DNA from: a virus
IMG/VR virus record: IMGVR_UViG_3300048839_000131
Coordinates: 1-34,094 of that record
Direction: 5' to 3' (one strand)
Length of the DNA stretch: 34,094 bases
Below the pieces are notes generated by a model. It was given only the letters and a program-made list of their open reading frames with translations, was not told the origin of the DNA and searched no databases. This document shows, one piece after another, positions 1-34,094 of this stretch. Each line of letters starts with the position of its first letter. Within the stretch, counting starts at the first letter, position 1. The position numbers were made by a program, and so were the translations under genes.

Positions 1-127
1 ATCTGAGGTTTTCGGTAAACTTTTAGCGCAAAATTCTGCCGGATTTTTTCAATCTTTGACTAATCAGGTTCTTAACCTTACCGATGTTTTAAATGCTGAA
101 TACATACCTGCTTGGAGGCGTTTATTT
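1..127. repeat. Terminal direct repeat, copy 1 (circular-genome overlap)
   Basis: These 127 bases are identical to 33968-34094. Both copies lie inside the tape measure gene, and the reading frame passes through the join unchanged. An overlap of exactly 127 bases, a common assembler k-mer length, within a coding region is best read as the overlap left when a circular or circularly permuted genome is assembled. It is probably not a biological terminal repeat. Confidence 0.93.
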
Positions 128-1102
128 GCCTTAATTGACAGCGGGCAAAAGGGCATGATCGAGTTAGAGATGGCTTCATATAAAGCCGCAACAGCCGGAA
201 AGCGTGAACAACAGCAGAAATTAGACGATGCCATTGATTTAAGAGATCAAATGCGGGCTGAGTTGAAACAAATACTCGAAAATAACAAAGCCAAATCCGA
301 CGCAAAGACAGCAGCGGCAATTAAAAAAGCACAGGAAAACGAAAAGAAAGCAGCAGAAGAACGCAAGAAAAGACTTGAAGAAGAGAAAAAGCTACTTTTA
401 GAACTTGGATCGGTACTTGAAGAAATGGCACTTAAACGAAGTGCAGCATACCTAACACCTGACATATGGAAAGGTCGTGCAGATGACAGAAAAGACTTTA
501 GCGACAAAGTAGGGCAGGCGTTTTCAACAGAATTGCCACAAGTTGAGGCAGAAGAATCGCTACCGGATCAAATTGACACAGAGGCAATAGCCAACAAGTT
601 CAACGAAATGCGGGAAATGTCGTCACAGTTCGTCAATGACATGAATCAAATGTTAGGCAGTTTCGTTGCTGATTTTGTCGGGGCGTTTGCGGAGGGTATG
701 GCAGGGCTTATGACAGGCGACATAGGGCTGGATCAATTCTTCAAAGGTTTATTAGGTATGTTTGGAGGCTTTATTTCGCAAATGGGTAAAATGATTATCG
801 CTTACGGAATTTCAATGTCGGCATTTAAGAAAGCGTTTACAAATCCTATTGCCGCTATTGTTGCAGGTGCGGCTCTTGTTGTGATCGGTTCAGCAATATC
901 AAACTATGCCGCCAAAGGGCCATCAGGCGCAGGCGGGGGCGGGGGCTCTGCAACTGGTTACGGTGGAGGCGGAGGCGGTCAAATGGCTAACTTTGGCGGT
1001 GTAAACAACTATCTTGACGGCAAATTAACAGCGGAAGTATCAGGCGACAAACTACTATTTATTTTGGATCGGGCAGCAAAGAATCAAGGGAGGGTAAGAT
1101 AA
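2..1102 (+). CDS. Tape measure protein, 3' part
   Basis: This is the C-terminal 366 residues of a 580-residue tape measure protein that starts at 33327 at the other end of the window. Codons begin at position 2 in the frame fixed by the overlap. Tape measure proteins set tail length and help DNA exit. Visible features are a charged, alanine- and lysine-rich helical stretch at about 230-390 nt, then long hydrophobic segments at about 630-910 nt (FVADFVGAF, GLLGMFGGFISQMG, PIAAIVAGAALVVIGSAIS), then a glycine-rich linker. The stop overlaps the next gene (TAATG). At the usual 1.5 angstrom per residue, 580 residues suggest a tail of roughly 85-90 nm. An apparent TTG start at 56 is internal. Confidence 0.9.
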   Translation, partial: SEVFGKLLAQNSAGFFQSLTNQVLNLTDVLNAEYIPAWRRLFALIDSGQKGMIELEMASYKAATAGKREQQQKLDDAIDLRDQMRAELKQILENNKAKSDAKTAAAIKKAQENEKKAAEERKKRLEEEKKLLLELGSVLEEMALKRSAAYLTPDIWKGRADDRKDFSDKVGQAFSTELPQVEAEESLPDQIDTEAIANKFNEMREMSSQFVNDMNQMLGSFVADFVGAFAEGMAGLMTGDIGLDQFFKGLLGMFGGFISQMGKMIIAYGISMSAFKKAFTNPIAAIVAGAALVVIGSAISNYAAKGPSGAGGGGGSATGYGGGGGGQMANFGGVNNYLDGKLTAEVSGDKLLFILDRAAKNQGRVR

Positions 1103-3801
1103 TGGCGACAAGGTTCAGGACAACTTTTACAAACTTTGACGGTGCAGAATTTGAGATCGTAATTGATGACAAAACATATGCCGGTGATATAGTTGATTAC
1201 ATCGCAGCTGGTGAGGGCTTTGAGTTGAGTTATGAAACTTCGGGTGGGGCTTTACTTGTCGAGGCTTTAATGGCTTCAACCGTTTCGTTATTTATGCACG
1301 TTAGACCTGAATATCAATCTGACTTTGACGATTTTGTGGAAGACCTGGTAGATTCAGGAGATGAAAACCGTTTTACTGTAATCATTGAAAAAAACGCTGG
1401 ATTGTATTGGCGTGGAAAGTTACTGCCTGAACGTATCGGCATACCTGACCGCAATTTCACAGAAGCGACACTAATAGCATCAGATGGATTAGGTCGTTTG
1501 CAATCATTACCTTATGACGATTCAGGCACTTTATATGAGGGATGGGAGACATACAAAGGACATTTGTACAACATATTGAGTAAGTTAGATTTGTTTGATT
1601 TTCCCGACACAGCCGATTCAATCGTAATTATGCAAAATTGGAGAGTTGCAAGCGAAACGAGCCGATTACTTGAAAATACAAGAGTTCAGCATGATTCATT
1701 CAAAGAAATTAAATCAGACGGTACTATTTTGCCAGTTAGTTGCTTTGATGTGTTGATTCAGATTTTAACCCGTTTAAATTTACGGATAACGCAATGGGGT
1801 GGTGCTTATTACTTACAGCAGTTCGGTTACTTAGCTGAAACCGGAAACAAAACATTTGACCGTTACGATTCAGATGGAGACTTTGTCGCAAGTTCGTCGG
1901 CTTCATTTAATACTGATTTACTAATTAAATTAGCAGGCGGGCAGACATGGTTCAGGGAGGCGGCTCAATCGGTTGTCTGCCAGTATTCGTATCGAGATAG
2001 CTTAGATGGTAGTAACTTATTTACCGGATTAATTCCACAGGCAAGCACGGTACAACTTGGATTTATCCCTGCCGGAAACGGTGAAGTATTGGGGTTTGGG
2101 TTTGACTTTAAAGTAGTTCACACGGGCAACCCTATGTCATTACTTGCGTTTTCTATTCAATATATTTTCACAATCCGTTCAGGCACTTATTACCTGAGAA
2201 ACGATAATAATGTTTGGGAGTGGACAACAGACAGCGCAAACCGTGTTAAAATTATCAGCGCTTATGAAATTGAGGATTTTCACAATATAAACATAATTCA
2301 GGATATAGGATTTATCTGCCCTGAATTACCGGAGTCTGGAGATGTTTCTATACTTTGGACTTATGCCCGTACTGATTCAGAGGGAACGCCAGTTTCACCG
2401 GTCGGCACTACTGTTATAAATGTGGTTCGAAATGCAGCGCAAATAATCTATGCCATTGGCGATGCAACAGAGGGGACAATAGTAACGACGGCTTCATTCG
2501 GGAACGCAACAGGCGAAATGATTGAATTACCTGCACTTGTAAACGGTGATTTGCCTTTCTTACGCTCAATCGGTAGGATTCAATATTATGATTCAACAGA
2601 AACAGAATGGATAAACTCAGAGGATTTTTGGGGCTTCGGGTCGAATGAGTCGCTTTGGATTGATGAACTTTTAACACGTGAAGTTGCAACCCTGCAAAAG
2701 AAAGTAACTCGAATAATCGGGTATAATTTGCGCTCAGATGTGCAGGCAATTACAAAATTAGCAGGCGCAATTATAACCCGTGCAATTTATCAGGCAAACG
2801 CAAGTCAATGGCAAGTTGAGTGCTTTGTACCTCAAACAGATAAAACCGGCGTTACATGGAGTGATTACACTGAAACCGATCAAACAGGAGGCTTACCAAA
2901 TGGCATAACACCAACACCGCAACCTCCCGTTGCACAACTTTGGAAACGTGACAGCGGAGTTCTAAGCCCGACAACTGATGGTGATGTGGTTGAGATAATA
3001 CTTGATAATGATGAAGTAACTGCATTAACAGTTAGGAATGATTCAGGCGTTGGAGTTAGCGTATATACAGAGGATGCCGATGCTTTTACATCTTCTTCTT
3101 TAAATCAAAGAGGTGCGGTAATTCAATCAGCCAATAACATAGCTTTTTTTGCTTCTATTGCTCCTACTTTAACAAATACAATAGAAGATATATTTGAAAT
3201 GTGGCGAACTTGCACAGGGTCTCCAGACAATAATATAGGTGGTGCAATGCTATTCAAATTAGAGCGTAAAACAGACAACAATGTAGTGGACTCGATGCGC
3301 TTGGCTACTCAATTTATAAATGCAGCTTCCGGCTCAGAAACTTCCGACTTTATAATTCAGTTAAGAAATGCCGGTGCAGCCCTTGCTGAAAAGTTACGTT
3401 TAACAGGTGCGGGCGAATTAATCACATCAAAATTAAGTTTAGGCACTACGGTTGCACCGACATCAACAATTCAGGTAAGCGGATCACATGGCAATAGCTT
3501 ACTTATACAGACAAGCGCAACACTAAACGTAAATGAAACGATGTACCAAATTGTTTGCGACACGACAAGCAATGCAATAACAGTTAATTTGCCGACAGCG
3601 GTAGGAATTGATGGTCGAACTTACTTAATCCGAAGATGGAAAGGCACTAATAATGTCGTAATTGACCCAAACAGCACGGAAAATGTGTTAGGTTCGGTAA
3701 GTAGTTACCTTACTTTAACCCTTGCAAATAATGGCGAATGGGTTGAAATTGTAAGCGATGGAACAGACTGGGTTATCACAAGAGACAATCCTACATTTTA
3801 A
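1102..3801 (+). CDS. Tail-tip / baseplate protein with fibre-like C-terminus
   Basis: This 899-residue protein starts one base inside the tape measure stop (TAATG), with a GGGAGGG Shine-Dalgarno-like run about 8 bases upstream. The position directly after the tape measure is that of distal-tail and tail-associated proteins. No separate distal-tail gene is present, so one polypeptide probably supplies both functions. The N-terminal 150 residues look like a structural tail hub. The last 100 residues (threonine- and asparagine-rich, with the pattern ITVNLPTAVGIDGRTYLIR) resemble C-terminal domains found on many tail fibres. The family assignment is from context and composition; catalytic motifs were not seen. 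Confidence 0.75.
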   Translation: MATRFRTTFTNFDGAEFEIVIDDKTYAGDIVDYIAAGEGFELSYETSGGALLVEALMASTVSLFMHVRPEYQSDFDDFVEDLVDSGDENRFTVIIEKNAGLYWRGKLLPERIGIPDRNFTEATLIASDGLGRLQSLPYDDSGTLYEGWETYKGHLYNILSKLDLFDFPDTADSIVIMQNWRVASETSRLLENTRVQHDSFKEIKSDGTILPVSCFDVLIQILTRLNLRITQWGGAYYLQQFGYLAETGNKTFDRYDSDGDFVASSSASFNTDLLIKLAGGQTWFREAAQSVVCQYSYRDSLDGSNLFTGLIPQASTVQLGFIPAGNGEVLGFGFDFKVVHTGNPMSLLAFSIQYIFTIRSGTYYLRNDNNVWEWTTDSANRVKIISAYEIEDFHNINIIQDIGFICPELPESGDVSILWTYARTDSEGTPVSPVGTTVINVVRNAAQIIYAIGDATEGTIVTTASFGNATGEMIELPALVNGDLPFLRSIGRIQYYDSTETEWINSEDFWGFGSNESLWIDELLTREVATLQKKVTRIIGYNLRSDVQAITKLAGAIITRAIYQANASQWQVECFVPQTDKTGVTWSDYTETDQTGGLPNGITPTPQPPVAQLWKRDSGVLSPTTDGDVVEIILDNDEVTALTVRNDSGVGVSVYTEDADAFTSSSLNQRGAVIQSANNIAFFASIAPTLTNTIEDIFEMWRTCTGSPDNNIGGAMLFKLERKTDNNVVDSMRLATQFINAASGSETSDFIIQLRNAGAALAEKLRLTGAGELITSKLSLGTTVAPTSTIQVSGSHGNSLLIQTSATLNVNETMYQIVCDTTSNAITVNLPTAVGIDGRTYLIRRWKGTNNVVIDPNSTENVLGSVSSYLTLTLANNGEWVEIVSDGTDWVITRDNPTF

Positions 3802-3803
3802 AC

Positions 3804-3834
3804 TTGACAAATCAGTTTTTACACCTTATATTTG
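3804..3834 (+). promoter_or_regulatory. Bacteroidota-type promoter of the adhesin gene, near-leaderless
   Basis: TTGACA at 3804-3809 and TATATTTG at 3827-3834 are separated by 17 bp, matching the Bacteroidota -33/-7 consensus. Only five bases (CAGAC) separate the -7 box from the ATG at 3840, so transcription should begin at or next to the start codon. A TTG in the -33 box is in frame with the gene but is not a plausible start. Confidence 0.85.
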
Positions 3835-3839
3835 CAGAC

Positions 3840-5177
3840 ATGAGTTACACGATAACAGCACTTAACGCAATCACGGCAGAACTTGGAGGGACAACCACCC
3901 ACAAGTACAATATAAACGCTCTAAATGAGTGGTGTACGCTTGCAGGCGGCACGGGTGGACATCGTTACGACATTAACGCTTACAACGAATTAGACCTGAT
4001 TTATGGCGGTTCTGGCGGGCATAAATACGTAATCAATGCACTCAATTCTATTGATGTCGCTTTGGGCGGTTCAGGTGGGTTTAAGTACGAATATCCGGCT
4101 TTGGTTCAGGTCGGGTCAAAGGTGAACCAGCCGCCTATAATTCCCGACGGTACACCGACTTCTTCATATGACGTTACTGACACCGGATTTAAGGTTGTTT
4201 CGTCAGTTGATACTTCTATTGAAACGGCTGTGACACTTGAATACGGCTTAGTAAGCGAAACCTACACAGACACCGTAACAGCAGCAGAAAGCCCTGTATC
4301 AAGTGTTGGTGATGTCAATTTCACGCTAACCGGATTAGAGCCTTATACTGATTATTACTTTAGAGTTAAAGCAGTTTCAGCGGGTGGTACAAGTTATTCA
4401 CAGGAATTTGTGCAGAAAACAGATCACACAGCAGAATATCAGGCAGTGCTTGATAAAGCAACTACATTAGGTTATACGCATCCGGGCGAAGTTGTTAAAA
4501 AAGAACATAATCGTTTTATTAAAACCTTAAAAGATTCAGGGGCATGGGATGAGATGGATTGTGTGCAATTTTACCGCAATGACGTTGTAACAACATCGTC
4601 ATTTGGTGCGATTTGCTGGAAAAATCCTAATGCACCTTTAATGCAGCTTGTTAGCTCTCCTGTTGCAGTCAATAACAGAGGTTACAGAGGGGATGGAGTT
4701 GCTGCTTATGTACAAACTAACTATTTGCCAAATGGGGATGGAAAATACAAGCTAAATAATGCAGGTTTAGTTGTTTTGCCTTTTGAAATAGATCTTTCAT
4801 TATCGTTCAATCCGATCATAGGTAATGCGATAAATGTCAACGAAGTAAGGCTTATCTTACCATCAGGTCTTGCAAATTCATACAGGCTAAATTCAGGCAA
4901 CAGTTTTACAACAGAAGTAATACAAATGACCAATGTGGCTAATTTAAAAGCAATTAACCGTAATTTAAGCACGTCTATAAATGTATTTAATGGCAAAACA
5001 GCCACAACGTTAACAAGCAATTCAACAGAACTACCATCAAACCCAATAGCATTACTTATATCAGGTACTTCAATGGGAAAACATGGGGTATCTGCATTCA
5101 TTGCGGGGGCAAATATGTCTGATTACATTGATGCAATACAGGATGCGTATGACATTTACGTTGCTAATACATTATAA
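3840..5177 (+). CDS. Receptor-binding adhesin with four 20-residue repeats and an FN3-like domain
   Basis: The protein has 445 residues, taking the ATG just after the promoter. Residues 1-80 are four tandem 20-residue repeats of pattern xxYxINALNxxxxLxGGSGG, with period boundaries at 21, 41, 61 and 81 (HKY, HRY, HKY, FKY). Residues of about 98-193 read as a fibronectin type III-like domain ending FRVKAVSAGGTSYS. The remainder, from about 195, ends in a beta-rich domain that could be a lectin-like fold. The position after the tail-tip gene and its own strong promoter suggest an abundant fibre or adhesin that contacts the host. The receptor cannot be read from the sequence. Confidence 0.7.
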   Translation: MSYTITALNAITAELGGTTTHKYNINALNEWCTLAGGTGGHRYDINAYNELDLIYGGSGGHKYVINALNSIDVALGGSGGFKYEYPALVQVGSKVNQPPIIPDGTPTSSYDVTDTGFKVVSSVDTSIETAVTLEYGLVSETYTDTVTAAESPVSSVGDVNFTLTGLEPYTDYYFRVKAVSAGGTSYSQEFVQKTDHTAEYQAVLDKATTLGYTHPGEVVKKEHNRFIKTLKDSGAWDEMDCVQFYRNDVVTTSSFGAICWKNPNAPLMQLVSSPVAVNNRGYRGDGVAAYVQTNYLPNGDGKYKLNNAGLVVLPFEIDLSLSFNPIIGNAINVNEVRLILPSGLANSYRLNSGNSFTTEVIQMTNVANLKAINRNLSTSINVFNGKTATTLTSNSTELPSNPIALLISGTSMGKHGVSAFIAGANMSDYIDAIQDAYDIYVANTL

Positions 5178-5180
5178 CCG

Positions 5181-5387
5181 ATGAAAGTCTTAAAAGTAAA
5201 TCAACAAAAATTTATAAGCCTTAACGGTTACACATACGGCATTAATCAACTGCAATTTGTTGACGATGCAGACGGCAATAAGGTAGTAGGTTTATCAGTA
5301 CTTGATAATCCTGAATTTGCTGATATACATGAGCAGTTAAATCAACTCGAAAGGATTGATTTTAATCCAATACAGGAGAAAGAATGA
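5181..5387 (+). CDS. Small protein of unknown function, tail/lysis boundary
   Basis: I do not recognise this 68-residue protein. It starts three bases after the adhesin stop and overlaps the next gene by four bases (ATGA), so it belongs to the adhesin transcript. It has no signal peptide or membrane segment. A glycine- and tyrosine-containing stretch (SLNGYTYGINQLQF) is followed by an acidic C-terminal half. Its tight coupling to the adhesin makes an adhesin accessory role possible, but nothing in the sequence proves it. Confidence 0.7.
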   Translation: MKVLKVNQQKFISLNGYTYGINQLQFVDDADGNKVVGLSVLDNPEFADIHEQLNQLERIDFNPIQEKE

Positions 5388-5857
5388 ACCGAATTTTAAC
5401 AGCCCTATTAATTCTGTTTTGCTTGACTTCGCAAAGTCAGGTAATAACAAAAGAAATGATTAAGCCTATTTCGGTTCGGTCAGGGCTGTTGATTGTAAGC
5501 GGCTTTGCAGATGGGACTGCCGAAGTTTTGCGGATTAATTACAGCCGTTTTGAAGCACGTTTCCCGAACGCAAACGGGAAGTATTGGAATCCAAATGAAT
5601 CGTATAAAAACAAGTGGAAAAACGGAGATATAAATCAGGGCGAAAAGTTCTTCCTGAGTTCAACCGCTTTAGTTTGGACTACAGATGGCTATCACATGGC
5701 AAGAATGGTAAGAAATTGCACAATGGTTGCAGCATTAACAATTCCAATCGGCAAGCATAAGCCCCGAAAGTGGTATAACTATGTTGCTGAAAGTGCAATT
5801 TATTACGTCAGTTATACAGCAGGGTTTAACCTTGCTTATGACGTGGTTTTCAAATAA
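5384..5857 (+). CDS. Exported protein of unknown function (Bacteroidota phage family)
   Basis: The protein has 157 residues. The N-terminus is a clear signal peptide: positively charged start, hydrophobic LTALLILFCLT, then SQSQ as a probable cleavage site near residue 18. The mature part has many aromatic residues and the pattern FEARFPNANGKYWNPNESYKN, which I associate with conserved hypothetical proteins of Bacteroidota and their phages. A GGAG sits about 9 bases before the ATG. Lying between adhesin and lysis genes, it may act in the periplasm or outer membrane, for example in lysis or superinfection exclusion. That role is inference. Confidence 0.7.
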   Translation: MNRILTALLILFCLTSQSQVITKEMIKPISVRSGLLIVSGFADGTAEVLRINYSRFEARFPNANGKYWNPNESYKNKWKNGDINQGEKFFLSSTALVWTTDGYHMARMVRNCTMVAALTIPIGKHKPRKWYNYVAESAIYYVSYTAGFNLAYDVVFK

Positions 5858-5913
5858 TTTTTAGTTCACCTTTGGAACTATTCACCTCAAATAAAAACAA
5901 ACTTAAAACAACA

Positions 5914-6678
5914 ATGAGAAAACAGATAGGCAGATTCTTACCGTACTTTGTAATAATTGTTTTGATATTTGTCGGCATTGTTGCAATAAATGACAGCATA
6001 AACAGACCGATTGAATTTAACCATGAACAGCCTTTTGTCACACGATCGGCAGTTGACAGCACGCAAGTAAAGGCATATGAGCAACGAGTCGAACAACCGC
6101 AACAGCCCAAAAAAGAAATTCCGTGGACTGAGATAACCGCAGCGATTGTTTCACTTTCGGTTGGCTTTGGCTCAATCGGTTTTAAGGCTTCGCATACAAA
6201 GATAAACGGCAGACTTGATAATATTGACGTCACATTGCAGAGCGTTATAGATCAGCGCAATAAGGACAATGTAGATCATGCACTGATTAAAATAGAACAG
6301 GATGCCGCTTCACTTGTTGATGATGACAAGATTAAGGCATTGATTGAGGGCATAGGAAGCCGAACAAGATCGTTTACCCGTGATGTGATTAATTGCAAGT
6401 TTGACGAGGTTGCACTTGAAAAGGCAGATTTAAAAATTGGTGCAAGGTCTCAGGATTGCAAACATCAGGTACATGACCTGCAATTTTCAAACTATTTTGA
6501 GACAGAAATAAACAAAATTAGATCAGCACGTACAAAGCAACTGCATACTGATTTAGCCCGATTGATGAAGGACAGGGTGCATAACTCTAAATATGAGCGT
6601 TTCGGTGACTTAATTTGCAGATTTCAAAGCGGATTTATGAAAGAAGTTGTAAAACTTTATTACGAATCAAAGGGATAA
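5914..6678 (+). CDS. Membrane protein with two predicted helices, lysis cassette
   Basis: The protein has 254 residues. The ATG at 5914 is preferred over an in-frame TTG at 5872 because the protein then begins directly with a basic residue cluster and a membrane segment (residues 9-26). A second hydrophobic segment lies at about 73-91. The rest, about 160 residues, is soluble, charged and helical with several cysteines. It abuts the holin candidate (TAAATG). Its place suggests a role in lysis or in membrane anchoring of lysis proteins, but I cannot name a family. Confidence 0.65.
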   Translation: MRKQIGRFLPYFVIIVLIFVGIVAINDSINRPIEFNHEQPFVTRSAVDSTQVKAYEQRVEQPQQPKKEIPWTEITAAIVSLSVGFGSIGFKASHTKINGRLDNIDVTLQSVIDQRNKDNVDHALIKIEQDAASLVDDDKIKALIEGIGSRTRSFTRDVINCKFDEVALEKADLKIGARSQDCKHQVHDLQFSNYFETEINKIRSARTKQLHTDLARLMKDRVHNSKYERFGDLICRFQSGFMKEVVKLYYESKG

Positions 6679-6897
6679 ATGAACTGGCTTGCAGAAATAC
6701 ACAGCGAACACGGCAAACTTTCATCAAAGCGATTTTATGGAGGTATTCTGATTATTTCGGTAATTTTGCTTGCGTATATGGAAAAGTCGGCAGCAATATT
6801 AGAGCCTATGCTTTACACCGGTGCGGGGCTTGTCGGGTTTAACACGGTCGTAAACATTGCGAAAGCGATAAAAGGAGGTGCGAATGAAAGTAAGTGA
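6679..6897 (+). CDS. Holin candidate
   Basis: This 72-residue protein has two predicted membrane helices (about 20-34 and 40-62), separated by a short MEKSAA turn, and a charged C-terminus. Size, topology and position directly before the endolysin gene fit a small phage holin that permeabilises the inner membrane to time lysis. It begins immediately after the previous stop, and its 3' end overlaps the endolysin start by 14 bases. The call rests on topology and context. Confidence 0.65.
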   Translation: MNWLAEIHSEHGKLSSKRFYGGILIISVILLAYMEKSAAILEPMLYTGAGLVGFNTVVNIAKAIKGGANESK

Positions 6898-7306
6898 ACA
6901 TTTTGATTTGCGGGAGTTAGTTGATCCTTCAACCTTTGAAAACGAGGGCGCAAACGCTGTTAAATTGATTGATAAGCGTATTCCGGCACTACTCGAAAAG
7001 ATCCGGCAGCTTTGCGGCAACAGATCGATGACGATTAATAACTGGCATACAGGCGGCAGATTTCAATACAGGGGCTACAGGCCGCAATATGTCAAAGTCG
7101 GTGCGGCAAAGTCAATGCACAAACAAGGCAAAGCGGTTGACTTCGATGTCAAAGGAATGACAGCCGATGAAGTGCGGGGGATATTGCGCCTCAACCAAAT
7201 CGAATTAATGAAATTAGGACTTACCCGGATTGAAACGGGCGTGTCATGGGTTCACATTGATCTGAAAGAAACCGGATTGAATTACCTTTACGAATTTAAG
7301 CCATGA
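6884..7306 (+). CDS. Endolysin, peptidase M15 family
   Basis: The protein has 140 residues and the layout of the M15 D-Ala-D-Ala carboxypeptidase / L-Ala-D-Glu peptidase fold. The zinc site is visible: His79 and Asp86 in SMHKQGKAVDFD and His124 in WVHIDL, with Glu117 a candidate catalytic residue. It should cut the peptide stems of murein at lysis. The ATG at 6884 is chosen over a GTG at 6878 because a strong Shine-Dalgarno, AAAGGAGG at about 6871-6878, lies 5-6 bases upstream. That is unusual in this genome and its host phylum. It overlaps the spanin gene by ATGA. Confidence 0.88.
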   Translation: MKVSEHFDLRELVDPSTFENEGANAVKLIDKRIPALLEKIRQLCGNRSMTINNWHTGGRFQYRGYRPQYVKVGAAKSMHKQGKAVDFDVKGMTADEVRGILRLNQIELMKLGLTRIETGVSWVHIDLKETGLNYLYEFKP

Positions 7307-7812
7307 GAAAACTAATCCTATTAATCGTAATCGCAGTGACATTTACCGGCTGCATAACTCAAAAGCGGTGTAATTCAAAGTTTCCGCCCGAAGTAATGAT
7401 TATTCGCACGGATAGTATTATTCACACAAAAGAAACTATTTACAGCGACACTACAATTTATATCGAAATACCTGGCGAAGTTCAATATTCAAACGATACT
7501 TTATACATTGTCGGCGATCAAATTTACTTTAAACCGTCTTACCTGAAAACATCGCTTGCAGAAAGTCGGGCATACATCGAAAACAACCGTTTACAGCACA
7601 CTTTGACACAAAACGATACATTACTACCCGTGACGATTAAAAACGCTGTCAGGCTCACGTGGGAACGTGCTGAACGGTATTTTAATCAGAGTGAAACTAA
7701 AGTCGAAAAGGTTAAGTTTATCCCATTGATTTATAAAATATTTGCCGGCATCGGCTTGTTGTCATTGATTTACTTTGCTGTAAACCTATATATTAAGATA
7801 AAAGGCGTGTAA
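7303..7812 (+). CDS. Unimolecular spanin candidate (lipoprotein with C-terminal membrane helix)
   Basis: The protein has 169 residues. The N-terminus is a lipoprotein signal with lipobox FTGC (Cys17). A long periplasmic part rich in Thr, Ile and Tyr follows, then one membrane helix at about 144-164 and a short basic tail (KIKGV). An outer-membrane lipid anchor plus an inner-membrane helix in one chain is the topology of u-spanins such as T1 gp11, which fuse the two membranes in the last step of lysis. It directly follows the endolysin and precedes a terminator. Sequence similarity to known spanins was not tested. Confidence 0.72.
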   Translation: MRKLILLIVIAVTFTGCITQKRCNSKFPPEVMIIRTDSIIHTKETIYSDTTIYIEIPGEVQYSNDTLYIVGDQIYFKPSYLKTSLAESRAYIENNRLQHTLTQNDTLLPVTIKNAVRLTWERAERYFNQSETKVEKVKFIPLIYKIFAGIGLLSLIYFAVNLYIKIKGV

Positions 7813-7840
7813 ACGTCTTGGTTGTTTCGTTTTTTCGGTT

Positions 7841-7870
7841 AGCGGGGGTGTGGTTACCTCCGCTTTTTTT
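7841..7870 (+). terminator. Intrinsic terminator of the late tail/lysis operon
   Basis: AGCGGGGGT (7841-7849) pairs with ACCTCCGCT (7856-7864) with one G-U pair, followed by a run of T. It lies 29 bases after the spanin stop and ends the long structural and lysis transcript. Confidence 0.88.
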
Positions 7871-7880
7871 ATCAAAACTA

Positions 7881-7910
7881 TTGACTTTTGTGTTTTTATG
7901 TTTATCTTTG
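7881..7910 (+). promoter_or_regulatory. Promoter of the structured RNA
   Basis: TTGACT at 7881-7886 and TATCTTTG at 7903-7910, 16 bp apart, fit the Bacteroidota consensus. The predicted transcription start is near 7915. No open reading frame follows before the terminator at 8032-8066, so the product is an RNA. The 25-bp early operator is absent upstream. Confidence 0.78.
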
Positions 7911-7915
7911 TAGTG

Positions 7916-8066
7916 TTAAAACAGAAAATCGGTAGGACGGTTTGCGAGTTTTAGAAAGATATTTAATTTGTTACCTCCGCTTGTATCTTTGTCCTACCGT
8001 AGAAATACGAAAGGTGCAGGCAAAATTTCAGAAACCCTGTTATCTTTTAAGATTTCAGGGTTTTTT
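7916..8066 (+). ncRNA. Structured non-coding RNA of about 150 nt, unknown family
   Basis: A promoter at 7881-7910 and a terminator at 8032-8066 frame this stretch. CGGTAGGAC (7930-7938) pairs with GTCCTACCG (7991-7999), and AAAGATA (7955-7961) pairs with TATCTTT (7984-7990). On the 3' strand the two helices are contiguous (16 bp); on the 5' strand a 16-nt bulge separates them. The 22-nt apical loop holds UUACCUCCGCUU. A hairpin CGTA-GAAA-TACG with a GNRA loop follows (7998-8009), overlapping the outer stem by two bases. The loop's ACCUCC equals the core of the 16S anti-Shine-Dalgarno. I do not recognise the family; function could be translational control or decoy activity. Confidence 0.68.
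8032..8066 (+). terminator. Intrinsic terminator of the structured RNA
   Basis: AAACCCTG (8032-8039) pairs with CAGGGTTT (8056-8063), with a further inner helix ATCT/AGAT beyond a symmetrical TT/TT internal loop, and a run of six T at 8061-8066. Confidence 0.88.
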
Positions 8067-8358
8067 CTGTTTTGACTGGGTTGTAGTCCAGTCATACCCC
8101 ACAGGATAAATAAGCACAAAGCCTGAAATATGACAGCACAGCGTTCATTGCATATCGCTAAACTACCGCTCTGACGGCAACTGTCAACGGTGACTGCACT
8201 GATTAAATAAAGCGATATACCCGCAGCAGGTCGGGAAACTTGATGATAGGTTGTGAGTTTTGTGAATGCTTTTTAGGGTAAAATATATTGATTTCCCTAA
8301 ATTTCACAATAAGAGTCTGCATAAAGTGCAGGTATAAAGTTGCCATGTCAGTACCTTT
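8067..8358. other. Non-coding segment of about 290 bp, function not established
   Basis: No credible gene is present on either strand. Visible inverted repeats are GACTGG (8074-8079) with CCAGTC (8088-8093), ATATCGCT (8152-8159) with AGCGATAT (8211-8218), and CCCG (8220-8223) with CGGG (8232-8235). The segment lies between the end of the late region and the first early promoter, where replication origins or packaging sites often sit. I saw no tRNA cloverleaf and no clear DnaA box cluster. It may hold an origin or a second structured RNA. Confidence 0.4.
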
Positions 8359-8383
8359 CTTATTTAGAATGAATATAAATTAG
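8359..8383. promoter_or_regulatory. 25-bp operator, copy A
   Basis: The sequence starts CTTATTTAGAATGA and ends TATAAATTAG, an imperfect palindrome of the same 25-bp length as copies at 11952, 12026, 12988 and 16557. Its centre (8371) is 33 bp before the TTGACA of the first early promoter. Confidence 0.75.
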
Positions 8384-8403
8384 CAAATACTGAAAAATAA
8401 CTC

Positions 8404-8433
8404 TTGACATTTACAAAAATATACGTATATTTG
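8404..8433 (+). promoter_or_regulatory. Early promoter 1 with overlapping palindrome
   Basis: TTGACA (8404-8409) and TATATTTG (8426-8433) are 16 bp apart. A perfect 16-bp palindrome, AAATATACGTATATTT, occupies 8417-8432 and covers the -7 box. It is repeated exactly at early promoter 2, so a dimeric repressor site is likely. Operator copy A lies upstream. The promoter drives the 8457-11960 gene block. Confidence 0.85.
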
Positions 8434-8456
8434 CATAAACATTAACACTTAAAAAA

Positions 8457-8729
8457 ATGGCAAACGAAATGATCACAGTAGATCAGTACACTCAATACGG
8501 AGTGGAAGTAATACTGAAAAAAGCAAACCCGCAGTATCCGAAATACAGAAACGGGAACACGCTTACGGTAAAGTTTAACCGATTCAAACACGGGATTGCA
8601 AAGATTCAGTTGTTGGCGGTTGTTGGCGGAACTTACCACCAATCATTCAATGATTCAGAAATCTTTGATTATGTTGAATTTCCAAAAGAAGCGGAGTTGA
8701 ATTTTATTAAAGCATATCTCGAACTTTAA
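8457..8729 (+). CDS. First early protein, unknown function
   Basis: This 90-residue protein is the first gene after early promoter 1, with an A-rich leader of about 18 bases and no Shine-Dalgarno. I do not recognise it. It is a mixed alpha/beta soluble protein with a basic middle (KKANPQYPKYRNGNTLTVKFNRFKHG). The operator-controlled position suggests a host take-over or regulatory role expressed immediately after infection; this is inference from position only. Confidence 0.75.
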   Translation: MANEMITVDQYTQYGVEVILKKANPQYPKYRNGNTLTVKFNRFKHGIAKIQLLAVVGGTYHQSFNDSEIFDYVEFPKEAELNFIKAYLEL

Positions 8730-8741
8730 AAACCCAAACCC

Positions 8742-8957
8742 ATGTCAATCAAACCAAAACTTTTAAGCGGATCGCAGTTCAAGGAATTGCGGGTATCGAA
8801 AAAAATCACAATGTACAAGTTGGTGCAATTAACCGGACTGAACAGGCGTACTATCGAACAATTCGAGCGTGAAGAGACCAGTCCGTTAATCAGCACGTAT
8901 GCAACGTTGATGAATGCAGTCGAAAACTATAAAGCTGACGATCATGCAAACGGATAA
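8742..8957 (+). CDS. XRE-family helix-turn-helix regulator
   Basis: This 71-residue protein is almost entirely one XRE/Cro-type helix-turn-helix domain: residues of about 8-60 contain FKELRVSKKITMYKLVQLTG followed by LNRRTIEQFEREETSP. Such proteins bind palindromic operators as dimers. It is the only clear DNA-binding regulator in the early block controlled by operator copy A and the AAATATACGTATATTT palindrome, so it is the best phage-encoded candidate to bind one of them. It overlaps the next small gene by 14 bases. Confidence 0.82.
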   Translation: MSIKPKLLSGSQFKELRVSKKITMYKLVQLTGLNRRTIEQFEREETSPLISTYATLMNAVENYKADDHANG

Positions 8958-9078
8958 CGACCGCTTATATCGAAGTGAAAGAGCCATATCAATCGGCTGT
9001 TCTTACGCTATCATTGCAGTAGCGTTATTCTTTGCCTTTACTTGGGGCATAGTTGAATTAATCAAATTAATCTTTTAA
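8944..9078 (+). CDS. Single-helix membrane microprotein
   Basis: A 44-residue gene too short for most annotation cut-offs. It begins with a charged segment (MQTDNDRLYRSERA) followed by a strong membrane helix (SYAIIAVALFFAFTWGIVEL) and ends IKLIF. It starts inside the 3' end of the XRE gene and ends four bases before the next ATG, so it is well packed in the operon. Small early membrane proteins of phages can block superinfection or inhibit host functions. No family is recognised. Confidence 0.6.
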   Translation: MQTDNDRLYRSERAISIGCSYAIIAVALFFAFTWGIVELIKLIF

Positions 9079-9082
9079 CACC

Positions 9083-9373
9083 ATGACAAAGCACGAAGTA
9101 ACACATTGTAAGAACTGTTTATTTGCAGCCTATTCATTTTCTGCCGACAAAGAAGAATACTATTGCAGCGTATTGCAACAAGTTGTATTGTTTACAGGAG
9201 CATACGATACTGACTCAGTTGACGACAAAGAGATTCCCGACGAATGCCCCTTGTTTGATGACGAAATAACGGTTAAATTGAGCCGTGAAGTACCAAAGCC
9301 TTACAACCCAGATGCAGAATTTGACCGACTCTGCAATGATTCTGACACTTACATTAAATCACGAAAAGAGTAA
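9083..9373 (+). CDS. Cysteine-rich small protein, possible zinc binder
   Basis: The protein has 96 residues. Cysteines are arranged as CKNC near residue 9, YYC near 28 and PDECPL near 54, a C-x2-C...C...C pattern that could hold one zinc ion. The C-terminal part is acidic and unstructured. It lies between the membrane microprotein and the recombination genes. I do not recognise a named family. Confidence 0.72.
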   Translation: MTKHEVTHCKNCLFAAYSFSADKEEYYCSVLQQVVLFTGAYDTDSVDDKEIPDECPLFDDEITVKLSREVPKPYNPDAEFDRLCNDSDTYIKSRKE

Positions 9374-9398
9374 TTAACATAATAAAACGAAACAAACC

Positions 9399-10193
9399 AT
9401 GTCAAACGAAGTAATGACAGTCAAAAGTCTTTTGTCGAATGAATCGGTAAAAGCAAAATTCAGCGAAATCTTAAGAGATAACGCCACCGGATTTACTGCC
9501 AATCTTGCAGTAATGGTAAACAATTCAGCAGCCCTTTCAAAGCTGCAACCGATGTCTGTAATCAGCGCAGCGGTAATCAGCGCATCACTCAATTTGCCAC
9601 TTGACCCTAATTTGGGATTTGCAGCTATTGTCCCCTATGGAGATAAAGCACAATTTCAGATCATGTACAAAGGTCTGATTCAACTTGCAATGCGTTCAGG
9701 GCAATACAAAACTATTGGAGTAACCGAAATTTACGAGGGCGAACTGATAAGCGAAAACAGATTAACCGGAGAATTTGTATTTGATTTCACCGCTAAAAAA
9801 TCTGATAAGGTGATAGGCTTTGCAGCTTATTTCAGTCTGCTCAATGGATTTGAAAAAACTGTTTACTGGCCTGCCGAACAAGTTGAGGGACACGGGAAAC
9901 GTTACAGTCAGACCTATAAAAAAGGCTTCGGACTTTGGAAAGATGACTTTACAGCAATGGGTAAGAAAACCGTATTGAAAAGTCTGATTTCAAAATGGGG
10001 TATTCTGTCAATCGAAATGCAAAGGGCTGTAAAATTCGATCAGGGCGTAATCACAAACACCGAAACTGAGGAAGTTGATTATGTTGATATTAATCAGCAT
10101 TCATTTGATGATGACGAGCCGATTGAAGCACGCAAAGTGAAAGTTGATGAACCTGCAAACGAACCTGCAAACGACAAACTAAACTTGAAATAA
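9399..10193 (+). CDS. recT: RecT-family single-strand annealing protein
   Basis: The protein has 264 residues, typical for RecT. The family signature is clear at about 55-100: SASLNLPLDPNLGFAAIVPY followed by FQIMYKGLIQLAMRSG. It should bind the 3' overhang made by the partner exonuclease and anneal it to complementary DNA, giving phage recombination and perhaps concatemer formation. The acidic C-terminal tail (about 225-264) is variable in the family. The stop overlaps the exonuclease start by one base (TAATG), which supports a functional pair. Confidence 0.93.
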   Translation: MSNEVMTVKSLLSNESVKAKFSEILRDNATGFTANLAVMVNNSAALSKLQPMSVISAAVISASLNLPLDPNLGFAAIVPYGDKAQFQIMYKGLIQLAMRSGQYKTIGVTEIYEGELISENRLTGEFVFDFTAKKSDKVIGFAAYFSLLNGFEKTVYWPAEQVEGHGKRYSQTYKKGFGLWKDDFTAMGKKTVLKSLISKWGILSIEMQRAVKFDQGVITNTETEEVDYVDINQHSFDDDEPIEARKVKVDEPANEPANDKLNLK

Positions 10194-10831
10194 TGGAAGC
10201 AGGAAGCAAAGAATGGCACGCATTCAGAGCCGGAAGATTTACCGCTTCCGAATGTCATAAGTTGATGGGCGAAAAGGGCGGCATAACAACCGCCACCGCC
10301 CAGACTTATATCATGGATAAAGTCGCTGAAACATTAACAGGCGGATGGCATGAGGATATGTCAACAGTTGCAACGAGATGGGGCAATGACCTTGAACCGG
10401 AAGCTGTAATGTACTACGAACTTGCATTTAATCAGGTGATCGAAAAGCCTGACCCTCAATGCCCTGCATGGAGTGATGAAGTTTCAGGATCACCAGATGG
10501 ATTAGTTTACAATGATAAGCAAGTTTATGGTATTGAAATAAAATGCCCTTACAACCCTGCTAATCACGTTAAACATATGCTTATTCGTTCAGCAGCAGAC
10601 CTGAAAGCCACATCAAAGGAGTATTACTGGCAAATCTTAACTTATATGTTAATTTTTGAAATTCCGATGTGGGAGTTTATCAGCTTTGACCCCCGCTTTT
10701 CAGGCGACAAGCGTATGCACGTTGTAGAGATCAAACGATCACAAGTTCAGGCAGACATTGACCGATTGCATAAATCGTTACTCGAAGCGATAAAAGTAAA
10801 GCATGAATATTTGAAACGAATTGAAATGTAA
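10193..10831 (+). CDS. YqaJ-type viral recombinase exonuclease
   Basis: The protein has 212 residues. It has the YqaJ/lambda-exonuclease layout of the PD-(D/E)xK fold: EWHAFRAGRFTASE at 7-20, GNDLEPEA at 64-71, GSPDGL at 99-104 with the metal-binding Asp102, and GIEIKCPY at 113-120 with Glu115 and Lys117. It should resect 5' ends of double-stranded DNA and deliver single strands to the RecT protein encoded directly upstream. All catalytic residues are present. Confidence 0.92.
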   Translation: MEAGSKEWHAFRAGRFTASECHKLMGEKGGITTATAQTYIMDKVAETLTGGWHEDMSTVATRWGNDLEPEAVMYYELAFNQVIEKPDPQCPAWSDEVSGSPDGLVYNDKQVYGIEIKCPYNPANHVKHMLIRSAADLKATSKEYYWQILTYMLIFEIPMWEFISFDPRFSGDKRMHVVEIKRSQVQADIDRLHKSLLEAIKVKHEYLKRIEM

Positions 10832-10844
10832 CACCGAAACAACC

Positions 10845-11177
10845 ATGAGCGAAAATCCACACTTTTACAACACCCTGAACATAAACGGTCAGAACCTACT
10901 CAATGCGATTGAAACAGCCAAGAAGCAAGAAGACCGGATCATGGTAATCATGCAGGCAAAGCGCAGACCGATGTCACCGAGCCAGATTCTTGAAGTTTAC
11001 AAATCATGGTTTACCGGAAACACACCACTAACTTCAATCAGGCGGGCATTAACCAACCTGACAAATTCGGGTAAACTCGAAAAAACCGAAACACAAATTC
11101 ATGGCATTTACGGCCAGCCTGAGCACAAATGGAGGCTACCTGAATCGAAAACAGGACAAACAAAAACTAACTTTTAA
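10845..11177 (+). CDS. Winged-helix-like small protein
   Basis: The protein has 110 residues from the ATG at 10845; an in-frame TTG at 10821 lies inside the exonuclease gene and is disfavoured. Residues of about 38-100 look like a winged helix: SPSQILEVYKSWFTG, LTSIRRALTNLTNSGKLEKT as the recognition helix and strand, then the wing with GQPEHKWRL. It may be a DNA-binding accessory of recombination or a regulator. The wing pattern resembles phage helix-turn-helix proteins found beside replication genes. Confidence 0.65.
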   Translation: MSENPHFYNTLNINGQNLLNAIETAKKQEDRIMVIMQAKRRPMSPSQILEVYKSWFTGNTPLTSIRRALTNLTNSGKLEKTETQIHGIYGQPEHKWRLPESKTGQTKTNF

Positions 11178-11188
11178 AACAAACAGAA

Positions 11189-11590
11189 ATGAGAACGATC
11201 AAATTTAGAGGTAAAAAAACATCAACAGGCGAATGGGTTTACGGAAGCCTGATTGTAAATAGTTCAGGAGTTCACACCATTACCCAAATTACAGAAAATC
11301 CTGTTTTTGATGGGGTTTTGCGTGGTTGGTGCTTCGGAGTACACCCCGAAACAGTCGGGCAGTTTACAGGGCTGCTTGATAAAAACGGGGTTGAGATTTA
11401 TGAGGGGGATAAAATTAGATGGATTGGCACTAATCATCTGGTAGAGGGCATTGAATTTACAAATGAAATTTATTGGTTGAAGTACCGTTGGAGAGTCAAG
11501 GGAACGCATAATAAAAAAACTTTTCACGCTGATTTTAATTCCGGTCAGGTGTATAACCACAGCATTGAAGTAATTGGAAACATTCACTAA
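11189..11590 (+). CDS. YopX-family protein
   Basis: The protein has 133 residues. The signature is plain: IKFRGKKTSTGEWVYGSL at the N-terminus, then TVGQFTGLLDKNGVEIYEGD at about 55-75, followed by a beta-rich domain ending HSIEVIGNI. YopX proteins are common in phages of Firmicutes and Bacteroidota; their function is unknown. It sits in the early operon after the recombination genes. Confidence 0.92.
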   Translation: MRTIKFRGKKTSTGEWVYGSLIVNSSGVHTITQITENPVFDGVLRGWCFGVHPETVGQFTGLLDKNGVEIYEGDKIRWIGTNHLVEGIEFTNEIYWLKYRWRVKGTHNKKTFHADFNSGQVYNHSIEVIGNIH

Positions 11591-11604
11591 ACACAGAACT
11601 AACC

Positions 11605-11781
11605 ATGAGAACCGAACAAGAAATTACCGCCAAGATAAAAGAGTTGCAGATCGAACGTAAAAAATATACTGCGCCTTACGAATCTAATAAAAATAACTCT
11701 GACAAACCACAACTTTTGGCGTTAATTGACACAAGAATCATTACTCTGCAATGGGTTTTAAGAGACGAACTACCTTTTTAA
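11605..11781 (+). CDS. Small helical protein
   Basis: The protein has 58 residues, starts 14 bases after the YopX stop and is very probably translated from the same mRNA. It is charged and helical (EQEITAKIKELQIERKKY), with a possible coiled coil at each end of a polar linker. No family is recognised. A longer in-frame start for the following gene would overlap it, which supports the shorter start chosen there. Confidence 0.6.
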   Translation: MRTEQEITAKIKELQIERKKYTAPYESNKNNSDKPQLLALIDTRIITLQWVLRDELPF

Positions 11782-11792
11782 AAACAGAAATC

Positions 11793-11960
11793 ATGTACCA
11801 AAAACTATTCGATCACCTAAACAAAGAGTTTGACATTCTTGCGACTGATGAGGACATGGAAATGATCTGCAACATCGTCAAAGAAATTGAGCAGACAAAA
11901 CTCGATCAGGCACGAAAAGAGCGGAAACACAATTTGACTGAACCGGATTTTCTTATTTAG
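11793..11960 (+). CDS. Small acidic helical protein ending in operator B1
   Basis: The protein has 55 residues from the ATG at 11793, 12 bases after the previous stop; an upstream in-frame ATG at 11751 lies inside that gene. It is helical and charged, with no recognised domain. The TAG stop is embedded in the left arm of operator copy B1 (11952-11961), so the last codons are constrained by the operator. It is the last gene of the first early block. Confidence 0.6.
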   Translation: MYQKLFDHLNKEFDILATDEDMEMICNIVKEIEQTKLDQARKERKHNLTEPDFLI

Positions 11961-11976
11961 ATTCATTCTAAATAAG
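11952..11976. promoter_or_regulatory. 25-bp operator, copy B1 (perfect palindrome)
   Basis: CTTATTTAGA (11952-11961), TTCAT, TCTAAATAAG (11967-11976): ten-base arms match perfectly around a 5-bp spacer. This is the best copy and defines the consensus. It is centred 117 bp before the -33 box of early promoter 2. Confidence 0.85.
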
Positions 11977-12025
11977 CACGTAACCACCTAATCCGCACGT
12001 AATTAGCTTATCAGATTGCGTGCGG

Positions 12026-12050
12026 CTTATTTAGAATTAGTATAAATAAG
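12026..12050. promoter_or_regulatory. 25-bp operator, copy B2
   Basis: CTTATTTAGAATTAG followed by TATAAATAAG; arms CTTATTTA and TAAATAAG are perfect over eight bases. Its centre (12038) lies 43 bp before the TTGACT of early promoter 2. Together with B1 this promoter has two sites. Confidence 0.82.
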
Positions 12051-12080
12051 CGGTTTGTTGAAAAATAAATCTAAAAACAC

Positions 12081-12112
12081 TTGACTTGTGTACTAAAATA
12101 TACGTATATTTG
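12081..12112 (+). promoter_or_regulatory. Early promoter 2 with overlapping palindrome
   Basis: TTGACT (12081-12086) and TATATTTG (12105-12112) are 18 bp apart. The 16-bp palindrome AAATATACGTATATTT (12096-12111) is identical to that at early promoter 1 and covers the -7 box. A leader of about 30 bases precedes the ATG at 12150. Confidence 0.85.
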
Positions 12113-12149
12113 CTTCATCAAACAAACACAAACTTTAAAACTTACAACG

Positions 12150-12347
12150 ATGAAAAAAAGAATCAATTTACACCCGACCAAATTGTGGGATTTCATTTAC
12201 CCGCTTTATGCAAACATGATTGTATTTGGAAACGATTACGAAACCTTTGCTCAATTAGTATCAAAGGACTTTGATCTGATTGCCGAACAATGGGAAGTGC
12301 TTTTGGAAAATTACGAGTTCATTCATGGTAAGGTTTTATATTATTAA
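12150..12347 (+). CDS. Small early protein, unknown function
   Basis: The protein has 65 residues from the ATG at 12150; upstream in-frame codons lie in the promoter and are not translated. The sequence is aromatic and acidic in its second half (FAQLVSKDFDLIAEQWEVLL) after a basic start (MKKRINLHPTKLW). No domain is recognised. It is the first gene after a doubly controlled promoter. Confidence 0.68.
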   Translation: MKKRINLHPTKLWDFIYPLYANMIVFGNDYETFAQLVSKDFDLIAEQWEVLLENYEFIHGKVLYY

Positions 12348-12410
12348 CAACCCAATCTACCGGAGGCGCAACCGGACAACACCAAATTTTCACCATTAAA
12401 ACGAACTGAT

Positions 12411-12644
12411 ATGAAAACAACCCACATAGCCATTGCCCTGTTAACTTTTGGACTACTTTACTTCGCTTATGAATATTCATGCAGACGAATTGTTGATGCC
12501 AAAATCCAATCGGATCTGTTCAACCCAGAATCCTACCAACCGAATCACTACAAACGGATTAAAAACGGTTACATTGTTTTATATCTTTGTACTGACATGA
12601 AAGGTGACACTTTGCCGGTCATGGATACGGTGTATTTTAAATAA
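12411..12644 (+). CDS. Small protein with an N-terminal membrane helix
   Basis: The protein has 77 residues with an N-terminal hydrophobic helix (HIAIALLTFGLLYFAYEY) that is either a membrane anchor or an uncleaved signal, then a soluble domain with two further cysteine-containing regions (SCRR, YLCTD). Its stop codon is the TAA of the ATAACG motif that begins the following inverted-repeat linker. Function is unknown. Confidence 0.65.
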   Translation: MKTTHIAIALLTFGLLYFAYEYSCRRIVDAKIQSDLFNPESYQPNHYKRIKNGYIVLYLCTDMKGDTLPVMDTVYFK

Positions 12645-12650
12645 CGGAAT

Positions 12651-12763
12651 GCAGCCTTATTTCAGTGCGGGCTTAATTGCACTGAACAACATTAAAAGAA
12701 CAAAACTATGAGTAACGAAAAATTTTCCAACGAAGCAGAAAAAACCGCATTGAATAAGGGTGC
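12651..12763. repeat. Cassette linker A: inverted repeat around a start codon
   Basis: The left arm GCAGCCTTATTTCAGTGCGG (12651-12670) matches the reverse complement of the right arm CCGCATTGAATAAGGGTGC (12745-12763) at 17 positions with one gap. It is preceded by ATAACG and followed by GTTAG. The ATG of the next gene (12708) lies between the arms. The gene body is bounded by GTTAGCAGCC (12765-12774) and GGCTGCTAAC (12927-12936), a perfect 10-bp inverted repeat. Confidence 0.8.
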
Positions 12764-12935
12764 TGTTAGCAGCCGTTTATTATTGCGAATTGCAACAGAC
12801 TTACAAAAAGAATTAATTAGACAAACTGATGATATGTTAAAAGCCGATTTAGAAAGTCAAATCGAAGGACTAAAGGTGCTACACAAAGAAGTGGAAGATT
12901 ATAGAACGATTAAGCGGCTTTTAAATGGCTGCTAA
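12708..12935 (+). CDS. Helical protein of cassette A
   Basis: The protein has 75 residues and is almost wholly helical with heptad-like spacing (LLLRIATDLQKELIRQTDDM). The N-terminal 22 or so residues are encoded by the linker right arm and body repeat (KTALNKGAVSSR), and the last residues (LLNGC) by the other end of the body repeat. The stop is the TAA of CTAACG. No family is recognised. The repeat-encoded termini suggest that the useful part is the central helix. Confidence 0.68.
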   Translation: MSNEKFSNEAEKTALNKGAVSSRLLLRIATDLQKELIRQTDDMLKADLESQIEGLKVLHKEVEDYRTIKRLLNGC

Positions 12936-12987
12936 CGTACCGGCGCTATGATCAGAAAGGCTTTTCTAAAAACTCTCAACCCTCATT

Positions 12988-13012
12988 CTTATTTAGAATG
13001 AAAACAAATTAC
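12988..13012. promoter_or_regulatory. 25-bp operator, copy C
   Basis: The left half CTTATTTAGAATGA is identical to copy A; the right half (AACAAATTAC) is degenerate. The centre (13000) is 43 bp before the TTGACA of promoter 3, the same distance as copy B2. Confidence 0.68.
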
Positions 13013-13042
13013 AAAATAAATGAAAATAATTGTAAAAAAGAC

Positions 13043-13072
13043 TTGACATTACAAAATAATGTATTATCTTTG
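13043..13072 (+). promoter_or_regulatory. Early promoter 3
   Basis: TTGACA (13043-13048) and TATCTTTG (13065-13072) are 16 bp apart. A leader of about 38 bases precedes the ATG at 13116. The ATAACGTATATTT-type palindrome of promoters 1 and 2 is absent. Confidence 0.82.
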
Positions 13073-13115
13073 TAAGGTCAAAGCAATTAAGCTGAGATGT
13101 AAAAAATTAAAAATC

Positions 13116-13388
13116 ATGAACGCTTTAGAGAATTTAATCGGAGAAAACACTTATCAGGTAATCGACCATGAATCAAACAGATTTAATTTTTGTGAATTGG
13201 TTGACATTGATGAACAATTACTTGAAGACGCTGAAAATGCTAACGAATATCAACTTTCAGAAGAATTACCCGAAGACGTAAAAAGGGCAATTGATACAAT
13301 GATTGACAACGGTGTGAAAATAGAAGATTTTACAGGCGTTATCACTTTTGAAAACAATGACACTACTTACTACTTACTCACCTGGTAA
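13116..13388 (+). CDS. Highly acidic small protein
   Basis: The protein has 90 residues from the ATG at 13116; an apparent earlier start lies in the promoter. About 22 residues are Asp or Glu against 4 Lys or Arg, a net charge near -18. It has no recognised domain. Strong negative charge on a small protein is seen in DNA mimics (anti-restriction, anti-CRISPR) and in antitoxins. It has its own operator and promoter and overlaps a basic partner gene by one base (TAATG). The function is open. Confidence 0.72.
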   Translation: MNALENLIGENTYQVIDHESNRFNFCELVDIDEQLLEDAENANEYQLSEELPEDVKRAIDTMIDNGVKIEDFTGVITFENNDTTYYLLTW

Positions 13389-13594
13389 TGTTCTGGTTCC
13401 TCGACAAACAAACGAACACTCCTGCGATATACGGGAGTGTTTCCGCTATCTGTGCGAAAACAGACCTCGAAGAAAATGAATTGTATTACCAGTTTTCACG
13501 GCTTAAAAACAAAGAGTATGAAACTGAAAAATACAGGATCGTTAAATGTACGGTGTCCCGGTCTCTGCGCTCAAAAAACTCAAAGCCTTTTTGA
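13388..13594 (+). CDS. Small basic protein with possible helix-turn-helix
   Basis: The protein has 68 residues. Residues of about 14-40 (IYGSVSAICAKTDLEENELYYQFSR) could form a helix-turn-helix, followed by a basic tail (KYRIVKCTVSRSLRSKNSK). It is translationally coupled to the acidic protein by TAATG. Its stop TGA and last codons fall in the right arm of linker B. A DNA-binding role is inferred from composition and from the motif. Confidence 0.62.
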   Translation: MFWFLDKQTNTPAIYGSVSAICAKTDLEENELYYQFSRLKNKEYETEKYRIVKCTVSRSLRSKNSKPF

Positions 13595-13605
13595 TTATAG
13601 CGCTT

Positions 13606-13648
13606 GTTATGCCTGCGCCTTCTTACTTTTTCAGGCGTAGGGCATAAC
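13606..13648. repeat. Empty cassette body: hairpin GTTATGCC / GGCATAAC
   Basis: GTTATGCC (13606-13613) and GGCATAAC (13641-13648), extended inward by GCGCCT/AGGCGT, form a strong hairpin. In the other modules these GTTA/TAAC ends lie 90-640 bp apart and enclose a gene body; here only 27 bp remain. It lacks a T run and is not an obvious terminator. A new ATAACG left arm begins at 13644, but no matching right arm was found. Confidence 0.62.
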
Positions 13649-13677
13649 GAGTATATATACGCAACTCAACCAATTTT

Positions 13678-13697
13678 AAACGTTTAAAAACGGATAA
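13678..13697. repeat. 20-bp leader repeat, copy 1
   Basis: AAACGTTTAAAAACGGATAA, ending one base before the ATG at 13699, is repeated exactly at 18571-18590 ahead of another small gene. It contains the palindrome AAACGTTT and could be a shared translation enhancer or protein site. Confidence 0.7.
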
Positions 13698-13698
13698 C

Positions 13699-14199
13699 AT
13701 GAAAACAGCCATTTTAAGTCTTATTTGTGTCTGTCTGCTATCTTGTACTAAGGACACCGAAATAGTGCCGGAAATCGCACCGGAACGCACGAAATCGGCA
13801 TTTAGGACAAACAGAGACACCCGAACACCGAAGCAAGGCGTTTGGGAGGGTAAAAGTTCGGTTTTGCTGCATTCAGATACGGCACCAATCAATAAGGCGT
13901 TTCGGACTATTGAGTACAAAAATGACTCAACCATTACGATTCAATGGTGGTCAAGTCCTGATACCGCTATTCTTGTCAAAGTTGCCGATACGCTGCGATA
14001 CGTTTACACATCAGATCAAACCAACAATTCATGCGGTGAACAACGTGTCATTTACGACTACACCTCAACTGGATTTGTGCGAAACGATACGCTATTTGAA
14101 AGCGGAACAGTCCGGTATCGGTGGTATTACTACGGTCAACTTCGCAAAGAGTTGAACGGGAATTGGGAAAGTTGGGTTAAATTTAAACGACATTTGTAA
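13699..14199 (+). CDS. Lipoprotein of unknown function
   Basis: The protein has 166 residues and a lipoprotein signal: basic start, ILSLICVCLLS, lipobox LLSC with Cys at about 15, then acidic and proline-rich sequence. The mature domain is beta-rich with many Trp and Tyr (TIQWWSSPDTAILV, YRWYYYGQL). An early phage lipoprotein in the outer envelope could exclude superinfecting phages by masking a receptor, but this is inference. It overlaps the next gene by one base (TAATG). Confidence 0.68.
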   Translation: MKTAILSLICVCLLSCTKDTEIVPEIAPERTKSAFRTNRDTRTPKQGVWEGKSSVLLHSDTAPINKAFRTIEYKNDSTITIQWWSSPDTAILVKVADTLRYVYTSDQTNNSCGEQRVIYDYTSTGFVRNDTLFESGTVRYRWYYYGQLRKELNGNWESWVKFKRHL

Positions 14200-14387
14200 T
14201 GTGCGACAAAATCCCACTCAGTAAGCGACAAGCCGCCACAGTTGTAAGTCAGGCACGGAAGCGGCACGGATGCAGAAACCCAAATAAAACAATTCCAAAA
14301 CGGGTATATTACTGCTCCGAATGCAAAGCGTATCACACGACATCAAAACCAAATTACACAAAACCGAAATTTCATGACTTAAACTAA
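14199..14387 (+). CDS. Small basic protein with possible zinc knuckle
   Basis: The protein has 62 residues and is strongly basic. YYCSECKAYHTTS near residues 37-49 gives C-x2-C-x3-H, which could bind zinc with a Cys elsewhere (positions 2 or 25). It is coupled to the lipoprotein by TAATG. Basic zinc-knuckle proteins often bind nucleic acid. No named family is recognised. Confidence 0.62.
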   Translation: MCDKIPLSKRQAATVVSQARKRHGCRNPNKTIPKRVYYCSECKAYHTTSKPNYTKPKFHDLN

Positions 14388-14393
14388 CAACCA

Positions 14394-15266
14394 ATGAAAA
14401 TACTAATTTTTTACTCCGGAGGAAAAGACAGTCAGGCTTCATTAATCTGGGCAGTTAATAAATATGGTGTCGATAACTGCGAGGCTGTTTTTTGTGATAC
14501 CGGTTGGGAAAACCCAATTACATACGAACACATAAAAACAACTTGCAATCAGATCGGGGTAAAACTTGTAACAATAAAATCAGACAAGTACAACGGAATG
14601 GAGGATTTGGCAGTTAAGAAAAAAAGATTCCCGTCAACAATGGCAAGATTTTGCACCGAAGAATTAAAAAGCAAGCCCGCTATTGATTATGTTTTAACTC
14701 ACAATGAAAACCTGATAATAATTGAGGGGATCAGAGCCAGCGAGTCATTTAGTAGATCAAAAATGAATGCCGAATGCACCTACTTTAAATACTATTTTGA
14801 GCCTTATAAGATTGACAAAAACGGCAAAAAAAAGTATCACACATATCGCAAAAAAGAAATAAAAGAGTGGTGTAAAATTTACAATGCAGATAAAATCAGA
14901 CCAATTTTTACATGGCAACCAGCACAAGTAATCGATTACATAAAAGACAACGGGCAACTACCAAACCCACTTTATTATCAGGGTTTTCAAAGAGTTGGTT
15001 GTTTCCCATGTGTTATGGCAAGACATCAGGAAGTAAGGCTAATTTCAGATAATCACCCCGAAATGTGGAAAAGACTTGAAAATGCAGAGGTAAGAATAGG
15101 TAGATCATTTTTTCCGCCAAATTATATTCCTAATCATGCTTGCAAAAATAATCAATACCCGATGATTGCAGATGTAAAAAAGTATTTTGAAAACAAAAAT
15201 GCAACGCTGGATATGTTTGATGGCGAACAACCTGGCTGCATGAGTGCTTATAATCTTTGTGAATAA
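14394..15266 (+). CDS. PAPS-reductase-like (PP-loop) protein
   Basis: The protein has 290 residues. The PP-loop SGGKDS is at 8-13, and RFCTEELK at about 85-92 matches the PAPS reductase signature RxCTxxLK. GCFPC at 202-206, a Cys at 87 and a C-terminal Cys pair could hold a metal or iron-sulphur cluster. Family members adenylate a substrate using ATP; in phages they are linked to sulphur chemistry or to nucleic acid modification (DndC is a relative). Lying next to a DNA methyltransferase, it may act in DNA modification, but the substrate cannot be read here. Confidence 0.82.
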   Translation: MKILIFYSGGKDSQASLIWAVNKYGVDNCEAVFCDTGWENPITYEHIKTTCNQIGVKLVTIKSDKYNGMEDLAVKKKRFPSTMARFCTEELKSKPAIDYVLTHNENLIIIEGIRASESFSRSKMNAECTYFKYYFEPYKIDKNGKKKYHTYRKKEIKEWCKIYNADKIRPIFTWQPAQVIDYIKDNGQLPNPLYYQGFQRVGCFPCVMARHQEVRLISDNHPEMWKRLENAEVRIGRSFFPPNYIPNHACKNNQYPMIADVKKYFENKNATLDMFDGEQPGCMSAYNLCE

Positions 15267-15282
15267 CCTAAAATCAACCACA

Positions 15283-15513
15283 ATGAACCGAACCGACTTA
15301 ATCAAACGATTTTACACACGATCAGGCGTGACCGACAACGGGCAATTTGATGCCGGATTAGCGATTAGCCACGTCATGGAAGCCGACATTAAAGCGATGC
15401 AACAGGCTGTCAAAACGCTGCAAACCGAACTGAAATATCTACACCCTGACAGACCGGACACGAATATTAAAAACACGATCCAACTGTTACAGGATCGGAT
15501 TGAGATGTACTAA
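15283..15513 (+). CDS. Small coiled-coil protein
   Basis: The protein has 76 residues from the ATG at 15283; an upstream in-frame TTG or ATG region lies in the previous gene. The second half is helical (MQQAVKTLQTELKYL ... IQLLQDRIEMY) and could form a coiled coil. It sits between the PAPS-reductase-like gene and a methyltransferase and ends two bases before the latter. Function is unknown. Confidence 0.65.
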   Translation: MNRTDLIKRFYTRSGVTDNGQFDAGLAISHVMEADIKAMQQAVKTLQTELKYLHPDRPDTNIKNTIQLLQDRIEMY

Positions 15514-15514
15514 C

Positions 15515-16219
15515 ATGGAAACAATCTACAAAAATAACTTTCTGAGCCTCTACCATGCCGATTGCATGGAAATTATGAAGCAATACCCTGATAAATACTT
15601 CGATTTGGCTATTGTTGACCCGCCTTATGGGATAAATAGAAGTAAAAACTTTGGAGCAAAAGAATTTGGATGGGTACAACATAAAAAATCTGAATGGGAT
15701 AATGAAATACCAACATCAGAATATTTTGATCAACTATTTAGAGTAAGCAAAAACCAAATTATTTGGGGCGGAAATTATATGGTTGAATATTTAAAGCCAT
15801 CAATGGGGTGGATTTTTTGGGATAAAGGACAAAGAGATTTTAGTACCAGTGATGGCGAACTTGCTTACTCTTCATTTCAAAAAAAATTAAAGGTATTTGA
15901 AATGAGCAGGGGCAAAGCATTATCAAATAATGGAGGCACCACAATACACCCAACTCAAAAACCATCCGCCCTTTACGAATGGATTCTTCAAAACTACTCC
16001 AAACCAAACGACCGTATTTTAGACACCCATTTCGGAAGCGGTTCAATAGCTTTGGCAGTTCACAAGGCCAACGAACTTGACAGAATGAATCTGCACTTAA
16101 CGGCAACGGAGATCGATGCTGATTACATTAACGATGCGATTGAGCGGATTAAGGCGTTTGTCGCTATTCCAATTATCAACTTCAATAAGCCGGAGCATAT
16201 TCAAACCGAATTGTTTTAA
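15515..16219 (+). CDS. Orphan DNA adenine methyltransferase 1 (beta class)
   Basis: The protein has 234 residues. DPPY at 35-38 precedes the AdoMet motif DTHFGSGS at 170-177, the order of beta-class N6-adenine (or N4-cytosine) methyltransferases. HPTQKP at 145-150 is a further family mark. No restriction enzyme gene is next to it, so it probably protects phage DNA or acts in regulation. The protein is a paralogue of the one at 20054, sharing VSKNQIxWGGNY and WDKGQRDFS. The recognition sequence is not known. Confidence 0.9.
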   Translation: METIYKNNFLSLYHADCMEIMKQYPDKYFDLAIVDPPYGINRSKNFGAKEFGWVQHKKSEWDNEIPTSEYFDQLFRVSKNQIIWGGNYMVEYLKPSMGWIFWDKGQRDFSTSDGELAYSSFQKKLKVFEMSRGKALSNNGGTTIHPTQKPSALYEWILQNYSKPNDRILDTHFGSGSIALAVHKANELDRMNLHLTATEIDADYINDAIERIKAFVAIPIINFNKPEHIQTELF

Positions 16220-16237
16220 AATCAAACACACAAACAC

Positions 16238-16555
16238 ATGAAACTCGTAATTTTAGAAAGCCCGTATGCTGGCGACATTGAAAGAAATGTAAAGTATGCA
16301 CGTATGGCAGTTAGAGACAGCCTGCTAAGAGACGAAGCACCAATCGCAAGTCATTTGATTTATACTCAGGATGGTGTCTTAAAAGATGAAATACCGGAAG
16401 AAAGGCGCAGAGGTATTGATGCTGGACTGGCGTGGATTGTTAAAGCCGACCTGCACGTTTTCTATGTTGATTATGGTTACAGCAGCGGCATGGAATACGC
16501 CTTAACGGTCGCAAAGCGATACAAAATACCAATAGAAGAACGCAGAATACTTTAA
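16238..16555 (+). CDS. DUF7768-like / nucleoside deoxyribosyltransferase-like protein
   Basis: The protein has 105 residues. The pattern ESPYAGD near the N-terminus, RNVKYARMAVRDSL, EAPIASHLIYTQ, then GIDAGLAWI and GYSSGMEYAL matches small phage proteins I know as DUF7768, which resemble the nucleoside 2-deoxyribosyltransferase fold (SPxxxG...E...ADxxV). It may act on nucleotides or nucleotide-like metabolites. It is the last gene before the replication leader. Confidence 0.75.
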   Translation: MKLVILESPYAGDIERNVKYARMAVRDSLLRDEAPIASHLIYTQDGVLKDEIPEERRRGIDAGLAWIVKADLHVFYVDYGYSSGMEYALTVAKRYKIPIEERRIL

Positions 16556-16556
16556 C

Positions 16557-16581
16557 ACTATTTAGACCCATTCTAAATAAC
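16557..16581. promoter_or_regulatory. 25-bp operator, copy D
   Basis: TATTTAGA (16559-16566), CCCAT, TCTAAATA (16572-16579): perfect eight-base arms with the same 5-bp spacer as B1. The centre (16569) is 21 bp before the TTGACT of the replication promoter, two helical turns. Confidence 0.82.
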
Positions 16582-16589
16582 GCAAAAAC

Positions 16590-16619
16590 TTGACTTTAAC
16601 TGAATTTTGATTATCTTTG
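16590..16619 (+). promoter_or_regulatory. Replication promoter (early promoter 4)
   Basis: TTGACT (16590-16595) and TATCTTTG (16612-16619) are 16 bp apart. Transcription should start near 16625, giving a leader of about 138 nt before the replication organiser gene. Confidence 0.85.
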
Positions 16620-16635
16620 TAGTTCATAATGCCGA

Positions 16636-16742
16636 TTGAACCCCGGCTCTAATCCGACAGACACCATGAAAAACGTATTTACACTTCCAACAATATTAGC
16701 ACCCGTTCTGTCTGTCGGCAGGGTTCAAACGGGTGCTTTTTT
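16636..16742 (+). promoter_or_regulatory. Attenuator-like leader with two competing hairpins
   Basis: Terminator hairpin: AGCACCCGTT (16698-16707) pairs perfectly with AACGGGTGCT (16728-16737) and six T follow (16737-16742). Alternative hairpin: TTGAACCC (16636-16643) with GGGTTCAA (16721-16728) and CCGACAGACA (16654-16663) with TGTCTGTCGG (16709-16718). The 3' arms of the alternative occupy exactly the terminator loop, and the terminator's 5' arm lies in the alternative's loop, so the two exclude each other or form a pseudoknot. This is the form of a transcription attenuator or of a small RNA made when termination wins. Confidence 0.78.
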
Positions 16743-16758
16743 GTTGGGTAAATTTTGA
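16666..16758 (+). CDS. Possible leader peptide across the attenuator
   Basis: A 30-codon reading frame starts at the ATG in the leader and runs through both arms of the terminator, stopping four bases before the organiser's ATG. The peptide is hydrophobic with a basic end (MKNVFTLPTILAPVLSVG at the start, FLLGKF at the end). Translating ribosomes would melt the terminator, so the frame could couple translation to read-through. It lacks a clear run of one codon and may not be expressed. Confidence 0.4.
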   Translation: MKNVFTLPTILAPVLSVGRVQTGAFLLGKF

Positions 16759-16762
16759 GACC

Positions 16763-17869
16763 ATGGCACTAAGAAACCAACCCTACTTTCCTTTGTATGT
16801 ACAAGACTATCTAACGGATGAAAAACTAAATTTATGCAGTTTATCCGCACAGGGGTTGTATATAAAAATATTGTGTATTTTACACAAGCAAGAAACGTAT
16901 GGGAGTATTTTGTTTCAGCAAAACAACAAACAAAACTTAAACAAAAAAGATTATTTTGTTTCTTATCTGTCCAAGCAGTTACCAGTGCAAAAAAATGAAA
17001 TCGAAGAATTGTTAACTGAGCTACTTGATGAAGGAGTGCTGATAATGGATGATGATATACTATATCAAAAGCGAATGTTAAAAGACGGGAAAATTAGTGT
17101 AGTTAGGTCAAATGTTGCGAAAGATGGAGGCGGTAGTAATTTAAACAAACAGTACGGTAAAAAAGGAGTTTTATACTTATTATCTGATAAAGAAAAGTTT
17201 CATAAAATAGGCGTTACCAGTAACTTAACTCAAAGAGTATATCAAATAAGAAGCAAACATAAAATGTCTAAATTATTTGATGTTGTTTCATTTATTGATG
17301 TTCAAGACATGGGGAAAGTTGAGGATCAAATAAAGGTTTATTTTGGCGACAACATCAGAGGTGAATGGATAAATTTACCTTATAATGAAGTTGTTGATAA
17401 ATTTAATTTGTTTCAGCAAAATCCTAAACAAACGCCTAAACAAAACCCTGAAAATGAAAATGAAAATGAAGTTGAAAATGTAAATAAAATTGAAAATGAT
17501 AGAAACAGTATTTTGCTGGAAAATTTGAAAATTCAATTTGAAAAATTTAGAATAGCTTATCCTGGCAAAAAAAGGGGAATTGATACTGAATTTGAAAACT
17601 TCGCCAAAAAGCATAAAGATTATAAACAGGTAATTCCTGAACTCGAAAGAATATTAAAGGCTCAATACTTTGCTAAAAACAAAAATATTGAGAATGGACA
17701 CTGGGAGGAAAATTGGCAAAACCTACAAACTTACATTAATCAGCGTTCATGGGAAATTGAGATTGACATTAAACCAACAAAAACACAAACGACAAATGGA
17801 AAACAAAGCGTTACAGATAAACTCGCAGCGGCAAACAACATCATTGATGGAATGTTTCTTAAACAATGA
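16763..17869 (+). CDS. Replication organiser with an inserted GIY-YIG / T5orf172-like domain
   Basis: The protein has 368 residues from the ATG at 16763. Residues 1-125 look like the N-terminal domain of phage replisome organisers (LSAQGLYIKILCILHKQETYG; DEGVLIMDDDILYQKRM). Residues of about 134-214 are a separate domain: GVLYLL, KIGVTSNLTQRVYQIRS, VEDQIKVYF, GEWINL, the pattern of T5orf172/MUG113 members of the GIY-YIG superfamily. A low-complexity linker (PENENENE) leads to a C-terminal helical domain (about 255-360). It should bind the origin and load replication proteins; the inserted domain may bind or nick DNA. Confidence 0.78.
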   Translation: MALRNQPYFPLYVQDYLTDEKLNLCSLSAQGLYIKILCILHKQETYGSILFQQNNKQNLNKKDYFVSYLSKQLPVQKNEIEELLTELLDEGVLIMDDDILYQKRMLKDGKISVVRSNVAKDGGGSNLNKQYGKKGVLYLLSDKEKFHKIGVTSNLTQRVYQIRSKHKMSKLFDVVSFIDVQDMGKVEDQIKVYFGDNIRGEWINLPYNEVVDKFNLFQQNPKQTPKQNPENENENEVENVNKIENDRNSILLENLKIQFEKFRIAYPGKKRGIDTEFENFAKKHKDYKQVIPELERILKAQYFAKNKNIENGHWEENWQNLQTYINQRSWEIEIDIKPTKTQTTNGKQSVTDKLAAANNIIDGMFLKQ

Positions 17870-18572
17870 TAATTTAGGACTTGCGATGTGTGAAAGGTCT
17901 TTAACAATTCAGAAAGCCATAAATGCCCCGAATGTTTTAGATCAAATACAAATTTACGGGGAGGGTAATGTGTTAAAATCAATTGTTACATTGTTGATTT
18001 TGACGTCATCATACTTTAACACATCTGGCAATTTAACGCCTGAACAAGCCACACAGATAGCATCATTGTTCCTGTCTGAATACAAACAGGAATCAATAGA
18101 GGATTTAACTTTGATGTTAAAAAAGCTGAAATTAGGATCCTACGGCAAGATTTACCGGATTGACGGTGATACTATTTTTAAATGCTTTAATGAGTATTTG
18201 AGTGAAAAGTATGCAGAGTTTGAAAAGATTAAGCAGAATGAACGTGTCGCACTTCAACAACAAACAACAAATGATTATATTGAATTTGCGGCTCAGGTTT
18301 TGGAAGCAAAAAAAATAAAGCCAGTTGAAAAAGCAGTACCTGAATATCTAACCGAAAAAGGCCATTTAGAGACGTTTAAACAGCTTTTGCCTGATTGTTC
18401 AGATAAAGATTTAGCTGATTTTTTACAATATTATTCATCAAAAAATGCACCGGTTCATCATTTAATCGAATACGGGCAACCGATAACCGTTGGATATTTT
18501 GATAAATATATTGATGAGATCAAAAATGAAATAATGAATCGGGATGCCGACAAAATCAACACCCAATTATAA
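17847..18572 (+). CDS. DUF6633-like replication accessory protein
   Basis: The protein has 241 residues if the ATG at 17847 is used, overlapping the organiser by 23 bases; the ATG at 17886 would give 228. It is helical. The pattern LMLKKLKLGSYGKIYRIDG followed by IFKCFNEYLSEK recalls DUF6633 proteins of Bacteroidota phages. Coming directly after the organiser gene in a genome without a recognisable helicase, it may be a helicase loader or recruit host DnaB, but that is inference. A 20-bp leader repeat follows its stop. Confidence 0.65.
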   Translation: MECFLNNDNLGLAMCERSLTIQKAINAPNVLDQIQIYGEGNVLKSIVTLLILTSSYFNTSGNLTPEQATQIASLFLSEYKQESIEDLTLMLKKLKLGSYGKIYRIDGDTIFKCFNEYLSEKYAEFEKIKQNERVALQQQTTNDYIEFAAQVLEAKKIKPVEKAVPEYLTEKGHLETFKQLLPDCSDKDLADFLQYYSSKNAPVHHLIEYGQPITVGYFDKYIDEIKNEIMNRDADKINTQL

Positions 18573-18590
18573 ACGTTTAAAAACGGATAA
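18571..18590. repeat. 20-bp leader repeat, copy 2
   Basis: Exact copy of 13678-13697, starting inside the stop codon of the previous gene and lying 15 bp before the ATG at 18606. Confidence 0.7.
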
Positions 18591-18605
18591 AAACACCATT
18601 TTAAC

Positions 18606-18809
18606 ATGATCCTAACCTCCGACAAAGGCACTCACTACCCCGACCAGATCGAACAGGTCAAAGACGGCAAATTATACCGGTGTGTAGGATGCCGGATTGA
18701 TGGCAAACAGACTTGGTACACAGTGAAAAACGAAGCGGGGCAGTACAAAGACATGACACCGCAAGAGTTAAAAGATTTTTTTGAACCGATAAAAACTGAA
18801 ACGAAATGA
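18606..18809 (+). CDS. Small protein of unknown function
   Basis: The protein has 67 residues. It is beta-rich at the start with a CVGC pair (LYRCVGCRIDGKQTWYTV), then a short helix (TPQELKDFFEPIK). It overlaps the next gene by ATGA. No family is recognised; compact SH3-like folds have similar composition. It is part of the replication operon. Confidence 0.65.
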   Translation: MILTSDKGTHYPDQIEQVKDGKLYRCVGCRIDGKQTWYTVKNEAGQYKDMTPQELKDFFEPIKTETK

Positions 18810-19072
18810 CAAAACACGAAAAACAATTACACTATGCACAAATGCTGATCGGTAAAATATCTCAAGTGTTTGAAGAGAACCCCGATTTTTACATTGATGA
18901 AAAAGAACTTGTAGACCAGGAAAACTTTTACGCATTTTTTCACGTTTTGGCAAATTTAGTGCCGACACATATTTTTAATAAATTCGCAAATCAAAAAATG
19001 GATATTTTACAGTTTAACCATTTTGCAAATATCCTTTGTTTTGAAAACGGTATTAAAGACGACACGAAATGA
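18806..19072 (+). CDS. Helical small protein of unknown function
   Basis: The protein has 88 residues, helical and rich in Phe, His and Asn, without recognised motifs. Overlaps on both sides (ATGA with the gene before and after) show it is translated as part of the replication operon. Function is unknown. Confidence 0.65.
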   Translation: MTKHEKQLHYAQMLIGKISQVFEENPDFYIDEKELVDQENFYAFFHVLANLVPTHIFNKFANQKMDILQFNHFANILCFENGIKDDTK

Positions 19073-19419
19073 CAGCAGAAGACCGACTACAAATTGCCTG
19101 TGTAAAATGGTTCAGGTATCAATTCCCTGACATCAGGAAGATGATGTTTGCAATACCAAACGGAGGCAGCCGAAACAAAATCGAAGCAAGTAAGCTAAAA
19201 ATGACCGGAGTCATAGCCGGAGTATCTGACTTGATACTTTTGGTTCAGAGTAACGGGTACGGATCACTTTGCATCGAACTGAAAGACGGCAAGAAAGGAA
19301 GACAAACGCCATTACAACACGAATGGGAACTAAACGCAACGACACACGGCAACAAGTACGTTATTTGCCGATCAGTTGACGAATTTATGAAAGAGGTTAA
19401 CGAATATTTGAACAGTTGA
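19069..19419 (+). CDS. VRR-NUC domain nuclease
   Basis: The protein has 116 residues, the size of the stand-alone phage VRR-NUC family. The PD-(D/E)xK site is complete: IPNGG at 29-33, GVSDL at 51-55 with Asp54, IELKDGKKG at 69-77 with Glu70 and Lys72, then Gln83. Family members cut branched or flapped DNA and are found with phage replication genes. It probably resolves replication or recombination intermediates before packaging. Confidence 0.92.
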   Translation: MTAEDRLQIACVKWFRYQFPDIRKMMFAIPNGGSRNKIEASKLKMTGVIAGVSDLILLVQSNGYGSLCIELKDGKKGRQTPLQHEWELNATTHGNKYVICRSVDEFMKEVNEYLNS

Positions 19420-19425
19420 TGCAAT

Positions 19426-19758
19426 ATGAACCCAAAAGTCCCAGAATCAAAGCGAGCCGAAATAATCAAATATTATTTTGCAAATCATGACAATTTATTG
19501 TCGGTTATTGCAAATAAATTTGAACTTTCAAAGCAGACAATCGGCAATATTTTAACTGAACATTTTAAATCAAAAAAAACCATGTACAACATTTTCAGAA
19601 TCGAACTAATCAACGGGGAGAAATCCGAACCGATTGAAAGAAGTGTTACCTTTGAGAATCGGAAAGAAATGGACAGAGCAAGGCGGTTATTATCGCTTTT
19701 GATTAGTAAGCGAGTCGGGCATAAAACGGATGTTGTGTTTCACTACAAGACGGTGTGA
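19426..19758 (+). CDS. Helix-turn-helix protein with a second unknown domain
   Basis: The protein has 110 residues. The first 50 contain a homeodomain-like helix-turn-helix (KRAEIIKYYFANHDNLLSVI, ANKFELSKQTIGNILTEHF). An internal Met at residue 53 begins a second, beta/alpha domain (NIFRIELINGEKSEPIERSV) that might also be made separately. It closes the replication operon and lies directly before the cassette array. Regulatory or DNA-binding function is inferred from the motif. Confidence 0.65.
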   Translation: MNPKVPESKRAEIIKYYFANHDNLLSVIANKFELSKQTIGNILTEHFKSKKTMYNIFRIELINGEKSEPIERSVTFENRKEMDRARRLLSLLISKRVGHKTDVVFHYKTV

Positions 19759-19782
19759 TTTTCAGCTTGCAATTAACGACTC

Positions 19783-19891
19783 TTGGGTAAAAGCAGTTTA
19801 AATTTAATTGTATGACAATAGCAGAATTGATAATGATAAAAATTGAAGAAACGCAAAAAGAATTGGATAGGCTTAAATTGCTTTTACCCAA
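19783..19891. repeat. Cassette linker 0
   Basis: The left arm TTGGGTAAAAGCAGTTTAA (19783-19801) matches the reverse complement of TTAAATTGCTTTTACCCAA (19873-19891) at 18 of 19 bases. TTAACG precedes it (19773-19778) and GTTAGCGGA follows (19893-19901). The body end is TCCGCTAAC (19997-20005), a perfect 9-bp match. The start codon at 19812 lies between the arms. Confidence 0.82.
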
Positions 19892-19994
19892 TGTTAGCGG
19901 ACAGTTACCGTCTTCGCAGATAACTGATAAAGAACACAAAAGATTGATGAAAGCACTATATACGAAAGATAGAAGTAAAAAGTTTAGGCGGTAA
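19812..19994 (+). CDS. Small helical protein of cassette 0
   Basis: The protein has 60 residues. The first half is helical (IAELIMIKIEETQKELDRLK), and residues of about 20-30 (LKLLLPNVSGQ) are encoded by the linker right arm and body repeat. The basic tail (LYTKDRSKKFRR) forms the rest. Its stop is three bases before the body end. No family is recognised; such repeat-borne ORFs may be only partly functional. Confidence 0.55.
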   Translation: MTIAELIMIKIEETQKELDRLKLLLPNVSGQLPSSQITDKEHKRLMKALYTKDRSKKFRR

Positions 19995-20010
19995 TTTCCG
20001 CTAACGTATG

Positions 20011-20118
20011 GTGCTATGAGCAGTAGCGGATTAAAAACAATAAACTTTCAAATATGACAAACGATAATAAAAAGCAGGAACTTTCGGATAGCACTGACAC
20101 CGCTATTGCCCATAGCAC
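20011..20118. repeat. Cassette linker 1
   Basis: The left arm GTGCTATGAGCAGTAGCGG (20011-20029) matches the reverse complement of CCGCTATTGCCCATAGCAC (20100-20118) at 17 of 19 bases. CTAACG precedes it (20001-20006) and GTTATG follows (20121-20126). The body ends ATATAACG (20771-20778). The methyltransferase ATG (20054) lies between the arms. Confidence 0.85.
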
Positions 20119-20764
20119 GTGTTATGTGCAGCCCTTTTCGGAAGTTTTCAATGAGGACTGCATACAAGTTATGAAACGCTATCCTGACAAATTCTTTGAC
20201 CTTGCTGTGGTTGACCCGCCTTATGGAAACAATTTAAGCGGTGGTAGGTCTGCAAAGAATGGTTGGAATAATAAAATTGATTGGGATAAATGTAATAAGG
20301 GATGGAATTTAGCAATACCAACACCTGAATACTTTGCAGAACTTCAGCGAGTATCTAAAAATCAAATTGTGTGGGGTGGAAATTACTTTGCAAATATGCT
20401 TCCAAATTCAGAATGTTGGTTAATTTGGGACAAAGGACAAAGGGATTTTAGCCTTGCAGATGGCGAGATGGCTTGGACTTCATTTGATAAAGCTATGAGA
20501 ATACATACACTACATAGGGCAGTAGCTAATCAAGAGGATAAAATGCACCCAACGCAAAAGCCAGTAAAACTATATGACTGGATATTCTCAAAATTTGCAA
20601 GCGAGGGTAATTTGATTTTAGATACTCACTTGGGGAGCGGGTCAAGTCGAATTGCAGCACATAAGGCGGGGTTGTCATTTGTCGGGTGCGAAATTGATAA
20701 AGACTATTTTGATGCACAGGAAAAAAGGTTCAAAGAATTTGTTTCACAGTTGCGGCTCTTTTAG
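20054..20764 (+). CDS. Orphan DNA adenine methyltransferase 2 (beta class), cassette 1
   Basis: The protein has 236 residues. DPPYG at 54-58 precedes the AdoMet motif LDTHLGSGS at 189-197, and HPTQKP is at 165-170, so it is a beta-class adenine (or N4-cytosine) methyltransferase paralogous to the one at 15515. The first 28 residues (up to CYVQPF) have no counterpart in that paralogue; they are encoded by the linker right arm. No other ATG precedes the catalytic domain, so the repeat-derived extension is probably translated. No restriction partner is present. Confidence 0.88.
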   Translation: MTNDNKKQELSDSTDTAIAHSTCYVQPFSEVFNEDCIQVMKRYPDKFFDLAVVDPPYGNNLSGGRSAKNGWNNKIDWDKCNKGWNLAIPTPEYFAELQRVSKNQIVWGGNYFANMLPNSECWLIWDKGQRDFSLADGEMAWTSFDKAMRIHTLHRAVANQEDKMHPTQKPVKLYDWIFSKFASEGNLILDTHLGSGSSRIAAHKAGLSFVGCEIDKDYFDAQEKRFKEFVSQLRLF

Positions 20765-20782
20765 GGTTGTATATAACGTTTT

Positions 20783-20895
20783 GCAGATAGGCGATGTGGC
20801 GGATTTTGAAACACAAAACTATCTGTAAGCACTAAACTTGATTTGAAAACGAAAACTTTAAATTAACCGAGAAACCCGCCATATTGCCTATGTGC
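20783..20895. repeat. Cassette linker 2
   Basis: The left arm GCAGATAGGCGATGTGGCGG (20783-20802) matches the reverse complement of CCGCCATATTGCCTATGTGC (20876-20895) at 17 of 20 bases. ATAACG precedes it. The body begins GTTATAGGTAGGGC (20897-20910) and ends GCCTTACCTATAAC (21158-21171), a 14-bp inverted repeat with one mismatch. Here no ATG lies between the arms; the gene starts inside the body. Confidence 0.85.
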
Positions 20896-20930
20896 TGTTA
20901 TAGGTAGGGCTTCTCACAAAACTTGATAAG

Positions 20931-21158
20931 ATGAAAGAATTATTAGAAAAAAGCGGATTTACAAAAGTTGATGGACTTGATAGATGGTTTATTAACTTTC
21001 AAGGCAGAACTTACTATGTGTTTATGGATGGTGGTAAATGGTGGGTATTGATAAACAAAATCGGAACTGACATAAAAGTTAATCAAACAGGATTTACAAC
21101 TTTTGAACATATCCGAGATTTTTTCAATGCAGTAACTTTGGGTGGTGTCGTTCTTTAG
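20931..21158 (+). CDS. Small protein of cassette 2
   Basis: The protein has 75 residues, beta-rich with many aromatic residues (RWFINFQGRTYYVFMDGGKWWVLI), then a short helix (TFEHIRDFFNAV). It is free of repeat-encoded sequence, because both gene ends lie inside the body repeat. No family is recognised. The fold looks compact and self-contained, as expected for a mobile gene. Confidence 0.68.
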   Translation: MKELLEKSGFTKVDGLDRWFINFQGRTYYVFMDGGKWWVLINKIGTDIKVNQTGFTTFEHIRDFFNAVTLGGVVL

Positions 21159-21177
21159 CCTTACCTATAACGTTCCA

Positions 21178-21289
21178 ACGCTTGCCGTCAGGTGGGCATT
21201 AAATAGTACAAACTTTAAATAAAGCACAAATGAAAGTAGATATTGGTTCACCCGAAATTAAGCACGAAACGCCCACTTGCGGCAAACGT
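21178..21289. repeat. Cassette linker 3
   Basis: The left arm ACGCTTGCCGTCAGGTGGGC (21178-21197) matches the reverse complement of GCCCACTTGCGGCAAACGT (21271-21289) at 17 positions with one gap. The body begins GTTATCGCCT (21292-21301) and ends AGGCGATAAC (21485-21494), a perfect 10-bp inverted repeat. The ATG at 21230 lies between the arms. Confidence 0.83.
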
Positions 21290-21493
21290 GTGTTATCGCC
21301 TGTTGTTTCTTCCGAGTTGTTAGCAAACTGGGACACAGCAATAGTTGATTTATACCGTAATGGCGGAATGTTCGTAGCCTATGATGTAAGATTGAGGAAT
21401 TGCAGTTTGCATTACAACGATGTTTGCAATGAGTATTACGTCAAATATAGAGATGTTACCTTTGGTATGCACGATATTTACAATAGGCGATAA
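21230..21493 (+). CDS. Small protein of cassette 3
   Basis: The protein has 87 residues. Residues of about 1-25 come from the linker (CGKRVLSPVV spans the right arm and the body repeat). The rest has an alternating polar pattern with aromatic residues and cysteines (AIVDLYRNGGMFVAYDVRLR, NCSLHYNDVC). The stop TAA is the TAA of GATAACG. Function is unknown. Confidence 0.62.
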   Translation: MKVDIGSPEIKHETPTCGKRVLSPVVSSELLANWDTAIVDLYRNGGMFVAYDVRLRNCSLHYNDVCNEYYVKYRDVTFGMHDIYNRR

Positions 21494-21499
21494 CGTTGA

Positions 21500-21607
21500 A
21501 TGTTTGTGCAGTTGGGGATTAGAAACCACTGCACTGTCAAAATAGTACTAACTTAATAAATTGATACGATGATGAATACACCACTTAAACCCCAATTGCA
21601 TAAACAT
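21500..21607. repeat. Cassette linker 4
   Basis: The left arm ATGTTTGTGCAGTTGGGG (21500-21517) matches the reverse complement of CCCCAATTGCATAAACAT (21590-21607) at 16 of 18 bases. The body begins GTTAGTGGCA (21611-21620) and ends TGCCACTAAC (21907-21916), a perfect 10-bp inverted repeat. The ATG at 21569 lies between the arms. Confidence 0.85.
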
Positions 21608-21904
21608 ATTGTTAGTGGCAGTTTTTCTATTCCTAAATATCGTAAAATTCCAATTGTCATAATGAAATGGAATGACGGTGCGAAAGGTTGGAGGGCTGAA
21701 ATTGCTGACAATTACGAAAACTATAAACCCGCAAAGTATGATGATATAAACTTTGAAGATTTGGGCTTTCACTTCAGGCACGATGTAGAAACACACCCAA
21801 ATGATGATTTAGTTTTCTTAACTCGAAAGGATGCTGTCAAAGCTGCAAAGTTCTGTAATGAAAAATATTTAAGTGGCAAGGCTAAGATATGGTTCATTTC
21901 TTAA
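21569..21904 (+). CDS. Small protein of cassette 4
   Basis: The protein has 111 residues; two ATG codons in a row open it. The N-terminal 20 residues (PLKPQLHKHIVSGSF) are linker-encoded. The remainder is an alpha/beta domain (IVIMKWNDGAKGWRAEIADN, LVFLTRKDAVKAAKFCNEKY). The stop is three bases before the body end. I do not recognise a named family. The linker-derived N-terminus pattern PLKPQLHxHIVSGS is one I recall seeing on unrelated small proteins of Bacteroidota, which fits a shared cassette mechanism. Confidence 0.68.
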   Translation: MMNTPLKPQLHKHIVSGSFSIPKYRKIPIVIMKWNDGAKGWRAEIADNYENYKPAKYDDINFEDLGFHFRHDVETHPNDDLVFLTRKDAVKAAKFCNEKYLSGKAKIWFIS

Positions 21905-21999
21905 ATTGCCACTAACGTGTGGATATACGCAATAAGCTCAAACCCGCACCAATCAAGCAAAACACAAACCGAAACAACCGAAATAAATACCCGCAAGTT

Positions 22000-22383
22000 A
22001 TGACAGACAAACAAAATTTAAGCCTGTTACTACACATGATCGATGCTACTTCGATGCAATTAGCTACGATCAAGGACAGCAAACTAATTAAGCAGAAAGG
22101 CAAAGAGCGATTAACGATGTATTTTAACTTTGCCCGAATGTTTACTAAGGAAGTCGAAAACCTGATACCCGATGTCAGGAAAGAGGATTACAATGACCGG
22201 ACTGCATATGTTTACGAGATTATGAAAGCCTGTGCAATTACCAATAATCCTGGTCGATTGCTTGCTTTGATCGAATCTGATAATCGAGGGGAGATACAAG
22301 TAACCGAATGTTGCACTAACTGCAAATGTTCAGAGTTAATCACAGACGGGTATTGCAATGTTTGCGGTGCGAAACAGCCTTGA
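22000..22383 (+). CDS. Protein with C-terminal zinc ribbon
   Basis: The protein has 127 residues from the ATG at 22000, chosen over an in-frame GTG at 21919 in the repeat. The ATG itself sits in the degenerate last linker (TAACGTGTGGATAT at 21913-21926 with ATACCCGCAAGTTA at 21987-22000, 11 of 14 bases). The helical N-terminal part (LLLHMIDATSMQLATIKDS) is followed by a zinc ribbon CTNC...CNVC near residues 106-124. It may bind nucleic acid. It is the last gene before the packaging operon. Confidence 0.68.
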   Translation: MTDKQNLSLLLHMIDATSMQLATIKDSKLIKQKGKERLTMYFNFARMFTKEVENLIPDVRKEDYNDRTAYVYEIMKACAITNNPGRLLALIESDNRGEIQVTECCTNCKCSELITDGYCNVCGAKQP

Positions 22384-22393
22384 AAAAATAAAT

Positions 22394-22424
22394 TTGACAA
22401 ACGCAATTTAACAATGTATATTTG
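22394..22424 (+). promoter_or_regulatory. Promoter of the packaging/head operon, near-leaderless
   Basis: TTGACA (22394-22399) and TATATTTG (22417-22424) are 17 bp apart. Only six bases (CAGATT) separate the -7 box from the ATG at 22431, so the transcript should be leaderless or nearly so. Confidence 0.85.
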
Positions 22425-22430
22425 CAGATT

Positions 22431-22886
22431 ATGAAAGTAGGCAGACCACCGAAATATGAAAGTGCTGATGAGTTGCAACAAGCAATTCAACATTATTTTG
22501 ATAACCCACCAACAAAGACCGTAATTGTAGGCAAAGGCGAGAATGCGCATGAAGTAGAATTGCCTGTTTTGACTATAAGCGGATTGGCTTACGAATTAGG
22601 GTTTGAAAGCCGACAATCATTTTATGATTACGAACAAAACAAAGAATTTTCTTACACAATAAAACGTGCAAGACTTTTTATCGAAAACGATTACGAAAAA
22701 CAGTTACAAGTTGGTAATACAGTCGGGGCTATCTTTGCCCTAAAGAATTTCGGTTGGACTGATAAACAAGAACTTGACCACACAACCAAAGGCCAATCAA
22801 TAACAGGGTTCGATTATTCAAAACTAAGCGATGCCACACTTAAAGACCTTATTGCAGCGGCTCGACCTGCTGGAACTGAAGAATGA
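22431..22886 (+). CDS. Terminase small subunit
   Basis: The protein has 151 residues from the ATG at 22431. It has the family layout: GRPPKYESADELQQAIQHYF at the N-terminus, then helix-turn-helix ISGLAYELGFESRQSFYDYE at about 50-70, followed by an oligomerisation region (NDYEKQLQVGNTVGAIFALKN). It should recognise the phage packaging site and deliver DNA to the large subunit. It overlaps the large subunit gene by 56 bases. The near-leaderless promoter directly precedes it. Confidence 0.88.
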   Translation: MKVGRPPKYESADELQQAIQHYFDNPPTKTVIVGKGENAHEVELPVLTISGLAYELGFESRQSFYDYEQNKEFSYTIKRARLFIENDYEKQLQVGNTVGAIFALKNFGWTDKQELDHTTKGQSITGFDYSKLSDATLKDLIAAARPAGTEE

Positions 22887-24297
22887 GGCAGCCCGCAGAA
22901 GCCTGTTAGACTTCACCAAACTGCTTTGGCCTCAATTCAAAGCAACACCTTTTCACGTCGCATATTACACTATTTTACACCTGTTTGCAATCGGTCAGAT
23001 TAAGCGTTTAATCGTAACAATTCCACCGCAGCACGGCAAATCGCAAGGTTCAAGTAAGTTTCTACCGGCTTATATGTTTGGCATTAACCCTAATCTGAAC
23101 ATTGCGCTGATGTCATACTCAACTACCTATGCCCGCAAGTTTAACAGGCATTTGCAGCGCACTATTGACACCGACCAATATCGTGGCGTTTTCCCAAGAA
23201 CAACGCTAAACAGCAGCAACGTTATAACAATCAGCAGGGGGTTTTTACGCAATGCAGATGAATTTGAGATTATAGACTCAACCGGATCGTTTAAGACCAT
23301 CGGCAGGGAGGGTGCATTAACCGGAAACCCTGTTGATGTGATGATCTTTGACGACCTTTACAAAGATGCAATGGAGGGGAATAGCCCGATTATACGTGAC
23401 AATGTAATCGAGATGTATAAGACTGTTGCAGAAACACGTTTACACAACGAATCGCAAGAGATTTGCGTGTTTACCAGATGGCATCAAGATGATTTAATCG
23501 GGTGGTTTGAGAAACATTATAACGTAATTAACATTACATCACTTGAAGACGTGTTTAAGATTGAAGATTGGAATGACACGTGGCTAAAAATCAATTTCGA
23601 GGCAATAAAGGAAACAGAACCAACTGAGATCGATCCCCGCCAAATAGGTGAACCGCTTTTCCCTGAACGTCACAGCCTGCAAAGGTTATTATCGAAGCAG
23701 AAAAATGATCCCGTTGTATTCGGTTGCATGTTTCAGGGTGATCCGCAGCCGAAAGAGGGACTTTTATACGGACAATTCCAAACATACACTGAAATACCGC
23801 CCGCACGCAAGAAAGGGAACTATACAGACACCGCAGACGAGGGCGATGACTTCTTGTGTTCAATCTGTTACGATGTGGGCTTAGACGGGCTTATTTACGT
23901 TACCGATGTATTGCACACGCAAGAATCAATGGAGAAAACGGAAATCTTAGTGCCGATGATGTTAGAACGCAACGGCACGAAAGATGCAAAGGTCGAATCT
24001 AATAACGGGGGGCGTGGGTTTGCCCGTGTGGTAAAGGATAAAGCGAATAATACAACTGTCACATGGTTTCATCAGGGGTCGAATAAAGAATCTCGAATAC
24101 TTACCACAGCGTCGCAGGTTGTTGAGAAAATCAGAATGCCGATTGATTGGAAACAAAGATGGCCCATATTTGCGCAACAAATATCAAATTATAAGCGTAT
24201 ATTTCGGGCAAATAAATACGATGATGCCGCAGACACTTTGACGGGCATAATCGAGACTGAATTTGGAAAGAAAAAAATTGTTAATTTTGTCGTTTAA
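22831..24297 (+). CDS. Terminase large subunit
   Basis: The protein has 488 residues. The ATPase has Walker A TIPPQHGKS at 63-71 and Walker B VDVMIFDD at about 168-175. The C-terminal RNase H-like nuclease shows CYDVGLDG, VESNNGGRG and YDDAADTL, the expected three acidic clusters. It is the motor that cuts and packages phage DNA. The ATG at 22831 is the only plausible start before the ATPase core, although it overlaps the small subunit. Family members of this type can use cos or headful packaging; the sequence does not decide. Confidence 0.94.
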   Translation: MPHLKTLLQRLDLLELKNEAARRSLLDFTKLLWPQFKATPFHVAYYTILHLFAIGQIKRLIVTIPPQHGKSQGSSKFLPAYMFGINPNLNIALMSYSTTYARKFNRHLQRTIDTDQYRGVFPRTTLNSSNVITISRGFLRNADEFEIIDSTGSFKTIGREGALTGNPVDVMIFDDLYKDAMEGNSPIIRDNVIEMYKTVAETRLHNESQEICVFTRWHQDDLIGWFEKHYNVINITSLEDVFKIEDWNDTWLKINFEAIKETEPTEIDPRQIGEPLFPERHSLQRLLSKQKNDPVVFGCMFQGDPQPKEGLLYGQFQTYTEIPPARKKGNYTDTADEGDDFLCSICYDVGLDGLIYVTDVLHTQESMEKTEILVPMMLERNGTKDAKVESNNGGRGFARVVKDKANNTTVTWFHQGSNKESRILTTASQVVEKIRMPIDWKQRWPIFAQQISNYKRIFRANKYDDAADTLTGIIETEFGKKKIVNFVV

Positions 24298-24308
24298 ATA
24301 TCGAACAC

Positions 24309-25571
24309 ATGAACATATTAAAAAGGTTATTCAGCAACACCAAGCAGTCAGTTGAAAATCTACTCAACAAAATCCTGTATCAATTCACAGGGCAGTTATC
24401 ATACTTGTTAGACCCGAACATAGAAAACTATGTAAACGAGGGTTATAAAAGCAATGTTCATGTTTACAGCGTTGTATCTGCTATTCTGCAAAGGATGAGC
24501 GGCATACCGTTTCAGTACTACATAAACAACAACATGCAAGAAAGTTCCGATTTGTTGGCGTTACTTGACAATCCGAACCCATCGCAAAGCCGTGATGAAT
24601 TTATGGAGGCATATGCCGGTTGGATGCTGTTAACCGGTAACGCTTATCTTTACATAATGTCACCTGACGAGGGATTAAACAAAGGCAAACCGGTTGAAAT
24701 GTACTGGCTGCCCGCGCAATTTACCGAGATAATAGGAGGCGGTTACACAGAACCGGTAAAAGGCTATCGGGTTAACTTAGGGCATGGATACGCTACTGAA
24801 ATACCGGCAAACAAAGTAATTCATTATAAATACTTCAATCCGGGGGCAGACACGAACGGGGGGCAATTATACGGACAATCACCGCTGCAAGCCCCTTTAC
24901 TTTCGATTCAGGCGGGTAATGATGGTTATAAGGCATTATCGAGGGCATATCAGCATGGAACGCCAGCGGGGATATTGACTGGAACTGAAAATGCAGAATT
25001 GGATTACGGCCCCGACCAAATAGAAAAGATAAACGAACTTTATAAGCGCAAATACGGAGGGGTTGAGAATTACAATAAGATAATATTTGCACGAAGCCCC
25101 ATGCAATGGATCAAAATGGGCTATTCGGTTGTTGACATGAACATCATTGAGTTGATGAAATACAGCCTAAATGACATCTGCAACATTTATCACGTACCTA
25201 TTCACCTGTTTTCAGCAGAAGCGGCAACACTCGACAATTACAAAGAGTCACGAAAAGCGATTTACACCGATGCTGTTATTCCGTTGTTTGACAGGTTTAT
25301 CAGTAAAGTTAATCAGCAAATAACTCCGCTTTATGGCGTTGGTGGTAGGCTGTCTTTTGATACGTCGGTCATAACTGAACTCAATATTGATTTACAAGCA
25401 ATGACCACCGCTTTAACTCCGGCATGGTGGTTGACAGGTAACGAAAGGCGGCAGTTGATGAACATGGATGCTTCAACCGACCCGATGATGGACACGATAC
25501 TTTACCCGCAAGGCTTAATCCCGGGCGGTGAACTTGGAATGCCGATTGGGGTTGGTGATTTAGATTTGTAA
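24309..25571 (+). CDS. Portal protein, HK97-like
   Basis: The protein has 420 residues. Markers of the HK97 portal family are visible: VYSVVSAILQRMSGIPF, LLDNPNPSQSRDEFMEAYAG, LTGNAYLYI, QLYGQSPLQAP, and MKYSLNDICNIYHVPIHLF. It forms the ring at the capsid vertex for DNA passage and connects head to tail. It lies 11 bases after the terminase, in the normal head gene order. Confidence 0.94.
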   Translation: MNILKRLFSNTKQSVENLLNKILYQFTGQLSYLLDPNIENYVNEGYKSNVHVYSVVSAILQRMSGIPFQYYINNNMQESSDLLALLDNPNPSQSRDEFMEAYAGWMLLTGNAYLYIMSPDEGLNKGKPVEMYWLPAQFTEIIGGGYTEPVKGYRVNLGHGYATEIPANKVIHYKYFNPGADTNGGQLYGQSPLQAPLLSIQAGNDGYKALSRAYQHGTPAGILTGTENAELDYGPDQIEKINELYKRKYGGVENYNKIIFARSPMQWIKMGYSVVDMNIIELMKYSLNDICNIYHVPIHLFSAEAATLDNYKESRKAIYTDAVIPLFDRFISKVNQQITPLYGVGGRLSFDTSVITELNIDLQAMTTALTPAWWLTGNERRQLMNMDASTDPMMDTILYPQGLIPGGELGMPIGVGDLDL

Positions 25572-25573
25572 GT

Positions 25574-26359
25574 ATGAAAGACCCCAAACTAATAACCCGC
25601 AAGCGAGCCACATACATAAGGCAGGGGCGTGAAGCAATTAAAAAGGCTTTGAACGCTACCTTAATCAGCTTTATGCAAGACGTTCAAACCGCTGCTACCT
25701 TTGGCGATTTGATTACAGCAGCAGAAAAGCCGATAGATCAGAAGCTGATGGCAGAGGCTATATCGAGAATTTACAGACGGGTAGGTGCTGACTTTGCTAA
25801 ACTGACTATCAAAGACCTGAAACAGCAAAGTAAGAAATCAATGCCAGATCCGATTGAGATTGATTTTTGGCAAGACTATTTCACGCAATATAGCAAAGTC
25901 AAAGCCGCTCAGAAAATTACATGGATTACGAACACAACCGAGAAACTATATAAGGAAACAGTTGCACGAATAATTGCAGAAGCCGGATCAGAGGGGTTAA
26001 GCGTTTACAACACAGCTAAACGGATTCAAAAGGAAATTGGCTATCAAAACCAATACAGGGCAGAACGTATCGCGCGAACTGAGATAGTCAGCGCAAGTAA
26101 TGCCGGAACTTTGGCGGGTGGTCACAATGCCGGAATACCTGTTAAGAAAGAATGGCTGCCTATTGTTGACGATGCAAGCAGACCGGATCATGCAGATATG
26201 GCAGGTCAGCCGCCTATCCCGATTGATGAACTTTTCCCCGTGGGGGGTGGAATGAGTGCCCCAGGAGACGAGGCGGGCGGTGCTGAACACGTCATTAACT
26301 GCCGATGTGCTTTGGTGATTGTACCTGACACGTCATATGATGATATAATTAACTCTTGA
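25574..26359 (+). CDS. Minor head protein, SPP1 gp7 / Mu F-like
   Basis: The protein has 261 residues. The family core is at about 165-255: RIARTEIVSASNAGTLAG followed by DDASRPDHADMAGQPPIPID and the C-terminal INCRCAL. In SPP1 this protein travels with the portal and is thought to help DNA release or assembly. It starts two bases after the portal stop. Its own stop overlaps the -33 box of the next promoter. Confidence 0.88.
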   Translation: MKDPKLITRKRATYIRQGREAIKKALNATLISFMQDVQTAATFGDLITAAEKPIDQKLMAEAISRIYRRVGADFAKLTIKDLKQQSKKSMPDPIEIDFWQDYFTQYSKVKAAQKITWITNTTEKLYKETVARIIAEAGSEGLSVYNTAKRIQKEIGYQNQYRAERIARTEIVSASNAGTLAGGHNAGIPVKKEWLPIVDDASRPDHADMAGQPPIPIDELFPVGGGMSAPGDEAGGAEHVINCRCALVIVPDTSYDDIINS

Positions 26360-26385
26360 CAAACTTAAAAAATTGTGTATATTTG
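26356..26385 (+). promoter_or_regulatory. Internal promoter in the head operon
   Basis: TTGACA (26356-26361) and TATATTTG (26378-26385) are 16 bp apart, with 18 bases to the next ATG. The -33 box lies in the last codons of the minor head protein gene. The early operator is absent. Confidence 0.82.
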
Positions 26386-26403
26386 TAGAAACGAAAACGA
26401 ACC

Positions 26404-26715
26404 ATGACAGAATTTAACAACTACCTATTCACGACAAAGGCACGACCAACAAACAGGCGTGAACTGCGGGCAATGATGCAAGACCGGAAACGTTTTGAAC
26501 CGTTGCTCAAAATTGCGGGAGATGTGATTGAACAAGCTATCGAACTCGTTAACGATGCCGAAACTGAGACCGAAAGCGAATTGTTTTACATTCACTATCA
26601 TAACAAGTTCAATGCCGTTTGTGATGCAATTCAGGCAAAGCAACCTAAGTACTGGCAGATTAACAGGAAGTTTTACACCGAAACGATTAAACCGGTTTTG
26701 TCATGTACAGCGTAG
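26404..26715 (+). CDS. Small helical protein, head gene cluster
   Basis: The protein has 103 residues, helical (LRAMMQDRKRFEPLLKIAGD, IEQAIELVNDAETETESELF), with a charged middle. I do not recognise it. It has its own promoter and lies between minor head and protease genes, so a structural or regulatory role in head formation is possible. The following gene overlaps its 3' end by 13 bases. Confidence 0.66.
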   Translation: MTEFNNYLFTTKARPTNRRELRAMMQDRKRFEPLLKIAGDVIEQAIELVNDAETETESELFYIHYHNKFNAVCDAIQAKQPKYWQINRKFYTETIKPVLSCTA

Positions 26716-26846
26716 AAATTGACTGCCTGATGTTACTTGATGAAATCGGTTGCGAACCAAACGAGATCGACTCAATTTGGGCAGATGCGACACTTGAAGA
26801 AATCGAATTACTCGAGCCTAAAATAAATTTGACAAGCGAACAATAA
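26703..26846 (+). CDS. Acidic microprotein overlapping a promoter
   Basis: A 47-residue acidic protein (MYSVEIDCLMLLDEIGCEP at the start; ATLEEIELLEPK later). It starts inside the previous gene and its last codons cover the -33 box of the protease promoter, which constrains the sequence. Overlap with the upstream gene suggests translational coupling. It is shorter than most gene-calling cut-offs. Function is unknown. Confidence 0.55.
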   Translation: MYSVEIDCLMLLDEIGCEPNEIDSIWADATLEEIELLEPKINLTSEQ

Positions 26847-26859
26847 TAACATATATTTG
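26829..26859 (+). promoter_or_regulatory. Promoter of the protease/capsid operon, near-leaderless
   Basis: TTGACA (26829-26834) and TATATTTG (26852-26859) are 17 bp apart. The five bases CAGAC then lead to the ATG at 26865. This is the same arrangement and the same five bases as at the adhesin gene. It should give strong capsid expression. Confidence 0.86.
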
Positions 26860-26864
26860 CAGAC

Positions 26865-27611
26865 ATGGAAAATCAAACCTATAAATCAGTTTCTAACACG
26901 GTCAAAGATGTTGACATGAAGAACAGGACCGTGCTTTTCCATGCTTCTGTTTTCGGAAACATTGACTCTGATGCCGACATAATTCAGCCAGGGGCATATC
27001 TGAAAACGATACAGGAAAACGGGCCAGCTGCAAAGAACCGTGTTTGGCATTTGTTCAACCACTGGTTAGACTGGCCTCTATCAAAACCGAAACTATTGAA
27101 AGAGGATTTGGTAGGATTGTATTGTGAAACCACGATGCCGGACACCGACAAGGCAAATGACATTATGAAGCTATACGAAGCCGGTTATTTAACTGAGCAT
27201 TCGGTATGGATTCAGATTATTAAAGCCGTAAATCAGACCGCAGAGGGCAGAGAAATACGGCTTATTCAGGAGGTTAAGTTAATGGAGGTTAGTTCAGTTC
27301 TTTGGGGGGCAAATGAAGCCGCTCAAACTATCGGCATTAAATCACTTGCTGAACTTAACCGCAGAATTGAGAATGGCGATGCCCTGTTAAGAAATGGCAC
27401 GCTAACTGATGAGATGTTTAAGAGGTTGGAAACTGACCTCACAGATATAAAAACAAAATTGGCACTCCTGACAGAGCCGCCTCAAACGATTCAAAAGCCG
27501 GAAGATACTAACTCAACCACTTTGGAAGCGATTAACAGATTTAACAATCTAAAAATCCTAAACCAAAATGGAAGAGAATCTCAAAAAAGAACTGGACTCG
27601 ATAGCCAATAA
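26865..27611 (+). CDS. Prohead protease, HK97 (S78) family
   Basis: The protein has 248 residues. The catalytic His66 in WHLFNHWLDW and Ser113 in TEHSVW fit the S78 serine protease of HK97-type phages, with an acidic third residue further on. It should cut the scaffold-like N-terminal domain from the capsid protein and then be lost from the prohead. The C-terminal 80 residues are low-complexity and helical. It overlaps the capsid gene by 44 bases. Confidence 0.88.
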   Translation: MENQTYKSVSNTVKDVDMKNRTVLFHASVFGNIDSDADIIQPGAYLKTIQENGPAAKNRVWHLFNHWLDWPLSKPKLLKEDLVGLYCETTMPDTDKANDIMKLYEAGYLTEHSVWIQIIKAVNQTAEGREIRLIQEVKLMEVSSVLWGANEAAQTIGIKSLAELNRRIENGDALLRNGTLTDEMFKRLETDLTDIKTKLALLTEPPQTIQKPEDTNSTTLEAINRFNNLKILNQNGRESQKRTGLDSQ

Positions 27612-28797
27612 AATCGATGCCACTGTCCAGAAAATGGACACCGAAAACAAGGAAGAACTGAAAACGCTTAAGGGCGAATTTCAGGCACTTACAAAGCAGT
27701 ACAATGATCTGTCTGCTAAACTCAATGAAGACCTGCAAACCGTTCAGAAATCAGTTGACAAACTCTCGATTGAAGAACAGCGTTTAAAAGGCGCTCAACT
27801 GAAAGACCTCCGCACTGCCTTAACTGAGCAGTTGAATAGCGAGGCGTTTAAATCCTACCTGACCGCAAAGAAAGGCGGAGACAAGCGTGCGAAACATAGC
27901 ATTTCGATGGAAAACGTAGAAGCCCGCAAGGCAACCGTTACACCATCAACCGCTACTGCCGACACTTCCGCACCTGATTACCTGAACACCGGTATAATTT
28001 ACGACCCATCGCGTGACACTTTTGTACGTAATTTTATCCCATCGGGAACAACCACTGCAAACACGGTTGTAGTACCTGTTGAGTTGACAATTACAGATGG
28101 CACAGCCGTTACAGCCGAGGCAACCCAAAAGGGTGTATCACAATTCACACTTGATAACAAGGCGTTTCCTGTGATGAAGATCGCAGCTATTCTGAAAATA
28201 TCAGAGGAGATGTTAGATGACGTACCTGGGCTTGTTACCTACATCGTTAACCGTTGGGGCGCTAAACTAAAAGTCAAAGAGGATAATGTACTTCTTTACT
28301 CAACCGCTTCAAGTACTGCATTTGACGGTCTTACCGTTGCTGCACAGGCATATGATGACAGTCTTGCCGATGCCGCTGTAAATAAGTGGGATGTGCTGAT
28401 GAACGCAATCACTCAAATTAGGGTTGATGAATACAGGGCAACCGCAGTAATGATGCACCCAACCGACGTGCTCGAACTGAAAACAGCAAAGGGATCAGAT
28501 AAACATTACATAGGTCGCAGCCCTTGGGATCGTTTGCCGATGTTTGTTGATGGGGTTCAGATAATCGAGACAACTGCCATTGGTGCAGGTGAGTTCTTGG
28601 TCGGAGACTTCCAACGTGGTGCTCAGTTGTTTGACCGTAAAACAGCATCTATCAACTTTTACGATCAAGACGAGGACAACGCTCAAAAGAACCTTATTAC
28701 CGTTGTAATTGAAGAGCGTTTGGCTCTTGCTATTTATCGCCCGAACGCCTTTGTTTACGGTGATTTTGCTTCGGCACTTGCTGAGGGTTCAGCATAG
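27568..28797 (+). CDS. Major capsid protein, HK97 fold
   Basis: The protein has 409 residues. Residues 1-100 form a charged coiled coil, the delta domain that acts as scaffold and is removed by the protease encoded upstream. The mature capsid part starts at about 110-130. Patterns such as FVRNFIPSGTTTANTVVVPV, FPVMKIAAILKISEEMLDD and AVMMHPTDVLEL, ending LALAIYRPNAFVYGDF, match HK97-like capsids. A strong terminator follows 25 bases later. Confidence 0.94.
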   Translation: MEENLKKELDSIANKIDATVQKMDTENKEELKTLKGEFQALTKQYNDLSAKLNEDLQTVQKSVDKLSIEEQRLKGAQLKDLRTALTEQLNSEAFKSYLTAKKGGDKRAKHSISMENVEARKATVTPSTATADTSAPDYLNTGIIYDPSRDTFVRNFIPSGTTTANTVVVPVELTITDGTAVTAEATQKGVSQFTLDNKAFPVMKIAAILKISEEMLDDVPGLVTYIVNRWGAKLKVKEDNVLLYSTASSTAFDGLTVAAQAYDDSLADAAVNKWDVLMNAITQIRVDEYRATAVMMHPTDVLELKTAKGSDKHYIGRSPWDRLPMFVDGVQIIETTAIGAGEFLVGDFQRGAQLFDRKTASINFYDQDEDNAQKNLITVVIEERLALAIYRPNAFVYGDFASALAEGSA

Positions 28798-28821
28798 TAT
28801 AAAACCGGCTTAAATTAGCTT

Positions 28822-28852
28822 AAAAGGGGCGGGGTTGTCCTGCCCCTTTTTT
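28822..28852 (+). terminator. Intrinsic terminator after the capsid gene
   Basis: AAAAGGGGC (28822-28830) pairs with GCCCCTTTT (28842-28850), with two or three further inner pairs and a five-base loop, and the T run extends to 28852. It could set capsid mRNA above that of the genes that follow. Confidence 0.92.
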
Positions 28853-28876
28853 AATAACATTAATTGTTTTGAATAA

Positions 28877-29437
28877 ATGAAAACGCTGATTATAAACCTT
28901 AATTCACGACCTGATAGATGGGCAACGGTCACAACCGAAGTTGAACGGTTTGGGATAAGTGAATACAGTCGTTTTTCAGCGTATAGCGGTGGTGTAATCG
29001 GCTTTAATCGGTCAATGCACGAGGCACTACAAGATGAAAAAGAATTATTATTACTTGAAGATGACTGCCAATTTACCGGCACTTTACAGGATTTGATTGA
29101 GGCAAAGGCAAAACTACCAGATGACTGGGATTTGCTTTATTTGGGTGCGAATGTGTTAGAGCCTCAAATTAAATATTGCGATGGTATTTACCGACTGCAA
29201 AACGGATGGACTTCGCACGCTATTCTTTACTCTAACAAAGGCGCTGACTATTGCGCTAAAAACTTTGATCCGTTTGCCGGTGTGATTTATGACGAATGGC
29301 TTAGAACCGTTGCACAAAAGCAATTAAAATGCTTTATCGTTTCACCTATGTTAGCAGTTCAGGCAGACGGATTCAGCGACATTTGGCAGCAAGAAACTCA
29401 GTACGAATTGAAACAAACCGAAAAATATCTTTTATGA
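28877..29437 (+). CDS. Glycosyltransferase, family 25-like
   Basis: The protein has 186 residues. The N-terminus INLNSRPDRWATV and ELLLLEDDCQF (the metal-binding Asp62-63 region) fit glycosyltransferase family 25, as in LPS galactosyltransferases. The later motif YLGANVLEP and the aspartate in VIYDEW also fit. It should move a sugar from a nucleotide donor. It sits directly after the capsid terminator and is coupled to a second glycosyltransferase by ATGA. The acceptor is unknown: capsid, tail or host surface are options. Confidence 0.85.
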   Translation: MKTLIINLNSRPDRWATVTTEVERFGISEYSRFSAYSGGVIGFNRSMHEALQDEKELLLLEDDCQFTGTLQDLIEAKAKLPDDWDLLYLGANVLEPQIKYCDGIYRLQNGWTSHAILYSNKGADYCAKNFDPFAGVIYDEWLRTVAQKQLKCFIVSPMLAVQADGFSDIWQQETQYELKQTEKYLL

Positions 29438-30354
29438 AACTACTTTTCTACATACACGGTTATCCGCCATCGCATAACGCAGGTGCTGAATGGATGGCAT
29501 ACGATGTGATCGAATACTTAAAGCAGTTTCATGATATAACTGTATTGACAAGAAACGCAATAAACGGATTTCAAAAGGGCGTTACTGTCAAAAACATTGA
29601 CGTTGTTACGCTTAAAAAAGACTTCAAAGATGCTGATGCCGTATTTACTCATTTAGATTTCACCGGCAAGGCTCACAATATAATGAGGGTGCTGGGTAAA
29701 CACAGCCTTTATACTTTTGTACACAATACATGGGAAAACGCTCTAATGAGGCGCAGACCTAATCAATTTCGTTTGATTTACAACTCAAATTATACAGCAG
29801 GATTAAATTACCCGCAAGTATCAACAATTTGCAGACCTCCAATAGTGCCGGAACGATATGCAAAAGAAAAGACCGGAGAAAACGCTATTACTTTGGTTAA
29901 TTGCTGGCCAGATAAAGGCGGTCATGTTTTACTCGAACTTGCCCGTTTAATGCCGGATCGTAAGTTTATAGGCGTTATTGGGGGCTACGGTGAACAAGTC
30001 AGGGGCTTTGCGCCAAACCTTGAATACATCGAAAACAGCCCGAACATGGCAGACGTTTACGCAAGGACTGGCATACTTATTCAACCATCAAAGTACGAAA
30101 GTTACGGAAAGGCAGCGTGTGAGGCGATGTCGCAAGGAATCCCTGTTGTTTGCACCGACACGCCCGGACTTCGAGAGGCTTTAGATTATGCCGGAATATT
30201 TGTTGATCGAACCGCAGCAGCTTATAAAAAAGCTATCGAAAAGATTGACATTGAAAAGCAGCAAAAGAAACTATCTAAACGAACAGCCGAATTAGTCGAA
30301 CAATCAAAAACTGATTTACAAACCTTAAACGAATTTGTAACATGGAAGAACTAA
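29434..30354 (+). CDS. Glycosyltransferase, GT4-like (GT-B fold)
   Basis: The protein has 306 residues from the ATG at 29434. It has two Rossmann-type domains. GYPPSHNAGAEWMAYD at 9-24 fits the GT4 N-terminal glycine loop, and the E-x7-E motif is at Glu222 and Glu230 in ESYGKAACEAMSQGIPVV, the donor-binding region. A second sugar-transfer step after the GT25-like enzyme is likely, using its product. It overlaps the next gene by 13 bases. Its place in the virion gene cluster points to glycosylation of a virion protein. Confidence 0.87.
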   Translation: MKLLFYIHGYPPSHNAGAEWMAYDVIEYLKQFHDITVLTRNAINGFQKGVTVKNIDVVTLKKDFKDADAVFTHLDFTGKAHNIMRVLGKHSLYTFVHNTWENALMRRRPNQFRLIYNSNYTAGLNYPQVSTICRPPIVPERYAKEKTGENAITLVNCWPDKGGHVLLELARLMPDRKFIGVIGGYGEQVRGFAPNLEYIENSPNMADVYARTGILIQPSKYESYGKAACEAMSQGIPVVCTDTPGLREALDYAGIFVDRTAAAYKKAIEKIDIEKQQKKLSKRTAELVEQSKTDLQTLNEFVTWKN

Positions 30355-30572
30355 GAGCGATCAGACCGTTTATTTATAACGGCAAAAATTACAGCACCGG
30401 ACAGCTATTTTTAGCACCCCCTCAGGATGCCGCTTTATTAATCGCAAAACGTTGCGCTGAACGTGTCAGCATCGCACCTGGGACACCTGTAACCAAAATC
30501 GAATCCGAACCAATCGAAGCAGAAACAAAAGAGTTTAAAGTGTCAAAAGTTAGCAAACCGAAAAGAAAATGA
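30342..30572 (+). CDS. Small protein, capsid decoration or assembly candidate
   Basis: The protein has 76 residues. The first half is an SH3-like pattern (IRPFIYNGKNYSTGQLFLAP ... LIAKRCAERV), then a flexible, lysine-rich tail. I have seen this pattern in small proteins encoded between capsid and connector genes. It overlaps both neighbours (13 bases before, four after), so it is translated with the glycosyltransferases and the connector. Role is inferred from place. Confidence 0.66.
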   Translation: MEELRAIRPFIYNGKNYSTGQLFLAPPQDAALLIAKRCAERVSIAPGTPVTKIESEPIEAETKEFKVSKVSKPKRK

Positions 30573-31063
30573 TAACCACAACCATAATAGACAGACCCGC
30601 ATCAGTTGTAAGCCTTGCAAACGCAAAGTCTTGGCTTCGGGTAGATCATTCAACAGATGACGATTTGTTGGAGGATATTATTATTCCGGCAGCACAATCA
30701 ATGATTGAAAACGCAACAGGGCGGGCATTGTCAGAGGACACTGAAATTCAGGTTGTTGTATCTTCTGAATCAAATATCGGTTGGTTATCATTACCGTTTG
30801 CGCCCGTTACTGCGGTAAGTTTACCCACAACAGGCATAACCGTTAACAATGACGTTGCAGAGATGACAGCCGGTGAAGCGATTACAATCGAATACACAGC
30901 CGGATATACTACTTGCCCGCCTGACTTGATTATGGCAGTATTGAATCAGGTATCATGGATGTACGAAAACAGGGGAGATGAGCCGAAGAATTACGGCATT
31001 TCAGGACTTTCGCCAAATGTTAAAAACATAATTCAAATGTACACCCGTAATCTACCAATCTGA
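30569..31063 (+). CDS. Head-tail connector adaptor, HK97 gp6-like
   Basis: The protein has 164 residues. The helical N-terminal part (VSLANAKSWLRVDHSTDDDL followed by LEDIIIPAAQSMIENATG) is the mark of the gp6-like/YqbG connector family. A beta insertion with LPFAPVTAV follows, then helix PPDLIMAVLNQVSWMYENRG. It forms the ring below the portal. It overlaps the next gene by one base. Confidence 0.93.
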   Translation: MITTTIIDRPASVVSLANAKSWLRVDHSTDDDLLEDIIIPAAQSMIENATGRALSEDTEIQVVVSSESNIGWLSLPFAPVTAVSLPTTGITVNNDVAEMTAGEAITIEYTAGYTTCPPDLIMAVLNQVSWMYENRGDEPKNYGISGLSPNVKNIIQMYTRNLPI

Positions 31064-31377
31064 TGAAAACAGGAAAACTCAGGGATCGGATAGAATTGTG
31101 GACAGTTACAAGCGTGCCGGATGGCGAAGGCGGGTCAACAGCTACCTATGCTTTATTTGCGACACGTTATGCAGATGTCAGACAAATATCACAGTCAGAG
31201 GCTTTACGATCCGGATTAGTTGCAGCCGATAATATTTATCAGATTACTTTGAGGCGTGGGTATAACGAAACACTTGATAGGACTTTGCAGATTAGGCACT
31301 CAGGCAAACGAATGAACATTAACTCAGTTGTTGAAGACACGTTTAGCTTTGTAATCACAGCGGCATCAATCGCATGA
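31063..31377 (+). CDS. Head closure protein, SPP1 gp16 / HK97 gp9-like
   Basis: The protein has 104 residues. KTGKLRDRIELWTVTSVPDG followed by FATRYADVRQISQSEALRSG and the beta-strand IYQITLRRG are typical of the head-tail joining (stopper) family. It closes the connector after packaging. Neighbours overlap by one and four bases. Confidence 0.92.
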   Translation: MKTGKLRDRIELWTVTSVPDGEGGSTATYALFATRYADVRQISQSEALRSGLVAADNIYQITLRRGYNETLDRTLQIRHSGKRMNINSVVEDTFSFVITAASIA

Positions 31378-31808
31378 AAGAGTTTGGCATATCACCGGCA
31401 GAGTTAAAGAAGTTTGAACGTGAAATGCAAAAGTTCACGGACAAGAAAGCGGCAAAGCTGAAACGGGCGGTTGAGTTGGCAACACGCAATATGGTTGCAT
31501 CGGCTCAAAGAAAAGTACCTGTTAAACATGGCAGACTTCGGTCAAGTTTACACCCTGTAATGTCGGTTAACAAACTTTCAGGTCGGGCGGTTACTAACGT
31601 CGAATATGCACCTTATGTCGAATTTGGCACTATTGAAATGGTCGAAGTACCAAACGAATTGACAGAATACGCAATGCAGTTTAAAGGTAAAGGAATCAGA
31701 AAAAAAGGAGGCATGAAAGCACGCCCGTATCTTTACCCTGCTTTAGTTGCAGAAAGACCGAAATTCATCGCAGCGATTAAAACAATAATGAACCAAAAAG
31801 AATCATGA
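31374..31808 (+). CDS. HK97 gp10-like tail-head joining protein
   Basis: The protein has 144 residues. ATRNMVASAQRKVPVKHGRL and YAPYVEFGT with the C-terminal GMKARPYLYPAL are the gp10-family signature. It takes part in joining head to tail, probably at the neck. Four-base overlaps with both neighbours show tight coupling. Confidence 0.92.
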   Translation: MKEFGISPAELKKFEREMQKFTDKKAAKLKRAVELATRNMVASAQRKVPVKHGRLRSSLHPVMSVNKLSGRAVTNVEYAPYVEFGTIEMVEVPNELTEYAMQFKGKGIRKKGGMKARPYLYPALVAERPKFIAAIKTIMNQKES

Positions 31809-32206
31809 AAACACCGGACAGCGAAATAAGGAAATATCTACAAACTCTAACGGTTGGCGCACCGGTTTTGGATCGAGTCGACGAAAAGCAGGCTTACCCG
31901 TTTGTTCACATTCAGGATATAACCGTTACCGACTTTACAACATCGGATCAGAATATTTGGGATTGCGAGGTACTATTAGACGTGGCAACCGCAAATGATG
32001 GGAAGCAAGGAGGGCGGAAACAATCAGACACAATAAGCGCAGAACTTTTAACAGCGTTTTTAGATACAAGACCGATTGATTTAGGCGATTTCTTAATCGT
32101 TTCGGCTGAACTAATCGGGACAAACTACATTGATGAGGTAGTGCCTCCTTTATTCATTATCAGAAAATTAGTGCGAATATCAATAACAGTTGAAGAAACA
32201 ATTTAA
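31805..32206 (+). CDS. Tail terminator, DUF3168 / gp17-like
   Basis: The protein has 133 residues. PVLDRVDEKQAYPFVHIQDI followed by CEVLLDVATANDGKQGGRKQ and LLTAFLDTRPIDLG fits the DUF3168/gp17 tail completion family, which caps the tail tube on the head side. It comes after gp10-like and before the tube protein, the usual order. Confidence 0.87.
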   Translation: MKTPDSEIRKYLQTLTVGAPVLDRVDEKQAYPFVHIQDITVTDFTTSDQNIWDCEVLLDVATANDGKQGGRKQSDTISAELLTAFLDTRPIDLGDFLIVSAELIGTNYIDEVVPPLFIIRKLVRISITVEETI

Positions 32207-32227
32207 CCCTAATAAAACAACAACAAA

Positions 32228-32635
32228 ATGGCAAAACTTGATGGAAAAGACATTGTACTGAAAATCGGTGCAGTCGTATTGGTTGGCAGAACAACCGGAA
32301 GTATCAACTTTTCAGCGGACATGTTGGATGCAACAACCGCAGATTCAGTAAACTTCAAAGAATTTTTAAGCGGTGAAAAAAACGCTACTTTATCAGTCGG
32401 TGGATTGTACGATCCCGAAGCCGCAGAGGGTGCAGATGATGCAATCGGTTATCTGATTGCCGGTACTGCCGTCGTATGGTATTACGGACAAATTACAGCA
32501 GGTGGAACTTACTACACCGGTAACGCTTTGATTTCAAGTGTTTCAATTCAGGGAGATAAAAACACCGTTGCATCGTATACAATTGAGTTGCAAAATACCG
32601 GTGAAGTTGATGTTGAAACCGTAGCAGCTTCCTAA
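32228..32635 (+). CDS. Major tail (tube) protein
   Basis: The protein has 135 residues, a small TP901-1-like tube protein: ADMLDATTADSVNFKEFLSG followed by SVGGLYDPEAAEGADDAIGY and a beta-rich end (ALISSVSIQGDKNTVASYTI). No sheath gene follows, which marks the phage as a siphovirus. A short leader separates it from the terminator protein, so it may be translated at higher level. Confidence 0.9.
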   Translation: MAKLDGKDIVLKIGAVVLVGRTTGSINFSADMLDATTADSVNFKEFLSGEKNATLSVGGLYDPEAAEGADDAIGYLIAGTAVVWYYGQITAGGTYYTGNALISSVSIQGDKNTVASYTIELQNTGEVDVETVAAS

Positions 32636-32637
32636 CT

Positions 32638-33033
32638 ATGGACAAACTGAGCGGATATATAGAGGTTGAGTTGGGCGGTGAACTCCGCCCGCTCAAATTC
32701 GGCATGGGAGCGTGGCAGATTATATCTCAAGAACGTGGAAAACCAATAGAGGAACTTTTTACCGGACTTGGATATATGGACTTTATTGCGTTGACTACGT
32801 GGGCTGCCTTACGATGTGCTTATGTGTGTGAATATACAAAAGTTGAGCCACCAAAGGATATAATCGTTGTATTCGACTGGCTTGGAGATTGTGATGTTGA
32901 AACGTATAAGCAAATCGGAAAAGCATTCGGAGACTCAAAAATGATAGGTGAAACCATGCGTGAATACATGGCTAAACATCAAATCAATACAGAAGATTCT
33001 ACCTTAAAAAAAAAGAAACCTTTGAAGAAATAA
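32638..33033 (+). CDS. Tail assembly chaperone, short form
   Basis: The protein has 131 residues. It directly follows the tube gene, and residues 1-95 are the G-like chaperone domain (MDKLSGYIEVELGG; GMGAWQIISQERGKPIEEL; VVFDWLGDCD). The 3' end has A AAA AAG at 33009-33015, a classic -1 slippery heptamer. Ribosomes that do not shift end at 33033. It probably binds the tape measure during tail assembly, in excess over the long form. Confidence 0.9.
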   Translation: MDKLSGYIEVELGGELRPLKFGMGAWQIISQERGKPIEELFTGLGYMDFIALTTWAALRCAYVCEYTKVEPPKDIIVVFDWLGDCDVETYKQIGKAFGDSKMIGETMREYMAKHQINTEDSTLKKKKPLKK

Positions 33034-33036
33034 AGG
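33009..33036 (+). promoter_or_regulatory. Programmed -1 frameshift site
   Basis: The heptamer A AAA AAG (33009-33015) lies in phase with the upstream gene at the end of a nine-A run. A small hairpin, CCTTT (33019-33023) with AAAGG (33032-33036), follows three bases later. The -1 frame is open from here to 33314 and has no ATG near its start. Confidence 0.9.
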
Positions 33037-33314
33037 ACTTTGCTTTGGGTGAATTGGGGTTAAAGCCCGCTGAGTTTTACGACATGACATGGTCTGACTA
33101 CCAGCGGGCTTCTTTGGGTTACCGGATTAGATTAGACAGGGGATGGGATTACACAAGGCACATCATGGCTGCAAGTTTAGGGGCGATGAGTACGAAACGA
33201 ATAAGACCGTCAGAGTTAATACCCTGCATATTCGATCAAATCATAGAGATTGACCCGCTTACACCGGAAGAATGGCAAATGATGAAAACAGCTTGGAAAA
33301 TCGGACAGGCATAA
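33015..33314 (+). CDS. Tail assembly chaperone, frameshift extension (T domain)
   Basis: These 99 codons are read after the -1 shift, starting ETFEEIKDFALGELGL and containing PAEFYDMTWSDYQRASLGY. The fusion with the upstream frame is about 225 residues. No ATG precedes the conserved part; a TTG at 33045 is the only possible separate start. The pair corresponds to lambda gpG/gpGT. The T part links the chaperone to the tube protein. Confidence 0.88.
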   Translation, partial: ETFEEIKDFALGELGLKPAEFYDMTWSDYQRASLGYRIRLDRGWDYTRHIMAASLGAMSTKRIRPSELIPCIFDQIIEIDPLTPEEWQMMKTAWKIGQA

Positions 33315-33326
33315 ACTAAAAATGAC

Positions 33327-34094
33327 ATGAGCAATAAATTAGCAAGTTTCTTTGTAGAAATGGGACTCCGAAAGGAGAAATTTGACAAAGGAATGGCGGA
33401 AGCCCAAAAGAAAGGCGAAGAGTTTAACAAGTCCTTTAACACAATGGGTGCAGTTATTGGGGCTGCAATGGCCGTTGCAGGTGTTGCTGTTGTCGCTTTT
33501 GGTAAAGCCGCAATGCAAGCATACGACCAACAAGCGAAAGCCGAAGCCAGTCTATTAGTTGCTGTCAAAGGTCGTGTTTCGGTTCAGCAGAAATTATTAG
33601 AACAGGCATCTGAATTACAAAGAACTACATTGTTTGGAGACGAGGCGACAGTAGAAGCGCAGGCAATGTTATCCGTTATGGGGTTAACAAGCAAGCAGGT
33701 GCGAGAATTAATGCCGGTAATTCAAGACTTTGCAACTGTATGGAAAATGGATTTAGCGCAGGCGGCATCGCTTGTAGGTAAGTCAATAGGAAGTAGTACA
33801 AATGCGCTTAATCGCTATAAAATAGAGTTAGATACATCCGCTTCAATGGCGGAGAAAGCGGCATCTGTGCAAAGGCAATTATCGGAAGCATACGGAGGGC
33901 AGGCAGCCGCAGCCGCAGCGGTAGGAACTGGCGCAATGACCCAATTAGCAGGGGCAACCGGTGATTTATCTGAGGTTTTCGGTAAACTTTTAGCGCAAAA
34001 TTCTGCCGGATTTTTTCAATCTTTGACTAATCAGGTTCTTAACCTTACCGATGTTTTAAATGCTGAATACATACCTGCTTGGAGGCGTTTATTT
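33327..34094 (+). CDS. Tape measure protein, 5' part (continues at position 128 of the window)
   Basis: The N-terminal 256 residues of the 580-residue tape measure. It starts at the ATG at 33327, 12 bases after the chaperone stop. Residues 41-59 (GAVIGAAMAVAGVAVVAFG) are a predicted membrane-like helix; the following stretch is helical and alanine-rich (LLEQASELQRT, GGQAAAAAAVGTG). The gene runs off the window end; the last 127 bases equal bases 1-127, so reading continues at position 128. See the entry at 2-1102. Confidence 0.92.
   Translation, partial: MSNKLASFFVEMGLRKEKFDKGMAEAQKKGEEFNKSFNTMGAVIGAAMAVAGVAVVAFGKAAMQAYDQQAKAEASLLVAVKGRVSVQQKLLEQASELQRTTLFGDEATVEAQAMLSVMGLTSKQVRELMPVIQDFATVWKMDLAQAASLVGKSIGSSTNALNRYKIELDTSASMAEKAASVQRQLSEAYGGQAAAAAAVGTGAMTQLAGATGDLSEVFGKLLAQNSAGFFQSLTNQVLNLTDVLNAEYIPAWRRLF
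33968..34094. repeat. Terminal direct repeat, copy 2
   Basis: Identical to bases 1-127; see that entry. It shows the genome closes at 33,967 bp. Confidence 0.93.

Follow-up and report, generated by a model that had tools for sequence, protein, structure and literature searches.

Positions 7881-8066 of the virus record IMGVR_UViG_3300048839_000131 very probably hold a genuine small-RNA gene, judging by sequence. The reading that we favor, to which we give about an even chance, is a stand-alone gene that is read by the host polymerase and encodes an RNA acting in trans. This gene has its own intrinsic terminator and codes for no protein, and its putative host-read promoter is a consensus match of a form scarce by chance. 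Support for a stand-alone gene comes from a terminator far more stable than shuffled sequences, an end stem that begins at the predicted start, and a lack of genes over the following ~390 nt. The RNA is an orphan – new as a sequence, ordinary in kind (a phage small RNA).

The window – the whole stretch of DNA analyzed, 34,094 nt – is a 34-kb record of an uncultured virus. Its proteins match a RecT annealing protein, a YqaJ-type exonuclease, a large terminase, a portal, a head protease, a major head protein, a tape measure and an endolysin; none of the window proteins scanned matched an integrase. The closest terminase relatives in a phage collection belong to phages of Parabacteroides, Alistipes and Bacteroides (~46% identity), and the source looks like an uncultured phage with Bacteroidota-type bacteria as hosts.

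The + strand carries the main genes of the window. Around the locus, the order is the 7303-7812 gene, the terminator at 7841-7871, the promoter at 7881, the RNA, a gap, an operator with the promoter at 8404, and the early genes, which begin at 8457; the gene nearest to the RNA terminator on its downstream side is thus ~390 nt away. The RNA had been placed between the late and early regions by the first-pass annotation, in agreement with the lysis terminator upstream of it and the early genes downstream. We found no relatives of the neighboring proteins (7303-7812 and 8457-8729) in viral contigs. In L169, a related phage contig, two terminator-like hairpins in a row lie ~240-470 nt past the endolysin match (read by eye); they precede an early promoter and leave room for a short RNA at the same position. 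The features of the locus are as follows, 'drawn' denoting the helix of the first-pass annotation.

6878-7306: endolysin gene
7303-7812: gene for a 169-aa protein of unknown function, overlapping the end of the endolysin gene
7841-7871, + strand: intrinsic terminator that closes the late (lysis) operon; a 13-mer in its 3' arm (7853-7865) recurs in the RNA
7881-7910, + strand: Bacteroidota-type promoter of the RNA, TTGAC...TATCTTTG, with no early operator
7915-8070, + strand: proposed small RNA, from a predicted start to a probable end
7915-7928, + strand: 5' arm of the end stem, partner 8063-8076
7930-7938, + strand: 5' arm of stem A (drawn helix), partner 7991-7999; competes with fold B
7935-7978, + strand: first hairpin of fold B
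7955-7961, + strand: 5' arm of the drawn upper stem, partner 7984-7990; not favored
7970-7982, + strand: 13-mer GTTACCTCCGCTT, identical to that in the 3' arm of the late terminator
7979-7990, + strand: 5' arm of the 12-bp stem of fold B, partner 8010-8021
7991-7999, + strand: 3' arm of stem A, partner 7930-7938
7998-8009, + strand: hairpin with a GAAA tetraloop in the lowest-energy fold
8010-8021, + strand: 3' arm of the 12-bp stem of fold B, partner 7979-7990
8030-8066, + strand: intrinsic terminator of the RNA
8063-8076, + strand: 3' arm of the end stem, made up of the U tract and the bases after it, partner 7915-7928
8358-8433, + strand: early-region operator (from ~8358) and promoter (8404-8433), given for contrast and outside the RNA gene

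The promoter of the RNA matches the Bacteroidota type perfectly, as had been claimed. Bacteroides promoters are described as having a -7 consensus, TAnnTTTG, plus a -33 TTTG motif (PMC7366714), and flavobacterial promoters as having TAnnTTTG at -12 to -5 (PMC9723704). When both strands were scanned for the strict form TTGAC-N16..18-TAnnTTTG, eight promoters were identified on the + strand (3804, 7881, 8404, 13043, 16590, 22394, 26356, 26829), against a chance expectation of 0.03 (mean of 30 simulated sequences), and none on the opposite strand of the window. A ninth promoter, at 12081, has a spacer longer than that of the strict form. An antisense gene at the locus was dropped from consideration, that strand having no strict promoter.

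The operator motif TTATTTAGA and its inverse precede all four early promoters (8404, 12081, 13043, 16590), with copies at 8362 (from ~8358), 11955-12029, 12991 and 16560-16572, in palindrome-like repeat regions that reach to 12040 and 16580 in the second and fourth cases. This motif is absent upstream of the promoter at 7881 – which upholds the earlier remark that the RNA gene has no early operator – and upstream of the late promoters. The first early operon encodes a small helix-turn-helix protein (8742-8957), assigned by weak Pfam matches that fall short of the curated cut-offs, which could bind the early operator. Because the promoter at 7881 fits the main sigma-factor consensus (PMC7366714, PMC9723704) and the early operator is absent, transcription of the RNA gene by unmodified host polymerase, which had also been proposed, is well supported at the level of sequence.

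We predict that the RNA starts at G7915, on the basis of a -7 box at -12 to -5. The terminator at 8030-8066 deserves the label 'strong' that it had been given (z -5.85, with none of 200 shuffles equally stable). The 3' end probably falls within the U tract, at ~8064-8073, and the promoter and terminator together define a predicted RNA of ~155 nt. No ATG-started ORF of at least 20 aa lies over the RNA on the + strand; the single frame there is a TTG-started one of 55 aa (7942-8109), which we judge to be non-coding because it crosses the terminator. The claim that the stretch lacks a reading frame holds for ATG starts. A tRNA or tmRNA was also considered and dropped, as ARAGORN found no such genes in the window.

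We scanned for comparable cassettes, defined as a promoter with a terminator at most 330 nt away and little overlap with frames of at least 70 aa, in 219 sequences (the window plus 218 loci, with L001, a copy of the window, excluded). Five places were identified: 7881 and 16590 in the window, two in L210 and one in L154. One L210 cassette surrounds a tRNA gene (read by eye), as the method should pick out; since the set is mixed and mostly non-Bacteroidota, the scan serves to check the method and yields no rate. The second cassette of the window (16560-16763) comprises an operator, the promoter at 16590 and a stem (16654-16662/16710-16718) that shares bases with the terminator arms (16698-16706/16729-16737) and thus excludes them. 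The terminator is spanned by a 30-aa frame (16667-16759) that stops immediately upstream of the T5orf172-domain gene starting at 16763, and the cassette looks like an attenuator.

The ends of the predicted RNA are complementary. Its first 14 nt pair with 8063-8076, so that the predicted start, G7915, is the first base of a 14-pair end stem whose 3' arm reaches past the limit of 8066 set by the first-pass annotation. Fourteen end pairs were reached in 0.48% of 5000 simulations, the compared stretches having been picked after the pairing was seen. A transcript ending at 8070 or 8073 would retain six or nine of these pairs, and the end stem thus needs no read-through far past the U tract. With its end likewise picked after the pairing was seen, 7915-8076 folds at -54.9 kcal/mol (z -6.66, with 0/200 shuffles as stable).

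The excess of folding over chance is uneven across pieces of the RNA, with z values of -4.73 for 7881-8066, -4.28 for 7917-8066 and -3.80 for a 70-nt piece (7930-7999). The core without the terminator (7917-8028) is just modestly more stable than shuffled sequences (z -2.24; 4/200 shuffles as stable). In a scan of 1358 150-nt windows, other places scored lower, the best being 27501-27650 and 11951-12100. The first of these, which has one of the strongest fold signals on both strands, lies within a coding region; 20751-20900, another of the strongest, is intergenic.

The structure first drawn, a long helix carrying a bulge of 16 nt and an apical loop of 22 nt, is not supported by refolding. Both pairs of arms do exist (7930-7938/7991-7999 and 7955-7961/7984-7990), but for the transcript 7917-8066 the drawn structure reaches -34.9 kcal/mol versus -43.7 for the best fold, which lies 8.8 kcal/mol below it and is incompatible with its 9-bp stem. 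If that stem is kept but given a different upper stem, the transcript reaches -40.0 kcal/mol. Within the ensemble of 7915-8073, fold B has a probability of ~0.91, the 9-bp stem of fold A 0.08 and the drawn upper stem ~1e-5. The GNRA hairpin described alongside the helix fared better: a GAAA-loop hairpin is present at 7998-8009 in the lowest-energy fold. The window has five further sites with perfect 9-bp arms containing 5 or more GC, so the 9-bp stem is unexceptional when taken by itself.

In growing transcripts, fold A is best at ~8001-8016, fold B from 8021, fold A again at 8051-8056 and fold B at the end. The two folds are mutually exclusive, and all full-length folds retain the terminator hairpin; random RNA may often show such competition between folds. 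On this modeling, the drawn structure should not be relied on, and folds A and B with the end stem should be taken as the candidates.

From the promoter, the terminator, the lack of an ATG frame and the fold stability, we infer a course of transcription, timing, stability and action in trans. Unmodified host RNA polymerase would start at G7915, from a promoter free of whatever binds the early operator; as no such binder would hold it back, the RNA would be made early, and probably throughout infection. Transcription would stop at the 8030-8066 terminator, and pairing of the 5' end with the 3' tail would be expected to protect the RNA against decay. Computed folding suggests that fold A would form during synthesis and be replaced by fold B once 8010-8021 emerges. 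The RNA would then act in trans, either base-paired to at least one transcript or bound to a host protein. Of the roles first suggested, host take-over, translation control and packaging, the analysis gave none any support and contradicted none. Candidate targets among gene starts or along the window were dropped, as none stood out: the best pairing among 60 gene starts was equalled by 18 of 40 shuffled RNAs, and the best + strand pairing along the whole window (31.6) was weaker than one on the untranscribed strand (38.2).

Within the scope of our searches – Rfam, phage and plasmid records, contig patterns and Bacteroidota genomes – no relative was found, and the RNA can still be called undescribed. 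DNA comparison with 50,697 phage records gave three short matches, none covering the RNA, and comparison with 72,556 plasmid records gave one, again not covering it. An exact pattern of both stems had no match in viral contigs, nor did one exact pattern in genome contigs; these contig searches used exact patterns, and the collections searched may by design omit records very near the window, so this absence is weaker than it appears. A DNA search of 17 viral records gave short matches in three (E 0.006 to 0.1), and the five matches in 395 Bacteroidota genomes were confined to the promoter or terminator parts. A RecT search returned mostly unrelated-looking loci, used in BLAST and promoter scans only.

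We also built a covariance model, R1, with the window RNA as its sole source, entered as two identical rows with the drawn stems, which makes it mainly a sequence model. R1 recovers the window RNA at 135.6 bits. At E 0.01 it matched 0/395, 1/393 and 0/300 Bacteroidota genomes in overlapping samples, and the one match was rejected because it lies within a same-strand reading frame. At E 0.6 it matched one of 26 records; its best E was 4.8 on 25 loci and 1.1 on seven phage records. A known Rfam RNA was dropped as an explanation, as the whole window had no match to Rfam release 15 at the gathering score and permissive searches gave sub-threshold matches only. Since no homologue was found, covariation speaks neither for nor against the RNA.

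A pattern of the 8-bp stem alone occurred in 84 stretches of viral contigs. Of these, 80 were examined for promoters; among those with a promoter or GC <0.42, three related viral contigs (L158, 1906-2036; L103; L086) have a Bacteroidota promoter, a long hairpin that shares the 8-bp stem of the window RNA (z -3.53 in L158) and a T tract. They were rejected as homologues because the stem was demanded by the pattern and R1 had no match there; the element is possibly another phage small RNA. The best R1 match in the 80 stretches (E 0.049) was to a long perfect inverted repeat in L124, another locus. A candidate duplicate of the RNA (8246-8336; 12.8 bits, E 0.36, z -0.94) was likewise rejected. In the same intergenic gap, 8240-8345 can form a stem with a one-sided 5' bulge and then a hairpin, like the drawn structure; this resemblance is not significant.

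The 13-mer GTTACCTCCGCTT has exactly two copies in the window, one within the RNA (7970-7982) and the other in the late terminator, on its 3' arm (7853-7865), and none of 1500 simulations gave a 13-mer common to both stretches. Pairing of the RNA with the 5' arm of the late terminator is computed at -17.3 kcal/mol, a strength similar to that of the terminator hairpin itself (-16.7). Co-folding gains 5.7 kcal/mol when just this 5' arm has been made, and the completed hairpin remains intact in the co-fold. We consider it very unlikely that the RNA is a trans-acting antiterminator whose 13-mer captures the emerging 5' arm so that late transcription continues; a small duplication could just as well have left the repeat behind. 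If the RNA were such an antiterminator, late read-through would be tied to the amount of operator-free RNA, and the two folds would govern exposure of the 13-mer.

Other readings of the locus differ in where the RNA would act, or in whether it acts at all. Polymerase from 7915 might pass 8066 into the early region, the RNA serving in cis as a leader, attenuator or put-like antiterminator that is triggered by one of its folds or by a polymerase that it has modified. HK022 put RNAs, which are described as lying downstream of early promoters and acting in cis (PMC9378689), provide a precedent, and the same phage has a leader-like cassette (16590-16763) just before a gene, in which stem and terminator are exclusive as folds A and B are here. 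We nevertheless regard this as unlikely: folds A and B mainly spare the terminator stem, whose hairpin persists in every full-length fold, and the next gene, ~390 nt on, has its own operator and promoter. It is similarly unlikely that there is no functional RNA and that the promoter and terminator insulate early from late transcription, with an interior that is drifting or a relic. The lack of detected conservation fits such a reading, as do the core z of -2.24, with the terminator supplying much of the fold signal, and L168 (endolysin 45% identical), where a lysis terminator is followed by early genes with no such RNA (read by eye). An insulator, however, needs no promoter of its own, and chance is an improbable source of the end pairing and of the 70-nt piece, albeit both were chosen post hoc.

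A closed end stem, as predicted here, and a long helical form are general features of 6S RNAs. Bacteroides is described as having a 6S RNA (PMC7366714), yet no Rfam 6S family matched even at E up to 10, and the predicted fold B is branched, with no helix around a central bubble; a 6S-like RNA that binds host polymerase for host take-over is highly improbable. We give equally little credence to an RNA anti-CRISPR (Racr) or another decoy against host defenses. Racrs, which are small and non-coding phage RNAs, often sit directly downstream of a promoter (PMC10651486), as this RNA does. DNA comparison with 395 sampled Bacteroidota genomes, a weak proxy for the host's own repeats, nevertheless gave no repeat-like similarity, and the match to a CRISPR repeat family was just 18 nt, sub-threshold and on the other strand. 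Type III toxin-antitoxin RNAs have tandem RNA repeats, then a terminator, with the toxin gene right behind; this class was set aside, as the locus has no tandem repeats and no gene for ~390 nt.

Small RNAs of Bacteroidota phages appear to be little studied. The main text of a review of phage small RNAs (PMC12197685) contains no word starting with 'Bacteroid', and none of the matches listed in literature searches dealt with small RNAs in Bacteroides phages. If our favored reading is correct, an operator-free, stand-alone RNA gene at the late/early junction would mean that RNA regulation is used in Bacteroidota phages too. The promoter and operator set offers a simple route to such genes in unannotated phages.

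Several known systems resemble the window RNA in part. 6S-flavo (RF01685; PMC2864571) is similar in size and has paired ends, whereas the window RNA has no covariance-model match to it and a branched predicted fold. Racrs likewise are small non-coding phage RNAs behind a promoter (PMC10651486), but no repeat-like segment was recognized here by comparison with the sampled Bacteroidota genomes. AsxR-type sponges share complementarity to one terminator arm; AsxR binds a terminator stem-loop (PMC12197685), whereas here the computed complementarity involves the late terminator of the phage itself. HK022 put is also a structured nascent phage RNA soon after a promoter, with bulged stems, but it is ~70 nt long with two stem-loops and genes behind it (PMC9378689), in contrast to ~155 nt, a strong end terminator and no gene directly behind. 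The sar (P22), OOP (lambda) and c4 (P1/P7) RNAs are small non-coding phage RNA genes with their own regulation signals and known antisense targets (PMC12197685). Although the window RNA comes from a phage of another host phylum and has no sequence relation to them (no Rfam match), it is, like them, likely to be stand-alone.

Follow-up and report, generated by a model that had tools for sequence, protein, structure and literature searches.

The region described here is very probably an array of mobile gene cassettes belonging to an integron-like system that is special to the Bacteroidota and their phages. The window, meaning the whole stretch of 34,094 nucleotides that was analysed (IMG/VR record IMGVR_UViG_3300048839_000131, positions 1-34,094), comes from a virus of Bacteroidota bacteria. 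It is best read as carrying the cassettes of an integron of Bacteroidota type without the integrase, which would be a new variant of integrons. The initial annotation had proposed a mobile, integron-like cassette system with hairpin sites and without a recombinase in the genome, and this is supported by a covariance model (R1) trained on 60 hairpin sites, by exact moves of single cassettes and by a recombinase adjoining such arrays.

Cassette modules of the window

Five modules of one plan, running from TAACG to TAACG, are present where they had been placed and span 19774-21916, and further modules of the same kind lie outside this row at 12642-13649. Every module consists of an ORF and a hairpin site of ~125 nt. 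In modules 1-5 the left arms (TAACG) start at 19774, 20002, 20774, 21168 and 21491 and the right arms end (GTTA) at 19893, 20121, 20897, 21292 and 21611, and the left/right positions of the two additional sites are 12642/12765 and 12933/13606. All seven linkers previously listed were found, although the arm at 12933 pairs 673 bp away, across a loop that holds two ORFs. The features are as follows:

12642..12768, + strand: attC-like site, first cassette (left arm with TAACG, right arm with GTTA); hairpin score 13; R1 70.4 bits, E 3.4e-13
12708..12935, + strand: 75-aa ORF that starts within the site loop and stops at TAACG; complementary body ends GTTAGCAGCCGTTT / AAATGGCTGCTAAC
12933..13609, + strand: attC-like site of unusual form, with arms at 12933-12960 and 13582-13609, 20/22 paired, top score of the window
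Loop of the 12933..13609 site, + strand: ORFs of 109 and 68 aa
13606..13649, + strand: short body GTTATGCC ... GGCATAACG closing the 12933 unit; GTTA at 13606, TAACG at 13645
19774..19896, + strand: attC-like site, module 1; hairpin score 17.5; R1 53.2 bits, E 1.7e-9
19812..19994, + strand: 60-aa ORF, module 1, start within the site loop
20002..20124, + strand: attC-like site, module 2; hairpin score 15; R1 89.6 bits
20054..20764, + strand: DNA N6/N4 methyltransferase ORF, 236 aa, module 2, start within the site loop; PF01555 E 1.9e-15, phrog_67 E 4.6e-39
20774..20900, + strand: attC-like site, module 3; hairpin score 16; R1 110.1 bits
20931..21158, + strand: 75-aa ORF, module 3; body ends GTTATAGGTAGGGC / GCCTTACCTATAAC
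21168..21295, + strand: attC-like site, module 4; hairpin score 14; R1 87.4 bits
21230..21493, + strand: 87-aa ORF, module 4; body ends GTTATCGCCTGTTG / CAATAGGCGATAAC
21491..21614, + strand: attC-like site, module 5; hairpin score 16; R1 90.4 bits
21569..21904, + strand: 111-aa ORF, module 5
21913..21935, + strand: attI-like array end TAACGTGTGGATATACGCAATAA; spacing AAC-N5-TATACGC, as beside chromosomal and phage integrases

The site of module 3 is 89% identical to a site of Flavobacterium phage hattifnatt9-1. A DNA similarity search with the array gave no match in plasmids, and the terminase relatives of the window (L002-L006) held no arrays in the stretches examined. As the initial annotation had stated for recombinases, neither a tyrosine recombinase nor a Y1 transposase or resolvase was found in the 34,094-nt window.

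Hairpin sites and cassette ends

The arm pairing of 18 out of 19 bases quoted earlier proved exact on recheck. The window contains 961 TAAC..GTTA pairs in total; the seven sites reach scores of 13-18, and no unrelated pair exceeds 12. Moreover, TAACG..TGTTA hairpins with a score of at least 13 within 205 nt occur six times on the + strand and never on the - strand, and each of 60 dinucleotide shuffles of the window gave 0. R1 recovers six of the seven window sites on the + strand (E <= 1.7e-9); five of these six are training sequences and the one at 12642 is not.

Mismatches between the arms are not random, a G in the left arm facing a T in the right arm repeatedly at fixed places. In the 60 sites, which were selected for pairing, the consensus stem has 25 bp with both-side changes at 19 pairs, and G.T pairs are conserved at two stem positions (60/60 and 57/60). 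When pattern matches were picked by the left arm alone, the partner arm was present in 61 of 83, compared with 9% of background TAAC. The early idea of a conserved extrahelical base in the left arm was abandoned, as no bulge is constant over the 60 sites; the conserved features are the G.T pairs and a one-sided spacer. Folding was better on the site strand than on its complement (94 vs 14), and the structure suggests that the folded single-stranded + (site) strand may be the recombination substrate.

The sites are a family found across the Bacteroidota and their phages, as searches with the covariance model confirmed: R1-positive genomes numbered 123 of 247 in Bacteroidota, 0 of 200 in Pseudomonadota and 3 of 199 in Bacillota, the last with weak matches. 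No R1 site was present in the first 7 kb of Polaribacter phage Freya_10, nor was an attC found downstream of tet(X5) and blaVEB-3. In Freya_10 the region next to the integrase varies between isolates.

In addition, the gene bodies are bounded by an inverted repeat of their own, GTTA-N6-G ... T-N6-TAACG, which was absent from the initial annotation. The top five exact matches in a scan for such end repeats were all adjacent GTTA/TAACG pairs of the modules. Over 258 cases the complementarity of the ends within a cassette was 4.90/6, compared with 2.22+-0.07 when shuffled and 2.34 within a site. Integron cassettes likewise have core-site arms that are complementary across their own gene.

Array integrases and the movement of cassettes

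Chromosomal arrays end at an attI-like motif adjoining a tyrosine recombinase gene, and in most genomes examined this integrase adjoins the array end. The co-occurrence of array and integrase is strong (odds ratio 15.6, p = 8e-18), which answers the earlier suggestion to look for an accompanying recombinase. Six phage contigs likewise have an integrase at the attI-like end; in four of them the gene and the crossover are separated by 55-57 nt. A strong integrase match was missing from 52 of the 123 R1-positive genomes (drafts, or supply in trans), 10 genomes had the integrase without R1, and in one genome (G004) the usual layout was not seen. No close integrase was found in isolated phages over 60% identity. 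Its position and co-occurrence suggest that the array-adjacent integrase is the enzyme that moves the cassettes.

This integrase is not IntI. Among solved structures XerA (5hxy, E 3.6e-41) comes nearest to it; however, array integrases sit beside arrays and are not lone chromosomal resolvase genes. It scores just under the cut-off of NCBIfam NF040815, and the AlphaFold model of one integrase (mean pLDDT 57) was too poor for a fold search.

A cassette extends between two successive TAA^C and comprises an ORF, an imperfect attC-like hairpin and outer ends (B, B') that would pair only in the circular cassette. The tyrosine recombinase, whose family neighbours IntI without being part of it, would cut at TAA^C and excise cassettes as circles, and insertion would occur mainly next to the recombinase gene, at the attI-like end (AAC-N5-TATAYGC). 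The window has the array and the attI-like end without an integrase, and therefore its cassettes would move only when the enzyme is supplied in trans, probably by the host chromosome or a co-infecting phage.

An improbable alternative is that these are ordinary integron cassettes (CALIN), with canonical attC sites and a canonical IntI. Both have small genes in tandem cassettes with one hairpin site apiece, crossover at an AAC/GTT core and insertion at an attI end adjoining a tyrosine recombinase, here in chromosomes and the six phage contigs, and cassette topology and insertion end are identical. Moreover, integrase-less attC clusters with methyltransferase cargo, as in the window, are known in virulent phages including the Bacteroidota phage P12002L, one attC site of which was recombined by IntI1 (Qi et al. 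2023, PMC9892861). However, P12002L was rejected as a member of the present site family, having a single R1 match, a weak one that does not lie at its methyltransferase genes. The sites here form their own family (TAACG...TGTTA, ~125 nt, conserved G.T pairs, one-sided spacer), and GTTRRRY (R' box) was matched at only 28 of 347 boundaries. IntI is present in 40 of the same 200 Pseudomonadota that have no R1 site, whereas in 12 array genomes no IntI (TIGR02249) was over the cut-off. None of 23 array-adjacent integrases has the insertion that bears the I2 helix in IntI; in a tree they lie outside the IntI clade, grouping with IntI apart from Bacteroidota Xer proteins. They often carry an additional N-terminal domain and, in contrast to integrons, are often read in the direction of the cassettes. 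The 'reverse integron' of Treponema also has its integrase in the cassette direction, but there the enzyme is a true IntI. An observation that weighs against a Bacteroidota-type integron is that the insertion missing from these integrases is held necessary for recombination of folded substrates.

Single cassettes were gained, lost and relocated precisely in related phages with ends at TAAC, the comparison proposed by the initial annotation. Near-identical Flavobacterium phage pairs differ by clean gain or loss at TAA^C (sniff9-1/9-2, snork6-1/6-2, lillamy9-3/9-7), and between the near-identical lillamy9-1 and 9-3 a cassette was relocated to the array end. The window unit 21491-21916 (module 5) is a lone insertion in an unrelated 325-kb phage contig, and the homology stops precisely at TAACG and CACTAAC. 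No relative of the window phage with a gain or loss inside the window was found at the same locus. Cassettes shared by phage isolates and IMG/VR contigs were left uncounted, as some contigs are the same genomes.

Phage mosaicism through homologous recombination, with the hairpins as passive breakpoints, is a quite unlikely explanation of these moves. Moomin phages do have mosaic genomes, and left-arm spacers were in some cases swapped along with the neighbouring module, but the arms differ in each module, the common sequence at junctions is only ~5 bp (ATAAC), and one cassette was excised and re-inserted at another place while the region was otherwise near-identical. It would also leave chromosomal arrays with an adjacent recombinase unexplained.

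In phage cassettes the ORFs run opposite to those of chromosomal cassettes, a reversal that also sets them apart from integrons, and the hairpin loop often contains the start codon. The start lies inside the site in 99 of 257 phage units, and therefore the hairpin can affect translation. This position would suit immobile hairpins that lie between small phage genes and regulate them as promoter, attenuator or terminator, a reading that we consider very unlikely since the array did not rise above shuffles for terminators, Rfam families or sigma-70 promoters, the ends are complementary across entire genes and single modules move exactly. The comparison with REP/RAYT elements in the initial annotation found no support and has a negligible probability: palindromes and short fixed ends are shared, but the window lacks the mobilising Y1 transposase, the array-adjoining recombinase is of the tyrosine type, and the units hold whole genes and excise at TAAC.

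Implications for integrons and gene exchange

Integrons have been almost absent from Bacteroidetes in published surveys, formerly with In0 only and then with one complete integron in Salinibacter (IntegronFinder 2.0, PMC9024848), which contrasts with R1 in half of the sampled Bacteroidota genomes. With moderate confidence we propose that Bacteroidota have a second, phylum-wide integron class: its integrase would recombine folded single-stranded sites despite lacking the I2 helix, and virulent phages, some of them with an integrase of their own, would maintain a distinct, mirror-oriented pool of cassettes. The I2 helix is regarded as the step by which integrases came to use such sites, and no other protein is said to contain it (PMC7790495). 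A cassette system with an I2-less integrase makes this claim directly testable: either I2 is dispensable or these enzymes have another solution.

The system is also a plausible mechanism behind a case in Riemerella anatipestifer, in which aph(3')-IVb and a 140-bp attC-like hairpin were captured independently of homology and the recombinase was not identified (PMC13148043, 2026). That case, likened here by its description only, also concerns a member of the Bacteroidota and a gene with a downstream attC-like stem-loop and no flanking homology. Some resistance genes located beside integrase fragments may have the same origin. Moreover, the cassettes offer lytic phages a route to trade methyltransferases and other accessory genes, and can explain gene trade between these viruses and Bacteroidota bacteria.

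Hairpin sites of the window phage and their family

The window is a complete IMG/VR record from a tailed phage; terminases of Bacteroides and Parabacteroides phages share about 45% identity with its own. The seven inverted-arm linkers claimed by the initial annotation held up, as they are the top seven among all 961 TAAC..GTTA pairs of the window (scores 13-18; best unrelated pair at most 12). When arms were limited to within 205 nt, six TAACG-type hairpins were found, all on the + strand; the - strand had none, and neither did any of 60 dinucleotide shuffles. One unit is atypical and has a body of merely ~40 bp:

12933-13609, + strand: attC-like site with two ORFs in the hairpin loop, its arms (12933/13606) 673 bp apart

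The alignment of 60 diverse sites (A1) gave a consensus stem of 25 pairs, 19 of them with changes on both sides, a spacer of 4 nt confined to the left side, and two kept G.T pairs, G5.T133 (60/60 sites) and G24.T118 (57/60). Stem pairing by itself proves little because these sites had been picked for good pairing; the unbiased figure is that the partner arm was present in 61 of 83 viral matches to the left-arm pattern, against 9% of background TAAC. Within the ~70-nt site loop (columns 32-100) a ~20-nt motif of the form CACnAAA...TTCAA recurs in phase about three times.

R1, a covariance model of such sites, matched six window sites, all on the + strand, five of which were in its training set (12642 was left out). 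A search of this kind had been proposed by the initial annotation, and it located sites across Bacteroidota (123 of the 247 genomes sampled from this phylum), in 3 of 199 Bacillota (highest 57 bits) and in none of 200 Pseudomonadota. Since 40 of these 200 have IntI above the curated cut-off, R1 is not picking up canonical attC. An R1 array with an integrase adjoining was also seen in an Ignavibacteria genome (G035; L201, L306).

Cassette structure and movement

Every window gene body is flanked by an inverted repeat of its own, such as GTTAGTGGCAGTTT … AAATTGCCACTAAC, GTTATCGCCTGTTG … CAATAGGCGATAAC and GTTATAGGTAGGGC … GCCTTACCTATAAC, the others likewise. Because of these repeats the unit TAACG-left arm-loop-right arm-GTTA-B-gene-B'-TAAC, where B and B' are the outer ends of the cassette body, would be one continuous stem once circular, which is integron cassette logic. 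B and B' of the same cassette matched at 4.90 of 6 positions (n=258 consecutive site pairs), compared with 2.22 (sd 0.07) for shuffled pairs and 2.34 for the two sides of one site. Moreover, the ORF starts inside the hairpin loop in five of six short-loop window units, and all short-loop ORFs stop at, or just 5' of, the next TAACG.

Exact moves of cassettes were observed. A phage contig of 325 kb (L007) holds the last window cassette on its own (protein 81% identical), with homology running from TAACGTT to CACTAAC and unrelated flanks. Arrays of R1-type sites are also present in virulent Flavobacterium phages whose isolation hosts were strains LMO6 and LMO9 (PMC7077304). A 439-bp cassette lies in the array interior in one of lillamy9-1 and 9-3 and at the array end in the other, relocated at ATAAC in phages otherwise near-identical over the stretch compared. 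The single-module gain or loss anticipated for related phages was likewise seen, cleanly at TAAC, between sniff9-1/9-2, snork6-1/6-2 and lillamy9-3/9-7. In chromosomes, 24 pairs of cassettes with exact ends are common to contigs of differing flanks, one of 1.44 kb at ~98.6-98.8% identity. The spacer of 4-9 nt after TAAC varies among otherwise identical cassettes with different neighbours (L009:8896, L011:2652, L013:1853; similarly L014 vs L018 at 7993), as if it were sometimes swapped during the recombination reaction.

By ORF polarity the cassettes fall into two pools. In the chromosomal pool ORFs run antisense to the site strand (41 against 2, and 21 against 0), the canonical integron polarity, whereas viral ORFs are encoded on the site strand itself (136 against 2; phage isolates 17 against 0). 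In 49 viral loci, which together hold 215 sites, a single site is on the minor strand, and the only full-length cassette common to a viral and a genome contig has phage polarity. Promoters of their own, or start signals located within the loop, are our guess at the reason for the reversed polarity in phages.

The integrase adjoining the arrays

A tyrosine recombinase gene adjoins the chromosomal array end. In G005 more than 30 sites are followed by the integrase gene, and the same layout occurs in G001, G002, G003, G006, G010 and G011; contig ends in G007 and G012 are consistent with it, and in G004 the usual arrangement was not seen. Strong integrase-family profile matches were obtained in 81 of the 247 genomes. 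Over all 247, 71 had array and integrase, 52 the array alone, 10 the integrase alone and 114 neither. A recombinase gene co-occurring with arrays, which the initial annotation had suggested looking for, was found (odds ratio 15.6, p = 8e-18). In a second layout (G050, L299; G208, L300; G066, L302) the integrases are short, lack the extra N-terminal domain and are encoded past the array end, on the site strand; that of L300 is divergent from the cassette ORF, like classical integrons.

Between chromosomal array and integrase lies an attI-like end, AAC followed by a TTGTATATA-like sequence. Six viral contigs carry an array-type integrase at the same array end; in four of them the gene starts 55-57 nt past the attI-like crossover. 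The window array ends in AAC-GTGTG-GATATACGC, resembling AAC-TTGTT-TATATACGC (L271) and AAC-TCTTA-TATATACGC (L090). In agreement with the earlier reading, neither tyrosine recombinase, Y1 transposase nor resolvase was found across the window; the record may be a fragment.

The array integrases contain PF00589 and a SAM-like domain. Most chromosomal ones also have an additional domain at the N-terminus, present three times in the 580-aa forms. The array integrases score below the TIGR02249 cut-off; some are named 'site-specific tyrosine recombinase/integron integrase' by NCBI. When array and phage integrases were aligned with 11 IntI proteins, all 23 lacked the IntI insertion and showed a short loop that bears a FEGQ/FNGQ-type motif. 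In the tree IntI is a single clade (100/100), with which the array and phage integrases group apart from Bacteroidota Xer proteins, the order among them being left open. Judged by sequence, the array integrase is not IntI.

Relation to integrons and resistance genes

Integrase-less attC clusters were already known in virulent phages, P12002L among them (PMC9892861); P12002L has only one, weak, R1 match. In Riemerella, aph(3')-IVb is reported to have been captured with an attC-like hairpin, the recombinase not being identified there (PMC13148043). No description of the R1 site family, or of its link to the array integrase, was found in the published open-licence papers searched.

A truncated array-type integrase, ~56% identical over residues 127-347, lies directly 5' of tet(X3), tet(X5) and blaVEB-3 on plasmids (L309:2967-3822, L310:3504-4359 and L311:3558-4280).

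An attI-like stretch, e.g. TATACGCC...GTTATGTG, separates it from the resistance gene. Half of a site-like arm lies 3' of tet(X3), and no complete site was found downstream of the resistance genes in L309-L311. These genes may be former first cassettes of Bacteroidota integrons. In addition, a complete array is present on a Chryseobacterium plasmid (L308:12001-22123), made up of an integrase, an attI-like end and five or more R1 sites.

What the data show directly are the ends of the cassettes, their exact moves, an attI-like end and the link between arrays and integrase. By analogy with integron biology, cassettes would be cleaved at TAA^C, excised as circles and inserted at attI. The folded site strand would be the recombination substrate; in 94 of the 108 decided cases this strand gives a better fold than the complementary one. 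The system works like an integron but fails two defining tests of a strict-sense integron, GTTRRRY and the IntI insertion. For the cassettes of the window phage an enzyme supplied in trans is required.
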